From NCBI RefSeq assembly GCF_034120055.1, contig NZ_CP139368.1:2728001-2792000 (forward strand): a DNA stretch of 64,000 nucleotides. Direction: 5' to 3'. Positions 1-64,000 of the stretch are shown here, piece by piece. Made by a program: the position numbers and the translations under genes. The stretch is from Microbacterium rhizosphaerae. GTDB taxonomy: Bacteria > Actinomycetota > Actinomycetes > Actinomycetales > Microbacteriaceae. Positions within the stretch are counted from its first letter, which is position 1. Each line of letters opens with the position of its first letter. Below the pieces are notes generated by a model. It saw only the letters and a list, made by a program, of their open reading frames with translations, did not search any database and was not told the origin of the DNA.

Positions 1-1590
1 CGCAAGATCCGGGCCACCCGCACGCGCGACGCCGACCTCGCATACCGCGACCCCGAGGACCTGCTCGCGGATCTGCGCGTGGTGCAGTCCTCACTCGCCG
101 CCGCCGGCGCGGCACGACAGGCCTACGGCCACCTGCAGCAGCTCATCTGGCAGGTCGAGACGTACGGGTTCCACCTCGCCGAGCTCGAGGTGCGCCAGCA
201 CTCGGCCGTGCACGCCAAGGTGCTCGCCGAGCTGGATGCGGGCGACCCGCCGAGCGCGCAGACCGAGGAGGTGCTCGAGGTCTTCCGCACGATCGCGGCG
301 CTGCAGCGCCGCTACGGCCCGCGCGCGGCCGGTCGGTACATCGTCTCGTTCACGCAGTCCGCCGACGACCTCGCGAACGTGCACCGCCTCGCCCGCCACG
401 CGGTCGGCGCCGACGGCACGCCGCCGGTCCTCGACGTCATCCCGCTGTTCGAGACGTTCGCCGACCTCCAGGCCGCACCCCGCATCCTCGCCGAGATCGT
501 GCAGCACCCCGAGTTCGCCGCGCGCCTGGATGCCACGGGCCGCCGGCTCGAAGTCATGCTCGGATACTCCGACTCGTCGAAGGACGTCGGGCCCGTCGCG
601 GCGAACCTCGCGCTGTACGTCGCGCAGGAGGCCATCTCGGCGTGGGCGCGTGCCGAGGGCATCGAGCTCACCCTCTTCCACGGCCGCGGCGGCGCCCTCG
701 GGCGCGGCGGCGGGCCGGCGAACAGCGCGATCCTCGCCCAGCCGCCGCACTCGGTCGACGGGCGCTTCAAGCTGACCGAGCAGGGCGAGGTCATCTTCGC
801 CCGCTACGGCGACCCCGCCATCGCGATGCGCCACATCGACCAGGTCGGAGCCGCGATCCTGCTCGCCTCATCGCCCGAGATCGAGCAGCGCAACAGCGCG
901 GCGGCCGAGCGCTACGCGGACGTCGCAGCGACGATGGATGCCGCCTCCCGCGACCGCTTCTTCGCGCTCGTGAAGGCGCCCGGCTTCGCGCCGTGGTTCG
1001 CCACGGTCACCCCGATGGAGGAGCTCGGCCTCCTCGCGCTCGGCTCACGGCCGGCGCGGCGCGGGCTGTCGGTCGAGTCCCTCGAGGATCTGCGCGCGAT
1101 CCCGTGGGTGTTCGCCTGGACGCAGGCGCGCATCAATCTCGCCGGCTGGTTCGGCCTGGGCACCGCCCTCGAGGCCGTCGGCGACCCGGAGCGCCTGAAG
1201 ACCGCGTATGCCGAGTGGCCGCTGTTCCGCACGATGATCGACAACGTGGCGATGAGCCTCGCGAAGGCCGACGCCCGCATCGCCCGCCGCTATCTCGACC
1301 TCGGCGACCGCGACGACCTCGCAGACCTCGTCATGGCGGAGATGTCACTCACCCGCGCGTGGGTGGAGCGGGTCACGGGCGCCGCAGACCTGCTGGAGAA
1401 CAAGCCGGTCCTGCAGCGTGCCGTCAAGCTGCGCAGCCCCTATGTGGACGCCCTCTCGCTGCTGCAGCTGCGCGCCCTGCGCGCGCTGCGCGATGCACCG
1501 TCGGATGCGCCCGAGCCGGATCCCGAACTGCAGCGACTGCTGCTGCTCTCGGTCTCGGGTGTCGCCGCGGGCCTGCAGAACACCGGCTGA
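1..1590 (+). CDS. ppc: Phosphoenolpyruvate carboxylase, C-terminal part (5' end outside window)
   Basis: The open frame runs in from the left edge, so only the last 529 residues are present (full-length family members are about 880-930). PEP carboxylase makes oxaloacetate from PEP and bicarbonate to refill the TCA cycle. Hallmarks visible: the GYSDSSKD motif near residues 188-195 of this part, the glycine-rich catalytic loop FHGRGGALGRGGGP near 226-239, GEVIFARYGD soon after, and the family C-terminus ending QNTG. Frame 1 is open from base 1 with no start codon needed; the first ATG/GTG inside is not the true start. It ends 23 bp before a convergent gene. Confidence 0.97.
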   Translation, partial: RKIRATRTRDADLAYRDPEDLLADLRVVQSSLAAAGAARQAYGHLQQLIWQVETYGFHLAELEVRQHSAVHAKVLAELDAGDPPSAQTEEVLEVFRTIAALQRRYGPRAAGRYIVSFTQSADDLANVHRLARHAVGADGTPPVLDVIPLFETFADLQAAPRILAEIVQHPEFAARLDATGRRLEVMLGYSDSSKDVGPVAANLALYVAQEAISAWARAEGIELTLFHGRGGALGRGGGPANSAILAQPPHSVDGRFKLTEQGEVIFARYGDPAIAMRHIDQVGAAILLASSPEIEQRNSAAAERYADVAATMDAASRDRFFALVKAPGFAPWFATVTPMEELGLLALGSRPARRGLSVESLEDLRAIPWVFAWTQARINLAGWFGLGTALEAVGDPERLKTAYAEWPLFRTMIDNVAMSLAKADARIARRYLDLGDRDDLADLVMAEMSLTRAWVERVTGAADLLENKPVLQRAVKLRSPYVDALSLLQLRALRALRDAPSDAPEPDPELQRLLLLSVSGVAAGLQNTG

Positions 1591-1613
1591 CCGCTGTGCC
1601 CGCGACCGCCGGA

Positions 1614-2213
1614 TCAGTCGATGCGCCGGTCGCCGGCGTGCCGGGCGAGGCTCGTGCCGTAGCGCTCGGTGAGCTGCACCATGAGGTCGGGCGTCTCGCG
1701 ATCGAGCCCGAAGACGTAGCCGGGGAAGTCGAGCTCGCGCTGCGCGGCCCAGATCTCCTCGTGCCGCTCAGCAGGCAGGACGAGTACGGGATCGCCGACC
1801 GCGACCCACCCGATCGGCACGACGCTGTCGGCGGGAAGCACCGTGCGCAGATGCACGACGGCGTTGATCCGCACCTCGCTGCGCTCGCCGATGCGAGCGC
1901 CGTTGAAGATCCGGGTCCCGGTGGCGAGGAACACCTCATCGGCGATCGTCGCACCGGAGATGCTCGCCATCGGACCCACGAGCACGTGATCGCCGATGTG
2001 CACGGCGTTCGCCGAGGTCGCACGGATGAGCGCGTTCTCCATCACGATCACGTACTCGCCGAGGGTGATCGGGCCGCCCTCGGACGTGATCACCGCCCCG
2101 TGCAGCACCTGGCATCCGGCGCCGATCGTGACGTCTCCGCTGATGACCGCGGTGGCGGCGATGACCGCGTCCGGGTGGATGCGGGGGCTGGACCCCACGT
2201 GCTCGAACTGCAT
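1614..2213 (-). CDS. Hexapeptide-repeat (gamma-carbonic-anhydrase-like) protein
   Basis: A 199-residue left-handed beta-helix protein. Hexapeptide turns ([LIV]-G-x4) run from about residue 15 to 135 (IGAGCQVLHG, IGDHVLVGP, IGERSEVRI), followed by a C-terminal helical tail. The fold is shared by gamma-class carbonic anhydrases and acyltransferases. Where gamma-carbonic anhydrases have GH and LHG carrying zinc-ligand histidines, this protein reads VGPMASISG, so two expected histidines are replaced and zinc catalysis is doubtful. A clear AGGAGG lies before the ATG. The substrate is not predictable from sequence. It is convergent with ppc. Confidence 0.8.
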   Translation of the reverse strand: MQFEHVGSSPRIHPDAVIAATAVISGDVTIGAGCQVLHGAVITSEGGPITLGEYVIVMENALIRATSANAVHIGDHVLVGPMASISGATIADEVFLATGTRIFNGARIGERSEVRINAVVHLRTVLPADSVVPIGWVAVGDPVLVLPAERHEEIWAAQRELDFPGYVFGLDRETPDLMVQLTERYGTSLARHAGDRRID

Positions 2214-2307
2214 CGTGCCTCCTGCTCGGGACGGTTCCGCCAGGCTACCCCCGCGGGCGCTCCGGCAGACGGAGCCCGGTCGACGCGCGACCCCGGCTCG
2301 GGGCGAC

Positions 2308-2679
2308 TCAGGACTCGGGCGCCGCGGTCATGCCTTCGTACAGGCCGAGCTCGTTGCCGTCGGGGTCTGCCACGATGGCCCACCAGCTCGTCTCGGTGAT
2401 CTGCCGCTTCTCGGCGACGACCGTGCCGCCGTTGGCCTTCGCGGCCGCGAGCGCGTCGTCGATGGAGTCGACCTCCACGTACGAGCGTGGCTGCGTGAAG
2501 TCGTCGTCGCGCTTCGTGAGTGCACCGCCCGAGATCTTGTTGGGCGCCTGCCACATGGGATAGCCCTCGAACCCGGGCGCCTCGGCGATCTGCCAGCCGA
2601 ACAGCGCGGAGTAGAACGAGCCCGAGGTCGCGAAGTCCGTCACCGGGATCTCGATGTGCGTGATATCACCGTGCGGCAT
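2308..2679 (-). CDS. VOC (glyoxalase/bleomycin-resistance fold) family protein
   Basis: A 123-residue single VOC module. It has the typical opening ITHIEIPVTDFATSGSFYSALFGW and the closing half-motif VADPDGNELGLYE near residues 103-115, which carries the usual metal-ligand glutamate. Members are metal-dependent lyases, dioxygenases or binding proteins; this subgroup (HIEIPV...SFYSALFGW) is usually annotated only as VOC family protein. The start ATG is preceded by GGAAGGATGA as ribosome-binding site. It stands alone between the hexapeptide gene and mfd on the same strand. Confidence 0.85.
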   Translation of the reverse strand: MPHGDITHIEIPVTDFATSGSFYSALFGWQIAEAPGFEGYPMWQAPNKISGGALTKRDDDFTQPRSYVEVDSIDDALAAAKANGGTVVAEKRQITETSWWAIVADPDGNELGLYEGMTAAPES

Positions 2680-2753
2680 GGTTCATCCTTCCGATCGGAT
2701 TCGGGTTGCGCCCAGTCTGACCCGACCCGCCGGCGTCCTCAAGACCCTCCGGA

Positions 2754-5700
2754 TCAGACGGATGCCGCGGCCTGCGGAACCGGCCACAGCTGATCGAGAA
2801 GCTGCGCGACCCACGCGATGAGCTCGGCATCGCCGAGCGCTTCGCCGTCGGCGGTCGGCAGCGGGACGACCACGGCCTCTCCCCCGGCCACGAGCTTCGC
2901 CTTCGGATACAGCCGCTGCAGGCGCACCCGCATCGAGTCCGCCAGGTTCGCGGGTGCGACGCGGAGGTTCGGTCCCATCGCCACGACGTCGGCGAGCCCC
3001 GCCCGGCCTGCCCGGCGACGCAGGCGCGCGACCGCGAGCAGGCCCTCCACCTCGGCCGGTGGCTCGCCGTAGCGGTCGCGCAGCTCGTCGACCACGAGGT
3101 CGATCGCATCCTCCTTGGCCGTGACGGATGCCGCCGCCGACAGCTTCTGGTACGCCTCGAGGCGCAGCCGCTCGCTGTCGATGTACTCCTCGGGGATGCG
3201 GGCCCGCACGGGCAGCTCGAGCCGCAGTTCGGTGGGGCCCTCGGCGTCCTCTCCGCGGAACGTCGCCACGGCCTCCCCGATCATGCGCAGGTACAGGTCG
3301 AAGCCGACGCCCGCGATGTGGCCGGCCTGCTCGGCGCCGAGCAGGTTGCCGGCTCCGCGGATCTCGAGGTCTTTGAGCGCGACCTGCATGCCGCTGCCGA
3401 GATCGTTGTTCACCGCGATCGTCTCGAGCCGGTCGGCCGCCGTCTCGGAGAGCGGCTTCTGCTCGTCGTACAGGAAGTACGCGTACGCCCGCTCGCGCCC
3501 GCGCCCCACGCGCCCGCGCAGCTGGTGCAGCTGCGACAATCCGTACTTGTCGGCACGGTCGATGATGATGGTGTTGGCGTTGGAGATGTCGAGACCGGTC
3601 TCGATGATCGTCGTGCAGACGAGCACGTCGGCGCGGCGCTCCCAGAAGTCGTCGACCACCCGTTCGAGCTGGTGCTCGCCCATCTGCCCGTGCGCGACGG
3701 CGATGCGCGCCTCGGGAACGAGCTCGGCCAAGTGCGCCGCGACCCGCTGGATCGACTGCACCCGGTTGTGCACGTAGAAGACCTGACCCTCGCGGAGGAG
3801 CTCGCGACGGATGGCGGCGGCGACCTGCTTGTCGGTGCGCGCCCCCACGTACGTGAGGATGGGGTGCCGGTCCTCGGGCGGCGTCTGCAGCGTCGACATC
3901 TCGCGGATGCCGGTCACCGCCATCTCGAGCGTGCGCGGGATGGGCGTCGCGCTCATGGCGAGGATGTCGACGTTGGTCTTGAGCTTCTTGAGCTGGTCCT
4001 TGTGCTCGACGCCGAACCGCTGCTCCTCGTCGATGATCATGAGCCCGAGGTCTTTGAAGAGGACCTTCTCGGTGAGGATGCGGTGCGTGCCGATGACCAT
4101 GTCGACCGACCCGTCCGTGAGGCCCTCGATCGTCTCTCGCGCCTGCTTGTCGGACTGGAATCGCGACAGCGGCCGCACCTTCACGGGGAATCCGGCGAAC
4201 CGCTCGGCGAACGTCTCGAGATGCTGCTTCACGAGGAGGGTCGTCGGCACGAGCATCGCGACCTGCTTGCCGTCCTGGATGGCCTTGAACGCCGCGCGCA
4301 CCGCGACCTCGGTCTTGCCGAATCCGACGTCTCCGGACAGGAGCCGGTCCATCGGGATCGGCTTCTCCATGTCGGCCTTGATCTCGTCGATCGTCTGCAG
4401 CTGGTCGGGGGTCTCGGCGAACGGAAACGCCTCCTCGAGTTCGCGCTGCCACGGCGTATCCGGTCCGAAGGCGTGCCCCTTCGCCGCCATGCGCGCGGAG
4501 TACAGCTTGACGAGCTCCACGGCGATGTCGCGCACCGCCTTGCGGGCACGGCCCTTGGCGGCCGCCCAGTCGCTGCCGCCCATCTTCGACAGCGTGGGCG
4601 CCTCGCCGCCGATGTACTTGGAGAGCAGGTCCAGCTGATCGGTCGGCACGTAGAGCTTGTCGCCCGGGTGACCGCGCTTGCTCGGCGCATACTCGAGCAC
4701 CAGGTATTCGCGCGTGCTCTTGACCGGGTTGCGACCGCCGCTGGACACCTGCCGCTGCGTCAGCTCGACGAACCGGCCGATGCCGTGGGTCGAGTGCACC
4801 ACGTAGTCGCCGGCCTTCAGCTGCAGGGGGTCGACGACGTTGCGCCGCCGCGACGCCAGCTTCTTCACGACGCGGCCGTCGGCGCTGATGGTGCGGCCGT
4901 AGAACTCGGACTCGGTGAGGACGGCGAGCTTGGCACCGTCGGCTTCGAACCCGCGCTCGAGCTCCGCGACGACCACGTGCGCGACACCCGGCTCGAGCGG
5001 CGTCTCGACGGCGTCGACGCGGCGCGCGGCGATCCCCCGCTCCGCGAGCACGTCGCGCGCTCGATCGGCCAGTCCCGCCCCGGATGCCGCCACCACGACG
5101 GCCCAGCCCGCGGTCAGCAGCTCCCCGACGTGCGCCGTCGCGCCGTCGACGTTCCCCTGGAACGAGGGGACGGAGGCGGCCCGGATGCGGAACTCGTCGT
5201 CGGGCTCCGCCTCGTCGATCTCCGCGGCGATGTCCGCCGCGCCCGAATCGAATGCGCTGAGGGTCCACCACACGCCGCCGCGGCTGTGGGCGGCCTCCCG
5301 CAGCTCGGACAGCGACACGAAGTCGCCGGCGCCGAGATCGACCGGCGCCGCGGCGCCCCCGGTCGCCGCGCTCCACGCCGCATCCAGGAACTCCCGGTTG
5401 GTCTCGGCGAGGATCGTCGCTCGCGCCACGGAGCGTTCCGGGTCCACGAGAGTCACGGCGACGCCCTCGGGCAGATAGTCGGCCAGGGTCACCACATCCT
5501 CGACGAGCACCGGCGTGAGCGACTCCATGCCCTCCACCGGAATGCCCTCGGCCATGCGCTCCAGCATCCCCGCGAGTCCCGGAAGGTCGGGCATGAGCGC
5601 CCTCGCCCGCGCGCGCACCTCGTCGGTCAGCAGCAGCTCGCGCGCGGCCTGCAGCTCGACCTCGCGCACCTCGCCCGGGAGGCTGCGCTGGTCGGCGACC

Positions 5701-6341
5701 GAGAACGCGCGGATCTGGTCCACCTCATCGCCGAAGAACTCCACCCGCGACGGGTGGTCGGCGGTCGGCGGGAAGATGTCGAGGATGCCGCCGCGCACCG
5801 CGAACTCGCCGCGCCGCGACACCATGTCGACCCGGTGGTAGGCGCGGGCGACCAGGTCTGCGATCACGGCGTCCAGGTCGTGGCCGCGCGCGCCGACGAC
5901 GAGCCGGACCGGCGCCAGTGCCGTGAGACCGGCCGCGAGCGGCTGCAGCGCCCCGCGGACGGATGCCGTCACGACCAGGGGCACGGAGCCGTCCCACTCG
6001 TGCACGCGTCGCAGCACGTCGAGCCGGCGCCCGACGGTCTCGGGACTGGGGCTCAGCCGCTCGTGCGGCAGCGTCTCCCATGCCGGGAAGTGCACGACAT
6101 CGGCACCCGGCATGAGCGCCTGCAGCGCCGCGCCGAGCGTTTCCGCGCGGCGGCCGGTGGGTGAGATGGCGAGCAGGATGCCGGGCCTGCCGGCGTCGCG
6201 CCGCTTCCCGACGAGCGTCGCCAGCAGCGGCGCATCGAGCCCGTCGACGAGCGAGACGTCGGCATCGATGGATGCGACGGCACCCGCCTCGCGGAACGTC
6301 GACGACGATGCGAGGGCGCGCGCGATCCCGGGAACTGTCAC
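2754..6341 (-). CDS. mfd: Transcription-repair coupling factor Mfd
   Basis: A 1195-residue ATP-driven DNA translocase that removes RNA polymerase stalled at lesions and recruits UvrA, of normal length for the family. Domains in order: UvrB-like N-terminal module (about 1-350), the RNA-polymerase-interacting CarD-like domain beginning LKAGDYVVHSTHGIGRFVEL near 508, the RecG-type helicase with Walker A GDVGFGKTE near 670 and the DEEQ Walker B near 772, helicase motif VI QLRGRVGRG, and the C-terminal D7 regulatory domain. The GTG start at 6341 is chosen because TAGGAT (minus strand) lies 6 nt upstream, giving a leaderless transcript. It is divergent from the 6426 gene. Confidence 0.97.
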   Translation of the reverse strand: MTVPGIARALASSSTFREAGAVASIDADVSLVDGLDAPLLATLVGKRRDAGRPGILLAISPTGRRAETLGAALQALMPGADVVHFPAWETLPHERLSPSPETVGRRLDVLRRVHEWDGSVPLVVTASVRGALQPLAAGLTALAPVRLVVGARGHDLDAVIADLVARAYHRVDMVSRRGEFAVRGGILDIFPPTADHPSRVEFFGDEVDQIRAFSVADQRSLPGEVREVELQAARELLLTDEVRARARALMPDLPGLAGMLERMAEGIPVEGMESLTPVLVEDVVTLADYLPEGVAVTLVDPERSVARATILAETNREFLDAAWSAATGGAAAPVDLGAGDFVSLSELREAAHSRGGVWWTLSAFDSGAADIAAEIDEAEPDDEFRIRAASVPSFQGNVDGATAHVGELLTAGWAVVVAASGAGLADRARDVLAERGIAARRVDAVETPLEPGVAHVVVAELERGFEADGAKLAVLTESEFYGRTISADGRVVKKLASRRRNVVDPLQLKAGDYVVHSTHGIGRFVELTQRQVSSGGRNPVKSTREYLVLEYAPSKRGHPGDKLYVPTDQLDLLSKYIGGEAPTLSKMGGSDWAAAKGRARKAVRDIAVELVKLYSARMAAKGHAFGPDTPWQRELEEAFPFAETPDQLQTIDEIKADMEKPIPMDRLLSGDVGFGKTEVAVRAAFKAIQDGKQVAMLVPTTLLVKQHLETFAERFAGFPVKVRPLSRFQSDKQARETIEGLTDGSVDMVIGTHRILTEKVLFKDLGLMIIDEEQRFGVEHKDQLKKLKTNVDILAMSATPIPRTLEMAVTGIREMSTLQTPPEDRHPILTYVGARTDKQVAAAIRRELLREGQVFYVHNRVQSIQRVAAHLAELVPEARIAVAHGQMGEHQLERVVDDFWERRADVLVCTTIIETGLDISNANTIIIDRADKYGLSQLHQLRGRVGRGRERAYAYFLYDEQKPLSETAADRLETIAVNNDLGSGMQVALKDLEIRGAGNLLGAEQAGHIAGVGFDLYLRMIGEAVATFRGEDAEGPTELRLELPVRARIPEEYIDSERLRLEAYQKLSAAASVTAKEDAIDLVVDELRDRYGEPPAEVEGLLAVARLRRRAGRAGLADVVAMGPNLRVAPANLADSMRVRLQRLYPKAKLVAGGEAVVVPLPTADGEALGDAELIAWVAQLLDQLWPVPQAAASV

Positions 6342-6347
6342 CGGACA

Positions 6348-6353
6348 ATCCTA
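6348..6353 (-). promoter_or_regulatory. -10 element of a leaderless mfd promoter
   Basis: TAGGAT on the minus strand, 6 nt before the mfd GTG. This is the actinobacterial TANNNT -10 at the spacing that places +1 on the start codon. Confidence 0.6.
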
Positions 6354-6413
6354 CGTTCCGGCCCCGACACGCAGGCCGCGCGGGAGCCACGCGCTGCGCC
6401 GTCGTCCGCGCCG

Positions 6414-6419
6414 TAGGCT
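6414..6419 (+). promoter_or_regulatory. -10 element of a leaderless promoter
   Basis: TAGGCT followed by 6 nt and the GTG at 6426. No Shine-Dalgarno sequence is visible, so the transcript is probably leaderless. Confidence 0.6.
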
Positions 6420-6425
6420 GGGCGC

Positions 6426-7004
6426 GTGACCGATGAGGGACCCGACGCACCGCCGCCCGCCCCGCAACCCGTTCCGATGCCGTATCCGAACACGCGACAG
6501 CCCGTCTACGGGCAACCGCCCGCGGACGCCTACGGGAGGCCGTTCGCCGCACCGTACACGGCACCGCCGGCGCCCGGTTACCGGCCCCGGCAGCCCCGGC
6601 CCGCAGGTTCGCGGACCCTGGGCGCCGTGGCGTTCATCCTGTCGCTTCTCGCCGCGGTCGTGGCACCGATCGTCGCGTCCTTCGCGGGGTGGGGCATCGG
6701 CGCCGGCGTCGGCGCGCAGCAGCTGAGCGCCCTCTCCGAGACGAACGCCTCGACGTCGGCGATGCTTGCGGCCCTCACCCCCGTCCGGGGCGAGGTGCTC
6801 GTCGCAGAGATCGCGTTCTGGGCGGGAATGATCCTCGGCATCTGGGCCATCGTCCAGGGCATCGTCGCGATCGCGACGCGGCGCGGCCGAGGGTTCGGCA
6901 TCGCCGCGGTCATCGTCGCGGCCATCGGGCCTTTCGCCTACTTCGTCCTGCTGCTGATCTTCCTGGGCCTGGGTGCGGCGGGAGCGGTTCCCCCGAACGC
7001 CTGA
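6426..7004 (+). CDS. DUF4190-like membrane protein with proline-rich N-terminus
   Basis: A 192-residue protein. The first ~55 residues are rich in proline, tyrosine and glutamine (PYPNTRQPVYGQPP type), a cytoplasmic tail common in actinobacterial small membrane proteins. Then come three hydrophobic segments at about 60-85, 120-145 and 155-180, with an alanine/serine-rich loop between the first two. The arrangement resembles DUF4190 proteins, whose function is unknown. The GTG start is preceded by TAGGCT 6 nt upstream. It is divergent from mfd and convergent with pth. Confidence 0.75.
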   Translation: MTDEGPDAPPPAPQPVPMPYPNTRQPVYGQPPADAYGRPFAAPYTAPPAPGYRPRQPRPAGSRTLGAVAFILSLLAAVVAPIVASFAGWGIGAGVGAQQLSALSETNASTSAMLAALTPVRGEVLVAEIAFWAGMILGIWAIVQGIVAIATRRGRGFGIAAVIVAAIGPFAYFVLLLIFLGLGAAGAVPPNA

Positions 7005-7020
7005 TCCGGGCGCCGGGCCA

Positions 7021-7605
7021 TCAGGCGCGCGGGGCGTGGTGCTTCTGCTGGGCCGCGACGAGGCCGTCGCCGATCAGCAGCTCGACGGCATCCGCCGCAT
7101 CAGAGAGCAGGAGCGGCAGCTGCTTGCGATCGGCCGCGCTGAACGGGTCCAGCACCCAGTCCGCCGGGTCCTGCCGGCCGGGAGGGCGCCCGATGCCGAC
7201 GCGCACGCGCGGGAAATCGGCCGTGCCGAGAGCCTTCGCCACGTCGCGCACCCCGTTGTGGCCGCCGTGACCGCCGCCGACCTTGAGCTTGACGGTGTCG
7301 AACGGGATGTCGAGTTCGTCGTGCACCACCACGATGTGCTCGGCATCCACGCCGTAGTACTTCGCGAGCGCGGAGACCGGGCCGCCGGAGACGTTCATGT
7401 ACGAGTTCGGCTTCGCGAGCACGATCTTCACCGCCCCCGGCCGCAGCCACGTCTCCGCGACACGCGCGTTCGCCTTGTGCGACGAGAACCGCTCGCGGCG
7501 GCGCTCAGCCAGTTCGTCGACGACCAGCTGGCCCACGTTGTGCCGGGTCAGCTCGTACTGCGGCCCGGGGTTGCCGAGCCCGACCACCAGCCAGGTCTGC
7601 ACCAT
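7021..7605 (-). CDS. pth: Peptidyl-tRNA hydrolase
   Basis: A 194-residue enzyme that hydrolyses peptidyl-tRNA dropped from ribosomes. The family signature is intact: [28 protein letters not shown] with catalytic His in TRHNVG near residue 22, [10 protein letters not shown] around 65-75, and [10 protein letters not shown] with the catalytic Asp near 97. [11 protein letters not shown] follows near 113. It lies downstream of the L25 gene on the same strand, an arrangement conserved in many bacteria, and AGAAGGATG precedes the ATG. A perfect 10-bp hairpin lies between the two genes. Confidence 0.97.
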
Positions 7606-7627
7606 GGATCACATCCTTCTGCACTGA

Positions 7628-7657
7628 GAAGAGGGGGCGCATCCGCACCCCCTCTTC
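7628..7657 (-). terminator. 10-bp perfect hairpin between L25 gene and pth
   Basis: Arms GAAGAGGGGG (7628-7637) and CCCCCTCTTC (7648-7657) enclose a 10-nt loop. There is no T-run after it on the minus strand, and it ends about 22 nt before the pth start codon. It could be an inefficient terminator or processing site that sets the L25:Pth ratio. Confidence 0.55.
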
Positions 7658-7673
7658 CGACGTTCTGCGAGGA

Positions 7674-8306
7674 TCAGGCCTCGGTCGAGCCCTCGGCGGC
7701 CTCTTCCGACTGCTCCTCGGCGACCGCGGCATCGGCGGCGGCGATCTCCTCCTCCGCGGCGATGCCTGCCGCGGGGATGCTGACCGCGACGACGAGGGTC
7801 TCCGGGTCGGCCTGGAGCGACGCGCCCTTCGGGAGCTGCAGGTCGGCCGCGGTGATGTGCGTGCCGTCCTCGAGGCCCTCCACGGAGACCTCGATGTTCT
7901 CCGGGATGTGGGTCGCCTCGACCTCGAGCGTGATGGAGGTGGCGTCGAGGTTCACGATCGTGCCCGGGGCGGGCTCGCCGGTGACGACGATGGGCACCTG
8001 CACCTGGATCTTCTCGCCCTTCTTCACGACGAGGAGGTCGATGTGCTCGATGATCTGGTGCACCGGGTCCTTCTGCACGTCCTTGACGAGCGTGAGGAGG
8101 TGCTTGCCCTCGACGTCGAGCTCGAGCACCGCGTTCGCGTGACGCACGATGAGCGAGACCTGGTGGCCGGGCAGGGCGACGTGCACGGGGTCGGTGCCGT
8201 GACCGTAGATGACGGCGGGGATCTTGCCCGCGGCGCGCAGGCGACGGGCGAAGCCCTTGCCGAAGCTGTCGCGCAGCTCCGCGTGGACCTTGGTGTCTTC
8301 CGACAT
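7674..8306 (-). CDS. rplY: 50S ribosomal protein L25/general stress protein Ctc
   Basis: A 210-residue long-form L25 (CTC type) that binds 5S rRNA. The N-terminal L25 domain covers about residues 1-95 (LRDSFGKGFARRLRAAGKIPAVIYGHG, then DLLVVKKGEKIQVQVPI at its end). The C-terminal TL5/Ctc beta domain follows (GTIVNLDATSITLEVEATHIPENIEVSVEGLEDG). The last ~30 residues are an acidic Ala/Glu tail typical of actinobacterial members. AGGAGAATCACC gives a good ribosome-binding site. The next gene downstream is pth. Confidence 0.95.
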   Translation of the reverse strand: MSEDTKVHAELRDSFGKGFARRLRAAGKIPAVIYGHGTDPVHVALPGHQVSLIVRHANAVLELDVEGKHLLTLVKDVQKDPVHQIIEHIDLLVVKKGEKIQVQVPIVVTGEPAPGTIVNLDATSITLEVEATHIPENIEVSVEGLEDGTHITAADLQLPKGASLQADPETLVVAVSIPAAGIAAEEEIAAADAAVAEEQSEEAAEGSTEA

Positions 8307-8511
8307 GGTGATTCTCCTAAAGCGGGCATGCAGCCCTGACGATGGTCTGTTCTCGACTCGAACGCGTGCGCGTGAGGAAAGCTGCTGCCTGCTCCACCGC
8401 GTCGATCACGGACGCCGCGCAGCGCGCAGCATCCCTCGCCGAAGTACGGGAATCGAGTCTACCAGTGCGACCGCTACGATGAAGACGCACCGATCCCGCA
8501 CAGGAGGCATG

Positions 8512-8640
8512 ATGACCATCGACAGCCAGACCCTCAGCGACGGCATCCTGGCCCTCATCGGCCTCATCGCCGCCATCGGGCTCGTCGGCACCGTCCTCGC
8601 GTTCTGGACGATGGGGCGCGCGGCCTACCGCAAGGACTGA
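8512..8640 (+). CDS. Small single-pass membrane peptide (42 aa)
   Basis: A 42-residue ORF beginning MTIDSQTLSDG, followed by one hydrophobic helix (about 12-33, LALIGLIAAIGLVGTVLAFWTM) and a basic tail RAAYRKD, so the N-terminus is predicted outside. Two ATGs are adjacent (8509 and 8512). AGGAGG at 8502-8507 leaves 1 nt before the first but 4 nt before the second, so 8512 is preferred. Its TGA (8638-8640) directly abuts the stop codon of livF on the other strand, with no intergenic base. No function is recognised. Confidence 0.6.
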   Translation: MTIDSQTLSDGILALIGLIAAIGLVGTVLAFWTMGRAAYRKD

Positions 8641-9354
8641 TCAGGCGACGCCGAGGTAGGCCTCCTTCACGGCCGGATCGGCGAGCAGCTCCCTGCCGGT
8701 GCCCGAGCGCGTGATCGAGCCCGTCTCGAGCACGAACGCGCGGTGGGCGCGTGCGAGCGCCTGATTCGCATTCTGCTCGACGAGCACCACGGTCGTGCCC
8801 TGCGCGTTGATCTCCGTGATGATCTTGAAGATCTGCCGGATGAACTGCGGCGCGAGGCCCATCGACGGCTCGTCCAGCAGCAGCACCCGCGGGCGGGACA
8901 TCAGCGCGCGGCCGATGGCGAGCATCTGCTGCTCGCCGCCGGACATCGTGCCGCCGAGCTGCTTCTTGCGCTCATCGAGGCGCGGGAAGAGCGAGAACAC
9001 GCGATCGTAGGACTCGGCGACGCCGGCGCGACTCTTGAGGCCGAACGTTCCCATGTCGAGGTTCTCGAGCACCGTCATGCCCGGGAAGATGCCGCGTCCC
9101 TCCGGCGCCTGAGAGATGCCGTTCAGCACCCGCAGGTGGGCCTTCATCTTCGTGATGTCCTGCCCCTCGAAGAAGATCGACCCCTCCGATGGATGCAGCA
9201 GCCCCGAAATGGTGCGCATCGTGGTCGTCTTGCCGGCGCCGTTGGCGCCGATCAGCGACACGATCTCGCCCTCGTCCACGGAGAACGAGATGTTCTGGAT
9301 CGCCCGGATGCGTCCGTAGTGGACGGAGACGTCCCTCAGCTCAAGCAGCGTCAT
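8641..9354 (-). CDS. livF: Branched-chain amino acid ABC transporter ATP-binding protein LivF
   Basis: A 237-residue ABC ATPase of the LivF class. Walker A GANGAGKTT lies near residue 36, the signature MSGGEQQML near 139 and Walker B LLLDEPSMGL near 158; the terminal residues VKEAYLGVA are typical of LivF. It pairs with LivG to power the LivH/LivM permease. Its start overlaps the end of livG by 14 nt, indicating translational coupling in the minus-strand livKHMGF operon, of which it is the last gene. Confidence 0.95.
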   Translation of the reverse strand: MTLLELRDVSVHYGRIRAIQNISFSVDEGEIVSLIGANGAGKTTTMRTISGLLHPSEGSIFFEGQDITKMKAHLRVLNGISQAPEGRGIFPGMTVLENLDMGTFGLKSRAGVAESYDRVFSLFPRLDERKKQLGGTMSGGEQQMLAIGRALMSRPRVLLLDEPSMGLAPQFIRQIFKIITEINAQGTTVVLVEQNANQALARAHRAFVLETGSITRSGTGRELLADPAVKEAYLGVA

Positions 9355-10282
9355 CTTCAGGCTCCCCGAGGTAGGCCGCGACCACGCGCGGGTCGTTGCG
9401 GATGGCGAGCGGGACGTCGTCGGCGAGCTTGCGCCCGAACTCCAGGACGACGATACGGTCCGTGACGCCCATGACGAGCCGCATGTCGTGCTCGATCAGC
9501 AGCACGGTGTAGCCCTCGTCGCGGATCGTGCGGATGAGCGCCATGAGGTCGTCCTTCTCCGCAGGGTTGAATCCGGCCGCCGGCTCGTCGAGGCAGAGCA
9601 GCTTCGGGTCGGTCGCGAGCGCGCGGGCGATCTCGAGGCGACGCTGAGAGCCGTACGAGAGCTCGCGTGCGCGCTTCTCGGCATGCTGGGCGATGCCCAC
9701 GAACTCCAGCAGCGCCATGCCGCGATCGATCGACGTCCTCTCCTCGCGCGTGTGCCGCGGCAGGCGCAGCAGAGCGCCGGGGACAGACGTGCGGTGCCGC
9801 GCATCCAGGCCCACGACGACGTTCTCGAGGGCCGTCATCTCACCGAACAGCCGGATGTTCTGGAACGTGCGCGCCAGACCCATCCTCGTGATGTTGTGCT
9901 GCTTACGGCCCTTGAGCGAGACGCCCTCCAGCAGCACGTCGCCGCTGGTCGGCTTGTACACGCCCGTCATCGCGTTGAAGCAGGTGGTCTTGCCTGCGCC
10001 GTTCGGCCCGATGAGGCCCAGGATCTCGCCGCGCTTGATGTCGAACGACACATCGTCGAGCGCGGACAGGCCGCCGAACTTCATCGTCAGGTTGCGGACC
10101 TCGACGAGCCTCTCGCCCACCGCGACCGCGAGATCGCGCTCGGACTCGGCGCCCTCGACGAGAGCCGGCCCCTCAGCGTGGTCGGGGATGACCGGCGCGC
10201 CGATCGCGTCGTCCTCGACGGGCACGTGTGCCGCGCGGGCGATCTCCGCCTCTTCGCGGGCCCTCTCGTTCTCGTCGGTCAC
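9341..10282 (-). CDS. livG: Branched-chain amino acid ABC transporter ATP-binding protein LivG
   Basis: A 313-residue LivG-class ATPase. The ABC domain starts near residue 61 (VEVRNLTMKFGGLSALDDV), with Walker A GPNGAGKTTCFN, the LivG-typical helical insert TRMGLARTFQNIRLF, signature ELSYGSQRRLEIARAL, Walker B LLCLDEPAAGFNP and the LivG tail VVAAYLGEP. The first ~60 residues are an acidic extension not normally present. The GTG start at 10282 overlaps the livM stop (GTGA), which supports it; an internal GTG near 10123 would give a standard-length protein. Confidence 0.92.
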   Translation of the reverse strand: MTDENERAREEAEIARAAHVPVEDDAIGAPVIPDHAEGPALVEGAESERDLAVAVGERLVEVRNLTMKFGGLSALDDVSFDIKRGEILGLIGPNGAGKTTCFNAMTGVYKPTSGDVLLEGVSLKGRKQHNITRMGLARTFQNIRLFGEMTALENVVVGLDARHRTSVPGALLRLPRHTREERTSIDRGMALLEFVGIAQHAEKRARELSYGSQRRLEIARALATDPKLLCLDEPAAGFNPAEKDDLMALIRTIRDEGYTVLLIEHDMRLVMGVTDRIVVLEFGRKLADDVPLAIRNDPRVVAAYLGEPEDDAA

Positions 10283-11460
10283 GACGATGCTCCTTCCACG
10301 GCCGGTGCCTCAGGCGGCGGGGGCGGGGCGGCCGTCCAGTGCATGGCCCGTCGGGCGAACGCCAGCAGCCGCATCTTCGCGGGGACCAGGCCCTGCGACC
10401 GGAACATCATCAGGAGAACGAGGACGATGCCGAAGATCAGGTACTTGTAGTCGGCGATCGCGGTGAATCGCAGGGGGATGTAGGCGACGATCGCACCACC
10501 CAGCAGGGCGCCGACCTTGTTGCCGGCGCCGCCGAGCACGACCGCGGCGACGAACAGGATCGAGGTCTGGACGTCGAACTTCTGGTTGTTCACGAAGCCG
10601 ACCTGGCCCGCGAACAGCGCGCCCGACAGGCCGCCGACACCCGCTCCGAGCGCGAACGCCCACACCTTGTACTTGAACGTGGGGACGCCCATGATCTCGG
10701 CGGCATCCTCGTCCTCGCGGATCGCGACCCACGCCCGTCCCACGCGACTGCGCTCGAGGTTGCCCACCAGCAGCAGCACGATGATGATGATCGTGAGAGT
10801 CAGCCAGTACCACGGCGCACCGTTCGAATTCGCGAAGATCGGGACCCCGCTCGCGGACTCCCCCGGCGGGTGCCCGACGTTCTGGAACCCGACCTGGCCC
10901 TTCATGGCCGGGATGATCGTCGCCAGGATGCGCACGATCTCTCCGAAGCCGAGCGTGACGATGGCGAGGTAGTCGCCGCGCAGACGCAGCGTCGGCACGC
11001 CCAGCAGGACCCCGAAGAACATCGTGATCGCGATGGCGAGCGGCAGCGTCCACAGGTAGGGGATCTTCGCGAGCGGCGAGTCCGGACTCGTGAACATCGC
11101 GGCCGTGTAGGACCCGACCGCGAAGAACGCGACGTATCCCAGGTCGAGGAGACCGGCATAGCCGATCACGATGTTCAGGCCGACCGCCACGAGCGCGTAC
11201 ACCGCCATGGCGAAGCACGCGAGCTTCCAGTCGTTGCCGGGCTCTGTCGTCAGCGGGAAGAAGTTCAGATAGGGCAGCGCGTAGGCGATCGCCACGACGA
11301 TCAGCAGCCACGCCCACTGGACGGGGCGCGCGAGCCCGTTCCACCTTTCGCGGAGGTTGAGGAACGGGCCACGCGGCGGAGACGCGATCGACTCCGTCTC
11401 GATGGTCTCCCGCGCCGATTCGGCGCCGGGCAGGACCTTGGGGCCTTCGGAAAAGCTCAT
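10279..11460 (-). CDS. livM: Branched-chain amino acid ABC transporter permease LivM
   Basis: A 393-residue multi-pass permease. The soluble N-terminus (about 55 residues) is followed by roughly ten hydrophobic segments. LivM-family motifs visible are NIVIGYAGLLDLGYVAFFAVGSYT and TLRLRGDYLAIVTLGFGEIVR, and late VGFVNNQKFDVQTSILFVAAVVLGGAGNKVG. The ATG at 11460 (MSFSEGPKV) overlaps the livH stop as ATGA, so it is chosen over upstream in-frame starts that would lie inside livH. It forms the membrane channel with LivH. Confidence 0.95.
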   Translation of the reverse strand: MSFSEGPKVLPGAESARETIETESIASPPRGPFLNLRERWNGLARPVQWAWLLIVVAIAYALPYLNFFPLTTEPGNDWKLACFAMAVYALVAVGLNIVIGYAGLLDLGYVAFFAVGSYTAAMFTSPDSPLAKIPYLWTLPLAIAITMFFGVLLGVPTLRLRGDYLAIVTLGFGEIVRILATIIPAMKGQVGFQNVGHPPGESASGVPIFANSNGAPWYWLTLTIIIIVLLLVGNLERSRVGRAWVAIREDEDAAEIMGVPTFKYKVWAFALGAGVGGLSGALFAGQVGFVNNQKFDVQTSILFVAAVVLGGAGNKVGALLGGAIVAYIPLRFTAIADYKYLIFGIVLVLLMMFRSQGLVPAKMRLLAFARRAMHWTAAPPPPPEAPAVEGASS

Positions 11461-12485
11461 GCGCGGCTCCTTCCGAGCGTCTGCCCGAGGATGCCCTCGG
11501 GCCGGATCAGCAGCACCAGGACCAGTACAACGAACGATACGACATCCGCCCACTGCGCGTCACCGAGGAGGATCTGCCCGTAGTTGGCGATGACGCCCAG
11601 CAGCAGACCGCCGAGGAGGGCGCCACGGACGTTTCCGATGCCGCCGAGCACGGCGGCGGCGAACGCCTTGACGCCGAGGATGAAGCCGCCGTTGTAGATG
11701 ACGCCGGATGGCACCAGCATCACGTAGAACAGAGCGGCGGCACCGGCCAGGATGCCGCCGAGCACGAAGGTGATCATGATGATCCGCTCCTTGTTCACAC
11801 CCATGAGCGTCGCGGTGTCGGGATCCTGCGCGACGGCGCGGATCCCGCGGCCCGTGCGTCCGCGCCGGATGAAGAGGTCGGTCGCGATCATCAGGATGAC
11901 CGCGGCGGCGACGATGATCAGCTGCACGTCGTAGATGAGCGTGCCGAACACGTCGAACACGGGATGCTGCACGAACATGGTGATGCTCGGCATCGCGTTC
12001 GCACCCGACGGGCCGCCCAGGGGGCCCTGCAGAAGGAAGATCGTGTACTGGATCGCGAACGACATGCCGATCGCGGTGATGAGGAACGCCAGCCGCGGCG
12101 CGTTCCGCTTTCGCAGCGGGCGGTAGGCGACGCGTTCGATGAACAGCGCCGTCAGGGCGGACGCGATCATGCCGACCACCATCGCCAGCAGCAGATCTCC
12201 GATGATCGCCAGCGGGCCCAGGGTGGGGGCGCTCGGTCCGAAGCCGAGACTCGTGAGAGTGATGACGACGCCGTACGCGCCGACGATGAACACCTCGGAG
12301 TGGGCGAAGTTGATGAGGCTGAGGACGCCGTAGACGAGCGTGTAGCCGACGGCGATCAGACCGTAGACGGCGCCGAAGGTGAGGCCGTCGAATGTTGCGC
12401 TCCAGAAGTTCTGGACGAGCGCGTTGACGTCGAAGTTGATCCAGGAATTGTCGAGGAACGGTCCGCTGAGGACGAATTCGAGCAT
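11457..12485 (-). CDS. livH: Branched-chain amino acid ABC transporter permease LivH
   Basis: A 342-residue permease with about eight transmembrane segments. Motifs of the LivH class: GLTFGAVYGLIAVGYTLVYGVLSLINFAHSEVFIVGAY near the N-terminus, RTGRGIRAVAQDPDTATLMGVNKERI in the cytoplasmic loop (the EAA-like ATPase-contact region), and GVKAFAAAVLGGIGNVRGALLGG. The start MLEFVLSG at 12485 is used; the in-frame codons above it lie near the hairpin that follows livK. It is translationally coupled to livM. Confidence 0.95.
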   Translation of the reverse strand: MLEFVLSGPFLDNSWINFDVNALVQNFWSATFDGLTFGAVYGLIAVGYTLVYGVLSLINFAHSEVFIVGAYGVVITLTSLGFGPSAPTLGPLAIIGDLLLAMVVGMIASALTALFIERVAYRPLRKRNAPRLAFLITAIGMSFAIQYTIFLLQGPLGGPSGANAMPSITMFVQHPVFDVFGTLIYDVQLIIVAAAVILMIATDLFIRRGRTGRGIRAVAQDPDTATLMGVNKERIIMITFVLGGILAGAAALFYVMLVPSGVIYNGGFILGVKAFAAAVLGGIGNVRGALLGGLLLGVIANYGQILLGDAQWADVVSFVVLVLVLLIRPEGILGQTLGRSRA

Positions 12486-12541
12486 GCGGTCTCCGGAGGG
12501 GTGTCGGGGGCGGCGGAGCCGCACACGGGCGGCATCACGGG

Positions 12542-12578
12542 CAGGATGCCGCGGCGCCTGAGGCGCCGCGGCATCCTG
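12542..12578 (-). terminator. 17-bp perfect hairpin after livK (attenuator/terminator)
   Basis: Arms 12542-12558 and 12562-12578 pair perfectly over 17 bp around a 3-nt loop (TGA on the plus strand). The structure begins 3 nt after the livK stop codon and has no T-run downstream. In solute-binding-protein operons such hairpins usually cut transcription or protect the upstream mRNA so the binding protein outnumbers the permeases. livH starts about 57 nt further on. Confidence 0.8.
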
Positions 12579-12581
12579 ATC

Positions 12582-13811
12582 TCATTGACCGATCGGGCCG
12601 ATGTAGGCGATCTTGCCGTCCTGCACCTTGTAGCCGTAGACGGCAGGCGCCTGCAGCTCACCCGTGGAGTCCCACTTGTAGTGCTTGCTCAGGCCGTCCT
12701 TGTCGTAGGACTTGACCCAGCTCACCAGGTCGGCGCGGGTCTGCTTGCCCGCGTCGATGCCGCTCAGCAGGACCGTCGCGGCGTCGTACCCCTCGATGGA
12801 GTACGTGCCGGGCTCGGCGTTGTTGAGCGTCTTGTACTCAGACTCGAACTGCGTGAGGAGCTCACCGGGGATGCAGGGGCAGGTGAAGTAGGCGTTCTTC
12901 GACGCGTCGCCGGCCAGCTTGATGAACTGGTCGTCCTTCACGCCGTCGGGGCCGACGAAGACGCCGGTGTAGCCCTTGTTGACCAGCTGCTGGTCGAACG
13001 GTGCACCCTCTGCGTAGTAGCCGGAGTAGTACACGGCGTCGGGCTTCGCGTTCAGGATCTTGGAGATCGTGGCCGAGAAGTCCTTCTGGCCGGTCGTCAC
13101 CTTGTCGGTGCCGACGAGGGCGCTGCCCAGGGCGGCCGACGTCGTGCCGGCGAGGCCGATGCCGTAGTCCGAGTCGTCCTGCACGAGGTAGACCTTCTTG
13201 GCCTTCAGCGTGTCGGTCAGGAACTTCGCGGCCGCCGGGCCCTGCTGCGCGTCGTTGCCGAGTCCGCGGTAGAACGTCGTCCAGCCGTTCTTCGTCAGGC
13301 CCGGGTTGGTCGCGGAGGGCGTGATGTGCACGAGGCCCTGCTGCTCGAAGATGTTGCCCGTGGCCTTCGACTCGCCCGAGAACGGCAGGCCGACGACGCC
13401 GATGATGTCGGCCTCGTTGACCGCCTGCGTGACGGGGCCGGTCGCCTTGTTCGGGTCGCCCTCGGTGTCGAACTTCTTGAACTGCACCTGGCAGTCGGGG
13501 TTCGCCTGGTTGTGCTGGTTCACCGCGAGCTGGATGCCGTTGAAGATGTTGATGCCGAGCTGGGCGTTGGGGCCGGTCTCGGCACCGATGTAGGCGATGG
13601 TCGTGGTCGACGGGCACTTGCCCTTGCCGTCGCCCTTCGGGAGAACGGCGTCCTTCGGCGTCTCGACGGACGTGACCGCGGGAATGTTGACTTTGCCGCC
13701 GCCGGTGGAGGTGCTGCCCCCCGTGGATCCCGACTGATTGGCGCAGCCGGCCAGCAGGACGAGAGCCGCCGCAGCGGTGGCCACCCCCGCAAGTGCCTTC
13801 TTACGAATCAT
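12582..13811 (-). CDS. livK: Branched-chain amino acid ABC transporter substrate-binding lipoprotein
   Basis: A 409-residue periplasmic-binding-protein-type lipoprotein. The signal peptide MIRKKALAGVATAAAALVLL ends in the lipobox LAGC (Cys near residue 24), followed by a Ser/Gly/Thr-rich linker (residues ~26-45) before the Peripla_BP_6 domain (TIAYIGAETGPNAQLGINIFNGIQLAVNQHN...). The ATG at 13811 is preceded by GGAAGG. It delivers leucine/isoleucine/valine or related compounds to LivHMGF; the exact ligand cannot be told from the sequence. First gene of the operon. Confidence 0.93.
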   Translation of the reverse strand: MIRKKALAGVATAAAALVLLAGCANQSGSTGGSTSTGGGKVNIPAVTSVETPKDAVLPKGDGKGKCPSTTTIAYIGAETGPNAQLGINIFNGIQLAVNQHNQANPDCQVQFKKFDTEGDPNKATGPVTQAVNEADIIGVVGLPFSGESKATGNIFEQQGLVHITPSATNPGLTKNGWTTFYRGLGNDAQQGPAAAKFLTDTLKAKKVYLVQDDSDYGIGLAGTTSAALGSALVGTDKVTTGQKDFSATISKILNAKPDAVYYSGYYAEGAPFDQQLVNKGYTGVFVGPDGVKDDQFIKLAGDASKNAYFTCPCIPGELLTQFESEYKTLNNAEPGTYSIEGYDAATVLLSGIDAGKQTRADLVSWVKSYDKDGLSKHYKWDSTGELQAPAVYGYKVQDGKIAYIGPIGQ

Positions 13812-13977
13812 GTGATTGCCTTCCGATTTCTTACCGCCGGCAAACGGGTTCACTCGCCGACGAGTTCAAGGTGCGCCGAGAGTATCGCGTCAGCGCCCGG
13901 TGCGCACGGTTTGAATCCGGATTGCGATCGATTCGATACTCGGTGTCACGTGCCTGAGAGCGCCCTCCGCGGCCTAC

Positions 13978-13983
13978 TACGCT
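13978..13983 (+). promoter_or_regulatory. Probable -10 element of the gnd promoter
   Basis: TACGCT 35 nt before the gnd GTG. Predicted +1 is near 13990, giving a short leader of about 29 nt with the Shine-Dalgarno GAGGAGAG. The same TACGCT hexamer occurs at two of the DosR-like promoters in this window. Confidence 0.45.
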
Positions 13984-14018
13984 GAGAATGCACCCGACCC
14001 GAACTCGAGGAGAGCACT

Positions 14019-15467
14019 GTGTCTGAAGCCACCGCCAACATCGGGGTCGTCGGCCTCGCCGTGATGGGTTCGAATCTCGCCCGCAACCTCGCCAGCCGCG
14101 AGGGGAACACGGTGGCCGTGTTCAACCGCAGCCGTGCGAAGACCGACGACCTGGTCGCGGAGCACCCCGAGGCCGGCTTCGTCCCGAGCTTCTCGTACGA
14201 GGAGTTCGCGGCATCCCTGCAGAAGCCGCGCACGGCGATCATCATGGTCAAGGCGGGCGCGGGCACGGATGCCGTCATCGACGAGCTCGTACGCGTGTTC
14301 GAGCCGGGCGACATCATCGTCGACGGCGGGAACGCCCTGTTCACCGACACCATCCGCCGCGAGAAGGCGGTCCGCGAGACAGGCATCAACTTCGTCGGCA
14401 TGGGCGTCTCCGGCGGCGAGGAGGGCGCGCTGCACGGCCCGTCGCTCATGCCCGGGGGCTCGGACGAGTCGTGGGTGACGCTCGGTCCGATCCTGCGCAC
14501 GATCGCCGCGGTCGCCGAGGGCGAGCCCTGTGTCACGCACATCGGCCACGACGGCGCGGGGCACTTCGTCAAGATGGTGCACAACGGCATCGAGTACGCC
14601 GACATGCAGCTGATCGCCGAGGCCTACGACCTCATCCGGCGCGGCACCGGCAAGTCGCCCGCCGAGATCGCCGACGTCTTCGCCGAGTGGAACCACGGCG
14701 AGCTCGAGTCCTACCTCATCGAGATCACCGCCGAGGTGCTGCGCCAGGTCGACGCGGAGACCGGCAAGCCGCTCGTCGACGTCATCGTGGACCAGGCCGG
14801 CGCCAAGGGCACCGGCGCGTGGACCGTGCAGACGGCGCTCGATCTCGGCGTGCCCGTGTCGGGCATCGCGGAGGCCACCTTCGCGCGATCCCTGTCGTCG
14901 CACCCCGAGCAGCGCGAGGTCTCCGGGTCGCTTCCCGGACCGCTCGAGTCGCTCACCGTCGACGACGCGGATGCGTTCATCGAGGACGTGCGCCTGGCCC
15001 TGTTCGCCTCCAAGATCGTCGCGTACTCGCAGGGCTTCGACGAGATCCGCGCCGGTGCGGCGCAGTACGGCTGGGACATCGACCTCGGTGCGGTGTCGAA
15101 GATCTGGCGGGCGGGATGCATCATCCGCGCGCAGTTCCTCAACCGGATCGCCGACGCGTACGCGCAGACGCCCGACCTCGCCGTGCTCCTCACCGCGCCG
15201 TACTTCGTCGAGGCGCTCGAGCGCGCCCAGGGATCGTGGCGTCGCATCGTCGCCACGGCGGCCACGGGCGGCATCCCCTCCCCCGCGTTCTCGTCGTCCC
15301 TCGCGTACTACGACGGCCTGCGCGCCGAGCGGCTGCCCGCCGCGCTGATCCAGGGGCAGCGCGACTTCTTCGGTGCGCACACCTACAAGCGCATCGACCG
15401 TCCCGGCACGTTCCACACCCTGTGGTCCGCCGACCGCACCGAGGTCGAGGCCGAAGACACGCACTGA
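14019..15467 (+). CDS. gnd: 6-phosphogluconate dehydrogenase (NADP+-type, decarboxylating)
   Basis: A 482-residue full-length enzyme of the long 6PGDH family (pentose phosphate pathway: 6-phosphogluconate to ribulose 5-phosphate, CO2 and NADPH). The N-terminal Rossmann motif reads GVVGLAVMGSNLARNLASRE with NRSRAKTDDL after strand 2, the arginine favouring NADP. The substrate signature GHDGAGHFVKMVHNGIEYADMQ (catalytic Lys) is near residues 181-202. The all-helical C-terminal domain ends RPGTFHTLWSADRTEVEAEDTH. The GTG start has GAGGAGAG upstream. It is convergent with the flavoprotein gene. Confidence 0.97.
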   Translation: MSEATANIGVVGLAVMGSNLARNLASREGNTVAVFNRSRAKTDDLVAEHPEAGFVPSFSYEEFAASLQKPRTAIIMVKAGAGTDAVIDELVRVFEPGDIIVDGGNALFTDTIRREKAVRETGINFVGMGVSGGEEGALHGPSLMPGGSDESWVTLGPILRTIAAVAEGEPCVTHIGHDGAGHFVKMVHNGIEYADMQLIAEAYDLIRRGTGKSPAEIADVFAEWNHGELESYLIEITAEVLRQVDAETGKPLVDVIVDQAGAKGTGAWTVQTALDLGVPVSGIAEATFARSLSSHPEQREVSGSLPGPLESLTVDDADAFIEDVRLALFASKIVAYSQGFDEIRAGAAQYGWDIDLGAVSKIWRAGCIIRAQFLNRIADAYAQTPDLAVLLTAPYFVEALERAQGSWRRIVATAATGGIPSPAFSSSLAYYDGLRAERLPAALIQGQRDFFGAHTYKRIDRPGTFHTLWSADRTEVEAEDTH

Positions 15468-15497
15468 GCCCCGCCGCCGCCCTCGGCGCGGCGCCGA

Positions 15498-16838
15498 TCA
15501 CAGCGGGACGACGTTGTGATTGCGGGCGAACAGGTTGCGCGGATCCCAATGCGACTTCACCTGGGCGAGCCTCGCCATGGTCTGCGGGGGGTACATCCTG
15601 CTCGGAAGCGACGGATCGACCGAGGTCGTGAAGTTGCCGTAGACGGCGACGCCGTGCGCCTCGAGCTCGCGCCACGCGCTGTCCAGTCTCGCGCGCTCGG
15701 CGTCGTCGACCAGTCCGGGGATGTCGAACCCGCCCGCCATCGCGAACCACGTCGCGTCGCGCGCGGCGAAGGCCGTGGCATCCGCGCCGACGTCGCCGTA
15801 CGCTCCGCCCAGCGATCGCAGGAACACGACGGACGCCTCCGTGGACTCGCGGAAATCGACGAGCCCGTCGATGAACGCATCGTCGAGCACGCGGACGAGC
15901 GTGTTTCCGCCGAGGAAGCCGGGAAGCTGCTGTCCTGGCTCGGGCTGGGGGTGCTCGAGGAGGATGCCGGCGTAGTCGCGAGGGGCAATGTCCTTCTCGG
16001 TCACGCCGTCGAGCGCGAGAAGCGGCGCGAGCGCCGAACGCAGGGCGTCGACGTCGCGCCCGATCCAGCACGCGGCGATGGATCTGCCGCCGGGGGCGCT
16101 CGGGTCCATGGCGGGTACGTCCATGTAGGTCACCGTCAGCTCACGGGGGGCCGTGGCGAGGACGTCCCGAAGCGTCCTCAGCACCGGGCGCGGGTCACCC
16201 GCCACCCCGAGCTCGGCGAACACGACGCCGTCGAGGTCATGCGCACGGAAGTCGAACCGAGTGACGACGCCGAAGTTGCCGCCGCCGCCGCGCAGTGCCC
16301 ACAGGAGGTCCGGGTGCGACGCCTCCGTCACCTCGACCACGCGCCCCTCCGCCGTGACGATCTGGGCGCCCACGAGCTGGTCGGCCGCAAGGCCCCAGGC
16401 CCGCACCATCCATCCGATCCCGCCGCCGAGCGTGAGACCGCCGACGCCGACGGACGCGGTGTCTCCGGAGCTGATGCCGAGCCCCTGGGCGCCGAGTGCA
16501 CGCGCGACGTCGCCCCATCGGGCGCCTCCCCCGACACGCACGAGCGCGCCGCCCTCAGGGTCGGCGACCACATCGATGGAGTCGAGGCCGGAGAGGTCGA
16601 TCAGCACTCCGTCATCGAGCGTGCACCACACGCTGTGGCCGCCTCCGCGCACGACCGCGGGGCGGCGCGAGGCCGCGGCGAAGCGCACGGCCTCGCACAC
16701 GTCGTCCACGCTCGCGGCGCGGATGATGACCTCGGGGCTGCCGGTGCCCGCAGGGGAGACGCGCGCGGCATCCCATCCCTGATCCGCCGCGGTGAGTACG
16801 GTGCCGGCGATGCTCGTCTGAAGGGGTGCGATATCCAT
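15498..16838 (-). CDS. FAD-binding oxidoreductase, berberine-bridge-enzyme type
   Basis: A 446-residue flavoprotein of the PCMH/VAO superfamily. The FAD domain is residues 1-~215, with VVRGGGHSVWC carrying the His normally linked 8-alpha to FAD and GLTLGGGIGWMVRAWGLAADQLVGAQ. The C-terminal BBE segment ends MARLAQVKSHWDPRNLFARNHNVVPL. There is no cysteine at the position used for a second covalent link in bicovalent members. Substrates in this family range from sugars to alkaloids; none can be assigned. The ATG at 16838 has TACTGT 7 nt upstream (leaderless). Divergent from the GT4 operon. Confidence 0.88.
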   Translation of the reverse strand: MDIAPLQTSIAGTVLTAADQGWDAARVSPAGTGSPEVIIRAASVDDVCEAVRFAAASRRPAVVRGGGHSVWCTLDDGVLIDLSGLDSIDVVADPEGGALVRVGGGARWGDVARALGAQGLGISSGDTASVGVGGLTLGGGIGWMVRAWGLAADQLVGAQIVTAEGRVVEVTEASHPDLLWALRGGGGNFGVVTRFDFRAHDLDGVVFAELGVAGDPRPVLRTLRDVLATAPRELTVTYMDVPAMDPSAPGGRSIAACWIGRDVDALRSALAPLLALDGVTEKDIAPRDYAGILLEHPQPEPGQQLPGFLGGNTLVRVLDDAFIDGLVDFRESTEASVVFLRSLGGAYGDVGADATAFAARDATWFAMAGGFDIPGLVDDAERARLDSAWRELEAHGVAVYGNFTTSVDPSLPSRMYPPQTMARLAQVKSHWDPRNLFARNHNVVPL

Positions 16839-16845
16839 GCGGGGC

Positions 16846-16851
16846 ACAGTA
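16846..16851 (-). promoter_or_regulatory. -10 element, leaderless promoter of the flavoprotein gene
   Basis: TACTGT on the minus strand lies 7 nt before the ATG at 16838, with no Shine-Dalgarno sequence. Confidence 0.55.
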
Positions 16852-16917
16852 GCGCGAGCCATCGACATCGGTGGTGGCAGGGCGTCAAGCCCATCGCGCA
16901 GGGCCCTCCGCGGCGCC

Positions 16918-16923
16918 TACCCT
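16918..16923 (+). promoter_or_regulatory. -10 element, leaderless promoter of the GT4/GH130 operon
   Basis: TACCCT lies 7 nt before the ATG at 16931, with no Shine-Dalgarno sequence. It would drive the four-gene carbohydrate operon. Confidence 0.55.
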
Positions 16924-16930
16924 TCAGCTC

Positions 16931-17962
16931 ATGAGGATCGCAATGCTCGGCCCGATCGCCTGGCGCACACCCCCGACGCACTACGGCCCGTGGGAGCGTG
17001 TCACCAGTCTCCTGACGGAGGGTCTCGTGCGGCGGGGAGTCGACGTCACCCTCTTCGCCACGGCGGACTCGGTCACCGCGGCACGGCTCGACGCGGTGTC
17101 GCCGCACGGCTACGCGGAGGACGCCGCCATGGACGGACGTGTCTGGGAGGCGCTGCACGTGGCGCACGCCCTGGAATCGTCGGGCTCGTTCGACCTCGTG
17201 CACAACAACCTCGACTGGCTTCCGCTGGCCTTCGACGCCTTCTGGCGGGCGCCCGTCGTCACGACGATCCACGGGTTCTCAGGCGCCGGCATCCTTCCCG
17301 CCTACGCCCGCTCGCGATCGGCCTATGTCTCGATCTCGGACGCCGACCGCTCTCCGGATCTGGACTATGTCGCGACGGTGCATCACGGCATCGACATGTC
17401 CGAGTTCCGCGACCTGCCGGCGCGCGGCGACGATCTCGTCGCGTTCGGGCGGATCCATCCCGACAAGGGGACGGCCGAGGCGATCGAGATCGCCGCGCGC
17501 GCAGGCCGGCGGCTCGTCCTGTGCGGGATCATCCAGGATCCGGCGTATTTCGCGGAACGCGTCGAGCCGCACATCGACGGGGATCATGTGGTCTACCGCG
17601 GCTCGGTGGGTCCGGCGGAGCGCACCGAGGTGCTCGGGAGTGCCGCGGCCCTCCTGCATCCGATCGGCTTCGATGAGCCGTTCGGCCTGTCGGTCGTCGA
17701 GGCGATGGCCTGCGGAACGCCCGTCATCGCCTACCGGCGGGGCTCGATGCCCGAGGTCATCGACGACGGCGTCACGGGCTTCGTCGTCAGCGGCATCGAG
17801 GAGGCCGTCGCATCCGTTCCGCTCGCCGTGCGACTGGACCCCGAGGCCATCCGGGCCCGCGCCCGCGAGCGGTTCGACGCGGAGCGGATGGTCGACGACT
17901 ACCTCCGCGTGTACCGGTCGTTGCTCGAAGACCCGAGGTTTGTCAAGTCCCCGGGGATCTGA
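16931..17962 (+). CDS. Glycosyltransferase family 4 protein (first of operon)
   Basis: A 343-residue GT-B retaining glycosyltransferase. The N-terminal domain opens MRIAMLGPIAWRTPPTHYGPWERV (sugar-acceptor side, donor loop glycine). The C-terminal nucleotide-sugar domain has FGRIHPDKGTAEAIEIA near 176 and the EPFGLSVVEAMACGTPVIAYRRGSMPEVI segment with the E-x7-E pair near 252-260. No signal peptide or membrane segment, so cytoplasmic. It heads the operon with a second GT4, a hairpin-barrel protein and GH130. The donor and acceptor are unknown; UDP- or GDP-hexose is likely. Confidence 0.88.
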   Translation: MRIAMLGPIAWRTPPTHYGPWERVTSLLTEGLVRRGVDVTLFATADSVTAARLDAVSPHGYAEDAAMDGRVWEALHVAHALESSGSFDLVHNNLDWLPLAFDAFWRAPVVTTIHGFSGAGILPAYARSRSAYVSISDADRSPDLDYVATVHHGIDMSEFRDLPARGDDLVAFGRIHPDKGTAEAIEIAARAGRRLVLCGIIQDPAYFAERVEPHIDGDHVVYRGSVGPAERTEVLGSAAALLHPIGFDEPFGLSVVEAMACGTPVIAYRRGSMPEVIDDGVTGFVVSGIEEAVASVPLAVRLDPEAIRARARERFDAERMVDDYLRVYRSLLEDPRFVKSPGI

Positions 17963-18022
17963 AGCAGACGGTGCTCTAATACCGGACACGTGCAGGGCGA
18001 CAGCAGGAGGAAGGCTCACGTC

Positions 18023-19153
18023 ATGCGGTTCGGGATCCTCTCCACCTATCCCCCCACGAGATGCGGTCTCGCGACCTTCACGGCTGCGCTCGAGACGGCG
18101 CTCGCCGAGACGGGTCGCGATGAGGTGTTCGTCGTCCGATCGCTCGATGGACCCGGCGGATGCAGCGCGCCGGCCTCTCCCGGGGGGCGGAACCCGCGCG
18201 CCGAGCTGGTCGCGGGCGACGGCGCCAGCATGCGACGCGCCGTCGCCGCACTCGACGCGTGCGACGTCGCGATCGTGCAGCACGAGTACGGGATCTACGG
18301 CGGCCCGGACGGTGAGGATGTCCTCCAGCTTCTCGCGGAGCTCGAGACCCCGGTCATCGCGGTGCTGCACACGGTGCTGCCATCGCCGTCGGAGCACCAG
18401 CGCGCCGTGCTGGAGAGCGTGTGCGCGCACGCCGCTTCCGTGGTCGTGATGACCCGGCTCGCGCGCGAAGTCCTCACCTCCCGCTATCGGGTCGCACCCG
18501 ACAAGGTCGTCGTCATCCCGCACGGCGTCGCCGCTCACCACCACCCCGCCGTCCCTGCTCTCCGGTCGGAGAGGAGACGCATCCTCACCTGGGGCCTGAT
18601 CTCCCCCGGCAAGGGGATCGAGTGGGGAATCCGCGCGATCGGGCGATTGCGAGACCTCGACGTCGAGTACGTCGTCGCCGGCCAGACCCACCCCAAGGTG
18701 CGCGCGGTGCAGGGCGAGGCGTACCGGGAGCACCTGCGCCAGGTCATCCGGGAGCTCGGTCTCGAATCCTCGGTCACCCTCGACGACCACTACCTGGACG
18801 ACCGCGAGCTCGACGAGCTCCTCGCCTCGGCCGACGCTGTGCTGCTGCCCTACGAGTCGAGCGAGCAAGCCACCTCCGGTGTCCTCGCCGAGGCCGTCGC
18901 GGCCGGAGTCCCGGTCGTGTCCACCGGATTCCCGCACGCAGTCGAGCTGCTCGGCGGCGGTGCCGGCATCATTGCGGCCCACGCCGATCCCGCATCGATG
19001 GCGCGAGCCCTGCGCACCCTCCTCGACGCCGATGACGATGCGAGACGCGACAGGCAGGCGGCCGCGGCCCAGACCGCACCCGTCACGTGGACGGCCGCAG
19101 CGGAGGACTTCCGGCTGCTCGCGCGATCGGTGCGAGCCGAGCGGGCCGCATGA
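18023..19153 (+). CDS. Glycosyltransferase family 4 protein (second of operon)
   Basis: A 376-residue GT-B protein. The N-terminal motif is MRFGILSTYPPTRCGLATFTAAL, IVQHEYGIYGG follows near 90, and the C-terminal half has VIPHGVAAHHHP, ILTWGLISPGKGIEWGIRAI and LPYESSEQATSGVLAEAVAAGVPVVST. This Tyr/Pro/Cys-rich start is a subgroup often found beside GH130 genes. AGGAGGAAG at 18004-18012 supports the ATG at 18023. The gene begins 60 bp after the first GT4 and its stop overlaps the next start as ATGA (19150-19153). Confidence 0.87.
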   Translation: MRFGILSTYPPTRCGLATFTAALETALAETGRDEVFVVRSLDGPGGCSAPASPGGRNPRAELVAGDGASMRRAVAALDACDVAIVQHEYGIYGGPDGEDVLQLLAELETPVIAVLHTVLPSPSEHQRAVLESVCAHAASVVVMTRLAREVLTSRYRVAPDKVVVIPHGVAAHHHPAVPALRSERRRILTWGLISPGKGIEWGIRAIGRLRDLDVEYVVAGQTHPKVRAVQGEAYREHLRQVIRELGLESSVTLDDHYLDDRELDELLASADAVLLPYESSEQATSGVLAEAVAAGVPVVSTGFPHAVELLGGGAGIIAAHADPASMARALRTLLDADDDARRDRQAAAAQTAPVTWTAAAEDFRLLARSVRAERAA

Positions 19154-20178
19154 CACCGTGGCGCGACGACGCGGTCTTCGCGCACCTGATCGCGATGAGC
19201 GATGACGGCGGCGTCTTCGAGCACGCGCTCCTGGACCGGCCTCGCCGGGACGGGGGGTATTGTGTCGACGATGTCGCCCGCGCGCTCGTCGTCCTCGCAC
19301 GCGAGCCGCGCCTCGGTCGGGACGAGGCACGGCTCGCCTCGACGTGCCTCGCGTTCGTCGACGCCGCCGTCGGACCGGACGGGCGAGTACGCAACCGCCG
19401 GTCGCCTGATGGCGGGTTCACCAGCCCGCCGGCCCTCGGGGACTGGTGGGGCAGGGCCGTCTGGTCGCTCGGCGTCACCGCGGCCCGGTGGCCGGGGCAG
19501 GGCTCGGGCGACAGAGCCTTGGCGGGATTCCGGCGTGCCGCATCCCGGCGGTCACCGCATCCGCACGCCATGGCGTTCGCGGCGCTCGGCGCCTGCGAAG
19601 TGCTGCGCATCCACCCCGGGGAGTCGGACGCGCGCCGACTGCTTCGGGGTGCGATCGACATGATCCCGACGAAAGGGGACGCCATGTGGCCATGGCCGGA
19701 GGAGCGACTGCGCTACGCCAACGCGGTCCTGCCGGAGGCGCTCCTCGCCGCGGGGGACGGACTCGACGACGCGGTCGCGGTCAGCCGAGGCATCGATCTG
19801 CTGCGCTTCCTGCTCTCGGTCGAGACGATCGACCGACACCTGTCCGTCACAGGTGTCGGAGGGCGAGGCCCGGGCGAGGGCGGGCCCCTGTTCGACCAGC
19901 AGCCCATCGAGGTCGCCACGATCGCCGACGCGTGCGCGAGGGCGTACGAGCTCACCGGAGACAGCGAGTGGCGCGACGCCGTCGGTATGGCCTGGGATTG
20001 GTTCCTCGGCGACAACGACACGGGCATCCCCATGCTCGACCCGCAGACCGGAGCCGGCTACGACGGTCTGACCCGCGAGGGCCGGAACGAGAACCGTGGC
20101 GCCGAATCCACGCTCGCGATGCTGAGCACGTATCAGCAGGCCCGGCGAGTGGGAGCGATGCGCGAGGTCGCCGCATGA
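19150..20178 (+). CDS. Predicted (alpha/alpha)6-barrel glycosidase-like protein
   Basis: A 342-residue, mostly helical protein with alternating conserved patches: RRDGGYCVDDVARALVVL near residue 35, GDWWGRAVWSLGV near 100, AMFAALGACE-type helices, and LFDQQPIEVATIADACARAYELTGDSEW near 240. Such repeating helical-hairpin proteins resemble six-hairpin glycosidases and are found beside GT4 and GH130 genes, but catalytic residues cannot be assigned. The start at 19150 overlaps the GT4 stop (ATGA) and its stop overlaps GH130 (ATGA). A role in trimming or handling the operon's glycan is inferred from context only. Confidence 0.7.
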   Translation: MTPWRDDAVFAHLIAMSDDGGVFEHALLDRPRRDGGYCVDDVARALVVLAREPRLGRDEARLASTCLAFVDAAVGPDGRVRNRRSPDGGFTSPPALGDWWGRAVWSLGVTAARWPGQGSGDRALAGFRRAASRRSPHPHAMAFAALGACEVLRIHPGESDARRLLRGAIDMIPTKGDAMWPWPEERLRYANAVLPEALLAAGDGLDDAVAVSRGIDLLRFLLSVETIDRHLSVTGVGGRGPGEGGPLFDQQPIEVATIADACARAYELTGDSEWRDAVGMAWDWFLGDNDTGIPMLDPQTGAGYDGLTREGRNENRGAESTLAMLSTYQQARRVGAMREVAA

Positions 20179-21668
20179 GCCTCACCGCGCACGACGCCCT
20201 CATCGACCACGACCCCGGTCGTGTCGTCACGCGTCTGTTCCTCCCCGGAGAGAGCCCGGCCTCGTCCGATGCCCGGGTGGATGCCGTCGTCGCGCGCGTG
20301 CTCGCCCTGCCGGCCGATACGCTGCGCGCCGCCGCGGAGCGGGCCGTCGCCGAGTTCGCGGCCCAGCACCGCGATCCTGAGGAGATCCTCGTCTCCCACG
20401 CCGAGGCGGTCCTGGATGGAGACGCCCTCACCGGGCGGCTCTCACGCGCGCAGGAGATCGTGATCGGCTCCGTCTTCACCGCCGACTACGCGGTCGAGGG
20501 CGCGGCCCTGTGCAACCCGAGCGCCGTGGTCCACCCGTCTCAGGCGGGACTCGGCCCGGATGATCTGCGTCTCGCCGTCTCGGTTCGCTGCATCGGCGAG
20601 GGGCACGTCTCGTCGGTCGGCTTCGCCGAAGCCGTCGTCACGGCCGACGGGTCCTGGACCTTCGCGGAACGCGCGCACCCCCTCACACGACCCGCGATCG
20701 AGACCGGAGAGTGGTCGCGGGCGCACTTCGCGCACACCCTGGCGGATGACGGCGGACTCAGCGACCTCGCCAGCACCGTCGTCTCGACGCTGCCGGAGCG
20801 TTTCCGGCCGGCCGATCTCGAGGCCGCGATCGACCGCCTGCCGTACACCGTGTCGATGCGCCCGAGCAGCATGCCCGTCCTCCACCTCCTGCGCGACATG
20901 TGCCGGTCAGCCTACGAAGCGGCCTTCCCCCCGGAGTCCGCGCTGTCCGCCCGCACCCTCCTGCCGGTGACTCCGGAAGAGCACAACGGCGTCGAGGATG
21001 CCCGGTTCGTCCGATTCGCCGACGAGGACGGCACGTTCTCGTATCGCGCCACCTACACGGCCTACGACGGCAGCACGATCGCGCCTCGGCTCATGACCTC
21101 GCCGGATCTGGTCCGGTTCGCGTTCCACCGGCTCACCGGTTCGGGGGCTCACAACAAGGGGATGGCTCTGTTTCCGCGCCTCGTGCGCGGTCAGCACCTC
21201 GCTCTCACGCGCGTCGGCGGCGAGAACATCTCCCTCGCCTCCTCGTCCGACGGCCTGGTGTGGAACGATCAGGGGCCCATCTGCCACCCGCGCGAGCCGT
21301 GGGAGCTCATCCAGCTGGGCAACTGCGGGTCGCCGATCGAGACCGAAGAAGGATGGCTCGTGCTGACGCACGGAGTCGGGCCGCTGCGAACCTACTCGCT
21401 CGGCGCGGTGCTGCTCGACCTCGACGACCCGTCGCGGGTGCTCCGCCGCACGCGGACTCCCCTTCTGCGGCCCGAGGGCGACCTGGTGCCCGGCTATGTG
21501 CCCCGCGTCGTGTACTCGTGCGGCGCCGTCATCCATCGCGGAACGCTGTGGATCCCGGTCGGGGTCGGCGACTCGCGCATCCGCGTGTACTCGATCGGCC
21601 TCGACGACCTCTGGCCGATGCTGGAGCCGGTCGAAGACGGTGGTCAGCCGGTACCCGTGGACCTATGA
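20175..21668 (+). CDS. GH130-family beta-mannoside phosphorylase/hydrolase-like protein
   Basis: A 497-residue GH130 protein of the long type. An N-terminal helical extension (1-~95) precedes the five-bladed beta-propeller. Conserved patches: AALCNPSAVVHPSQ near 117, LRLAVSVRCIGEGHVSSVGFAEAVV near 134, EEHNGVEDARFVRF near 273 (the catalytic Asp region of the family), GSGAHNKGMALFPRLV near 320, and ELIQLGNCGSPIETEEGWLVLTHGVG near 378. Characterised GH130 enzymes phosphorolyse or hydrolyse beta-mannosides. Start by ATGA overlap with the preceding gene. Last gene of the operon. Confidence 0.85.
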   Translation: MSLTAHDALIDHDPGRVVTRLFLPGESPASSDARVDAVVARVLALPADTLRAAAERAVAEFAAQHRDPEEILVSHAEAVLDGDALTGRLSRAQEIVIGSVFTADYAVEGAALCNPSAVVHPSQAGLGPDDLRLAVSVRCIGEGHVSSVGFAEAVVTADGSWTFAERAHPLTRPAIETGEWSRAHFAHTLADDGGLSDLASTVVSTLPERFRPADLEAAIDRLPYTVSMRPSSMPVLHLLRDMCRSAYEAAFPPESALSARTLLPVTPEEHNGVEDARFVRFADEDGTFSYRATYTAYDGSTIAPRLMTSPDLVRFAFHRLTGSGAHNKGMALFPRLVRGQHLALTRVGGENISLASSSDGLVWNDQGPICHPREPWELIQLGNCGSPIETEEGWLVLTHGVGPLRTYSLGAVLLDLDDPSRVLRRTRTPLLRPEGDLVPGYVPRVVYSCGAVIHRGTLWIPVGVGDSRIRVYSIGLDDLWPMLEPVEDGGQPVPVDL

Positions 21669-21702
21669 CGCGGGCATGAGCTTCCCTTTCACAGCAACGC
21701 CA

Positions 21703-21708
21703 TAGCAT
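21703..21708 (+). promoter_or_regulatory. Possible -10 for the two-component operon
   Basis: TAGCAT in the 82-bp gap after the GH130 gene, 42 nt before the response-regulator ATG; AGGAG lies at 21733-21737. Weak evidence based on the TANNNT pattern alone. Confidence 0.3.
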
Positions 21709-21750
21709 CCACCATGGATTGTCCCCTTCGACAGGAGCACAATCAGTGCC

Positions 21751-22485
21751 ATGACGTCCCCTGCCGGCTCCACCACCCTGCGTCGCGCGGACGGCAGTGC
21801 GCCGCGCATCCTCGTCGTCGACGACGAGCAGATGCTCACCGATCTGCTGTCCATGGCGCTGCGCATGGAGGGCTGGGACGTCAAGTCGGCCGGGTCGGGA
21901 TTCCAGGCCCTGCAGGTCGCACGCGACTTCGAGCCGGACGCCATGGTGCTCGACATCATGATGCCCGACCTCGACGGCATGTCGGTGCTGCAGCGACTGC
22001 GTCATTCCGGCAACGACGTGCCCGTCCTGTTCCTCACCGCGAAGGATGCCGTGGGCGACCGCGTGGCGGGGCTGACCGCCGGCGGTGACGACTATGTGAC
22101 GAAGCCGTTCTCGCTCGAAGAGGTCGTCGCGCGTCTGCGCGCTCTGATGCGCCGCGCCGGCACCGCCCGCGCGAGCGAGGCCGAGCCGATCCTGCGCGTG
22201 GGCGACCTGTCGCTCAACGAGGACAGCCACGAGGTCATCCGCGGCGACGACGAGGTGGAGCTGACGGCGACGGAGTTCGAGCTGCTGCGCTTCCTCATGC
22301 GCAACCAGCGCCGTGTGGTCTCCAAGGCGCAGATCCTCGACCGCGTGTGGAACTACGACTTCGGCGGCCGTTCGAGCGTCGTCGAGCTGTACATCTCGTA
22401 CCTGCGGAAGAAGATCGACCAGGGCCACGAGCCGCTCATCCACACGGTGCGCGGCGTGGGCTACATGATCAAAGCGCCGCAGTGA
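21751..22485 (+). CDS. OmpR/PhoB-family response regulator
   Basis: A 244-residue regulator. The receiver domain covers residues ~19-135: acidic pair in ILVVDDEQML, phospho-acceptor Asp in VLDIMMPDLDG near 68, the Thr of FLTAKDA near 95 and the Lys of VTKPFS near 117. The winged-helix DNA-binding domain follows (ELTATEFELLRFLMRNQRRVVSKAQILDRVWNYDFGGRSSVVELYISYLRKKID). It resembles actinobacterial TrcR-type regulators. Its stop overlaps the kinase start as GTGA, so the two are translationally coupled. Targets are unknown. Confidence 0.93.
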   Translation: MTSPAGSTTLRRADGSAPRILVVDDEQMLTDLLSMALRMEGWDVKSAGSGFQALQVARDFEPDAMVLDIMMPDLDGMSVLQRLRHSGNDVPVLFLTAKDAVGDRVAGLTAGGDDYVTKPFSLEEVVARLRALMRRAGTARASEAEPILRVGDLSLNEDSHEVIRGDDEVELTATEFELLRFLMRNQRRVVSKAQILDRVWNYDFGGRSSVVELYISYLRKKIDQGHEPLIHTVRGVGYMIKAPQ

Positions 22486-24035
22486 CAGCCCTCGACATCC
22501 GAGAGACCACCACGACGACCGAAGAGCCGACCGAGACCGAGGCCGAGACGCGGCCGTCCCGGTGGCGTGGCCTGCGCGGTCCGTGGACACTGCAGACGCG
22601 GCTCATGGTCACGATCACGAGCTTCGTCGCGCTCATCCTCGTCGTCGTCGCGGTCGCCACGAGCACGATCCTCGGCGGTGTGCTGCAGCAGAACCTCGAC
22701 AACAAGGTCGGCGACACGACGAACCTCGCCGCGCAGCAGCTCGTCGGCCTCCTGCGGTCGACCGGCCCCTTCCACGCGGTCACAGCCAACGACGTGCTCA
22801 GCCAGGGTTCCTACCCTCCGGGCTTCCTCCTGCTCGTGCGCTCCGGTGCGGGCACAGAGGATGCCGCGTACGTCGACGGCGACCACCTCGTCCCGCTGAC
22901 GCTCGCGCAGCGGCACGCGCTGACCGATTCGCTCGAGCATCCGGGGATCACGACCGTCTCCATCCCCGGTCTCGGGGCCTACCGCGTCGACCCCGAGATC
23001 GTCGCAGGTCAGTACATCATCGTGGGCGGGCTGCCCATGTCGGAGCTCAACGAGACGATCACCCAGATCCTGGTGACGGTCGCCCTCGTGACGGCCGGCG
23101 GCCTCCTGCTGCTCGGGTCGGCGATCGCACTCGTCATCCGCGTCGGCCTGCGACCGCTGCGCGCCGTCGCCGACACCGCGACGCGCGTCGCGGCCCTGCC
23201 GATGGCGCAGGGCGCGGTCTCGATCGCCGAGCGGGTGCCGCCCGGGGAGTCCGACGATCGCACCGAGATCGGGCGGGTGGGGGCGGCGCTGAACACGCTG
23301 CTCGATCACGTCGACTCCTCGCTCGCGGCTCGCCAGCGCAACGAGGAGCGGATGCGGCGGTTCGTCGCCGACGCCAGCCACGAGCTGCGCACTCCCCTGG
23401 CCTCCATCCGCGGGTACTCGGAGCTGTCGCTGCGCGCCCTCCAGCACTCCCCCGCACCGGCGGCGGCCGAGACGACCGAGGCGTCGCTGGAGCGCATCCA
23501 GGCGCAGTCGCTGCGCATGACGACGCTCGTCGAGGACCTGCTCCTGCTCGCCCGCCTCGACGAGGGTCAGGAGCTCGTCTACGGCCAGGTCGACCTCACC
23601 CACCTCGTCATCGAGGCCGTGGGCGACGCCGGCCCCGCGGGACCGGATCACGAGTGGACGCTCGACCTCGACGACACCCCGATCTCCGTCGCGGGAGACG
23701 CCGGCCGACTGCAGCAGGTCATCGTCAACCTGCTCGGCAATGCCCGGACGCACACGCCGGAGGGCACCCGCGTCGTGGTCGGCCTTCACCGGGACGGCGA
23801 CGAGGCGGTGCTCACGGTGCACGACGACGGCCCGGGAATCGACCCGGCGATCGCCGACGAGCTGTTCGAGCGCTTCTCGCGGGCCGACCGCTCGCGCGCA
23901 CGCAAGACCGGGGGCACGGGCCTCGGCCTCTCGATCGCCCGCGCGATCGTCGAGGCCCACCACGGGTCGATCACGGCAGAGAGCGTGCCGGGCGACACGA
24001 CGTTCACGGTGCGGCTGCCCGTCCGCCAGCCCTGA
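22482..24035 (+). CDS. Sensor histidine kinase, partner of the OmpR-type regulator
   Basis: A 517-residue membrane kinase. A Thr/Glu-rich cytoplasmic N-terminus is followed by TM1 (about 40-66), an extracellular sensor region (~67-190), TM2 (~192-217) and a HAMP domain. HisKA has the phospho-acceptor in DASHELRTPLASIRGYSELS near residue 300. HATPase_c has N box VNLLGNARTHTP, DDGPGIDP and TGGTGLGLSIARAIVEAHHG. The GTG at 22482 overlaps the regulator's TGA. The extracellular ligand is unknown. Confidence 0.93.
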   Translation: MTALDIRETTTTTEEPTETEAETRPSRWRGLRGPWTLQTRLMVTITSFVALILVVVAVATSTILGGVLQQNLDNKVGDTTNLAAQQLVGLLRSTGPFHAVTANDVLSQGSYPPGFLLLVRSGAGTEDAAYVDGDHLVPLTLAQRHALTDSLEHPGITTVSIPGLGAYRVDPEIVAGQYIIVGGLPMSELNETITQILVTVALVTAGGLLLLGSAIALVIRVGLRPLRAVADTATRVAALPMAQGAVSIAERVPPGESDDRTEIGRVGAALNTLLDHVDSSLAARQRNEERMRRFVADASHELRTPLASIRGYSELSLRALQHSPAPAAAETTEASLERIQAQSLRMTTLVEDLLLLARLDEGQELVYGQVDLTHLVIEAVGDAGPAGPDHEWTLDLDDTPISVAGDAGRLQQVIVNLLGNARTHTPEGTRVVVGLHRDGDEAVLTVHDDGPGIDPAIADELFERFSRADRSRARKTGGTGLGLSIARAIVEAHHGSITAESVPGDTTFTVRLPVRQP

Positions 24036-24043
24036 GCCGGGGC

Positions 24044-25624
24044 TCAGTAGCCGCTGAAGGCGTCGGTCGTCAGCGACTTCGCGTGGTCGATCGCCGGCGC
24101 GAGATCGGCGATGAGGGCTGCAGGCCCCGAGACGAGCACATGCCGCTCACGCAGATCGGGCACATGCTCGTGCAGGGCGGTGGCGTCGATGCGTGCACCG
24201 CCCGCCCACACCCAGTTCGCCGGCAGGTCGGCGGGCTCGTCGCGGGTGAAGACGACGACGGGGATGCCGGCATCCTCGATCTCGCTCCGATACGCGAGCT
24301 CCGACGCCTGCGACGCGACGTAGACGAGGACGATGTCGCGGCGTGCGCCGATGCTCCGCAGGTGGCGCAGGTGCGAGACGAACGGCGTCACCCCGATGCC
24401 CGCGGCGACGAGCAGGATACGGCTGTCGGGGTTCCGCGGCAGGAGGAAATCGCCCCAGACGCCGGTGACGGCAAGGGTGTCGCCGACCGACCGCGCGGCG
24501 AGCGCGCGCTTGTAGCTCGACTGGGGGCCCGTACCCTCGCGGAAGGCGATGCGGACGGACGGCAGGTCCTCCGGAGCGGAGACGATCGAGAACTCGCGCC
24601 GAGTGCCGCGTGCATCCGCCTTGCGATGCGGGACCTCGAGCTCGAGATACTGGCCGGGCAGGAACGAGAGCCTGCGCTTGGTGCGGAATGTGAGTTCCTG
24701 CGTCGTCGGCGTCGGGGAGGAGCGGCCCTCGAGGACCAGGCGCACGGCCGACCGCACGGAGAACGCGAAGGCCACCGCGTTCCCGATGAGAAGGGCCCAC
24801 TCCTGGTCGAGTGTGAGCGCGCCGAGGGAGATCGCGCCGAGGTCGATCGGCCAGCCGGCCAGGACGCCGACGATCGCAGCCACGGTCAGCGCCTGCCAGC
24901 GTCGCGGCGGCTGCGTCAGGGGCTCGGACACCATGAACGCGCCGAGGAAGAGGAACGGCGACGCCCACAGCTGCTGGGCGATGACGTCGCCGATCGAGAG
25001 CGCGAACCCGCCCTGCTGCGTCTGCACGATCGTCCGGACGACGGCCACGACCACCGCGATCACCCAGAACACCGCGGCGACACGCAGCTTCTCGGCGCGG
25101 ACGAGCACGACGAGGCCGAGCAGCAGCACGACGGGACCGAGGGCCGGCGTGCCGACCCACCAGGACGGTCCACCCAGCGCGTAGGCGCCGCTGATGCCGA
25201 CGATGAGGGCGACGACGGCCGCGCCGACGGCCGCGGGGTTGAAGATGTGCCGCCCGCGATACGCGAGGAGGTACTTCGATCCGGATGCCGCGACCCCGGC
25301 GATCACGAGACCCACGATGCCGAGCGGGTCGGCTGCGGGACGCAGGACGAACAGCAGGATCCCGGTCGTGATCAGCGAGGACTCGAGCCGCCACGGCAGC
25401 CGCAGGAGCGCCTGGGCGCCCGCATCCACCGCCGCGCACACGACGGCGAGGACGGCGGCCGTCACGAGCAGCTCGACGGGACTCGGCGCCACGAGACCGG
25501 CGAACGAGAGCCCGAAGGCGACCACGGCGAGCAGGGCCAGCGCCAGGAAGGCCGTGCGGTACATCGACACGCGGCCCAGCAGCGCGAACAGGCGACTCCA
25601 GGCGGACGTGAGAGCAGAGATCAC
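24044..25624 (-). CDS. Membrane flavoreductase: RnfD/NqrB-like domain fused to FNR-type reductase
   Basis: A 526-residue two-part protein. Residues ~20-285 have nine or so hydrophobic segments with RnfD/NqrB-like patches (YRGRHIFNPAAVGAAVVAL, and MVSEPLTQPPRRWQAL near 235). The S/T-G-A-T motif that carries covalent FMN in RnfD/NqrB is not seen. Residues ~310-526 are a ferredoxin-NADP-reductase module with RREFSIVSAPED (FAD), SRILLVAAGIGVTPFVSHLRHL (NAD(P)H) and a final aromatic-type ending DAFSGY. It probably moves electrons from NAD(P)H into or across the membrane. GTG start. Convergent with the histidine kinase gene. Confidence 0.8.
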   Translation of the reverse strand: MISALTSAWSRLFALLGRVSMYRTAFLALALLAVVAFGLSFAGLVAPSPVELLVTAAVLAVVCAAVDAGAQALLRLPWRLESSLITTGILLFVLRPAADPLGIVGLVIAGVAASGSKYLLAYRGRHIFNPAAVGAAVVALIVGISGAYALGGPSWWVGTPALGPVVLLLGLVVLVRAEKLRVAAVFWVIAVVVAVVRTIVQTQQGGFALSIGDVIAQQLWASPFLFLGAFMVSEPLTQPPRRWQALTVAAIVGVLAGWPIDLGAISLGALTLDQEWALLIGNAVAFAFSVRSAVRLVLEGRSSPTPTTQELTFRTKRRLSFLPGQYLELEVPHRKADARGTRREFSIVSAPEDLPSVRIAFREGTGPQSSYKRALAARSVGDTLAVTGVWGDFLLPRNPDSRILLVAAGIGVTPFVSHLRHLRSIGARRDIVLVYVASQASELAYRSEIEDAGIPVVVFTRDEPADLPANWVWAGGARIDATALHEHVPDLRERHVLVSGPAALIADLAPAIDHAKSLTTDAFSGY

Positions 25625-25715
25625 ATGAACAACTCTGCCCTAAGGGCGCGCGACCGCTCGACGCGGCCGACCGTGGTCATGCGCACACGCTTCACGCCCC
25701 AGCGCGCGGTGCGAC

Positions 25716-26750
25716 TCAGGCCGCGCCGTCGAACATGCTGGTGACCGAGCCGTCCTCGAAGACCTCGTGGATGGCGCGGGCCAGCAACGGCGCGATGGGC
25801 AGCACGGTCAGCCCCGGGAAGCGCTTGGCCGGCGGCAGCGGGATCGTGTCGGTGACGACCACCTCGTCGATCGCGGAATCCTGCAGCCGCTCCGGAGCGG
25901 GGTCGCTGAAGACGGCATGCGTGGCCGCGACGATGACGCGCTCGGCTCCGTTCGCCTTCAGGGCCTGCGCCGCCTTCACGATCGTGCCGCCGGTGTCGAT
26001 CATGTCGTCGACCAGCAGACAGACGCGTCCGTCCACGGCACCGACGATCTCATTGACCGTGACCTGATTGGCCACCTTCGGATCGCGCCGCTTGTGGATG
26101 ATGGCGAGCGGGGCGCCCAGGCTGTCCGACCACTGGTCGGCCACCCGGACCCGGCCCGTGTCGGGCGAGACGACCGTGAGCTTTGCGCGGTCCTCGGGCG
26201 TGAGGGTGCGCTCGAAGTACTCGAGCAGCACGGGCTTGGCGAACAGATGGTCGACCGGGCCGTCGAAGAATCCCTGGATCTGGGCCGCGTGCAGGTCGAC
26301 GCTCATGACGCGGTCGGCGCCGGCGGTCTTGAACAGGTCCGCGACGAGCCGCGCGCTGATCGGCTCGCGCCCGCGACCCTTCTTGTCCTGGCGCGAGTAC
26401 GGGAAGTACGGCGCGACGACCGTGATGCGCTTGGCCGACGCGCGCTTGGCCGCGTCGAGCATGATGAGCGTCTCCATCATCCACTCGTTGACCGGGGGCC
26501 CGAAGGTCTGGATGAGGAACAGGTCGCAGCCGCGGATCGAGACCTCGAACCGCGTCAGGATCTCGCCCGACGCGAACGTCCGGTACTCGGTCGGCACGAG
26601 CTCCGTCTTCAGGTGCTCGGCGACCTGGGCCGCAAGCTCCGGGTGGGAGCTGCCCCGTGCGACGACGAGACGCTTCTTCGTCTTGGCGACGAGGCCGGGG
26701 GCGATGTCGTTCGCCCGATCGAGTTCAACGGTCTTCGTCTTGCGCGCCAT
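25716..26750 (-). CDS. prs: Ribose-phosphate pyrophosphokinase
   Basis: A 344-residue PRPP synthase (ribose 5-phosphate plus ATP to PRPP). Motifs: ASGEILTRFEVSIRGCDLFLIQTF near 61, PYFPYSRQDKKGRGREPISARLVADL (flexible loop) near 115, the cation site VMSVDLHAAQIQGFFDGPVDHL near 147, and the PRPP loop VCLLVDDMIDTGGTI near 243. The ~28-residue Lys/Thr-rich N-terminal extension makes it slightly longer than usual. Its ATG lies inside the last 26 nt of glmU, with AGAAGG before it, so the two are co-translated. Confidence 0.96.
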   Translation of the reverse strand: MARKTKTVELDRANDIAPGLVAKTKKRLVVARGSSHPELAAQVAEHLKTELVPTEYRTFASGEILTRFEVSIRGCDLFLIQTFGPPVNEWMMETLIMLDAAKRASAKRITVVAPYFPYSRQDKKGRGREPISARLVADLFKTAGADRVMSVDLHAAQIQGFFDGPVDHLFAKPVLLEYFERTLTPEDRAKLTVVSPDTGRVRVADQWSDSLGAPLAIIHKRRDPKVANQVTVNEIVGAVDGRVCLLVDDMIDTGGTIVKAAQALKANGAERVIVAATHAVFSDPAPERLQDSAIDEVVVTDTIPLPPAKRFPGLTVLPIAPLLARAIHEVFEDGSVTSMFDGAA

Positions 26751-28200
26751 CGTCCGCCTTCTGTGCGCCGCGGGCTCGGGCGGCGACGTCCGCCGCCCCG
26801 GTTCCCGCTCGGTTCTTCTCGACCCAACCCTCGATGTTGCGCTGAGGGGCGACGCTCACGGCGAGGGCACCGGCCGGGACGTCCTTGCGGATGACAGCGC
26901 CGGCCCCCGTCTTCGCGCCGTCTCCGATCCTAACGGGCGCGACGAAGACCGTGTGAGACCCCGAGTGCACCTCGTCGCCGATCTGCGTGCGGTGCTTGTT
27001 CACGTCGTCGTAGTTCGCGGTGATCGCACCGGCGCCGAGGTTCACGTGGCGCCCGATCGTCGCGTCCCCCACGTAGGAGAGGTGCGGCACCTTGCTGCCT
27101 TCTCCGATCACCGCGTTCTTGGTCTCGACGAAAGTGCCGATCTTGCCGTTCTCGCCCAGCACGGTGCCCGGCCGCAGGTAGGACCACGGCCCGACCGTCG
27201 CTCCCGCACCGATCACCGCGAGCGTGGCATCCGACCGGCGCACCGTGGCGTTCTCGCCGACCTCGCAGTCGACGAGGCTCGTGTCCGGCCCGATGACCGC
27301 ACCGGTCGCGACGGTCGTCGCACGGAGGATCTGGGTGTTGGGCAGGAGCGTGACATCCGGGGCCAGCGTCGCCGTGACGTCGATCCACGTCGTCGCGGGG
27401 TCGAGCACGGACACTCCGGCGAGCTGCCACGAGCGGACGGTGCGGGCGTTGAGCGTGCGGGCCGCCTCGGACAGCTGCACGCGGTCGTTGACGCCGAGCG
27501 CCGTCGCCGCGTCGTCGGCGACGCTCGCCGCGACGGGCAGGGATGCCGACCGGAACAGGCTGACGACGTCGGTGAGGTACTTCTCCCCCTGCGCGTTCGC
27601 GGTCCCGACCGAGCCGAGGTGGGTGCGCAGGTGCTCGGCGCGGAAGACGTAGACGCCGGCGTTGATCTCGCAGACGGCGGCCTCGTCGGCCGACGCATCC
27701 TTCTGCTCGACGATGCGCGAGACCGAGCCGTCGGACCCGCGGATGACGCGGCCGTACCCGGTGGGATCGTCGACGACCGCGCTCAGGAGCGTGACGGCGG
27801 CGCCGCTGGCGCGATGGGTGCGCACGAGCTCGGCGAGTGTCTCCGCCTCGAGGAGCGGCACGTCGCCGCTCAGCACGAGGACGTCGCCGCCGAATCCGGC
27901 TCCGCTGATTCCGTCCAGGCGCGCCAGCGCCACCTCGACCGCGCGGCCCGTGCCGGGGACCTCGTCCTGGTCGACGATCACGGCGGCGGGCTCCGCATCC
28001 CGCACCGCCGCCGCCACCAGGTCGCGCTCGTGGCGGACCACCACCGCGATCGACTCGGGATCGAGCCGCCGTGCCGTCGTCAGGACGTGCCCGACGAGCG
28101 TGCGTCCGCCGATCGAGTGCACGACCTTGGGAGTGGCGGATTTCATGCGCGTGCCCTGGCCTGCGGCGAGGACGACGACCGCCAGTTGTGTGCTGCTCAT
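26725..28200 (-). CDS. glmU: Bifunctional UDP-GlcNAc pyrophosphorylase/GlcN-1-P acetyltransferase
   Basis: A 491-residue enzyme making UDP-GlcNAc for peptidoglycan. The N-terminal uridyltransferase begins LAVVVLAAGQGTRMKSATPKVVHSIGGR. The C-terminal left-handed beta-helix acetyltransferase starts near 250 and has YLRPGTVLGENGKIGTFVETKNAVIGEGSKVPHLSYVGDATIG (catalytic His region) and AGAITANYDDVNKHRTQIGD. The ATG at 28200 is the only sensible start, and it lies one base after the 3' end of tRNA-Gln, with no room for a Shine-Dalgarno sequence. Confidence 0.96.
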   Translation of the reverse strand: MSSTQLAVVVLAAGQGTRMKSATPKVVHSIGGRTLVGHVLTTARRLDPESIAVVVRHERDLVAAAVRDAEPAAVIVDQDEVPGTGRAVEVALARLDGISGAGFGGDVLVLSGDVPLLEAETLAELVRTHRASGAAVTLLSAVVDDPTGYGRVIRGSDGSVSRIVEQKDASADEAAVCEINAGVYVFRAEHLRTHLGSVGTANAQGEKYLTDVVSLFRSASLPVAASVADDAATALGVNDRVQLSEAARTLNARTVRSWQLAGVSVLDPATTWIDVTATLAPDVTLLPNTQILRATTVATGAVIGPDTSLVDCEVGENATVRRSDATLAVIGAGATVGPWSYLRPGTVLGENGKIGTFVETKNAVIGEGSKVPHLSYVGDATIGRHVNLGAGAITANYDDVNKHRTQIGDEVHSGSHTVFVAPVRIGDGAKTGAGAVIRKDVPAGALAVSVAPQRNIEGWVEKNRAGTGAADVAARARGAQKADDGAQDEDR

Positions 28201-28201
28201 G

Positions 28202-28273
28202 CTCCGCCGCCAGGATTCGAACCTGGGCCTCACAGCTCCAAAGGCTGTCGTGCTGCCGTTACACCACGGCGGA
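28202..28273 (-). tRNA. tRNA-Gln (anticodon TTG)
   Basis: A complete cloverleaf of 72 nt on the minus strand. Acceptor stem TCCGCCG/CGGCGGA, D arm GTG-TAACGGCAG-CAC, anticodon arm ACAGC-CTTTGGA-GCTGT (anticodon TTG at 28241-28239, U33 present), 5-nt variable region, T arm CCAGG-TTCGAAT-CCTGG, and discriminator G. CCA is not encoded. The glmU ATG begins 1 nt after the discriminator, so tRNA end processing could create the 5' end of the glmU mRNA. Confidence 0.95.
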
Positions 28274-28347
28274 CCGGTCCCGTCGGACCGCACTCAAGTC
28301 TGCCAGGCCTCGACGCCGATGCTGTCCAGGGCTGCGACTGCGCCCGC

Positions 28348-28353
28348 GATAAT
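28348..28353 (+). promoter_or_regulatory. -10 element, leaderless promoter of the MarR-family gene
   Basis: GATAAT is followed by 7 nt and the GTG at 28361. It overlaps an in-frame ATG at 28352, which argues for the later GTG as start. Confidence 0.45.
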
Positions 28354-28360
28354 GGGACGC

Positions 28361-28858
28361 GTGGCGCAAGAATCCGACGAGGTCGATCGCATCGTCGGCG
28401 CGTGGCTGCGCCAGCGGCCCGATCTCGACTTCTCGCCGCTCGAAGTGCTCTCCCGCGTCGACCGGCTGTCTCGGCACCTCGACCGCGCCCGACGCGAGGC
28501 CTTCCGCCGCAGCGACCTCGAGCCGTGGGAGTGGGACGTGCTGTCCGCTCTGCGCCGTGCGGGCGAGCCGTACCAGCTCAGTCCCAAGCAGCTGCTGCAG
28601 CAGACGCTCGTCTCGAGCGGCACGATGACGAACCGCATCGACCGGCTGGTCGGCCGCAGGCTCGTGCGCCGGGAGGCCGACCCGGACGACGGGCGCAGCA
28701 TCCTGGTCACTCTCACCGCGGACGGGCGCACGCGCGTGGATGCCGCCATCACGCGGCTCGTGGATGCCGAGGCCGTGCTGCTCGACAGCCTCTCGCGCGC
28801 CGATCGCGAGCGCCTCGCGGGCCTGCTGCGCAAGCTCAGCCTCGGCTTCGACGCCTGA
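28361..28858 (+). CDS. MarR-family transcriptional regulator
   Basis: A 165-residue winged-helix protein. An N-terminal dimerisation helix (residues ~1-45) is followed by LEPWEWDVLSALRRAGEPYQLSPKQLLQQTLVSSGTMTNRIDRLVGRRLVRREADPDDGRSILVTLTADG, the classic MarR recognition helix and wing, then a C-terminal dimer helix. The start is probably GTG 28361 (leaderless), with ATG 28352 as alternative. It lies 79 bp upstream of the copper amine oxidase on the same strand and may control it; the ligand could be an amine or aromatic compound, by context only. Confidence 0.88.
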   Translation: MAQESDEVDRIVGAWLRQRPDLDFSPLEVLSRVDRLSRHLDRARREAFRRSDLEPWEWDVLSALRRAGEPYQLSPKQLLQQTLVSSGTMTNRIDRLVGRRLVRREADPDDGRSILVTLTADGRTRVDAAITRLVDAEAVLLDSLSRADRERLAGLLRKLSLGFDA

Positions 28859-28937
28859 CCTGTTCGGAGCCGCTCCCGTGCGGCAGAGTGATGTCACACG
28901 GCGAAGTGGACGTCGCATCCGAATGAAGGAGGCCGCC

Positions 28938-30887
28938 ATGGGGGCGCACCCGCTGGATTCTCTGACCGGTGAGGAGTTCTCGCGGACCGCCGCGATCCTC
29001 ACCCGGGAGCACGGCATCGATGCCGGGTGGCGCTACGCCTCGATCATGCTGCAGGAGCCGCCCAAGGCCGTCGTCAAGGCGTGGCGCGAGGGCGACCCCA
29101 TCGTCCGCCGCGCGTTCGCGGTGCTGTGGAACAAGCAGTCGAACGAGGTCTACGAGGCGGTCGTGGACCTCACGGGGGACGTCGTGGAGTCCTGGACGCA
29201 CGTCCCCGGGGTGACGCCGAACTTCACCCTCGACGAGTACCACGACGTCGACCACGCGATGAAGGTGCACGACGACGTGGCGGCGGCCCTCGCGCGCCGC
29301 GGCATCCACGACATGGATGCCGTCCTCTTCGACGTGTGGACATACGGGGGCGCCGTCCTGCCCGCCCAGTGGCGCGACCGGCGCCTGGGCTGGGTGGACA
29401 TCTGGATGCGGGCCATGCCGGGCGGAAACCCGTACGCGCACCCCGTCAGCGGCCTGAAGATCATCGTCGACATGAACACGCTCGAGGTGCTCGAGATCGA
29501 GGACGACCATGACGACGGGTTCCCGGAGGTCGACGGGGAATACGTCCCCGAGCTGCGCGGCACCGAGCCGCGCACGGATCTCCGGCCGCTCGAGGTGGTC
29601 CAGCCCGAAGGTGTCTCGTTCGAGATCGACGGGAGTCGCATCCGCTGGCAGAACTGGGAGTTCCGGGTCGGCTTCAACTACCGCGAAGGCCCCGTGATCT
29701 ACCAGGTGTCGTTCGACGACGCGGGGTCGCGGCGCGATGTCGCGTACCGCCTGTCGTTCGCCGAGATGATCGTGCCCTACCGCGACTCGAGCTTCGACCA
29801 CTATCGCCGCACGGCGTACGACATCGGCGAGTGGGGGCTCGGCTACATGTGCACGTCGCTGGAACTCTGCTGCGACTGCCTCGGCGAGATCCGGTACCTC
29901 GACGCCGTGCTGCCCGATACCGCCGGCCGGCCGTGGACCATCGCGAACGCCGTCTGCCTGCACGAGGAGGACAACGCCGTTCTCTGGAAGCACGTCGACC
30001 CCGACACCGGCGCCGAGGTGCGACGGCAGCGGCGCTTCGTCCTGTCCGCGCACGCCACGGTCGCGAACTACGAGTACCTCGTCTACTGGCGCTTCTATCA
30101 GGACGGGAACATCGAGTGCGAGGTGCGGGCCACCGGCATCATGGTGTCCACCCCGATGGCGCAGGACGACGACAGCAGCCTGACCGGCACGACGATCGAC
30201 CGCCGGACGTACGCGCCGTTCCACCAGCACTTCCTCATCGCCCGTCTCGACCTCGACATCGACGGGGAGCGCAACACCCTCGTCGAGTCGGACTCCGTGC
30301 CCGCACCTGTCAGCTCGTCGAACCCGCTCGGGCTGGACCTGCACACGGCGGGCACCATCGTGGAGTCCGAGGCCGAGTCCGGCCGCACGTACTCGTGGGA
30401 GCGGCAGCGCACGTGGAAGATGACCAACCCGGGCAAGCTCAACGCGTGGGGCTCCCCCGTCGCGTACAAGCTCGTGCCCTCGGCATCCATCCCCGCCATG
30501 TTCGACGAGTCCTCGCCGATCCTCACGCGCAACCCGGTCATCGGGAGCACGCTCTGGGTGACGCGCCACCACGACACGGAGATGTGGCCCGCGGGCGACT
30601 ACCCGACGCAGTCCGTGGACGACAGCCACAACGGCATGAGCGCCTGGATCGCCGACGACGAGAGCCTCCTCGACGAAGACCTCGTGCTCTGGTACGTCTT
30701 CGGCATCCACCACATCACGCGCGTCGAGGACTGGCCCATCATGCCGGCCGACACCGTCTCGTTCTGGCTCAAGCCGTTCGGCTTCTTCGACCGGAATCCC
30801 TCGCTGGATGCGCCGCGTCCGGCGGATCACTGCACTCCCACGGGGTCCGCGGAGCACCACGGGCACGAGCAGCACGACCACCACTGA
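28938..30887 (+). CDS. Copper amine oxidase (tyramine/phenethylamine oxidase type)
   Basis: A 649-residue quinoprotein that oxidises primary amines to aldehydes, H2O2 and ammonia. Residue spacing nearly matches the Arthrobacter enzyme. The TPQ-precursor tyrosine is at 378 in ANYEY, the catalytic Asp at 295 in YDIGEWGLG, and copper ligands are His429 and His431 (FHQHF) and His592 (GIHHITRVEDWP). No signal peptide, as in cytoplasmic actinobacterial members. The ATG at 28938 is preceded by AAGGAGG with a 5-nt spacer, better than the ATG at 28923. The C-terminus is His-rich (EHHGHEQHDHH), perhaps for copper capture. Confidence 0.95.
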   Translation: MGAHPLDSLTGEEFSRTAAILTREHGIDAGWRYASIMLQEPPKAVVKAWREGDPIVRRAFAVLWNKQSNEVYEAVVDLTGDVVESWTHVPGVTPNFTLDEYHDVDHAMKVHDDVAAALARRGIHDMDAVLFDVWTYGGAVLPAQWRDRRLGWVDIWMRAMPGGNPYAHPVSGLKIIVDMNTLEVLEIEDDHDDGFPEVDGEYVPELRGTEPRTDLRPLEVVQPEGVSFEIDGSRIRWQNWEFRVGFNYREGPVIYQVSFDDAGSRRDVAYRLSFAEMIVPYRDSSFDHYRRTAYDIGEWGLGYMCTSLELCCDCLGEIRYLDAVLPDTAGRPWTIANAVCLHEEDNAVLWKHVDPDTGAEVRRQRRFVLSAHATVANYEYLVYWRFYQDGNIECEVRATGIMVSTPMAQDDDSSLTGTTIDRRTYAPFHQHFLIARLDLDIDGERNTLVESDSVPAPVSSSNPLGLDLHTAGTIVESEAESGRTYSWERQRTWKMTNPGKLNAWGSPVAYKLVPSASIPAMFDESSPILTRNPVIGSTLWVTRHHDTEMWPAGDYPTQSVDDSHNGMSAWIADDESLLDEDLVLWYVFGIHHITRVEDWPIMPADTVSFWLKPFGFFDRNPSLDAPRPADHCTPTGSAEHHGHEQHDHH

Positions 30888-30943
30888 GCGGGCGCCCGTC
30901 AGGACGCCCGGATCGATCACGGTGTGGACGAATTTGAAGTATC

Positions 30944-30955
30944 AGAATCATTTCT
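30944..30955 (+). promoter_or_regulatory. AT-rich inverted repeat upstream of truncated haemoglobin gene
   Basis: AGAATCATTTCT (arms AGAA/TTCT) sits in an AT-rich patch unusual for this genome, 21-32 bp upstream of the predicted +1. It could be an operator for the SufR-like regulator encoded next to it. Confidence 0.35.
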
Positions 30956-30962
30956 AATCGAC

Positions 30963-30968
30963 TACCGT
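30963..30968 (+). promoter_or_regulatory. -10 element, leaderless promoter of truncated haemoglobin gene
   Basis: TACCGT is followed by 7 nt and the ATG at 30976. This spacing favours ATG 30976 over the in-frame GTG at 30967, which overlaps the hexamer. Confidence 0.55.
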
Positions 30969-30975
30969 GTCACAC

Positions 30976-31392
30976 ATGGACGACATCGCCGATCGCACCG
31001 ACATCGAGCGGCTGATCGTCGCGTTCTACACCACGGCGTTCGCCGACCCGCTGATCGGCCCGATCTTCACCGACGTGGCCCACCTCGACCTCGACCGGCA
31101 CCTGCCGATCATGGCCGACTTCTGGGAGACGGTGCTGCTGCGCGCCGGCACCTATCGGCGCAACGCGCTGCAGCTGCACCAGCTGCTGCACGCGCGGCAT
31201 CCGCTCGCGGCACGCCACTTCGCGCGCTGGCTCGAGATCTGGACGGCGACCGTCGACGACCGGTTCGCGGGAGAAGTCGCCGAGCGCGCGAAGGTGCAGG
31301 CCGCTCGCATCGCCGGGTCGATCGAGCGGCGGCTCGCAGGCGGCAGCGGAAGCGAGCTCGTGACACTGACCCGACGCCCGGAGTCGTCGTGA
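30976..31392 (+). CDS. Group III truncated haemoglobin
   Basis: A 138-residue globin of the 2-on-2 fold, group III. The A/B helices read DIERLIVAFYTTAFADPLIGPIF with B10-region tyrosine. The E/F region HPLAARHFARWLEIWTATVDDRFAG matches the group III consensus HFxRWL, whose His is the proximal haem ligand (near residue 80). Group III proteins bind haem O2/NO; a nitric-oxide or oxygen role is plausible. Its stop overlaps the GTG of the next regulator gene (GTGA), so the two are co-translated. Confidence 0.9.
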   Translation: MDDIADRTDIERLIVAFYTTAFADPLIGPIFTDVAHLDLDRHLPIMADFWETVLLRAGTYRRNALQLHQLLHARHPLAARHFARWLEIWTATVDDRFAGEVAERAKVQAARIAGSIERRLAGGSGSELVTLTRRPESS

Positions 31393-31958
31393 TCGACGCC
31401 ACCCGCGACCGGGTGGCGCGGCTTCTCGCGGAGGCGGACGGGGCGATGGATGCGGCAGCCGTCGCCGCGGCGGTCGGCATCCACGTGACCACCGCGCGGT
31501 TCCACCTCGACCGCCTCGTCGACGCCGGCCAGGCCCTGCGGGCGCCGATGGCCGAAGGGATGCGCGGGCGGCCTCGCGTCGGCTACTCCCCCGCCGCGGC
31601 CATGCGGACCGAGCCGTCGCGTGCGGCGATGGTGGCGGCACTCGCCGGGGCGCTGGCGGACGATCCCGACGGGCCCGTCCGCGCACGCGCGGCCGGGCGG
31701 GCCTGGGCCGCCACGCTCGGCGGGGCACCCGAGCTCGTCGACGTGCTGGAGCGCCTCGGGTTCGCGCCGGAGTCGGACGGCGACGGCATCCGTCTGCGCG
31801 CCTGTCCGTTCCTGGATGCGGCACGCATCCACCCCGGAATCGTGTGCCAGGTGCACCGCGGGATCATCGAGCGGGTCGTGGGCGACGCCGCGGCCGACGT
31901 GCGGCTCATCCCCTTCGAGGGCACGCGCGGCTGCCTCGTCGCGCTGCCGATGAGCTGA
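31389..31958 (+). CDS. SufR-like winged-helix regulator with three cysteines (probable Fe-S protein)
   Basis: A 189-residue protein. The ArsR/SufR-like winged helix (residues ~5-70: DRVARLLAEADGAMDAAAVAAAVGIHVTTARFHLDRLVDAGQALRAP) is followed by a ligand domain with CPF...HPGIVCQVHRG...GC. The cysteines are at 139, 153 and 182 (C-x13-C-x28-C). Mycobacterial SufR (Rv1460) uses three cysteines of nearly the same spacing for a 4Fe-4S cluster. Coupling to a truncated haemoglobin suggests an NO, O2 or redox switch. GTG start overlapping the globin stop. Confidence 0.82.
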   Translation: MIDATRDRVARLLAEADGAMDAAAVAAAVGIHVTTARFHLDRLVDAGQALRAPMAEGMRGRPRVGYSPAAAMRTEPSRAAMVAALAGALADDPDGPVRARAAGRAWAATLGGAPELVDVLERLGFAPESDGDGIRLRACPFLDAARIHPGIVCQVHRGIIERVVGDAAADVRLIPFEGTRGCLVALPMS

Positions 31959-31988
31959 TCGCCTCGCCGAACGGGTGCGGAGCGAACG

Positions 31989-33782
31989 TCAGCCGAGCTG
32001 CTCGCCGAGCTCGAGCCAGCGGTCCTCGAGTTCGAGGAGCTCGGTCTCGAGCGCACCGATGCCGGCCATCTTCTCGCCGAGACCGACGTAGTCGGACTGG
32101 TCGTGCTCGGCGAGGGCCGTGCGGTCGGCGTCGATCTGCTGCTGCACGCGGGCCATGCGCCGCTCGATCGCGGCGAGCTCCTTGTCGGCCGCGCGGCGCT
32201 CGGCGCCCTGGAGGCCGGCGGAGGCCGGCGCGGCCGCGGCCGGCGCGGCGGCCGGAGGCTGGTTCAGCGCCCGGCTCCGCAGGCGGAGGTACTCGTCGAT
32301 GCCGCCGGGCAGGTGCCGCAGGCGCCCGTCCAGGATGGCGTACTGCTGGTCGGTGACGCGCTCGATGAAGTAGCGATCGTGCGAGACGACGAGCAGCGTC
32401 CCCGACCACGAGTCCAGCAGATCCTCGAGCGCCGCGAGCATGTCGGTGTCGAGGTCGTTCGTCGGCTCGTCGAGGATCAGCACATTGGGCTGGTCGAGCA
32501 GGATGAGCAGCAGCTGGAGCCGCCGCCGCTGGCCGCCGGAGAGGTCCTTCACCGGCGTCGAGAGCTGGGTGCTCGAAAAGCCCAGGCGCTCGAGCAGCTG
32601 GCCCGGGGTGAGCTCCTGCGCCTTGGATCCGGTGCCGATCGTGTAGCTCGTGCGCAGGCGCTCGATCACGACCCGCACGGGATCGTCCAGGTGCTCGTCC
32701 AGCTCGGAGAGCCGCTGCGTCAACGTGGCGACGTGGACGGTCTTGCCGCGCTTCACGCGACCCTCGGTCGGCTCCACCGATCCGTCGACGAGGCCCAGGA
32801 GCGTCGACTTGCCGGCGCCGTTCACCCCGAGGATGCCGGTGCGCTCGCCCGGAGCGATGCGCCACTCGATGCGGTGCAGCACCTCCCGGCCGTCGTACGC
32901 GACCGAGGCGTCGAGGAGGTCGACGACATCCTTGCCCAGCCGCGTCACCGCGAGCGACTGCAGCGCCACCTTGTTGCGGATCTCGGGCACATCCTCGATG
33001 AGGGCGTTGGCCGCGTCGATCCGGAACTTCGGCTTGCTCGTGCGGGCGGGCGCCCCGCGGCGCAGCCACGCGAGCTCCTTCCGGGCGAGGTTCTGCCGTC
33101 GGGCCTCGCTGGCCGCCGCCATCCGGTCGCGCTCGACGCGCTGCAGGATGTACGCCGCGTAGCCGCCCTCGAAGGGCTCGACGATGCGGTCGTGCACCTC
33201 CCAGGTCGCATTGCAGACCTCGTCGAGGAACCACCGGTCGTGCGTGACGACGAGCAGCGCCCCCGCGTTCGGCGCCCAGCGGCGCTTCAGATGCTCCGCG
33301 AGCCAGGCGATGGCCTCGACATCGAGGTGGTTGGTGGGCTCGTCGAGGAACAGGATGTCCCAGTCGCCCGCCAGGAGCGCCGCGAGGGCGACCCGGCGTC
33401 GCTGCCCTCCGGAGAGCGCGGCGAGACGGGCGTCCCAGTCGAGATCCGCGACGAGACCTGCGATGACGTCCCGCACCCGAGCGTCGCCCGCCCATTCATG
33501 CTCGGCGAGGTCGCCGACGATCGTCGCGCCGACGGTGGCGTCGTCATCCAGTGTGTCCGCCTGGTCGAGCACGCCGATGTGGACGCCGCCGCGCATGGTC
33601 ACGCGGCCGGTGTCGGGACTGCGCAGGCCCGCCAACATCCCGAGCAGACTCGACTTGCCGTCGCCGTTGCGGCCGACGATGCCGATGCGGTCGCCCTCCT
33701 CGACGCCGAGCGTGACAGAGTCGAAGACCACGCGGGTCGGGTACTCGAGGTGCAGGGCCTCGGCCCCGAGAAGATGCGCCAT
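31989..33782 (-). CDS. ABC-F family ATPase (Uup/EttA-like)
   Basis: A 597-residue soluble protein with two ABC domains and no membrane segment. ABC1 has GRNGDGKSSL near 37 and ALSGGQRRRVALAALLAG; ABC2 has GVNGAGKSTLLG near 320 and DLSGGQRRRLQLLLIL. The ~60-residue ABC-F linker lies between (YAAYILQRVERDRMAAASEARRQNLARKELAWLRRG). The last ~70 residues form a coiled coil like Uup's C-terminal domain. ABC-F proteins act on ribosomes or antibiotic protection. It follows ispE on the same strand, as often in actinobacteria. A TACCAGGGTA palindrome lies just upstream of the ATG. Confidence 0.93.
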   Translation of the reverse strand: MAHLLGAEALHLEYPTRVVFDSVTLGVEEGDRIGIVGRNGDGKSSLLGMLAGLRSPDTGRVTMRGGVHIGVLDQADTLDDDATVGATIVGDLAEHEWAGDARVRDVIAGLVADLDWDARLAALSGGQRRRVALAALLAGDWDILFLDEPTNHLDVEAIAWLAEHLKRRWAPNAGALLVVTHDRWFLDEVCNATWEVHDRIVEPFEGGYAAYILQRVERDRMAAASEARRQNLARKELAWLRRGAPARTSKPKFRIDAANALIEDVPEIRNKVALQSLAVTRLGKDVVDLLDASVAYDGREVLHRIEWRIAPGERTGILGVNGAGKSTLLGLVDGSVEPTEGRVKRGKTVHVATLTQRLSELDEHLDDPVRVVIERLRTSYTIGTGSKAQELTPGQLLERLGFSSTQLSTPVKDLSGGQRRRLQLLLILLDQPNVLILDEPTNDLDTDMLAALEDLLDSWSGTLLVVSHDRYFIERVTDQQYAILDGRLRHLPGGIDEYLRLRSRALNQPPAAAPAAAAPASAGLQGAERRAADKELAAIERRMARVQQQIDADRTALAEHDQSDYVGLGEKMAGIGALETELLELEDRWLELGEQLG

Positions 33783-33857
33783 GTTCCTACCAGGGTAGGC
33801 GACGCCCGCACCGCTCGACGCGGTGGACGAACCTTCCGTGGGCCGGAGCTGTGTTCC

Positions 33858-34787
33858 TCAGCGGACGCGGGCGCCGGGTACCGGACCGTGCACGTGCAGC
33901 GCCTCGTGACCCTCGGCGCTCAGCACGACCTGCAGGTCGATGGCGGACTCCTCGTTCTCGGCGAGGAACGCGAGCGTCGGACCCGAGCCCGACACGATGC
34001 CGGCGAGTGCGCCCATCCGCTCGCCGCGCTCGAGGATCGCGCCGAGCGCAGGGCGCATGCGCAGGGCCGCGACCTGCAGGTCGTTGCGCATCGTGGCGGC
34101 GAGCGCCGTCGGATCCCCCGCCCGCAGGGCCTGGAGCACCCCGGGATCGACCGTCGGCCGGCGCCGCACGGGGGCGATGTCGGCGGCGTGCAGCTGCCGG
34201 TGGCGATCGAGCTCGCGGTAGACGTCGGGTGTCGACAGGCCCTCCCCGCTCGTCACGATCACCCAGTCGAAGCGCCCGCGCGCGAGGGCGGGGCTGAGCT
34301 CGTCGCCGCGGCCGGTGCCGACCGCCGTTCCGCCGAGGAGGGCGAACGGGACGTCGGCGCCGAGCCGCGCCGCGAGGGCATGCAGGTCGGCCGAGGGCAG
34401 CCCGGTGCCCCACAGCGCGTCGCAGGCGACGAGGGCTGCCGCCGCATCCGCCGATCCGCCGCCCATGCCGCCGGCCACCGGGACGCCCTTGCGGATCTCG
34501 AGGTGCACGCCGCCGGGATAGCCGGTCTCCGCGGCGAGCATGCGGGCGGCGCGCACGGCCAGATTGCGGTCGTCGAGCGGCACGCCCGAGACCTCCACCG
34601 TTCCCGACACCGAGACGGTGAAGCGGTCGGATGCCTCGGCCCAGACATCCTCGTGCGCGGAGACCGCCTGGTACGCCGAGGCGACATCGTGGTAGCCGTC
34701 CTCTTCGAGGTCGCCGACCTCGAAGAACACGTTGATCTTGCCCGGGGCGCGCACGTGCACGCGGTCGGTGGTCGCGGCCTCGCTCAC
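33858..34787 (-). CDS. ispE: 4-diphosphocytidyl-2-C-methyl-D-erythritol kinase
   Basis: A 309-residue GHMP kinase of the MEP isoprenoid pathway. N-terminal [32 protein letters not shown] carries the substrate-binding Lys. The ATP loop [19 protein letters not shown] is near residues 99-117, and [15 protein letters not shown] is the third GHMP motif. The start is GTG, with GGAGGGCGAC before it. It follows the aldo/keto reductase gene by 34 bp on the same strand. rsmA, the usual upstream neighbour, is 5.5 kb away here. Confidence 0.96.
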
Positions 34788-34821
34788 GTCGCCCTCCGTT
34801 CCGCGGATGCGAAGAGCGTCG

Positions 34822-35898
34822 TCACAGCGTCGACGAGACGGCCCAGAGGTCCACGTCGTCCTCGTCGCCGAGGCCGCTCGAGAGCGTGTCGATGCGCTGC
34901 AGCTCCTCCGCCGTGAACTCCGGCCCGTCGAGGGCGGCGAGGTTCTCGTCGAGCTGCTGGGTGCGCGAGGCGCCGATGAGCGCCGAAGCCACGACCGGGC
35001 TGCGCAGCACCCATTGCAGAGCCATCTGCGCGAGGCTCTGACCGCGCTCGGTGGCGATGACGTCCAGGCCGCGCACGATCGCCAGGCCCTTCTCCGACAG
35101 CGGGGAATCCGGCAGGGAGCGGCGCTTCTGCGCGCGATCGGCGGGGCCGCCGGCGAGGTACTTGCCGGTCAGGAGCCCCTGCGCGAGGGGCGTGAACGCG
35201 ATGGCGCCGAGGCCCTCCTGCTCGAGGACGCCCGTGAGCCCGTCCTCGACCCAGCGGTTCAGGATCGAATACGAGGGCTGGTGGATGACGAGCGGCGTCC
35301 CCAGCGAACGGGCGACGGCGACGGCCTCCGCCGTGCGTTCCGCGCTGTACGAGGAGATGCCGACGTAGAGCGCCTTGCCGTGTCGCACCAGCGTGTCGAG
35401 CGCGCCGATCGTCTCGGCCACGGGCGTGACGGGGTCGAAGCGGTGGGAGTAGAAGATGTCGACGTAGTCGAGCCCCATCCGCCGCAGCGACTGCTCCGCG
35501 CTGGCGAGGATGTACTTGCGCGACCCGTATTCGCCGTACGGGCCGGGCCACATGTCCCAGCCGGCCTTCGACGAGACGATCAGCTCGTCCCGGTACGGGC
35601 GGAAGTCCTCCGCGAAGATGCGGCCGAAGTTCTTCTCGGCGGACCCGTAGGGCGGTCCGTAGTTGTTGGCGAGGTCGAAGTGCGTGATGCCGCGGTCGAA
35701 CGCGTGCCGCAGCAGGGCGCGCTGGTTGTCGAGTGGGAGGTTGTCGCCGAAATTCCACCACAGGCCGAGCGAGATCGCGGGGAGGAAGAGGCCCGAAGAG
35801 CCCACTTGACGGAACCGGGCTCTTGCGTACCTGTCGTCGGCTGCGGTATATGGACGATGAAGGTCGGGGATGTCGTGGTGGAACCGCTCGTCGCTCAT
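34822..35898 (-). CDS. Aldo/keto reductase, YghZ/GAP-reductase-like
   Basis: A 358-residue NADPH-dependent (beta/alpha)8 oxidoreductase. Catalytic tetrad visible: Asp in [20 protein letters not shown] with its Tyr, Lys in [23 protein letters not shown], and His in [10 protein letters not shown]. The GSAE and WPGPYGE features match the E. coli YghZ / L-glyceraldehyde-3-phosphate reductase subgroup (shaker channel beta-subunit-like). The ATG has TAACCT 6 nt upstream (leaderless). It is divergent from the metallopeptidase-like gene. Confidence 0.92.
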
Positions 35899-35904
35899 CG
35901 CACC

Positions 35905-35910
35905 AGGTTA
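35905..35910 (-). promoter_or_regulatory. -10 element, leaderless promoter of aldo/keto reductase
   Basis: TAACCT on the minus strand is followed by 6 nt and the ATG at 35898. Confidence 0.5.
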
Positions 35911-35998
35911 TCGAGCGCGTGTGACCACCGCGATGTATCAGGGAACGGGGCCGCCGGCTCTGTGTCTCGAGTACCGCCCCGAGGGACCGGAGGGGACG

Positions 35999-37828
35999 AT
36001 GACGAACCACCCGCCTGTGCGGATGCCCGATCGCCGTGTGCTGCGCATCTTCGCGTTCGATCCGATGACCTCCCGCCTGAGCGGCCGTTTCCTCCCTCTC
36101 AGCATCCCCTTCGAGGCGGAGCTCGGACCCGGACCCTCCGGCGAGCTCATCCAGGTCGTCGACTACGACTCGGCGCACGACACGTGGTACTCGCCGGTCG
36201 ACCTGAACGATCCCTTCCTGCTGGCGCAGGACGGCCTGCGCCCCTCGGAGAGCGACCCGCGATCGCACCAGCAGATCGTGTACGCGGTGGCGATGAGTGT
36301 GATCGAGCGTTTCCAGCGGTTCACCGGTCGCCGCTTCCGGTGGCAGGGCGACGAGCGCCTCCGCATCGTCCCGCACGCCTTCGAGGGGCGCAACGCCTAC
36401 TTCGACCCGGAGCGGCGCGCCGTGCTCTTCGGCTGGTTCCGGGCGGACGAGAGCGACACCGAGGCGAACCTGCCCGGCCAGCTCATGTTCACGTGCCTGT
36501 CGACGGACATCGTCGCGCACGAGGTGACCCACGCGATCGTGCACCGGGTCCGCGAGATGTTCACGTATCCGACGAACCCGGACGTCTACGCCTTCCACGA
36601 GGCGTTCGCCGATCTGATCGCCCTGTTCCATCACTTCCTCTTCCGGGACGTCGTCGAGGCGGCCATCGCCCAGTCCCGCAGCAATCTCGACGACGCGGAG
36701 GCGCTGTTCTCCCTCGCCGACGAGTTCGGGCGCGCCACCGGACGCGGCGGTCCGCTGCGCTCGGCGATCGCCGGCGACCGCGCCGGGCCGCCCGACCCGC
36801 GCGCCTTCACCCAGTCGACCGAGCCGCACACGCGCGGGGCGATCTTCGTGTCGGCGGTGTTCGACGCGTTCCTCACCACCTATCGCGACCGCATCGCGGA
36901 CCTGCGGCGGCTGGCGACGGGGGGCTCCGGCATCCTGGGAGACGGTGAGCTGTCGCCGGATCTCGTGCATCGCATCGCGAACGAGGCGACCACCAACGCC
37001 GACCGTCTCCTCGGGATGGTCGTGCGCGCCTTCGACTACCTCCCCGCCGTCGACGTCACGTTCGGCGACGTCGTGCGGGCGGTGATCACCGCCGATCGCG
37101 ATCTGTATCCCGACGACGAGCTGCGGCTGCGGGCTCGGCTCGTGGAGTCCCTGCGGCAGCGCGGGATCTTCCCTCCGGGCGTGTTCTCGCTGGCCGACCA
37201 GGCGCTGCTGTGGCAGCCGCCGCAGCAGCCGCTGAGCCTCGCCGAGGGCACGGCGGCGATCGACCTCGGACAGCTCGTGCGCGAGTCGACGGTCAAGCTC
37301 GACCAGACGGCCTCCGTCGAGGGCTCCTCCGAGCGCTCGCGGCGCCTGTTCCGGCAGGCGCGAGCGTGGGCGAAGACCCACGCGTACGAGCTCGGGCTCG
37401 ACCCCGCCGTGGGGGGCATCGAGGCCCACGACATCCACGTGGCCTTCCAGACGGCGGCCGACGGCCAGCCGCGGCCGCGGATCTTCGCCCAGTTCGTGCA
37501 GCGGCGCGAGGACCTCGAGAAGAACGACGGGGTCCGCATCCATGCCGGCTGCGCACTCGTCGCGGCGGTCGACGGGACGGTCCAGTACCTGATCTCCAAG
37601 CCGCTCCCGTTCACGGACGCCGCCGCCGCACCGGCGCCGGTGCGCGAATTCGTGGGCGAGCAGGATGCCGCCGGCACCTCGCGGCTCGCCGGCATGCAGT
37701 CGTGGTTCGAGGCGGTGGCGGAGGCCGACCCCCTCGCACTGTGGCTCGAGGAGCCCGCGATCAACCGGCTCAGCTTCGCCCGCCTGCACGAGGAGGCCGG
37801 CGACGACTCGGAGGGGGACGCGTCATGA
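35999..37828 (+). CDS. HExxH metallopeptidase-like protein of unknown role
   Basis: A 609-residue protein without a signal peptide or membrane segment. Residues ~165-215 hold a gluzincin-like active site: IVAHEVTHAIVHRV gives the two zinc His and catalytic Glu, and VYAFHEAFADLIALFHHF about 23 residues later supplies the likely third ligand Glu. A long helical middle region and a C-terminal mixed domain (AGCALVAAVDGTVQYLISKPLPF) follow. GGAGGGG before ATG 35999 decides this start; in-frame GTG 35921 and ATG 35933 are alternatives. Its stop overlaps the next gene as ATGA, tying it to the MBL-fold hydrolase. Target proteins are unknown. Confidence 0.75.
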   Translation: MTNHPPVRMPDRRVLRIFAFDPMTSRLSGRFLPLSIPFEAELGPGPSGELIQVVDYDSAHDTWYSPVDLNDPFLLAQDGLRPSESDPRSHQQIVYAVAMSVIERFQRFTGRRFRWQGDERLRIVPHAFEGRNAYFDPERRAVLFGWFRADESDTEANLPGQLMFTCLSTDIVAHEVTHAIVHRVREMFTYPTNPDVYAFHEAFADLIALFHHFLFRDVVEAAIAQSRSNLDDAEALFSLADEFGRATGRGGPLRSAIAGDRAGPPDPRAFTQSTEPHTRGAIFVSAVFDAFLTTYRDRIADLRRLATGGSGILGDGELSPDLVHRIANEATTNADRLLGMVVRAFDYLPAVDVTFGDVVRAVITADRDLYPDDELRLRARLVESLRQRGIFPPGVFSLADQALLWQPPQQPLSLAEGTAAIDLGQLVRESTVKLDQTASVEGSSERSRRLFRQARAWAKTHAYELGLDPAVGGIEAHDIHVAFQTAADGQPRPRIFAQFVQRREDLEKNDGVRIHAGCALVAAVDGTVQYLISKPLPFTDAAAAPAPVREFVGEQDAAGTSRLAGMQSWFEAVAEADPLALWLEEPAINRLSFARLHEEAGDDSEGDAS

Positions 37829-39120
37829 GCAGCGGCGTCACGGTCCGCATGTACAACCCCGGCTTCGGCGACTGCTTCCGGGTGACCGTCCACGACGATG
37901 ACGCGACATGGCGCCTGCTCGTCGACTGCGGAGTGCACAGCCACGGGCGGGTGAAGGTCGGCGGGGTGTCGCGGAGCATCGACGAGATCGCGAAGGCCGT
38001 CGTCGCCGACCTCAGCGCCGAATGCGGCGGCGCACCCCACCTCGATGTCGTGGTCGCCACGCATCACCACCAGGACCACATCTCGGGCTTCGCGTGCGAC
38101 GCGTGGGACGGGGTGGACGTCGACGAGGTGTGGGTGTCGTTCGTCGAGGATCCACAGGATGCGGATGCCGCCGCCCTCCGCGACGGCACTGCGAAGGTCG
38201 CGAACGGCCTGCGGCTGGCGGCCGAGCACGCGGCGAGCGCCCGCGCCCCCGGCCGGCCCGCCGAGGAGTGGCCCGCCACGCTCGCGCTCGCCCACGACTT
38301 CGCCGTCAACTCGTCGCCGAACCAGGAGGCCATGGGCCGGCTGACCTCCGGGCGCTTCCACGGCGCCGCGGCGCACGTCCGCTTCCTTCCCGACAAGGAT
38401 GCCGCGGCCAACGTCATCCAGGTCGGCCCGCACGCCCGGGTGCACGTCCTCGGTCCGTCGCGCGATCCGGCGGATCTCGCCCGCATGAACCCGCCCGCGG
38501 CGGAGCACTGGCTGACCGGATCGGACGGGACGGACGCTGCCGATCCCGACGCCGAGCCGCTCTTCGACGCCCTGTACCGCGTGCCCCGTGCCGAGCTGCG
38601 CGAGCGCATCGGCGAGGAGGCCCTGCGCGCCCGCGTCGCGCTGAAGCTCGGAGATCTCGCGTTCGACGACCAGGCGCTGCTGGGAGCGGCATCCCTGCTC
38701 GAACGCTCGGTCAACAACACGAGCGTCTTCTTCGTCCTGGAGGTCGCCGGCCACCGCTTCGTCTTCGTGGGCGACTCGCAGGAGGGTGCGTGGGACCACG
38801 TGCTCGACGATCCCGCCGCGCTCGCGCTCGTCACCGCCCCGGAGTTCTACAAGGTCGGTCACCACGGCTCGAACAACGCCACGCCCAAGCGGTTCGTCGA
38901 GGGCGTGCTGGGCGACGACGCCTACGCGATGATGCCGGTCGGCCTGGTTCCCGAGTGGGCCGACCAGATCCCGTACCCGGCCCTCGTGACGGCGCTGCAG
39001 GACCACCACACGCATCTCGTGCGCGCGGATCAGCCCCCGGCGCCCTCGCACGACGGCGACGTGACGGTGAATGTCGATCCGGAAGGCCTGTGGAGCGAGC
39101 TCTCGTTCGAATTCGCGTGA
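37825..39120 (+). CDS. Metallo-beta-lactamase-fold hydrolase, ComEC/Rec2-like
   Basis: A 431-residue MBL-fold protein. It opens with VRMYNPGFGDCFRVTV, typical of large stand-alone MBL proteins. The metal motif is ATHHHQDHISGF (HxHxDH) near residues 74-82, the later ligands are Asp in FVFVGDSQEG near 315 and His in YKVGHHGSNNATPKRF near 346. This KxxHHGS form matches ComEC/Rec2-type domains, some of which cut nucleic acids. It is translationally coupled (ATGA) to the metallopeptidase-like gene, so they probably act together. The stop is 9 bp from a convergent DUF2235 gene. Confidence 0.82.
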   Translation: MSSGVTVRMYNPGFGDCFRVTVHDDDATWRLLVDCGVHSHGRVKVGGVSRSIDEIAKAVVADLSAECGGAPHLDVVVATHHHQDHISGFACDAWDGVDVDEVWVSFVEDPQDADAAALRDGTAKVANGLRLAAEHAASARAPGRPAEEWPATLALAHDFAVNSSPNQEAMGRLTSGRFHGAAAHVRFLPDKDAAANVIQVGPHARVHVLGPSRDPADLARMNPPAAEHWLTGSDGTDAADPDAEPLFDALYRVPRAELRERIGEEALRARVALKLGDLAFDDQALLGAASLLERSVNNTSVFFVLEVAGHRFVFVGDSQEGAWDHVLDDPAALALVTAPEFYKVGHHGSNNATPKRFVEGVLGDDAYAMMPVGLVPEWADQIPYPALVTALQDHHTHLVRADQPPAPSHDGDVTVNVDPEGLWSELSFEFA

Positions 39121-39129
39121 CGCCGGAGC

Positions 39130-40227
39130 CTACGGCGCCGGCGTCGCCGGCTGCGGCGTCGGGGTCTGCGGCGTCGGGGTCTGCGGCGTCGGGGTCTGCG
39201 GCGCCGCCCAGCCCTCGTCGTACCAGGTCGCCGAGACCGGGATCATCGGGTGGTAGTCGGGCACCGAAGCGATGCGCTCGCGCACGCTCGCGTGGATGCG
39301 AGCCTCCGGCGGAATCGGCCGCGGTCGCTTGACGAGGAGCCGCCACACGGGGTTGTCGCGGTGGACCGCTCCGAGCGCGTTGTCGGTCGTGATCTCGGCG
39401 AAGCGGGCGTCCGCGGCATCCGTCAGCAGCAGGCCCTCCTCGCGCGCGCCCTCCAGGATCCAGCGCAACGTGATCGCCGACAGCTTCGCGTCGTCCGGGA
39501 ACGTCCCGCCCACGTCGGAGTGGATGCCGGCGAACCACACTTCCTCGAGATTCGGATGCTCCGGGTCGACGAGGTACTCGCGGAACGGCCGGCGCCATTC
39601 GTCGATCGAGACGGCGTGACGGATGCGGGCGGCATTCGGCAGCTTGCGCGTGTACGGCCACTCCGGGGCGAGGCGGGCGACGCCCATCGCCTTCACGGTG
39701 TCCCACACACCGAGGTACGTGATCGGCACGGTGCTGTGGCCGTCGACCTGCTGGGCGAACAGGGCGGAGAAGCGGTGGATCTCGTCCCACGGGATCTTCT
39801 TCTCGCCACCGCGACGGGCGTACTCGGCGACGGCGTACTGCAGCTGGTTCTCGGAGCCGGGGCGCATGAGGCCGACGAGCCGCAGCATCCCGACGAGCGC
39901 GCGGGCGGTGAACGCCCCGCGACTGAACCCGAACACGTAGACGCGATCGCCCGGCTTCCACTCCTGCATGAGCCAGAGGTAGGCGTCGCCGAGGTTCTCG
40001 CGCAGGCCGCCGCCCCAGATCAGGCCGCCGAGGCGCGTGAACCAGCGGGCGAACGGCGTCCAGGCGCCGGGAGCGGAGAACGTGCCCACACCGGGGTCGT
40101 AGAAGGCGATCTGCTTCGTCTCGTCGGACAGATCCAGCAGCTGGTAGGCGAGCACGCTGTTCGAGTCGCCCGGTCCGCGCACCTGACCTGCGGTTCCGTC
40201 CAGGCAGACGACGAGATTCCTCGGCAT
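39130..40227 (-). CDS. DUF2235 alpha/beta-hydrolase-like protein with PQT repeat tail
   Basis: A 365-residue DUF2235 protein. The N-terminus MPRNLVVCLDGTAGQVRGPGDSNS, nucleophile motif YVFGFSRGAFTARALVGML (Ser near residue 100), TYLGVWDTVKAMG near 172 and WFAGIHSDVGGTFPDD near 233 (Asp/His region) are all typical. The family includes type VI secretion phospholipase effectors and stand-alone hydrolases. The C-terminal ~20 residues are a PQTPT repeat encoded by a 15-bp tandem repeat. A GGGGAGG ribosome site precedes the ATG. Convergent with the MBL gene; whether it works with that pair is unknown. Confidence 0.85.
   Translation of the reverse strand: MPRNLVVCLDGTAGQVRGPGDSNSVLAYQLLDLSDETKQIAFYDPGVGTFSAPGAWTPFARWFTRLGGLIWGGGLRENLGDAYLWLMQEWKPGDRVYVFGFSRGAFTARALVGMLRLVGLMRPGSENQLQYAVAEYARRGGEKKIPWDEIHRFSALFAQQVDGHSTVPITYLGVWDTVKAMGVARLAPEWPYTRKLPNAARIRHAVSIDEWRRPFREYLVDPEHPNLEEVWFAGIHSDVGGTFPDDAKLSAITLRWILEGAREEGLLLTDAADARFAEITTDNALGAVHRDNPVWRLLVKRPRPIPPEARIHASVRERIASVPDYHPMIPVSATWYDEGWAAPQTPTPQTPTPQTPTPQPATPAP
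39151..39205. repeat. 15-bp tandem repeat (3 perfect copies plus partial)
   Basis: CTGCGGCGTCGGGGT is repeated head-to-tail at 39151-39165, 39166-39180 and 39181-39195, then decays. It encodes the PQTPT repeats at the end of the DUF2235 protein and is in-frame (5 codons per unit), so copy-number slippage would change tail length without frameshift. Confidence 0.9.
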
Positions 40228-40269
40228 GGCGACCTCCCCAGGGCGCGCGTCTATGCGGAGCCTACGCGC

Positions 40270-41142
40270 CTATCGGGAGGAGGTGGGAACGTCCTGCGCT
40301 GATACCTCGCGCGCGACGCGCACGTAGTCGTCGATCCCGAGGTCCTCGCCGCGGGCGGTCGGCGCGACTCCCGCCTGCTCCAGAACCATGGATGCTGCGG
40401 CCGCCGACCCGCCCAGCACCTGCGACAGCGCCTGCCGCAGCATCTTGCGGCGCTGCTGGAAGGCCGCGTCGACGATGCGGAACGTGCGGGCCCGCAGCTC
40501 CTCGTCGCCGCGGGGCTCGGCATCCCGCTCGAATCCGACCAGCACGCTGTCGACGTTCGGAACCGGCCAGAACACCTGGCGCGACACCGTGCCGGCCAGC
40601 CGCCACGGTCCGTACCACGCGGCCTTGACGCTCGGTGCCCCATACACCTTCGATCCGGGGGCGGCCGCGAGTCGCTCGCCGACTTCGGCCTGCACCATGA
40701 CGACCCCGCGCTGCAGGTGCGGAAAGGTCTCGAGGAAGTGCAGCAGCACCGGCACGCTCACGTTGTACGGCAGGTTCGCGACGAGCACCGTGGGCTCGCC
40801 CGGAAGCTGCGTGACCCGCAGCGCATCGGCGTCGACGACCGTCAGCGCGCCCGCCGGCACGCCGTGGTCGGCCGCGGTCTGCGGCAGGCGCTCCGCGAGG
40901 CGGTGGTCGATCTCGACGGCGGCGACGGATGCGCCGGCCTCCAGGATCGCGAGCGTCAGCGATCCTAATCCCGGTCCCACCTCCACGACGTGCTCCCCCG
41001 GCTGCACACCGGCGACGTGCACGATCTTGCGGACGGTGTTGCCGTCGACGACGAAGTTCTGCCCGAGCTTCTTGGTGGGCGTCACGTCGAGCTCGGCCGC
41101 GAGGGCGCGGATCTCGGCGGCGCCGAGGAGAGTCACGGGCAT
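40270..41142 (-). CDS. rsmA: 16S rRNA dimethyladenosine transferase (KsgA)
   Basis: A 290-residue methyltransferase that dimethylates two adjacent adenosines near the 3' end of 16S rRNA. Motifs: PTKKLGQNFVVDGNTVRKIV, the SAM loop VVEVGPGLGSLTLAILEAGA near 51, VVDADAL near 106, and the catalytic NLPYNVSVPVLLHFLE near 124. ATG 41142 is selected because TACAGT lies 7 nt upstream (leaderless); the GTG 9 nt earlier overlaps that hexamer. It lies 19 bp from tatD. The usual next gene ispE is 5.5 kb away beyond an insertion. Confidence 0.96.
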   Translation of the reverse strand: MPVTLLGAAEIRALAAELDVTPTKKLGQNFVVDGNTVRKIVHVAGVQPGEHVVEVGPGLGSLTLAILEAGASVAAVEIDHRLAERLPQTAADHGVPAGALTVVDADALRVTQLPGEPTVLVANLPYNVSVPVLLHFLETFPHLQRGVVMVQAEVGERLAAAPGSKVYGAPSVKAAWYGPWRLAGTVSRQVFWPVPNVDSVLVGFERDAEPRGDEELRARTFRIVDAAFQQRRKMLRQALSQVLGGSAAAASMVLEQAGVAPTARGEDLGIDDYVRVAREVSAQDVPTSSR

Positions 41143-41149
41143 GCGATTC

Positions 41150-41155
41150 ACTGTA
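41150..41155 (-). promoter_or_regulatory. -10 element, leaderless rsmA promoter
   Basis: TACAGT on the minus strand, 7 nt before the rsmA ATG and overlapping the tatD-rsmA gap. Confidence 0.5.
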
Positions 41156-41161
41156 GGACGT

Positions 41162-42079
41162 TCAGTCCTCGAACACTCCGTAGACCTCGACGGTGTTGGC
41201 GGCGACCTGCGCGCACAGCTCGTCGAGGTCGGCGTCGAGCTCCTCGGCGAGGAAGCGCATCGTGACGGGCACGAGGTACGGCGCGTTCGGGCGCCCCCGG
41301 TGCGGCACGGGGGTGAGGAACGGGGCATCCGTCTCCACCAGGATGCGCTCGCGCGGGGTCACGGCCAGCGCGTCGCGCAGGTTCTGCGCGTTCTTGAACG
41401 TGACGTTGCCGGCGAAGCTGAGGTAGTAGCCGCGCTCGGCCGCGATGCGCGCCATGTCGGCGTCGCCCGAGAAGCAGTGGAACACCGTGCGCGCCGGCGC
41501 GCCGACGCGCTCGAGCGTCTCGAGCACCGCGTCGTGCGCATCGCGGTCGTGGATCTGCATCGCGATGCCATGCTTCTTCGCGAGCGCGATGTGCGCCTCG
41601 AAGCTCTCGTGCTGCGCGGGCTGCCCCGACTCGTCCGTGCGGAAGAAGTCGAGGCCGGTCTCGCCGATCGCCCGCACGCGCGGCTGCGCGGCGAGCTCGT
41701 CGATCACGGCGATCGCCTCGGCGAGTCGCCCCGCCCCGGCGTAGGCCGGAGCCTCGTTCGGGTGGATCGCGACGGCCGCGAGGACGCGGGGGTGGGATGC
41801 CGCGGCCCACGCCGACCATCGGCTGGACTCGATGTCGCCTCCGGCCTGAACGACGCCCGCGATGCCGACGGCCATCGCGCGCTCGAGCTGCTCATCGAGC
41901 GTGAGCCCGACGGTCCCCGAGCCCGTCGAGGGGCCGTCCTCGATCTCGAGATGGCAGTGGTTGTCGTACACCGGCACCGCGAGAGGCTCGGGCGACGCCG
42001 GGTACGTGACGTCGCGCGAGCCCTTCTCGCGCTGCCGGACGTACCCCTCGACAGGCTCGCGGACCGAGGGATCCGTCAT
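41162..42079 (-). CDS. tatD: TatD-family metal-dependent deoxyribonuclease
   Basis: A 305-residue TIM-barrel hydrolase. Metal and catalytic motifs: VYDNHCHLEI near residue 33 (HxH), AIGETGLDFFR near 136, AMQIHDRDAHD near 174, FHCFSGD near 200 and ILVETDAPFLTPVPHRGRPN near 248. The ATG overlaps the metG stop (ATGA). The first ~60 codons contain two copies of a short genomic repeat, encoding a nonconserved N-terminal extension (SVREPVEGYV) and a loop GPSTGSGTVG after the HxH motif. TatD enzymes act as 3'-5' exonucleases or DNA repair factors. Confidence 0.93.
   Translation of the reverse strand: MTDPSVREPVEGYVRQREKGSRDVTYPASPEPLAVPVYDNHCHLEIEDGPSTGSGTVGLTLDEQLERAMAVGIAGVVQAGGDIESSRWSAWAAASHPRVLAAVAIHPNEAPAYAGAGRLAEAIAVIDELAAQPRVRAIGETGLDFFRTDESGQPAQHESFEAHIALAKKHGIAMQIHDRDAHDAVLETLERVGAPARTVFHCFSGDADMARIAAERGYYLSFAGNVTFKNAQNLRDALAVTPRERILVETDAPFLTPVPHRGRPNAPYLVPVTMRFLAEELDADLDELCAQVAANTVEVYGVFED
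41911..41938. repeat. REP-like dispersed repeat inside tatD (copy 1)
   Basis: Plus strand CGGTCCCCGAGCCCGTCGAG followed by GGGCCG. It matches the common high-GC pattern GGTCCCTGAGCCTGTCGAAGGGCC and encodes the PSTGSGTVG loop of TatD on the minus strand. Confidence 0.6.
42043..42069. repeat. REP-like dispersed repeat inside tatD (copy 2)
   Basis: The minus strand reads GGTCCGCGAGCCTGTCGAGG followed by GGT. It is the same element as copy 1 in the same orientation relative to the pattern's reverse, and encodes the SVREPVEG segment of TatD. Confidence 0.6.
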
Positions 42080-43641
42080 GCCTGCTCGATGCGCGGGAAG
42101 AGCGGCGAGAGGCCGTTCACGCTCGTGCCCGGGCGCAGCGCGCCCCAGCTGCCCGCCTCGCGGATCGGCTGGTCGACGATGCGTCCGACGGTCTCGCCGG
42201 CACCGAGCGACATCCACAGCTTCTCGGTCGCGATCGGCATCACGGGAGACAGCAGCACGGCGAGGGCGCGCAGGCCCTCCGCCGCGGTGTAGAGCACGGT
42301 GCCGAGGCGGCCGCGCTGCGCGTCGTCCTTGGCGAGCGCCCACGGCTCGTTCTCGGTGATGTACAGGTTCAGCGCGTCGACGATCGTCCAGATCGCGGAG
42401 ATCGCCTCGTCGGTGCGGAACCGCTCGATCGCCGCATCGGCGGCGGCCGCCGCATCCCGCACCGTCTTCTGGATGCCGAGATCGACCTCGGCGTATTCGC
42501 CCGCGACGGGGACGATGCCCTCGTAGTAGCGCTCGATCATCGCGATCGTGCGGGATGCGAGGTTGCCGAAGCCGTTCGCGAGCTCGGCCTGGTAGCGCGC
42601 CGACAGGTCCTCCCACGAGAACGAGCCGTCGTGGCCGAACGGGATCGCCGACAGGAAGTAGAAGCGGTACGCGTCCGAGCCGAAGACGTCGGTGATCTCG
42701 GTCGGCGCGATGCCGGTGAGCTTGGACTTCGACATCTTCTCGCCGCCGACCAGCAGCCAGCCGTGCGCGATGACGCCCTTCGGCACCTCCAGGCCCGCGG
42801 CCATCAGCATGGCCGGCCAGATGACCGCGTGGAAGCGCAGGATGTCCTTGCCGACGACGTGGTAGCCCGGCCAGCGACGCTCGAACTCCGCCTCATCCGC
42901 GCCGTAGCCGATGGCCGTGGCGTAGTTCAGCAGCGCGTCGACCCACACGTAGATGACGTGCGACTCGTCCCACGGCACCTTGATGCCCCAGTCGAACGTC
43001 GACCGGGAGATCGACAGGTCCTTCAGGCCGTTCTTCACGAAAGAGACGACCTCGTTGCGCGCCGAGTCGGGCCGGACGAAGTCGGGCACGGTCTTGTAGA
43101 GGTCCAGCAGCGCGTCCTGGAACTCGCTGAGCTTGAAGAAGTAGTTCTTCTCCTGCAGCAGCTCGAGCGGCAGGGAATGGATCGCGCAGACCTTGAGACC
43201 CTCGAACGGGCCCGTGCCGTCGACGATCTCGGACTCGGTCTTGAACTCCTCGCAGCCGACGCAGTACAGCGCCTCGAACTCGCCCGCGTAGATGTAGCCG
43301 CGGTCGTAGATCGCCTGCACGAACTTCTGCACCCGCTCCTCGTGGCGCTCCTGCGTCGTGCGGATGAAGTCGTCGTTGGCGACGTCGAGCGTCTTCAGCA
43401 GCGGGAACCACGCCTCTGCGACGAGCTTGTCGACCCACTCCTGGGGCGTCGCCCCGTTCGCCGCGGCCGCGCGCAGCATCTTCTGGCCGTGCTCGTCCGT
43501 CCCGGTCAGCATCCAGGTGTCATCGCCCGCCTGGCGGTGCCAGCGCGCGAGCATGTCGACCGCCACCGTCGTGTATCCGTGGCCGATGTGCGGCACATCG
43601 CTCGGGTAGTAGATCGGCGTGGTGATGTAGAACGAACTCAC
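42076..43641 (-). CDS. metG: Methionyl-tRNA synthetase
   Basis: A 521-residue class I aminoacyl-tRNA synthetase. HIGH motif in PSDVPHIGHGYTTVAVDMLARW near residue 16, a zinc finger region with CVGCEEF near 127 and CAIH near 152, KMSKSKLTG near 304, and the helical anticodon-binding domain from ~365. The short form lacks the C-terminal dimerisation (EMAP) domain. The GTG start has TAGACT 6 nt upstream (leaderless). It is translationally coupled to tatD. Confidence 0.97.
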   Translation of the reverse strand: MSSFYITTPIYYPSDVPHIGHGYTTVAVDMLARWHRQAGDDTWMLTGTDEHGQKMLRAAAANGATPQEWVDKLVAEAWFPLLKTLDVANDDFIRTTQERHEERVQKFVQAIYDRGYIYAGEFEALYCVGCEEFKTESEIVDGTGPFEGLKVCAIHSLPLELLQEKNYFFKLSEFQDALLDLYKTVPDFVRPDSARNEVVSFVKNGLKDLSISRSTFDWGIKVPWDESHVIYVWVDALLNYATAIGYGADEAEFERRWPGYHVVGKDILRFHAVIWPAMLMAAGLEVPKGVIAHGWLLVGGEKMSKSKLTGIAPTEITDVFGSDAYRFYFLSAIPFGHDGSFSWEDLSARYQAELANGFGNLASRTIAMIERYYEGIVPVAGEYAEVDLGIQKTVRDAAAAADAAIERFRTDEAISAIWTIVDALNLYITENEPWALAKDDAQRGRLGTVLYTAAEGLRALAVLLSPVMPIATEKLWMSLGAGETVGRIVDQPIREAGSWGALRPGTSVNGLSPLFPRIEQA

Positions 43642-43647
43642 CCGAAG

Positions 43648-43653
43648 AGTCTA
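43648..43653 (-). promoter_or_regulatory. -10 element, leaderless metG promoter
   Basis: TAGACT on the minus strand, 6 nt before the metG GTG, with no Shine-Dalgarno sequence. Confidence 0.6.
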
Positions 43654-43700
43654 GTGAGAGCGGGATGCGGCCAGCCGCGGTGTGACGGGCGTCCCCGGGT

Positions 43701-44519
43701 TCACGCGCGACGCGCGAGCACCGCCTGGTACAGCTCCCGACTCGAATGCCCGGTGTGTCCGGCGACCTCCGCCGCGGCATCCTTCAGGCGCACGCCCGAG
43801 CCGACGAGCTCGGTGACCTGAGACACGGCGTCGTCGAAGTCGACCGCGCGCGGGGCGGCGCCGGCGACGACGACCACGATCTCGCCGCGAACGCCGTCCT
43901 GCGCCCACGCGGCGAGTTCGGCGAGCGTGCCGCGGCGGACCTCTTCATGGAGCTTGGTGAGCTCGCGGCAGACCGCGGCGGACCGGTCGGCGCCGAAGGC
44001 GTCGGCCATGTCGGCGAGGGATGCGGCGACCCGCGACGGCGACTCGAAGAACACCATGGTGCGCGGCTCGGTCGCGACGGCGCGGAGCCACGCGCGGCGG
44101 TCGCCGGGCTTGCGCGGCACGAAGCCCTCGAAGGTGAAGCGGTCGGTCGGCAGTCCGGACACCGCGAGCGCCGTGACGACGGCGCTCGGCCCGGGGATCG
44201 CGGTGACGGTGACGCCCTCCGCCGCCGCGAGCGCGACGAGGGCGTAGCCCGGGTCGCTGACCGTCGGCATGCCGGCATCCGAGAGCACCAGGACGTCCTC
44301 GTCGCGCGCGAGCGCGACGAGGACGCCCGACCGCTCCTTCTCGTTGTGGTCGTGCAGCGCCACGAGGCGCGGGCGGTTGTCGACGCCGAGCGCGGCGAGC
44401 AGGCGCTGGGTGGTCCGGGTGTCCTCCGCGGCGACCACGGTGGCGTTCTCGAGAGCCTCCACGAGCCGCCGCGATGCATCCCCGAGATTGCCGATCGGCG
44501 TCGCCGCGAGGATGATCAC
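43701..44519 (-). CDS. rsmI: 16S rRNA (cytidine-1402-2'-O)-methyltransferase
   Basis: A 272-residue tetrapyrrole-methylase-fold protein. Motifs: IILAATPIGNLGDASRRLVEAL at the N-terminus, VVAAEDTRTTQRLLAALG near 31, VLVLSDAGMPTVSDPGYALV near 76, and FFESPSRVAASLADM near 155. Full length for RsmI, including the C-terminal helical region. The GTG start has TATGCT 6 nt upstream (leaderless), overlapping the -10 of the divergent O-mannosyltransferase gene. Confidence 0.95.
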   Translation of the reverse strand: MIILAATPIGNLGDASRRLVEALENATVVAAEDTRTTQRLLAALGVDNRPRLVALHDHNEKERSGVLVALARDEDVLVLSDAGMPTVSDPGYALVALAAAEGVTVTAIPGPSAVVTALAVSGLPTDRFTFEGFVPRKPGDRRAWLRAVATEPRTMVFFESPSRVAASLADMADAFGADRSAAVCRELTKLHEEVRRGTLAELAAWAQDGVRGEIVVVVAGAAPRAVDFDDAVSQVTELVGSGVRLKDAAAEVAGHTGHSSRELYQAVLARRA

Positions 44520-44542
44520 CGCCCCAGCATAGGCTTGTGCGC
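44520..44542. promoter_or_regulatory. 23-bp divergent leaderless promoter between rsmI and the O-mannosyltransferase gene
   Basis: Minus-strand TATGCT (44531-44526) lies 6 nt before the rsmI GTG, and plus-strand TAGGCT (44530-44535) lies 7 nt before the other GTG. The two -10 hexamers share 2 bp, so simultaneous open complexes should exclude each other. Confidence 0.65.
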
Positions 44543-46135
44543 GTGACGTCGATCGACGAGCCGCTGCTCGCCCATGCCCCGGCCGCGCGCCCGTCGCTGT
44601 ACGACAGGTGGGCGTGGCGGGTCATGGCCGACCCGGGCCGCGCGCGCTTCTACGACTGGGCGGCGCCGATCGTCATCACGCTGCTCGCGGGCATCCTGCG
44701 CTTCTGGAATCTCGCGCAGCCTCACGAGCTCGTCTTCGACGAGACCTATTACGTGAAGGATGCGTGGAGCCAGTGGAACCTCGGCTATCCGTCGACCTGG
44801 CCGAACGACGCCGACCGCAGCTTCGCCGACGGCCACGTCGACATCTTCACGAAGGACGGGAGCTTCGTCGTCCATCCGCCGCTCGGGAAGTACCTGATCG
44901 GCCTCGGCCTGTGGATCTTCGGCGCCGAGTCGTCGTTCGCGTGGCGCGTGGCGGTCGCCCTCATCGGCACGGCGACCGTGCTCGTGCTGTACTTCGTCGC
45001 GCGCCTCATGTCCGGCTCGACGCGGTTCGCGGCGGTGGCCGGCATCCTCATGGCGATCGACGGGCTCGCGATCTCGATGAGCCGCGTCGCGATCCTCGAC
45101 ATCTTCCTCACCTTCTTCATCCTGCTGGCGGTGTGGTTCGTCCTGCTCGACCGCCGGACGCACCTCGAGCGTCTCGCCGTCGTCATCGGGGGCCGCTCCG
45201 AGGAGGCGGAGCCGCCCGCGTGGGGACCGGTGCTGTGGCGCCGGCCGTGGCTGCTCGCCGGCGGCGCGGCGCTCGGCGCCGCCACCGCGATCAAGTGGTC
45301 GGGCCTGTACGTGCTCATCGGCTTCGGCGTCTACGTGATCGTGACGGATGCGCTCGCCCGCCGGCGCGCGGGAGTCCGGCTCTGGCCGGTGGATGCGCTG
45401 CGCCAGGGTCTCGTGGCGTTCGTGTGGGCCGTGCCGATCGCGGCCGTCGTCTACCTCGTCTCGTGGACGGGCTGGCTCGTCACCGCCGGCGGCTACGACC
45501 GAGACTCCGCGGGCGCGGCATCCGGGATCTGGGGCTGGGTGCCCGCTCCCCTGCGCGCCCTGTGGAACTACCACCAGGCCATGTATCAGTTCCACGTCGG
45601 GCTCTCGACGCCGCACACCTACGCGAGCCCGGCCTGGCAGTGGCCGCTGCTCATCCGTCCGACGTCGATGTACTGGCATCAGGATCAGTTCGGCCAGCGC
45701 GGCTGCACGTTCGCCGGCAGCTGCGTGCAGGCGATTTCGAGCATCCCCAACCCGCTCATCTGGTGGGGATCGATCGCCGCGGCGATCTATCTCATCTATC
45801 GGTTCATCGTCGCCCGCGACTGGCGCTACGCCGTGATCCTCACCGGCATCGCGACCACCTACCTGCCGTGGCTCATGTACCCCGATCGCACGATCTTCCA
45901 GTTCTACACGATCGCGATGCTGCCGTTCCTGATCCTCGCCCTCACCTTCGCCCTGCAGGCGATCGCCGGGTCGGGGTCGAGCGACGCGCACCGGCGACTC
46001 GTCGGGCAGCGGGTCGTCTGGATCTACCTCGCGGTCGTCGTGGTCGTCTCGGTGATCTGGTACCCGGTCGTCACCGGGATGACGGTGCCCTACGACTTCT
46101 GGCGCCTGCACAACTGGTTCCCGACCTGGGTGTGA
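44543..46135 (+). CDS. pmt: Protein O-mannosyltransferase (GT39)
   Basis: A 530-residue multi-pass GT-C enzyme that transfers mannose from polyprenyl-phosphate mannose to Ser/Thr of secreted proteins. The catalytic acidic pair lies in the first loop, ELVFDETYYVKDAWS near residue 67. About ten or eleven membrane helices follow, with MDGLAISMSRVAILDIFLTFF-like and ALGAATAIKWSGLYVLIGFG patches typical of actinobacterial Pmt. It ends LHNWFPTWV. Start GTG 44543 is picked from the leaderless promoter; GTG 44537 is the alternative. Typically paired in actinobacteria with rsmI, as here. Confidence 0.93.
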   Translation: MTSIDEPLLAHAPAARPSLYDRWAWRVMADPGRARFYDWAAPIVITLLAGILRFWNLAQPHELVFDETYYVKDAWSQWNLGYPSTWPNDADRSFADGHVDIFTKDGSFVVHPPLGKYLIGLGLWIFGAESSFAWRVAVALIGTATVLVLYFVARLMSGSTRFAAVAGILMAIDGLAISMSRVAILDIFLTFFILLAVWFVLLDRRTHLERLAVVIGGRSEEAEPPAWGPVLWRRPWLLAGGAALGAATAIKWSGLYVLIGFGVYVIVTDALARRRAGVRLWPVDALRQGLVAFVWAVPIAAVVYLVSWTGWLVTAGGYDRDSAGAASGIWGWVPAPLRALWNYHQAMYQFHVGLSTPHTYASPAWQWPLLIRPTSMYWHQDQFGQRGCTFAGSCVQAISSIPNPLIWWGSIAAAIYLIYRFIVARDWRYAVILTGIATTYLPWLMYPDRTIFQFYTIAMLPFLILALTFALQAIAGSGSSDAHRRLVGQRVVWIYLAVVVVVSVIWYPVVTGMTVPYDFWRLHNWFPTWV

Positions 46136-46188
46136 GTGACGGGCGCCGCGCGCTGGTCGCGGCGAGGGGCCCGCACGAACGGCACCGG

Positions 46189-46225
46189 GCGGTTCGGCCC
46201 TCCGGGATCGACAAGCTCACGGGGT
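46189..46225. repeat. REP-like dispersed repeat, intergenic (copy 3)
   Basis: CCTCCGGGATCGACAAGCTC followed by ACGGGGTCG. This is the CGACAAGCTC variant of the element found twice in tatD. It lies just after pmt, overlapping the end of the fragment on the minus strand, at the left edge of the accessory island. Confidence 0.5.
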
Positions 46226-46573
46226 CGCGATAAAGCCGTGGTCGGGGGCGGGAACGCCGTCCTTCCAGGTGTGCCAGGTGCCGACGATGATGCCGTTGGC
46301 GGCGATGTCGCGAGGCTCGAGGACCGAGTAGACCGTCTTCCCGTTTGTACCCTTCCCCGCGTAGGTGAGCGCGCCGGTGGTGAAGTCGGTGTAGGGCGAC
46401 GAGGCGTCGAAGTTCTCGTGCGTGTACGAGCACAAGGTCCCGCGGGATGAGCACGGCGAAACCTGGCGGCCGCGCTCGAGAGCGTCCCGCTCGCGCGCAT
46501 CGCCCGCACGCGGTTCCGTCAACGCAAGTGGCGGCCAAGATCGATACTCCGTCGGTCGCCCATTCCACCTCAC
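46217..46573 (-). pseudogene. 3' fragment of a secreted-type protein gene
   Basis: The last ~70 codons, from about 46440 down to the TGA at 46217, have good codon use and read like a compact C-terminus: THENFDASSPYTDFTTG, then NGKTVYSVLEPRDIAANGII and VGTWHTWKDGVPAPDHGF. The upstream part of the frame is Arg-rich nonsense and has no signal peptide or ribosome site. The gene was probably truncated when the neighbouring island formed. Family not recognised. An intact 118-residue gene starting at 46573 is possible but unlikely. Confidence 0.45.
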
Positions 46574-46706
46574 TCGTGCCCCGGTATCGCGGACGCGCCA
46601 AGCACAACCGCGAGCACAAGGCCTGTGCCTTCAGGCCGACCGCGACCCTGGTCGAGCAATGCCGCTTACCCGCTGATCCCTCCGCGCACAGGGCCGCGCG
46701 CCGCGC

Positions 46707-46748
46707 AGGTCGAAAGTCCTCCGCCGTGAGTTGCACGAGGCATACGCT
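46707..46748 (+). promoter_or_regulatory. DosR-like box A and -10 upstream of 174-aa membrane protein gene
   Basis: Box AGGTCGAAAGTCCT (46707-46720; other strand AGGACTTTCGACCT) lies upstream of -10 TACGCT (46743-46748). Predicted +1 is near 46755, so the box centre is at about -41.5. A weaker palindrome GGCCTG-N6-CAGGCC sits at 46619-46636. Confidence 0.6.
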
Positions 46749-46800
46749 CATCGCGCCCCGGGCAATGGCGACGTGGTTCGAGCCTGAAGGGACGTGCCCT

Positions 46801-47325
46801 ATGGAGACAGACCTGTTCGTCCACTTCGCCGAGATCGCCGGTGTCTTCGTCGGGTTCGGTGCACTGATCAGTGTGCGCAGCGCTCCGGTGAGCGATGTGC
46901 ACAGTGTTGTCTACCTGCAAGGCGTCCTCGGACTGGGAGTCTGGGTGGTCATCTCCGCCCTCATCCCCATCGCGGTCAGCCAATATGGCGTCGACGACCA
47001 CTGGCTGTGGCTATCCTGCGCCGTGGTGGCCATCGCCATCTGGGCCATCTTCATGATTGTCTTCAATCGCAGTTCGGATTCCCGACAGCTGAGCCGCAGC
47101 CGACAACGGATCGATCGGATCTTCCCCTTTGTCGGACTGCCGCTGAACGTCTGCATTGCGGGGAGCATGGTGCTCATCATCACCAATCTCTCGCCGGGCA
47201 ACGACGTGGCGCTCTACGTCACGGGGCTCACCGCGGCAGTGATCTTCGCCGGCTATACCCTGCTAGCACTCGTCATGAGCCAACAGCGCGGTTCCGGCGG
47301 GGACAAACGACAGGGCGAGCCGTAG
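46801..47325 (+). CDS. Membrane protein of unknown function (island gene, 174 aa)
   Basis: A 174-residue protein with about five hydrophobic segments (roughly 8-28, 38-60, 64-86, 105-128, 134-156). It opens METDLFVHFAEIAGVFVGFGALISVR, a start seen in a widespread family of uncharacterised membrane proteins. GAAGGGA at 46786-46792 supports ATG 46801; in-frame ATG 46765 is nearer the predicted +1. Codons with A/T in third position are more frequent than in the housekeeping genes. It lies downstream of DosR-like box A. No function can be assigned. Confidence 0.75.
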   Translation: METDLFVHFAEIAGVFVGFGALISVRSAPVSDVHSVVYLQGVLGLGVWVVISALIPIAVSQYGVDDHWLWLSCAVVAIAIWAIFMIVFNRSSDSRQLSRSRQRIDRIFPFVGLPLNVCIAGSMVLIITNLSPGNDVALYVTGLTAAVIFAGYTLLALVMSQQRGSGGDKRQGEP

Positions 47326-47497
47326 AGGCGCGGTCAAGGTAGTACGCCGTCAAGTGAAGCATCATGCCCAACACGAAGCTCCCCCTGCATCCAGCCAACG
47401 AGTCGCGAAGGGACCGCTGCCAGGGATGGGTGACGAACGAGCAAATCGCGAAAGACTCTGCGCGGCGGCGTATCTGTCGCAGGCGAACCTGCTGCGC

Positions 47498-48706
47498 TCA
47501 CGGAAGGATCGCGTTGAGGAGCCGCTCCGCGTACACCTCGCCCGAAACGCTGATCAGGAACATCACCGTCGGCACGAGCAGCCCTGCGGCGGTGTGGAGC
47601 ACGGTGTGGCTCGCCGAGATCGTGACCGGGGATTCCCGGATCCGCGTGTAGAGGTCCAGCAGGCCGCGCAATCGCGCTGATTCGTCGGTGGCGGGGTCGA
47701 CCGTCCGCGGGTCGAACGCGGCGATGCGGTGGCGCAACGGGGCGAGCTGCCGCTCACGAGCGCGCCGCACGATCTTGCGGATGCTGCCTCGGATCCCGAA
47801 CGTGGTGAGGATCACGGTGACGTAGCCGAAGCCGGTGAATCCGGCCGCGATCGGGAGCACGAGCGGCGAGCGCCACGAGACGAGCACGATCGTGAGGATC
47901 ATGTAGAACGTCATCCACAGTCCTGTGGCCCAGGCGAACCCGATCTGGGTGGAGAGGGCTCTCCCGACCTCGGGCGAATCGGCGGGGCTCGCCCAGAACA
48001 GGTCGTGGTCGTATCGGGCCTCGCGCGACATGACGACCCAGGCGGTGGGTGTCGCGGTGACGGCGCCGAAGTCGAACAGGAGGAGCGCGATGAGCACGAG
48101 CGTTCCCGCGGCGATCTGGGTCAGCGCATCGGGCATCAGCAGCCAGGCGCAGCCGAGGGTGGTGACCGTCACGAGCGCGCCACTCAGGACCGCGGTCGAC
48201 AGCCGCATCCACTTCCGGGCGAATGCCGCGAGGTCCACGGCATCCGACTCGTGGGTGAGGGTGGGAAGCAGCGCCATCGCATCGTTCACCATCGCCTTGA
48301 AGCCGGGCCGGGCGGGTTCGTCGAGCGGAGGCATCGCGAGTCGTGCGACCGAGTCGACGAACGCGTAGAAGGCCAAGACGATCACCCAGCCTAGCCAGTT
48401 CACGCGCACCCAGTCCCCGGCCACGGCGGTGGCGATCAGCGCCAGACCCAGCCGGGCTACCACGCCGGTCAGTCCCATAGTGACGGAGGCGCCCACGCTG
48501 TAGTAGGGCTGGCCGAGCTTGCGCCTTACCCAGTTCTCGGGCCGACGGAAGACGTAGTAGACGTCCGACCCGTAGCGTCGGCAGATCTCCTCTACAGCGG
48601 CTTCGAACCGAGCGCTCCGTGCGGGCCTCTCGGCCGCCGGCGAGGCGGGCGGAGCGCCGATCGCCGGCGCGGCAGCGGCGTGCATGCGGGATGCGGTGTC
48701 GACCAC
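47498..48706 (-). CDS. Multi-pass membrane protein of unknown function (island gene, 402 aa)
   Basis: A 402-residue protein. The soluble N-terminus (~65 residues) includes FEAAVEEICRRYGSDVYYVFRRPENWVRRKLGQPYYSVG, then about seven hydrophobic segments with a central loop (PALDEPARPGFKAMVNDAMALLPTLTH region) and a basic cytoplasmic stretch (IRKIVRRARERQLAPLRHRIAAF) before the last helix. No family recognised. GGGGAGG at 48721-48715 fits GTG 48706 with an 8-nt spacer; GTG 48715 overlaps that site. DosR-like box B lies upstream. It converges toward the 174-aa membrane protein gene; the 172-bp gap between holds nothing recognised. Confidence 0.72.
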   Translation of the reverse strand: MVDTASRMHAAAAPAIGAPPASPAAERPARSARFEAAVEEICRRYGSDVYYVFRRPENWVRRKLGQPYYSVGASVTMGLTGVVARLGLALIATAVAGDWVRVNWLGWVIVLAFYAFVDSVARLAMPPLDEPARPGFKAMVNDAMALLPTLTHESDAVDLAAFARKWMRLSTAVLSGALVTVTTLGCAWLLMPDALTQIAAGTLVLIALLLFDFGAVTATPTAWVVMSREARYDHDLFWASPADSPEVGRALSTQIGFAWATGLWMTFYMILTIVLVSWRSPLVLPIAAGFTGFGYVTVILTTFGIRGSIRKIVRRARERQLAPLRHRIAAFDPRTVDPATDESARLRGLLDLYTRIRESPVTISASHTVLHTAAGLLVPTVMFLISVSGEVYAERLLNAILP

Positions 48707-49011
48707 GTTGATCACCTCCCCAGTGTTGGCTTGGGCGGGCTTGCGCCCGAAGCGTAACGGGCCGAGGGGCCGCGCACGAGGGTCTTTCGTCCTCCCGCGT
48801 CCCGCTTCGTGACCGGTCGCGCGGAAGCGCTGCGGCAGGCGGCAGATGAGAGCGGGCCCACTCAGCGGAGGCCGACGGCACCCGCCAACGAGGATGTCGC
48901 GACGACGCCCACAACTTGATCGGGAACGAGCGCACGGGGAGCCGTCCGCGAGGTACCTTCACCGGGCGATGCCCGCTGAGGGATCCATCGGACCTGCGTG
49001 AAGGTGTCGAG
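48707..49011. other. Intergenic region between membrane protein gene and SRPBCC fragment
   Basis: About 305 bp. The left part holds the leader, -10 (TACGCT) and DosR-like box B for the 402-aa protein. From about 48795 to 49011 no gene, RNA or repeat was recognised. Confidence 0.6.
48751..48793 (-). promoter_or_regulatory. DosR-like box B and -10 upstream of 402-aa membrane protein gene
   Basis: Box GGGTCTTTCGTCCT (48780-48793, plus strand) lies upstream of minus-strand -10 TACGCT (48756-48751). Predicted +1 is near 48744 and the box centre at about -42.5. The -10 is identical to that at box A. Confidence 0.62.
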
Positions 49012-49200
49012 TCACATCTCGCTCTGCATGCTCTCTCGCACTGCGCGGTTCATGAGCAGCTTCTTGATGCCGCTGAGTTCGGCCTCCAGGGTGAAGGTGA
49101 CCTTCGTTCCTGTTCCTGCGGGTGTGAGGACGTAGCTGCCGACGGGACGGACGGGACCGCTGATGGTCTTGAACGCGTACTTCGTCGGAGCCGGTGTGCG
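49012..49200 (-). pseudogene. C-terminal fragment of an SRPBCC-family protein
   Basis: Reading the minus strand to the TGA at 49012 gives PTKYAFKTISGPVRPVGSYV, then LTPAGTGTKVTFTLEAELSG and IKKLLMNRAVRESMQSEM. This is the C-terminal half of an SRPBCC/polyketide-cyclase-type protein: two beta strands and the long final helix. There is no start codon with a ribosome site and no N-terminal half; the reading loses sense near box C. A truncated remnant of an earlier island gene. Confidence 0.6.
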
Positions 49201-49218
49201 AAGGACCCATCCCGCGCA

Positions 49219-49260
49219 GGGTCGAAAGTCCTTGGTCCGGGCGGGGCTGGCGGTGTTGGC
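49219..49260 (+). promoter_or_regulatory. DosR-like box C and -10 upstream of GH65 gene
   Basis: Box GGGTCGAAAGTCCT (49219-49232; other strand AGGACTTTCGACCC) lies upstream of TTGGCT (49255-49260), a -10 variant. Predicted +1 is near 49267, box centre about -41.5, leaving a leader of some 250 nt before the chosen GH65 start. Confidence 0.55.
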
Positions 49261-49517
49261 TGGGCGTCGATCCAGAGACTGCCGCCCTCCTCGGGCGACG
49301 GCGGCTGGACGAGGAGTCAGATGTCTGCGCCGATGCTGCCTGGGACTGCTGCAGGGAGCCGCCTCTCGCGGCGCCCGAGATGCTCACACGCCCCGACGCT
49401 CGCCGTTCCGGGGCCACTGTGAGGGAGGGGGAGTTGGATCGGGATGCTGGGACCACTAGGTCCGAGCTTGCGGCCCCCACCATTGCAGGGCGCAGCCGCC
49501 GACACGCGGCGGCCGCG
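49261..49517 (+). other. Long leader/intergenic region before GH65 gene
   Basis: About 257 bp with an open frame continuous with GH65 but without conserved residues or a clear ribosome site. It may be untranslated, or the remnant of the missing front part of the HAD domain. An in-frame GTG at 49419 is a possible alternative start. Confidence 0.4.
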
Positions 49518-52220
49518 ATGCGCGCGCCATACCCCGCCGTACTACTGGACGTACTCGGCGCAGGTCACTTCAGGGAGCGGCTCCGTCACGGCGGATTCGA
49601 GGTGATTCTCCTTCCAGGGAAACGCGGGGCGAGCACCGCGCCGGGCTCGAGTGCCGACGGGTTCCGTTCGGCTGCGGCTCGGATCGGCGTCCCGATCGAG
49701 AGTTGCGTGGCGGTGGTCTCTGAACCCAGTCACGCCCGGGCCGCGCGGGAGGCCGGGGTCGGCCTGGTTGTGGGCATCACTGACGTGAAGACCAGGGCTG
49801 CGCTCGAAACCGCCGGCGCCGACCGGGTGCTGGACGATATCGGACAATTGGACCTGGGCGGACTCGCGATCGATCCGTGGAATCTGACCTTCTACGGCTT
49901 CGACTCAGTGCACGAGGGTCACCGCGAGGCGCTCATGGTGACCGGCAATGGGTATGTCGCGACTCGAGGTGCCCAGGGGGAACGAACCGAGGGCCGTATC
50001 CATTACCCGGGCACCTACCTCGCCGGCGTCAACGACACGGCCTCAGCTCGCTCGCATGGACGGACCGTGCGCGAAGAACACCTGGTCAATTTGCCGAACT
50101 GGCTAGCGTTCGACCTTCGCATCGGCGCAGGATCTTGGTGGTCTGAGCAAACGGAGTCTGCACTCGAAGAGGAGGTCAGGCGGGTCGACCTGCGCCGAGG
50201 TGTGCTCACTCGCACAGCGATCGTGACAGACGGGATCAGGCGCTTGCGTGTGACGCAGACAACGTTCGTGTCGATGCGAGACCGGCATCTGATGATGCAG
50301 GAAACCGTACTCGAGCCGCTCGAATGGGCCGGGAAGATCGACGTGCGAAGCGGCATCGATGCCCACGTGCGCAACAGCAATGCCGGCACCGCTGCACGCC
50401 ACCTGAGCCGACCCCGATTCACTGTGCATGGCGACGCACTGACATGCGAGGTGACCACGAGACACAGTCGCGTCGACGTCGCCTTCGCTGTCCGTCAGAG
50501 CGCGCACGGTCAGATCCGCCGGCAGAACTGGATCGACACCGGCACCGCCGGCCTGCTGCACCTGGAAGCAGCGGTTTCGCCTGCAACGCCACTCCGGATC
50601 AACAAGACTGCGGCGATCGCATCATCCCGCGATCCGGCGATCGACACGGCCGCGGCCGCAGCATTGCGGCACCTCGACGCGGTACCACCCGACCGCATTC
50701 GCCTGCGGCATGAAGCCGCCTGGCAGCGACTGTGGGAACGCTACGGGATCGAGATCGACGCCGACCCCCAGAGTCAGGCCGTCCTCAACCTGCACGTCTT
50801 CCATGTTCTCCAGGCCGTATCCGATCACACGCCTGAGGGGGCGGGCATCCCAGCGCGCGGGCTGCACGGGGAGGGATACCTCGGCCACGTGTTCTGGGAC
50901 GAACTGTTCGTGCTTCCGGTCCTGGGTCTGCGAAACCCGCAGATCGCCCGTACGCAGCTCGATTACCGCTGGAACCGCCTGGAAGCCGCACGCGCGGCCG
51001 CGGCGGAGGCGGGTTTACCGGGCGCGCGGTTCCCTTGGCAATCCGGCACCGACGGCACAGAGCAAACCCCTGGCGCCCTCTTCAATCCCCGATCACACCG
51101 CTGGATGCCTGATCATTCCGCCCGCCAGCTGCACGTCGGCCTGGCCGTGGCCTACAACGCCTGGCAGTTCTACGAGCTCACCGCCGACCTCGTCTGGCTC
51201 GCCGACCGGGGCGCCGAGCTCATCATCGAAGTGGTCCGTCATTTCGTGGCAATGGCCGAGCACGACCCAGCGGATGGACGCTTTCACATCGACGGCGTGA
51301 TGGGGCCGGACGAGTACCACGACGGGCCACCGACTGCGCCCGGAACCGGACTGCGCGACAACGCCTACACCAACGTCATGACCGCCTGGAGCTGTCGGCG
51401 CGCCCTTGACGCGCTCGACCGTCTCCGCGGACATCTCGCGGACGACCTGATCGCTCGCCTCGACATCCGTGCCGAGGAACGTGAGCAGTGGTCGCTTATT
51501 GCGACAAGGATGTTCCTGCCCCTGCACGGTCGGGGTGTGATCAGCCAATTCGATGGCTACGACCAGCTCGAGGAGTTCGACTGGAACGCCTACCGGTCCC
51601 GCTACGGGAACGTCGAGCGCCTCGATCTCATCCTCGAGGCCGAGGGCGATACCACCAACCGCTATAAGGTCGCCAAACAGGCCGACGTGCTCATGCTCGT
51701 GTACACCCTCGGAGTCGATGTGCTCACTGAATTGCTGGATGAGCTCGGCTATCAGGCCGACCTGCACGCCTCACTCGACTACTACCTGCCGAGGACCTCG
51801 CACGGCTCGACTCTCAGTCGGGTCGTCACCGCCTCAGTGCTCGCCCAGTTGCGCCCCGACGAATCGTGGCCTACGTTCCGGGAGGCACTCGACGCCGACC
51901 TCGACGACACCCAGGGCGGCACCACCCGGCAAGGCATTCACCTCGGCGCCATGGCCGGCACGGTCGACCTCGCCGTTCGAAGCTACGCCGGCCTCAGAAC
52001 TCGCAACGACGAACTGCAATTCACTCCGCGGCTGCCCGCAGAGCTGCGAGGCGCCTCTTTCCGGCTTCATTACCGTGGCCAGGCGCTCGAGGTGCACCTC
52101 GACCACGCCAGACTCACCATCCGATCCCACGCATCCAGCGCGCCACCGATCCAGGTCACCGTGGGCGACCGCAGCGTGGCACTGGCGCCGGGCGCCGAAC
52201 ACAGATTCAGTCTTTCCTGA
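49518..52220 (+). CDS. GH65 glycoside phosphorylase with vestigial HAD (beta-phosphoglucomutase-like) domain
   Basis: A 900-residue protein. GH65 covers residues ~118-890: DPWNLTFYGFDSVHEGHREALMVTGNGYVATRG opens the N-terminal beta domain, the general-acid Glu is in DGVMGPDEYHDGP near 597, phosphate-loop HGSTLS near 762, and ATSHGS-type ending. Family members phosphorolyse maltose, trehalose, kojibiose and similar sugars. Residues 1-~115 resemble a shrunken HAD domain: AVLLDVLG stands where DLDG is expected, and VVSEPSHARAAREAG where an EDA motif is. So mutase activity is unlikely. Preceded by DosR-like box C. Start uncertain. Confidence 0.85.
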   Translation: MRAPYPAVLLDVLGAGHFRERLRHGGFEVILLPGKRGASTAPGSSADGFRSAAARIGVPIESCVAVVSEPSHARAAREAGVGLVVGITDVKTRAALETAGADRVLDDIGQLDLGGLAIDPWNLTFYGFDSVHEGHREALMVTGNGYVATRGAQGERTEGRIHYPGTYLAGVNDTASARSHGRTVREEHLVNLPNWLAFDLRIGAGSWWSEQTESALEEEVRRVDLRRGVLTRTAIVTDGIRRLRVTQTTFVSMRDRHLMMQETVLEPLEWAGKIDVRSGIDAHVRNSNAGTAARHLSRPRFTVHGDALTCEVTTRHSRVDVAFAVRQSAHGQIRRQNWIDTGTAGLLHLEAAVSPATPLRINKTAAIASSRDPAIDTAAAAALRHLDAVPPDRIRLRHEAAWQRLWERYGIEIDADPQSQAVLNLHVFHVLQAVSDHTPEGAGIPARGLHGEGYLGHVFWDELFVLPVLGLRNPQIARTQLDYRWNRLEAARAAAAEAGLPGARFPWQSGTDGTEQTPGALFNPRSHRWMPDHSARQLHVGLAVAYNAWQFYELTADLVWLADRGAELIIEVVRHFVAMAEHDPADGRFHIDGVMGPDEYHDGPPTAPGTGLRDNAYTNVMTAWSCRRALDALDRLRGHLADDLIARLDIRAEEREQWSLIATRMFLPLHGRGVISQFDGYDQLEEFDWNAYRSRYGNVERLDLILEAEGDTTNRYKVAKQADVLMLVYTLGVDVLTELLDELGYQADLHASLDYYLPRTSHGSTLSRVVTASVLAQLRPDESWPTFREALDADLDDTQGGTTRQGIHLGAMAGTVDLAVRSYAGLRTRNDELQFTPRLPAELRGASFRLHYRGQALEVHLDHARLTIRSHASSAPPIQVTVGDRSVALAPGAEHRFSLS

Positions 52221-52581
52221 ACACTGACTACCTCACTCAGCCGTTCCCTTCCACACCTTCGGGCCGCCGCCACAGCGGCGATTCTCCATTGCGCGCGGCG
52301 CGTGCGGAACAGACAGCGGCCGCACGACGGGTTACCGGGACGAGGGTCGTCCGGCGCCACCAGGCTGCCGTCCGCACCTGCCTCGCACGATGGGCGTCCC
52401 GGGTCCAAAGTCCCGGCCTCTCTCCCTGAACCGCGTGCATCCTGGTGAGGGCCGGATGCGTGGACAGCATCGCAACCGCCGACCGCGAGCCACCCGGAGG
52501 TGAGAGATGGCCTGACAGCAGGCGTGCGGCGACCCTCGCGGACGCTGCGCCCGTACACCGATTTCCAGGGAGGAGTACGAC
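52221..52581. other. Intergenic region between GH65 and ABC exporter genes
   Basis: 361 bp. It holds an inverted repeat GGACGA-GGG-TCGTCC (52338-52352), a possible terminator for GH65, then DosR-like box D and its -10. GGGAGGAG at 52570-52577 is the ribosome site of the next gene. No coding sequence recognised. Confidence 0.6.
52401..52443 (+). promoter_or_regulatory. DosR-like box D and -10 upstream of ABC exporter genes
   Basis: Box GGGTCCAAAGTCCC (52401-52414; other strand GGGACTTTGGACCC, the best palindrome of the five) lies upstream of -10-like CATCCT (52438-52443). Predicted +1 is near 52450, box centre about -42.5. Leader of about 130 nt. Confidence 0.6.
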
Positions 52582-53514
52582 ATGGATCCTGTTCCACCGA
52601 TCGTCACCCAGGATCTGGCGAAGCGCTATCGGCACAGCCTCGCTTTGGACGGGGTGAGCCTGACGTTGGAGCCTGGTGAGGTGTTCGGCTACCTCGGTCC
52701 TAACGGCGCGGGCAAGACCACGACGATCCGGCTTCTGATGGGCATGCTGCGTCCCAGCTCCGGGCGCGCGGTGGTGTGCGGCTTGGATGCGTGGAGCGAG
52801 GCTCGGGATGTCCATCGCGTCGTCGGGTATGTTCCCGGCGAGCCTTCGGTCTATACGCGACTCACGGGCGCGCAGCACATCGACTACATCTGCCATCTGC
52901 GGGGGCGCAAGGACCACGCCCGCGCAGTCCAGGTGGCCGAGCGACTGTCGCTCGATCTCACCCGGAGGGCAGGCGTGCTCTCCCGCGGCAACCGGCAGAA
53001 GCTCGCGCTCGTCCTCGCGGTCATGTCCCGGCCGGCGCTTCTCATCCTCGATGAACCGACGTCTGGGCTGGATCCGCTGGTCCAGCATGAGGTCCACTCT
53101 CTCCTGCGCGAACACGCGCAGGACGGCGGGAGCGTGTTCCTCTCCTCGCACGTTCTCGGGGAGGTTCAGCGCGTCGCGACGAGGATCGGGGTCCTCCGCC
53201 AGGGCAAGCTCATCGCCGTGGAGCGCCTCGACGAGCTCAGCGCTCGCTCGCTCCACCGCGTCCGCGCCACGTTCGCGACGCCCGTCAGCGTGGAGGACTT
53301 CGCCGGAATATCGGGAGTGACAAACCTCGTCGCAATCGGCGAGCGCATGAGGTGCGAGGCGCCGCAGTCCGCGCTCGACGCGCTCCTCAAGCGGATCAGC
53401 GCCCACCCGGTCGTCGACTTCGAGTGCGCCGAATCGGACCTCGAGGACATGTTCATGACCTACTACGGAGGCGACCACGATGCTGAGCACCGTGTTCACG
53501 AAGTCGCTGTATGA
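52582..53514 (+). CDS. ABC-2 exporter ATP-binding protein
   Basis: A 310-residue ABC ATPase of the DrrA/CcmA-like drug-exporter type. Walker A GYLGPNGAGKTTTIRLLMGML near residue 38, Q-loop region GYVPGEPSVYTRLTG, a degenerate signature VLSRGNRQKLALVLAVMS (LSRGN rather than LSGGQ), Walker B LLILDEPTSGLDPLVQ near 155 and switch His FLSSHVLGEV. The C-terminal ~90 residues are the regulatory extension typical of this class. The permease gene starts inside its last 35 nt. Substrate unknown. Confidence 0.93.
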   Translation: MDPVPPIVTQDLAKRYRHSLALDGVSLTLEPGEVFGYLGPNGAGKTTTIRLLMGMLRPSSGRAVVCGLDAWSEARDVHRVVGYVPGEPSVYTRLTGAQHIDYICHLRGRKDHARAVQVAERLSLDLTRRAGVLSRGNRQKLALVLAVMSRPALLILDEPTSGLDPLVQHEVHSLLREHAQDGGSVFLSSHVLGEVQRVATRIGVLRQGKLIAVERLDELSARSLHRVRATFATPVSVEDFAGISGVTNLVAIGERMRCEAPQSALDALLKRISAHPVVDFECAESDLEDMFMTYYGGDHDAEHRVHEVAV

Positions 53515-54280
53515 CCAGTGGAAGGCCCTGCTGTGGTGGGCCCTCGCCATCGTTCTGCTGATCGCGACCTACGTCGCCATCTGGCCCAGCATGCGGGACC
53601 AGCCCTCGATGGCCGACTTCCTCAACCAGATGCCCGAGGCACTGCGGAGCCTGTTCGCTACGACCGGTGCCGATCTCACGACACCGGTCGGCTACATCCA
53701 GGTCGAGCTCATGTCGTTCATGGCTCCGATCGTCCTGCTGCTGTATGCCATCGGGCGCGGGGTGTCTGCGGTCGCGGGTGAAGAGGAGGCGCACACGCTC
53801 GAGTTGCTCCTGTCCACACCGCTCGCCCGTGCGCGGATCATCGCGGAGAAGTTCGCAGCCATGACCGTCGGCGTCGCCTTCCTCGCCGCCGTCACCGGGT
53901 TCTCCCTCGTCCTCGAGGGATCGCTCGCAGATATGAACCTCCCCGCCCAGAACGTCGCCGCAGCCATGGTGCATCTCGGATTGCTCGCCCTCGTCTTCGG
54001 CACGCTCGCCCTGGTGCTCTCGGCATCCACCGGTCGCACAGGGCTCAGTCGCGGTATTCCTGCCGCCCTCGCCGTGGCTGCCTACGCGGTCAACGGCCTG
54101 GCACCCCTCGTGGACTGGCTGGAACCGCTGCAGAAGTACTCGCCGTTCTTCCAGTACGCCGGACACGATCCTCTCCGCAACGGCATCGACATGACCGACG
54201 TCCTGGTCGCTGCCGCAACCTGCCTCGTGCTGGTCGCCCTCGCGGCGATCGGCTTCCGATCCCGGGACACCGCCGCCTGA
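53480..54280 (+). CDS. ABC-2 type exporter permease
   Basis: A 266-residue protein with six hydrophobic segments (around 18-38, 75-98, 115-140, 155-178, 185-205, 238-258). The loop after TM2 has AGEEEAHTLELLLSTPLARARIIAEKFAAM, the amphipathic ATPase-contact region of ABC-2 permeases. It overlaps the ATPase gene by 35 nt, so the two are made together as one exporter. The cargo is not predictable; family members export antibiotics, lipids or polysaccharides. Confidence 0.92.
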   Translation: MLSTVFTKSLYDQWKALLWWALAIVLLIATYVAIWPSMRDQPSMADFLNQMPEALRSLFATTGADLTTPVGYIQVELMSFMAPIVLLLYAIGRGVSAVAGEEEAHTLELLLSTPLARARIIAEKFAAMTVGVAFLAAVTGFSLVLEGSLADMNLPAQNVAAAMVHLGLLALVFGTLALVLSASTGRTGLSRGIPAALAVAAYAVNGLAPLVDWLEPLQKYSPFFQYAGHDPLRNGIDMTDVLVAAATCLVLVALAAIGFRSRDTAA

Positions 54281-54288
54281 CGAGCAAG

Positions 54289-54330
54289 GGGACCTTCGGC
54301 CCTGGCCGCCTGGGCGGCACCGTGCAGAGT
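54289..54330 (+). promoter_or_regulatory. DosR-like box E and -10 upstream of 167-aa membrane protein gene
   Basis: Box GGGACCTTCGGCCC (54289-54302) lies upstream of -10-like CAGAGT (54325-54330). Predicted +1 falls on the ATG at 54337, giving a leaderless mRNA with the box centre at -41.5. The box begins 8 bp after the permease stop codon. Confidence 0.62.
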
Positions 54331-54336
54331 GTGAAT

Positions 54337-54840
54337 ATGCCATCCCGACCACCCCTCACGGACAGCACCGGAGACCCCACGCTCAACGGTGGGAGCTCCG
54401 GACGCACGACGATGCGATCGGCACAAGTGCTCGGTATCGCGGGGACCGTGCTCGCCGGCATCCCGATCGCCGCGCCACTGGTCCTGCTGCTGGTCTCCCT
54501 CCTCACCGGGCGGGGAGCGCGCCTCGACTTCCTCCTGCCCGGCGAACTGATCGTCGCCGTTGTCCTCGGCGGACTGTGCCTGCTCGCGGCGGCGCTCCTG
54601 AGTCAGGGACTCCGCGTGATCGTCGGGACCACCCTCGGAGTGGTCGTGGCGTTGTTCGCACTCGTCGGCGTCACGGCGGACGCCACGGGGCTCGCGTCAG
54701 GTGCGACCCAGCCCGAGGGATGGCCCTTGGTTGTCGTCGGGACTGTATACGGCCTGTACGTCCTGGCGGTGATCGGTCAGTTCGCCGTCGGGGTGATGCT
54801 GTGCCGCCGGCTCTTCGCAGGCGAGCGGCACCGTCGGTGA
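54337..54840 (+). CDS. Four-helix membrane protein of unknown function (island gene, 167 aa)
   Basis: A 167-residue protein. The first ~28 residues are polar (MPSRPPLTDSTGDPTLNGGSSGRTT), followed by four hydrophobic segments at about 32-55, 66-88, 92-112 and 128-152 and a basic tail RRLFAGERHRR. The ATG coincides with the +1 predicted from box E; GTG 54322 is an in-frame alternative. No family recognised. Confidence 0.7.
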   Translation: MPSRPPLTDSTGDPTLNGGSSGRTTMRSAQVLGIAGTVLAGIPIAAPLVLLLVSLLTGRGARLDFLLPGELIVAVVLGGLCLLAAALLSQGLRVIVGTTLGVVVALFALVGVTADATGLASGATQPEGWPLVVVGTVYGLYVLAVIGQFAVGVMLCRRLFAGERHRR

Positions 54841-54887
54841 ACCGTCGCCGACGTCCGGCGTGTCGACATCGACGATGAGGAGGCAGC

Positions 54888-55286
54888 ATGCCGCATCCGA
54901 TCATTCACTTCGAGTTCGGTGCGCCCGACGGAGGGGCGCTCGCCGAGTTCTACCGCAGGCTGTTCGGGTGGGAGGTCCAGCCGGCCGGCCCCGAGTACTG
55001 GCTGCTCTCGCCGGGCGCAGAAGGGATCGGGGGTGGCGTGCTGCAGACCAGCCGCGGCATCCCGCCCTATTTCACTGTCTATGTCGCCGTCGACGATCTG
55101 GACGAGGCGCTGACGGATGCCGAGAAGCTCGGCGCAGCCCGCATCGTCCTGCCGACGTCCGTGCCCGGCGTGGGACGCTTCGCGATGATCCGCGACCCGG
55201 CCGGAAACATGGTGGGCATCATGGAGCAGAGCGAGCCTGGACCGTCGACCACTCCCGCCTCCGAGAGTCCTCTCCCGGCGGCATGA
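54888..55286 (+). CDS. VOC family protein (second copy type)
   Basis: A 132-residue single VOC module: IIHFEFGAPDGGALAEFYRRLFGWEVQ at the N-terminus, YFTVYVAVDDLDEALTDAEKLGA in the middle and RDPAGNMVGIMEQSE near 103-117 with the terminal metal-ligand Glu. The C-terminal ~15 residues are a Ser/Pro tail. GAGGAGG before the ATG is a strong ribosome site. It differs from the VOC protein at 2308 in sequence. It sits at the right edge of the island; function unknown. Confidence 0.85.
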   Translation: MPHPIIHFEFGAPDGGALAEFYRRLFGWEVQPAGPEYWLLSPGAEGIGGGVLQTSRGIPPYFTVYVAVDDLDEALTDAEKLGAARIVLPTSVPGVGRFAMIRDPAGNMVGIMEQSEPGPSTTPASESPLPAA

Positions 55287-55358
55287 AGTCGTGCAACGGG
55301 CTGACCCCAGGTCCCGCCGGTGCCACGCGCTCGAATCAGCCCAGCCGCGAAGCGCGGA

Positions 55359-56255
55359 TCAGCCGAGGGGCGCCAACTCCGCCGCGCCAGCTGCGAGCAG
55401 CTCCGCCGCGACGCGGGCGGCGACGTCGGCCGCGGCATCCTTCTGCAGCACGGTCGCGTGCGACGCCGTGAGGTGCGCGGAGCCGTCCGGGGCGTAGATG
55501 CGCGCCGTGAGGAACAGCATGTCGTCCTCGACGAACGCGTGCGCGCCGATCGGCGCAGCGCAGCCCGCCTCGAGCTCGGCGAGCACGCCCCGCTCGGCCG
55601 ACGTGGTGAGGCGCGTGGGGCGGTGGTCGAGCCGCGACACGAGCTTCTCCTCGTCTCGGCGCGTCTCGATGGCCAGCGCGCCCTGGGCGGGCGCCGTCGG
55701 CCACGTGTCGAGGTCGAGGAGCTCGGTGACGGCGTCGGAGCGGCCGACGCGATCGAGCCCCGCGGCGGCGAGGATGACGGCATCCAGCCGCCGCTCCGGG
55801 TCGTCGGCGCCCACGCGACCGAGCCGCGTGTCCACGTTGCCGCGGATGTCGACGAGCTCGAGATCGGGTCGGAGGGACGCGACCTGCGCACGACGGCGCG
55901 GCGAGCCCGTGCCCACCCGCGCACCCTCGGGAAGGGTGTCGAACGTGAGGCCGTCGCGGGCGCACAGCGCGTCTCGCGCGTCGGCGCGACGCGGCACGGC
56001 GGCGACCGAGAGTCCGGAGGCCTTCGCGGTCGGCAGGTCCTTGTACGAGTGCACGACGGCGTCGATCTCGCCGGCCAGGAGCGCATCGCGCAGCGCCTTG
56101 GCGAAGACGCCCGTCCCGCCGAGCGACGCCAGCGACGCTGTGGAGGTGTCGCCCTCGGAGGTGATCACCACGAGCTCGCCCCCGAGAGCGTCGGCGATCG
56201 TGCCGGCCTGGGCGAGCGCCAGGGCGCTGCCCCGCGTGCCGATGCGGAGGGTCAC
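55359..56255 (-). CDS. hemC: Hydroxymethylbilane synthase (porphobilinogen deaminase)
   Basis: A 298-residue enzyme that joins four porphobilinogens. Motifs: TLRIGTRGSALALAQAGTIAD at the N-terminus, IVHSYKDLPT near 68, RRRAQVASLRPDLELVDIRGNVDTR near 120, and the dipyrromethane-cofactor Cys in ELEAGCAAPIGAHA near 230. GTG start overlapping the hemH stop (GTGA). It is the last gene of the hemQ-hemH-hemC unit; hemB and hemL, often next, do not follow here. Confidence 0.96.
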   Translation of the reverse strand: MTLRIGTRGSALALAQAGTIADALGGELVVITSEGDTSTASLASLGGTGVFAKALRDALLAGEIDAVVHSYKDLPTAKASGLSVAAVPRRADARDALCARDGLTFDTLPEGARVGTGSPRRRAQVASLRPDLELVDIRGNVDTRLGRVGADDPERRLDAVILAAAGLDRVGRSDAVTELLDLDTWPTAPAQGALAIETRRDEEKLVSRLDHRPTRLTTSAERGVLAELEAGCAAPIGAHAFVEDDMLFLTARIYAPDGSAHLTASHATVLQKDAAADVAARVAAELLAAGAAELAPLG

Positions 56256-57400
56256 GGCGCGATCCCCGCGACGGCGGGCTTGAATCCGAGGCGCACGTTC
56301 TCGCAGCATCCCGGCCGGCACACGTCGAACCACGGCCCGAGTGCGGTGAGAGCGGGCCGTTCGTCCGTCGGCACGCCGTCGCGGCGCTCGAGGACGAGAT
56401 CGACCAGCCCGCTCACGAAGGCGGGGTGCACACCCGGCGTCGGCACGCGCACCGCGGTCATGCCGTGCGCATCGGCGGTCTCGAGGGCCTCGGTGTCGAG
56501 GTCCCACGCGACCTCCATGTGGTCGGAGATGAAGCCGAGCGGCACGATCACAAGACCTGTGACACCGTCGGCCGCGAGCTCTGCGATGCGGTCGTTGATG
56601 TCGGGCTCGAGCCACGGCTGGGTCGGCGGACCGGACCGCGACTGGTAGACGAGGTCCCAGCCGACACCCGGGTGGTCGGCCATGACGACCTCGGCGACCG
56701 CACGGTGCTGCGCGGCGTACGCACCGCCCGCGCCGAAGTCGAGGTCGCGGGGGCCGGAGCGGTCGGCATCCGCGATCGGCACGGAGTGCGTCGAGAAGAG
56801 CACGTGCGTCTTCGCGGTGCCCCCCACTTCCGCCAGCCCTGCCCGCACGCCGTCGACGAAAGGCTGGACGAAGCCCGGATGGTCGAAGAACTGGCGCACC
56901 TTGTCGATCGTGACGGTGCCTTCGAGTCCCGTCTCGGCGAGTGCCGCGGCGTAATCCTCGCGGTACTGACGGCAGCTCGAGTACGACGAATAGGCGCTGG
57001 TGCCGATGGCCAGGAGCGTCCTCAGGCCCCGCTCGTCGGCCTCCCGCAGCGCGTCGGACAGATACGGAGCCCAGTTGCGATTGCCCCACAGCACGGGCAG
57101 GTCGATGCCGCGCGCGGCGAGCTCCGCCTCGAGCGCGGCCTTGAGCGCCCGGTTCTGGTCGTTGATGGGACTCACGCCCCCGAACGCGCGGTAGTGGTGT
57201 GCGACTTCCTCGAGACGCTCCTCGGGGATGCCGCGCCCGCGAGTGACGTTGCGCAGGAACGGGATGACGTCATCCTGCCCCTCCGGACCGCCGAAGCTCG
57301 CGAGCAGGATCGCACCGTAGGCGACGGGGGCCTCGACGTGCGCGGCGCCCGAGGACGCGGCGGGCGAGGCTGCCAGGACCTGACAGTCGGCGGCACTCAC
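56252..57400 (-). CDS. hemH: Ferrochelatase (coproporphyrin III type)
   Basis: A 382-residue chelatase inserting Fe2+ into the porphyrin. Motifs: GAILLASFGGPEGQDDVIPFLRNVTRGRGIPEERL, VGNRNWAPYLSDAL-type segment (VLWGNRNWAPYLSDAL) near 98, the catalytic FSTHSVPIADAD near 190 and IVPLGFISDHMEVAWDLDTEA near 290 with the second metal-site Glu. The C-terminus has a Cys cluster (DVCRPGCCENVRLG), as in Fe-S-containing actinobacterial enzymes. With HemQ downstream in the pathway, coproporphyrin III is the likely substrate. Coupled on both sides by stop-start overlaps. Confidence 0.95.
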   Translation of the reverse strand: MSAADCQVLAASPAASSGAAHVEAPVAYGAILLASFGGPEGQDDVIPFLRNVTRGRGIPEERLEEVAHHYRAFGGVSPINDQNRALKAALEAELAARGIDLPVLWGNRNWAPYLSDALREADERGLRTLLAIGTSAYSSYSSCRQYREDYAAALAETGLEGTVTIDKVRQFFDHPGFVQPFVDGVRAGLAEVGGTAKTHVLFSTHSVPIADADRSGPRDLDFGAGGAYAAQHRAVAEVVMADHPGVGWDLVYQSRSGPPTQPWLEPDINDRIAELAADGVTGLVIVPLGFISDHMEVAWDLDTEALETADAHGMTAVRVPTPGVHPAFVSGLVDLVLERRDGVPTDERPALTALGPWFDVCRPGCCENVRLGFKPAVAGIAP

Positions 57401-58065
57401 GAGAGCACCTCGGCGAGCTCGCCTGCCTCGATCCGGCGGCCGGCGAAGAACGGGACCTCCTCACGCACGTGCAGACGCGCGTCGGTGGCGCGCAGGTGGC
57501 GCATGAGGTCGACGAGGTCGACCACGTCGTCGGCTTCGAGCGCGAGCAGCCACTCGTAGTCGCCGAGCGCGAAGCTCGCGACGGTGTTGCTCAGCACCTG
57601 GGGGTAGTCGCGGCCCTTGCCGCCGTGGTCGGCGAGCATCCGGCCGCGCTCCGCGGCGGGCAGGACGTACCACTCGTAGCTGCGCACGAACGGGTACACG
57701 GTCACCCAGCCCTTGGGAGCCAGGCCCCGGGCGAAGGCGGGCGCGTGGTCACGGCTGAACTCCGCCTGACGGTGCACGCCCATCGCGTTCCAGGTCGGCA
57801 GGAGCGGCGCGAGCTCGCGCGTGCGGCGCAGCACGCGCAGGTCGGCCTGCAGCTGCTCGGCCGAGTCGCCCGTGAGCCACAGCAGGATGTCGGCATCCGC
57901 CCGCATCCCCGACACGTCGTAGAGCCCGCGCAGACGCGGTGCGATCTGCGCCGCCGCCTCGGCGAACGGCGCCCTCTCCCCTCCGCCGCCCGACGTGTGG
58001 GGGTCGCGGCGCAGCACCGCGTAGAGCGTGAAGAAGTCGGACGGGGACGAGGTCGTGTCTGTCAC
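57397..58065 (-). CDS. hemQ: Coproheme decarboxylase HemQ (chlorite-dismutase fold)
   Basis: A 222-residue protein that converts coproheme to haem b with peroxide. Features of the actinobacterial type: FFTLYAVLRRDP, ADILLWLTGDSAEQLQADLRVLRRT near 57, PKGWVTVYPFVRSYEWYVLPAAERGRMLADHGGKGRDY near 120 (the reactive Tyr in the YPFVRSYEWY patch), and FALGDYEWLLALEADDVVDLVDLMRHLR. GTG start with GGAGGGG nearby. It overlaps hemH (4 nt). It shows the organism uses the coproporphyrin-dependent route. Confidence 0.95.
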   Translation of the reverse strand: MTDTTSSPSDFFTLYAVLRRDPHTSGGGGERAPFAEAAAQIAPRLRGLYDVSGMRADADILLWLTGDSAEQLQADLRVLRRTRELAPLLPTWNAMGVHRQAEFSRDHAPAFARGLAPKGWVTVYPFVRSYEWYVLPAAERGRMLADHGGKGRDYPQVLSNTVASFALGDYEWLLALEADDVVDLVDLMRHLRATDARLHVREEVPFFAGRRIEAGELAEVLS

Positions 58066-58117
58066 CCCTCCATCATGCGATTACGAATGCCTGAAGCTTG
58101 ACCGGGCGCCGAGGCTC

Positions 58118-59197
58118 TCAGCGAGCTGGAAGCTCGTGGACGAGCTCGACGATGCGTCCGAGCACATCCGGGTCGGTCTCCGGCGGCACGCCGTGGCCGA
58201 GGTTGACGATGTGCGCCGGAGCGGCGGCGCCGCGCTCCACGACATCGCGGACGTGGGCCGAGAGCAGCGGCCAGGGTGCGGTGAGCAGCGCCGGGTCGAT
58301 GTTGCCCTGCAGCGGGACCGTGCCGCCGAGGCGGCGGTTCGCCTCGTCGAGCGGCAGCCGCCAGTCGATGCCCACCACGTCGGCGCCCAGGGCGGGGAGG
58401 GCGTCCAGCACGTCGCCCATGCCGAGTCCGAAATGGATGCGGGGCACCTCGAGGCCGCGGAGCGCGTCGAATGCGCGGCGCGAGTGCGGCGCGACGCGGC
58501 GGATGTAGTCGTCTCGCGACAGCGACCCCGCCCACGAGTCGAAGAGCTGCACGACGCTGGCGCCGGCCAGCACCTGGGTCTGCAGGAACGCCCCCGTGAC
58601 GTCGGCGCACCAGTTCAGCAGCGTCGCCCACGCGCGCGGGTCGGTGCGCATGAGGGCGCGGGTGCGCAGCTGGTCCTTCGAGGGGCCGCCCTCGACGAGG
58701 TAGCTCGCGACGGTGTACGGCGCACCGCCGAAGCCGATGAGCGGCGTCTCGCCGAGCTCGGCGACCGTCATCGCGACGGCATCCGCAATCGGCTGGAGCG
58801 CCTCCGGTTCGATCGGACGCAGGCGCAGGATGTCGGCGGCCGACCGTACAGGCTCGTCGATGACGGGGCCGCGCCCGGAGACGATGCGCACATCCACTCC
58901 GGCGAGCAGCACCGGCACGACGATGTCGCTGAAGAAGACGGCGGCGTCCACGCCGTGACGGCGAACCGGCTGCATCGTGATCTCGGATGCGAGTGCCGGC
59001 GTGAGGCAGGCATCGAGCATCTCGGTGCCCGCCCGGCTGGCGCGGTACTCGGGCAGGGAGCGCCCGGCCTGACGCATGAACCACACCGGGAGTGTCTCGG
59101 GACGGGTGCCCTTCGCAGCCTGCACGAGCGGGCTGGATGCGGTGCGCCCGTCGCGCAGCGGATGGTCGGCGGGCAGGGCGATCGGGGTGGACGGCAT
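58118..59197 (-). CDS. hemE: Uroporphyrinogen decarboxylase
   Basis: A 359-residue TIM-barrel enzyme making coproporphyrinogen III. Motifs: PVWFMRQAGRSLPEYRASRAGTEMLDACLTPALASEITMQPVRRHGVDAAVFFSDIVVP, with the binding Arg pair and catalytic Asp; IGFGGAPYTVASYLVEGG near 153; and INFGLGMG-like HFGLGMGDVL near 250. The ATG has TAGCCT 6 nt upstream (leaderless). It precedes hemQ with a 52-bp gap and no hemY between, and is divergent from hemA. Confidence 0.96.
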   Translation of the reverse strand: MPSTPIALPADHPLRDGRTASSPLVQAAKGTRPETLPVWFMRQAGRSLPEYRASRAGTEMLDACLTPALASEITMQPVRRHGVDAAVFFSDIVVPVLLAGVDVRIVSGRGPVIDEPVRSAADILRLRPIEPEALQPIADAVAMTVAELGETPLIGFGGAPYTVASYLVEGGPSKDQLRTRALMRTDPRAWATLLNWCADVTGAFLQTQVLAGASVVQLFDSWAGSLSRDDYIRRVAPHSRRAFDALRGLEVPRIHFGLGMGDVLDALPALGADVVGIDWRLPLDEANRRLGGTVPLQGNIDPALLTAPWPLLSAHVRDVVERGAAAPAHIVNLGHGVPPETDPDVLGRIVELVHELPAR

Positions 59198-59203
59198 CCC
59201 CCA

Positions 59204-59209
59204 AGGCTA
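59204..59209 (-). promoter_or_regulatory. -10 element, leaderless hemE promoter
   Basis: TAGCCT on the minus strand, 6 nt before the hemE ATG. It faces the hemA promoter across a 66-bp gap. Confidence 0.55.
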
Positions 59210-59251
59210 CGTGGAGTGTCGGTGTCGACCGGCTTCAGCACCTCTGACAGC

Positions 59252-59257
59252 TAAACT
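59252..59257 (+). promoter_or_regulatory. -10 element, leaderless hemA promoter
   Basis: TAAACT, 6 nt before the hemA GTG at 59264, with no Shine-Dalgarno sequence. Confidence 0.55.
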
Positions 59258-59263
59258 CCCGTC

Positions 59264-60508
59264 GTGCTCTTCTGCCTGACGGCGAATCACCGCAACACCG
59301 ATTTCGACGTGCTGGATCGCATCTCGCACGTGACAGGAACCGACGCCGCGGACCGGATCGCCGCGCACGACTTCGTGCGCGGCGTCATCGTGCTGTCCAC
59401 GTGCAACCGCTTCGAGGCGTATCTCGAGCTCGACGAGTCCCTCCTCGACGGCGGCGCCGTGGCTCGGACGGCCGTGATCGATGCACTGCGCGACGCGGGT
59501 GTGGATGCTCCGGATGCCGACGCCCTCGCCGCCTCGGCGGGATCGGTCGACGGCGACGACGTCGTGCACCACCTGTTCGCGGTGGCCTCGGGTCTCGAGT
59601 CGATGGTGGTCGGCGAGGAGGAGATCAACGGGCAGGTGCAGCGGTCGCTGTCGGCCGCGCGCACCGCCGGCACCACGAGCACCCTTCTCGAGCAGGCCTT
59701 CCAGCGCGCGGCCCACTCGACCCGCGCCGTGCGCGCGAAGGCCGACGTCGCCGCGGGCGGCCGCTCGCTCGCCCGCATCGCGCTCGATCTGGCCGGCTCC
59801 CGCGTCACCGACTGGTCGACCGTCCGCGTGCTCCTGGTGGGCACGGGGCAGTACGCCGCGACGACGATCACCGCGTTGCGTGCCCGAGGCGCCGAAGACG
59901 TGCGGGTCTTCTCCGCGACGGGGCGCGGTGAGAAGTTCGCCCTGAAGTACGCGGTGCGCGCGGAGCGCGACCTGGGCGAGGCGATCGCCCGCGCGGACAT
60001 CGTCCTGACCTGCACCGCGCGGTACGTCATCACGGCCGACGACATCCCCGATTCGTCGCCGCGCCTCATCGTGGACCTCGGCCTGCCCCGCAATGTGGAC
60101 CCCGCCGTCGGCGCGCTCCCGGGAGTGGAGCTCATGGACCTCGAGCTGCTCGGCCGCCACGCCGTCCTGCCGGAGCTCGGCCCCGGCGCGCACGAGCTCG
60201 TCGGCAACGCCGCGGCGACCTTCACCGCCGAGCGCGCCGCCGCCTCCGCGGTCGTCGCCGTCCGCACGCACATCCAGAAGCTGCTCGATGCCGAGCTGGC
60301 CCGGACCAGCTCCTCGCCCGACGCGGATGCCGTCGCCGCGGCGCTCCGGCACTTCGCCGGCGTGCTGTCGCACACCCCGTCGGTGCGGGCACGAGAGCTC
60401 GCCGCGGAGGGGCGCATCGACGAGTTCGAGGCTGCGCTCGGCACCGTCTTCGGTCTCGACGTCGCACCGCGCCTGCGCGCGATCGACGATGAGCGCGCCG
60501 CGGGTTAG
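59264..60508 (+). CDS. hemA: Glutamyl-tRNA reductase
   Basis: A 414-residue enzyme of the C5 pathway (Glu-tRNA to glutamate-1-semialdehyde). The catalytic Cys is in [14 protein letters not shown] near residue 47. [24 protein letters not shown] is near 112, the Rossmann domain has [21 protein letters not shown] near 190 and [15 protein letters not shown] near 268, and a C-terminal dimerisation helix completes it. GTG start, leaderless. Its TAG overlaps the TAA of the convergent DUF255 gene. Confidence 0.96.
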
Positions 60509-62370
60509 AGCTCGGCCGGGTCTGTGACCGGCAGCCGGCAGGCGAAGTCGCGGCAGTCGTAGGCGGCCGGCATCCCGTCCACGGCGGTCTTGCCCTCGAA
60601 CAGGGTGAATCCGGCATCTGCGAAGGCGCGCGCCTGCTCCTCTGTCACGATCGCGAGGACGTCGGACGGGATGCGGCGGGCCGCGGTCACGAGGTCGGCG
60701 TCTCCGGCGATCACGACCACCTGTCGTGGCGGGCGCGCCAGCAGCAGCGCCGCCTGCAGCATCGAGCCGTGGGCCAGCGGCTCGGCGAGCGCGCGGGCGG
60801 CGTAGCGGCGGACGATGTCGGCAGCCATCTCCCGGTACTCGTCGCCGGCGCCGAGCAGCCACAGCGCGAGCGCGCCGTGCGCGAGGGCGGACGGCGCCGA
60901 GGGGTGATCCGAGTCCGACGCATCGGGGGGATGCGGGGTGCCGTGGGCGCGGAGCACCGGATCGGCCCACTCCCGGGGCTGTGCGCGCGGTGTCGTTCCG
61001 CCTCGGTCGCCGGCGCTGCCGAGCTCATCCCCCGAGGGGCCGAACGGGCCCAGCACCTGACGGGCGGCGACGGCGTAGGCGACCTCTCCCGTGGCCGCGG
61101 CCAGCGCGGCGAGCCCGGCGGCCAGGAGTCCTGCGTCCTCTGCGGTCCCGGCGGCGCGTGAGGGCACATCGTCGAGCGACGCCCGCAGAAGCCGGCCGTC
61201 GGCGGAGATGTTCGATTCGAGGACGGCGTCGGCGGCCCAGCGCGCGGCCTCCAGCAGTCGGTCGTCCCCGAGTCGCGTGCCGGCCCGGGCGAGCGCGCCG
61301 ATCGCGAGGCCGTTCCAGCCCGTGACGATCTTGCCGTCGGTCGCCGGCGGTTCGAGCTCGGCGCGGCCCGCGGCATCCCGCTGGTAGTACCCGCCCTCGC
61401 TGCGCTCCCCCGCGATCCAGGACTCCGAGTCCTGGGCGGCGGCGAAGCCGCCGGACGGCTGCTGCAGCACGTTCGTCAGGAACTGCGCGGTGCTGCGGAC
61501 GAGGTCGTCGCGGCCCGCATCCAGCGACACGTCGATGAGCGTCGCGTTGTCGGTGAGCATGCGCTCGTAGTGCGGCTCGCTCCAGTCGCGCCGCGTCGCG
61601 TACCGGAAGAACCCGCCGTCCACCGCATCGCGCAGCGGCGAAGCCGCCATGGCCGCGAGGGCGCGGTCGGCCACCTCCTCGGTGTGCGCGGCGGCGTCGC
61701 GGCCGGCCCGCTGCAGGAACCCGAGCGCCGGCGTCATGGGGAACTTCGGGGTCGCGGCATCCGCCCCGCGTCCGGCGAAGCCGCCATGCTGCGGATCCTC
61801 CGCGGAGGCCGCGCGGCGAGCGGCGTCCGCCAGCTGGGCGAGGGTGGGCAGGTCGGAGGTCGCGGAGGCTCCGGCCTCCTCGAGGGCTGCGACGACGGCG
61901 GATGCGGCGGCATCCACCGTGTCGCGCCGCTCGGTCCACGCCTGCCGCACCGCGCCGAGCACCTGCGAGAACGACGGGATGCCGCCGCGCGGCTCGGGCG
62001 GGAAGTACGTGCCCGCGAAGAACGCGCGCCCGTCCGGGGTCGTGAAGACGCTGAGCGGCCAGCCGAGGCTGCGGGTGAACGCGCTCGCTGCGGCGAGGTA
62101 GGCGTCGTCGACCTCCGGATGCTCCTCGCGGTCCACCTTGACGCTGACGAACCCGTCGGCGAGTTCCGCGGCGATCTGCGGATCGGAGAACGACTCCCGC
62201 GCCATCACGTGGCACCAGTGGCAGGTGGAATACCCGATCGACACGAACACCGGGACGGCGCGCCGCCGCGCCTCGGCGAAGGCCTCCTCGCCCCACGGGA
62301 ACCACGCGACGGGATTGGTCGCGTGCGCCCTGAGGTAGGGGCTCGCCGAGGTCGCGAGACGCTGGTTCAC
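60505..62370 (-). CDS. Thioredoxin-domain protein of the DUF255/YyaL (SSP411) family
   Basis: A 621-residue protein. The N-terminal thioredoxin-like domain (1-~165) opens [37 protein letters not shown] and has the CxxC-like site [17 protein letters not shown] near 47. The rest is an (alpha/alpha)6 barrel with [37 protein letters not shown] and [19 protein letters not shown]. The family is conserved from bacteria to human SPATA20 with no settled activity. Length is a little short of the usual ~680. Stop codons overlap with hemA. Confidence 0.92.
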
Positions 62371-62380
62371 GGCACCCGGC

Positions 62381-63229
<849 letters not shown>

Positions 63230-63258
63230 GGAGGGCGCCCCCTGGTGCGGGCGGGCGA

Positions 63259-63264
63259 TACGAT
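63259..63264 (+). promoter_or_regulatory. -10 element, probable leaderless hrpA promoter
   Basis: TACGAT, 8 nt before the GTG at 63273. Confidence 0.45.
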
Positions 63265-63272
63265 CGAAGGCT

Positions 63273-64000
63273 GTGTCCGCCGCCGAACCCCTCATCACAT
63301 ACCCGCCGGAGCTGCCCGTCAGCGCCGCGCGGGACGAGATCGCGCGCGCGATCCGCGACCACCAGGTCGTGATCGTCGCCGGTGCGACCGGGTCGGGCAA
63401 GACGACGCAGCTGCCGAAGATCTGCCTCGAGCTCGGCCGCACGACGATCGCGCACACGCAGCCCCGCCGCATCGCGGCGCGCACGATCGCAGAGCGCATC
63501 GCGGAGGAGCTGCATACTCCCCTCGGCGGCATCGTCGGCTACAAGGTGCGCTTCACCGACAAGGTGTCGGCCGACACGCGCGTCGCGCTCATGACCGACG
63601 GCATCCTGCTCAACGAGATCCACCGCGACCGGATGCTGCGCCGCTACGACACGATCATCGTGGACGAGGCGCACGAGCGGTCGCTGAACGTGGACTTCCT
63701 GCTCGGCTACCTCCGGCGCCTGCTCCCGAAGCGACCGGATCTCAAGGTCGTCATCACGAGCGCGACGATCGACCCGGAGAGCTTCGCGAAGCACTTCGCG
63801 GATGCCGCCGGCCGACCCGCACCCATCATCGAGGTGTCGGGCCGCACCTACCCGGTCGAGATCCGCTACCGCGGCGGCGACGACGAGTCCGCCGAGGGGG
63901 ACGAGGGCGGCGACGCCGGCCGAGACGACGTCGACGGCATCCTCGGCGCCCTCCGCGAGCTGGACCGCGAGCCCGCGGGCGACGTCCTCGTCTTCCTCCC
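63273..64000 (+). CDS. hrpA: DEAH-box ATP-dependent RNA helicase HrpA, N-terminal part (runs off window)
   Basis: The frame starts at GTG 63273 ([20 protein letters not shown]) and is open to the last base, giving about 242 residues of a protein normally near 1300. Motif [14 protein letters not shown] near residue 40, motif Ia [19 protein letters not shown], motif Ib [10 protein letters not shown], motif [17 protein letters not shown] (DEAH) near 137, and motif [20 protein letters not shown] near 166 are all present. After them comes an acidic Asp/Glu/Gly-rich stretch ([22 protein letters not shown]) before motif IV. Small leaderless-type promoter upstream. Role: RNA helicase, in E. coli linked to stalled-ribosome processing. 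Confidence 0.93.

Follow-up and report, generated by a model that had tools for sequence, protein, structure and literature searches.

Within the window, the whole 64,000-nucleotide stretch of Microbacterium rhizosphaerae DNA analysed here, a sequence-only reading had marked five DosR/DevR-like palindromic boxes, each lying before a gene or operon. Direct checking of the window recovered all five, at the coordinates listed below, with exact sequences and wholly in intergenic DNA. Each does precede a gene, with the remarks that the gene behind box 5 probably begins at its proposed transcription start and that the GH65 gene has two possible starts. In the list, bits and ranks refer to the scoring matrix described further below, and the main island is a DosR-type island of approximately 50 kb with 18 boxes, situated about 330–370 kb upstream of the window stretch.

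46707–46720, + strand: box 1, AGGTCGAAAGTCCT, 14.6 bits, rank 5, serving the 46801 gene
46801–47325, + strand: 174-aa membrane-type protein without Pfam match
47498–48706, − strand: 402-aa orphan membrane-type protein without Pfam match
48780–48793, − strand: box 2, GGGTCTTTCGTCCT (on the − strand AGGACGAAAGACCC), 15.7 bits, rank 3, serving the 47498–48706 gene
49018–49239, − strand: C-terminal half of an SRPBCC/Polyketide_cyc2-type gene, a remnant that runs into box 3
49219–49232, + strand: box 3, GGGTCGAAAGTCCT, 15.7 bits, rank 2, before the GH65 gene
49321–49422, + strand: open frame of 33 codons, downstream of box 3 and ahead of the GH65 gene, with GAGGAG as a good ribosome site
49518–52220, + strand: GH65 phosphorylase-type protein, 900 aa; ATG 49518 is the start in the protein collection
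52237–52354: homologous segment matching genome 2426884–2426762, the box-bearing region upstream of the main-island baeRF gene
52401–52414, + strand: box 4, GGGTCCAAAGTCCC, 17.2 bits, rank 1, serving the ABC operon
52582–53514, + strand: ABC transporter ATPase (Pfam ABC_tran, 3.6e-26)
53480–54280, + strand: ABC-2 permease (Pfam ABC2_membrane_2, 2.1e-18)
54289–54302, + strand: box 5, GGGACCTTCGGCCC, 15.7 bits, rank 4, before the 54337 gene
54337–54840, + strand: 167-aa membrane-type protein, probably leaderless, ATG 54337 in frame, without Pfam match
54736–54816, + strand: 3′ part of the 54337 gene, matching a relic at genome 2426734–2426654 in the main island

Of 147 other relatives, two matched the 174-aa protein (one weakly), which also had 483 matches among 826 candidates from the protein collection; for the 402-aa protein the same relatives gave one weak partial match, and a protein search at least 34. 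A structural model of the latter is predicted to be all-helical (pLDDT 79.8, pTM 0.75) and returned no fold matches at E ≤ 0.001 in a Foldseek search of the PDB library. Orthologues of the ABC-2 permease at 58–62% were present in three genomes of other families. The SRPBCC remnant aligned to positions 66–131 of the 142-position PF10604 profile (E 1e-5) at 26.3 bits, just below the cut-off of 27.4.

For the GH65 gene, the in-frame start candidates ATG 49380 and ATG 49518 lie 154.5 and 292.5 bp from the centre of box 3, and entry P0001 of the protein collection is identical to the window protein from 49518. A start at 49320 (966 aa) was rejected because ATG 49321 belongs to a different frame, the 33-codon one, which is perhaps a small gene or perhaps due to chance. 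Even the shorter distance, 154.5 bp, exceeds the usual one. A Pfam search run on a longer translation in the same frame found the GH65 N, M and C domains; no HAD domain was recognized by Pfam in the N-terminal part, which is HAD/beta-PGM-like but degenerate, whereas 101 of 120 GH65 relatives among the matches listed carry one. The link to Rv2006/OtsB1 comes through a relative named Rv2006/MT2062 in the protein collection.

Counting matches to a loose consensus (up to 3 mismatches) gave no excess in the window, with 215 matches against 269 expected in such GC-rich DNA, and was therefore dropped in favour of an independent matrix. This was built solely from the main island's 18 pattern sites, with no window box in the training set so as to avoid circularity. 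Among 63,987 window positions the five boxes took ranks 1–5 (14.6–17.2 bits); the sixth-best site scored 9.95 bits, 4.7 bits under the fifth. In 100 dinucleotide shuffles, sites of at least 14.64 bits averaged 0.16 (largest number 2), never with more than one within 7.6 kb. Across the whole genome, the pattern RGGACNNWNGNCCY gave 83 rows (71 distinct sites), while its reversed control gave 39; the density outside the two clusters predicts 0.09 sites per 7.6 kb, where the window stretch holds 5. All 5 window sites and all 18 main-island sites are intergenic, as are 20 of 48 in the rest of the genome, according to gene calls by our own codon model. The genome scan thus contradicts the idea that such boxes are equally common elsewhere, and a mark of DosR regulons, a 14-bp palindromic box before target genes at above-chance frequency, is present.

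The −10-like hexamers are TACGCT at 46743–46748 (box 1), TACGCT at 48756–48751 on the − strand (box 2), TTGGCT at 49256–49261 (box 3), CATCCT at 52438–52443 (box 4) and CAGAGT at 54325–54330 (box 5). The sequence-only reading had placed them at a fixed distance from the boxes. This geometry stands for four of the five window promoters, which carry NANNNT 32 or 33 bp from the box centre, but TTGGCT, behind the box at 49219, does not fit NANNNT. The same peak appears in 18 of 43 box-promoter orientations outside the window, where other offset pairs reached at most 5 of 43; it was reproduced with another score. The hexamers themselves are weak. The 32–33-bp peak and the predicted starts point to a fixed box-to-−10 distance with overlap of the −35 region, as in DosR regulons. 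The gene after the box at 54289 probably starts at ATG 54337, exactly on the proposed +1.

DosR/DevR is an oxygen/nitric-oxide dormancy regulator known from the tuberculosis bacterium and Streptomyces, studied mostly as the tuberculosis latency regulator. The window itself lacks such a regulator, as had been noted; a search of the genome located a DevR/DosR orthologue in the main island, which removes a missing DevR-type regulator as a ground for doubt. The devR gene occupies genome 2414809–2415444, and its product, with Response_reg and GerE domains, finds its best PDB match in M. tuberculosis DevR (3c3w, E 1.3e-64), followed by VraR (1.4e-41). Asp54 and the recognition segment AEKTVKNYVS are kept and the DNA-contacting segment is near-identical to that of M. 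tuberculosis DevR, so that by homology this is a NarL-family DevR orthologue with the predicted phospho-acceptor Asp and recognition helix. It is the one DevR match at E ≤ 1e-40 in the genome (50 NarL/FixJ-family candidates at first look, 20 scored); its best NCBIfam model is MadR, at 160.8 of 300 bits, well under the cut-off. Because devR is the third gene of an apparent Usp–flavodoxin–devR operon behind a perfect box at 2416527, DevR probably controls its own gene. A Usp gene also precedes devR in Rv3134c-devR-devS. A DosS/DosT-like kinase gene lies at 2440389–2442062, about 25 kb from devR; in several congeners the two are adjacent. Its product contains GAF (two stretches), HisKA_3 and HATPase domains, making it a DosS/DosT-type double-GAF kinase with putative haem binding: GAF-A matches DosT GAF-A (2vzw, E 5.2e-42) and keeps HHPPM, a His of which is presumably the haem ligand. 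A 544-aa gene near devR was rejected as the kinase, as Pfam identifies an IlvD-type dehydratase and the DosS-like kinase is 25 kb off. Boxes close upstream were found for the main-island Usp, PPDK and baeRF genes and the GyrI-like/cation ATPase operon, as expected for core DosR targets; for the Hsp20 gene the nearest boxes are 0.75–0.8 kb upstream.

In 88 congeners, the 29 with dosS averaged 11.8 box matches (control 9.1) and the 59 without it 6.4 (control 7.7; Mann–Whitney p 1e-7, or 0.002 for matches minus control), the reversed control also being slightly higher in the dosS-positive group (p 0.05). The M. rhizosphaerae genome has 45 matches against 3 for the control, the highest of 89, and the dosS-negative congeners G028, G040 and G044 still show 15–16. 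One or more boxes of at least 12 bits occur at 26 of 30 dosS loci (our own included) versus 2 of 21 distant GH65 loci. Conservation at individual targets is patchy across genera, some keeping the box and others not. A box precedes the GH65 relative in congeners G052 and G086; the GH65 loci of the dosS-positive genomes G089, G103 and G111 from other families show no box reaching 12 bits in the 1.5 kb upstream (one copy for G089), with a weak, far box of 10.8 bits in G111, and order-wide conservation of the GH65 box was rejected. Orthologous ABC operons are boxed in G105 and G110 and unboxed in G111, and five more distant permease matches (33–39%) showed no box of 12 bits or more. In Intrasporangium calvum, the homologue of the 46801 gene is preceded by a 17.0-bit box at 96.5 bp from its start; no box was found in 400 bp upstream of the homologues in Agromyces (two), Terrabacter and Cryobacterium, or in the approximately 235 bp of available upstream DNA in G117. 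In G086, an open frame separates a 45% homologue of the 54337 protein from the 19.6-bit box upstream of it.

Two window segments are collinear with one main-island intergenic region. Segment 52237–52354 aligned with a score of 65, where 300 shuffles reached at most 33 and 241 other genome stretches at most 37, and holds a decayed box at 52337 of 6.3 bits; segment 54736–54816 is 86% identical to the main-island relic over 81 bp. These alignments indicate that part of the window stretch has common ancestry with the main island, whereas the description of the locus as an accessory island suits the three membrane genes, found in few or none of the relatives searched. The SRPBCC remnant, the degenerate HAD part and the decayed box mark an island in flux, so some window promoters could be relics.

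The DosR-type identity first proposed for the boxes is supported by the DevR orthologue, the DosT/DosS-like sensor and the 18-box island with typical dormancy genes, and we consider it highly probable that the window stretch belongs, as a satellite island, to a DosR/DevR-type dormancy regulon, with hypoxia or NO as the expected inducers. Low oxygen, NO or CO would be sensed by haem in the first GAF domain of the kinase, which would phosphorylate Asp54 of DevR; DevR would bind boxes whose centres lie at about −42 relative to the start and which overlap the −35 region, and would aid RNA polymerase at the weak −10 sites. The genes switched on would be those for the Rv2006/OtsB1-related GH65 enzyme, the ABC-2 exporter and the three membrane-type proteins, co-induced with main-island genes for universal stress, baeRF (possibly ribosome hibernation), PPDK and others.

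That the window boxes are instead non-functional relics, duplicated from the main DosR island along with the genes next to them, is unlikely. The two collinear segments, one with a decayed box, the SRPBCC remnant and the GH65 N-terminal part without the HAD domain recognized in most listed relatives would fit such an origin, but the shared segments adjoin boxes 4 and 5 only, the five boxes keep 14.6–17.2 bits where the one recognized relic box is down to 6.3, −10 spacing is kept in four of five promoters, the reading frames remain open, and boxes also precede several relatives in other genomes. We regard as very improbable that another NarL/FixJ-family regulator with an overlapping half-site binds the boxes, in which case something other than hypoxia or NO may be the signal. 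The further family candidates in the genome and the sub-threshold MadR assignment leave room for it; against it stand the single strong DevR match inside a box-rich island behind a perfect box, the near-identical DNA-contacting segment and the box excess that tracks dosS in congeners. Chance, with GC-rich palindromes picked out by the reader, has a negligible probability: the loose consensus shows no excess, but the top five matrix ranks, shuffles with at most one site per 7.6 kb, the 0.09 sites expected and the spacing test already refute it.

The satellite-island reading places the locus among known systems. Available text on M. tuberculosis describes a DosR box overlapping the −35 region (PMC3029386) and DosR regulation of Rv2006 (PMC2867773; PMC12090744). 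Shared with that regulon are the DevR orthologue, the DosT/DosS-like GAF kinase, the palindromic box over −35, the cation ATPase, Usp, Hsp20 and baeRF-type cluster genes and an Rv2006-related GH65 gene; unlike it, the present system belongs to a Micrococcales-type environmental genus, has an ABC-2 exporter and three membrane-type targets and includes a second island. In the available part of its account, the OsdK/OsdR system of the non-pathogen Streptomyces coelicolor likewise has a DosR orthologue, a cluster, rich in boxes, that includes Usp and related genes, and more predicted sites elsewhere (PMC5069765). Its consensus there is AGGGCCGATCGGCCCT, whereas the Microbacterium boxes read GGGAC-n-(A/T)(A/T)-n-GTCCC with T/A and G/C variants, and the window gene set was not met in that part of the account (PMC5069765). 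DosR/OsdR regulons are thus already known as a kind; one in Microbacteriaceae appears new to the literature searched, the portions covered (subscription journals mostly outside their scope) containing none.

Tentatively, and with somewhat less than even confidence, we propose that environmental actinobacterial DosR regulons grow by moving boxed promoter-gene modules: the ABC-exporter module would have been copied or moved approximately 350 kb from the main island, with both flanks still there and about 2.4 kb missing between them, and would have formed the core of the second island, which would then have gained orphan membrane genes and the OtsB1-like GH65 gene under the same oxygen/NO switch. 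If so, the orphan proteins would be unstudied dormancy factors and the shared segments a concrete case of regulon spread within a chromosome. The findings suggest that DosR repeatedly targets Rv2006/OtsB1-related GH65 enzymes in distantly related actinobacteria; they also put forward the exporter and the three uncharacterized membrane-type proteins as candidate dormancy genes. A full set of sensor, regulator, boxes and targets in an environmental-type Microbacterium would provide a safe, fast model of hypoxia dormancy.

The sequence-only reading had placed five 14-bp palindromic DosR/DevR-like boxes at window positions 46707, 48780, 49219, 52401 and 54289 (boxes 1–5), and direct inspection of the window found sequences and coordinates exact. 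A loose consensus showed no excess in the window (215 matches versus 269 expected) and was useless as a test here; the window is 2728001–2792000 of a single contig of 4,057,055 bases, and we therefore searched the whole genome with RGGACNNWNGNCCY, which returned 83 rows versus 39 for the reversed pattern. Among the 71 distinct sites, 18 lay within genome positions 2416527–2464861, in a region that we termed the main island, and five were boxes 1–5. We then made a symmetrised matrix with the main-island sites as its sole input, leaving the window boxes out; it placed boxes 1–5 at ranks 1–5 of 63,987 window positions, the sixth being lower by 4.7 bits. Dinucleotide shuffling (100 shuffles) never gave more than one site of such score per 7.6 kb, and the density of the remaining 48 genome sites predicts 0.09 per 7.6 kb versus the five observed; boxes 1–5 are not chance palindromes. 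By gene calls from a simple codon model made for this analysis, 23 of 23 clustered sites and 20 of the remaining 48 were intergenic. The stretch at window positions 46600–54840 is very probably, judging from sequence, a satellite island of a DosR/DevR-type dormancy regulon. The genes concerned are as follows.

Genes of the probable satellite and of the main island (the first five at window positions, the last two at genome positions)
46801–47325, 174-aa protein, no Pfam match
47498–48706, orphan protein, at least 34 protein-collection matches with the best 7,998 candidates scored
49518–52220, GH65 protein with all three GH65 domains
52582–54280, ABC-2 exporter operon
54337–54840, membrane-type protein, start codon at the proposed +1 of box 5
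2414809–2415444, DevR orthologue, response-regulator and GerE domains
2440389–2442062, DosS/DosT-like kinase, GAF domains in two stretches, HisKA_3 and ATPase domain

Further high-scoring intergenic boxes occur outside both islands at loci L027 (1518390, 1518428), L018 (1082347), L032 (1716812), L010 (553344) and L045 (3171512); their neighbours, labelled by reading the sequence alone, are membrane-type proteins, a membrane protein–flavodoxin pair, a phosphoribosyltransferase-like gene and an ArsA-like ATPase gene.

A fixed distance between box and −10-like hexamer had also been proposed, and promoters outside the window, which that reading lacked, support it. We scored 43 non-window box-to-gene orientations with the box 25–160 bp from the gene start, counting both sides of divergent sites and dropping sites inside genes or further away. 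Measured from the box centre, NANNNT was counted 14 times at an offset of 32 bp and 5 times at 33 bp (mean over all offsets tested, 1.2); 18 of the 43 had it at either distance, with at most 5 for other offset pairs, as did four of the five window promoters. With a second −10 score the optimum did not change (32 bp outside the window, 33 within). In M. tuberculosis target promoters, the proximal DevR site is reported to overlap the −35 element (PMC3029386). Start codons lie 41.5–43.5 bp from the box centre, at the predicted +1, for window box 54289 and genome boxes 2432608, 2448636, 854805 and 1716812, which suggests leaderless DosR-type transcripts.

The main DosR-type island (about 50 kb, 2414809–2464900, outside the window) contains devR, the DosS-like kinase, 18 boxes and stress genes; its gene content was read from 80 kb around the 18-site cluster. 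The best PDB match of the DevR orthologue is M. tuberculosis DevR (3c3w, E 1.3e-64; VraR next, 1.4e-41), and Asp54 and the AEKTVKNYVS segment are retained. devR comes third in what looks like a Usp–flavodoxin–devR operon, preceded by a perfect box at 2416527. The kinase gene, which follows a 19.8-bit box at 2440231, encodes a protein that matches DosT and DosS in their GAF-A domains (E 5e-42 to 1e-37). Boxes also lie close upstream of further genes and apparent operons, among them two Usp, two pyridoxamine oxidase-like, BON protein, AMP-binding enzyme, PPDK, alcohol dehydrogenase and two baeRF genes, and the DUF805–phosphoribosyltransferase–esterase, SHOCT–flavodoxin and GyrI-like–cation ATPase operons; an Hsp20 gene has its nearest boxes 0.75–0.8 kb upstream. 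One of the two baeRF proteins matches a ribosome-hibernation model, with a score below the cut-off. Proteins of this type are reported to be related to Balon, and the M. tuberculosis homologue Rv2629 to be hypoxia-induced and to bind ribosomes (PMC10901736).

The two islands share sequence. Window 52237–52354 aligns with genome 2426884–2426762 at a score of 65, no control exceeding 37; window 54736–54816 aligns with genome 2426734–2426654 (86%, score 107). In the main island the segments are 27 bp apart, in the order and orientation of the window, where they are separated by 2,381 bp that take in boxes 4 and 5, the ABC operon between them and the greater part of the 54337 gene; the main island therefore has both module flanks without the interior. 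The first main-island segment contains a box at 2426766 that scores 18.3 bits, and window 52337 (6.3 bits) is its decayed copy. On the simplest reading of these alignments, the module would once have stood in the main island and been copied or moved, the old place then losing its interior; transfer may also have run in reverse.

With clear DosS set at E at or below 1e-60, a cut chosen in this analysis, 29 of 88 congeners searched had such a kinase (dosS+) and 59 did not (dosS−). Matches to the box pattern GGGACNWWNGNCCY averaged 11.8 in dosS+ versus 6.4 in dosS− congeners, and reversed-pattern controls 9.1 versus 7.7 (Mann–Whitney p 1e-7 for matches, 0.05 for controls, 0.002 for matches minus control). 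The own genome had 45 matches versus 3 reversed, the most of the 89 genus members searched; three dosS− congeners with 15–16 matches were exceptions. Box number tracks dosS in the genus, clearly though not cleanly. At 26 of 30 dosS loci (own included) there was a box scoring at least 12 bits, versus 2 of 21 distant GH65 control loci. Duplicated DosR systems are hinted at among congeners G001, G002, G014, G023 and G082, where two or three response regulators can match DevR at E at or below 1e-40; G001 and G023 encode two DosS-like kinases each.

Boxes also recur at some satellite homologues in relatives (G-numbers, relatives' genomes). Among nine close GH65 loci, a box precedes the gene in the own genome, G052 and G086, all dosS+, and in none of dosS− G051, G013 and G094 or of dosS+ G089, G103 and G111 from other families; G052 has six further boxes within 14 kb around the gene. 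A HAD domain occurs in 101 of 120 GH65 relatives among the matches listed, one of which bears the name Rv2006/MT2062; Rv2006 is reported as DosR-regulated in M. tuberculosis (PMC2867773, PMC12090744). The GH65 start has two candidates, ATG 49380 or 49518, and because it lies rather far from box 3 we hold the satellite-island reading slightly less firmly. The interval between box 3 and this gene contains an open frame of 33 codons (49321–49422) that has a good ribosome site, GAGGAG, and may be a small gene or leader. Near box 3, the minus strand of 49018–49239 carries the C-terminal half of a Polyketide_cyc2/SRPBCC-type gene with its 5′ part missing, by its sequence a broken gene at an island joint.

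Orthologues of the ABC-2 exporter (58–62%) occur in G105, G110 and G111. Directly ahead of the ATPase gene stands a box of 15.7 bits in G105 and one of 13.1 bits, 43.5 bp away, in G110; G111 has none there, and none of five less similar permease matches had a box reaching 12 bits. Just past the proposed transcript start, a 15-codon open frame (52456–52503, MRGQHRNRRPRATRR) is possibly a leader peptide or chance. The G086 homologue of the 54337 protein (45%) has a 19.6-bit box ahead, with an open frame between. The 46801 protein has a homologue in 2 of 147 other relatives; among five named genomes in which a homologue was located, a 17.0-bit box lies 96.5 bp before its start in Intrasporangium calvum PheN6, and none lies ahead of it in two Agromyces, Terrabacter and Cryobacterium. 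The 47498 protein has one weak partial match among the 147, and its predicted model is all-helical, with no match at E at or below 0.001 in a fold search of the PDB.

By analogy with M. tuberculosis, haem in the kinase GAF-A domain would sense oxygen, NO or CO, the kinase would then phosphorylate DevR, and DevR would bind its boxes, some 42 bp ahead of the start, and aid RNA polymerase at weak −10 sites. We infer every biochemical step from that system; what the genome displays is the sequence of the parts. DosR regulons are reported outside mycobacteria (OsdR in Streptomyces, PMC5069765), and literature searches listed none for Microbacteriaceae; the kind is already known, and what is new, as far as searched, is this regulon member together with its targets and its arrangement as a satellite. 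We would expect the satellite to serve the turnover of storage sugars (GH65), export and maintenance of the membrane in oxygen-limited rest.
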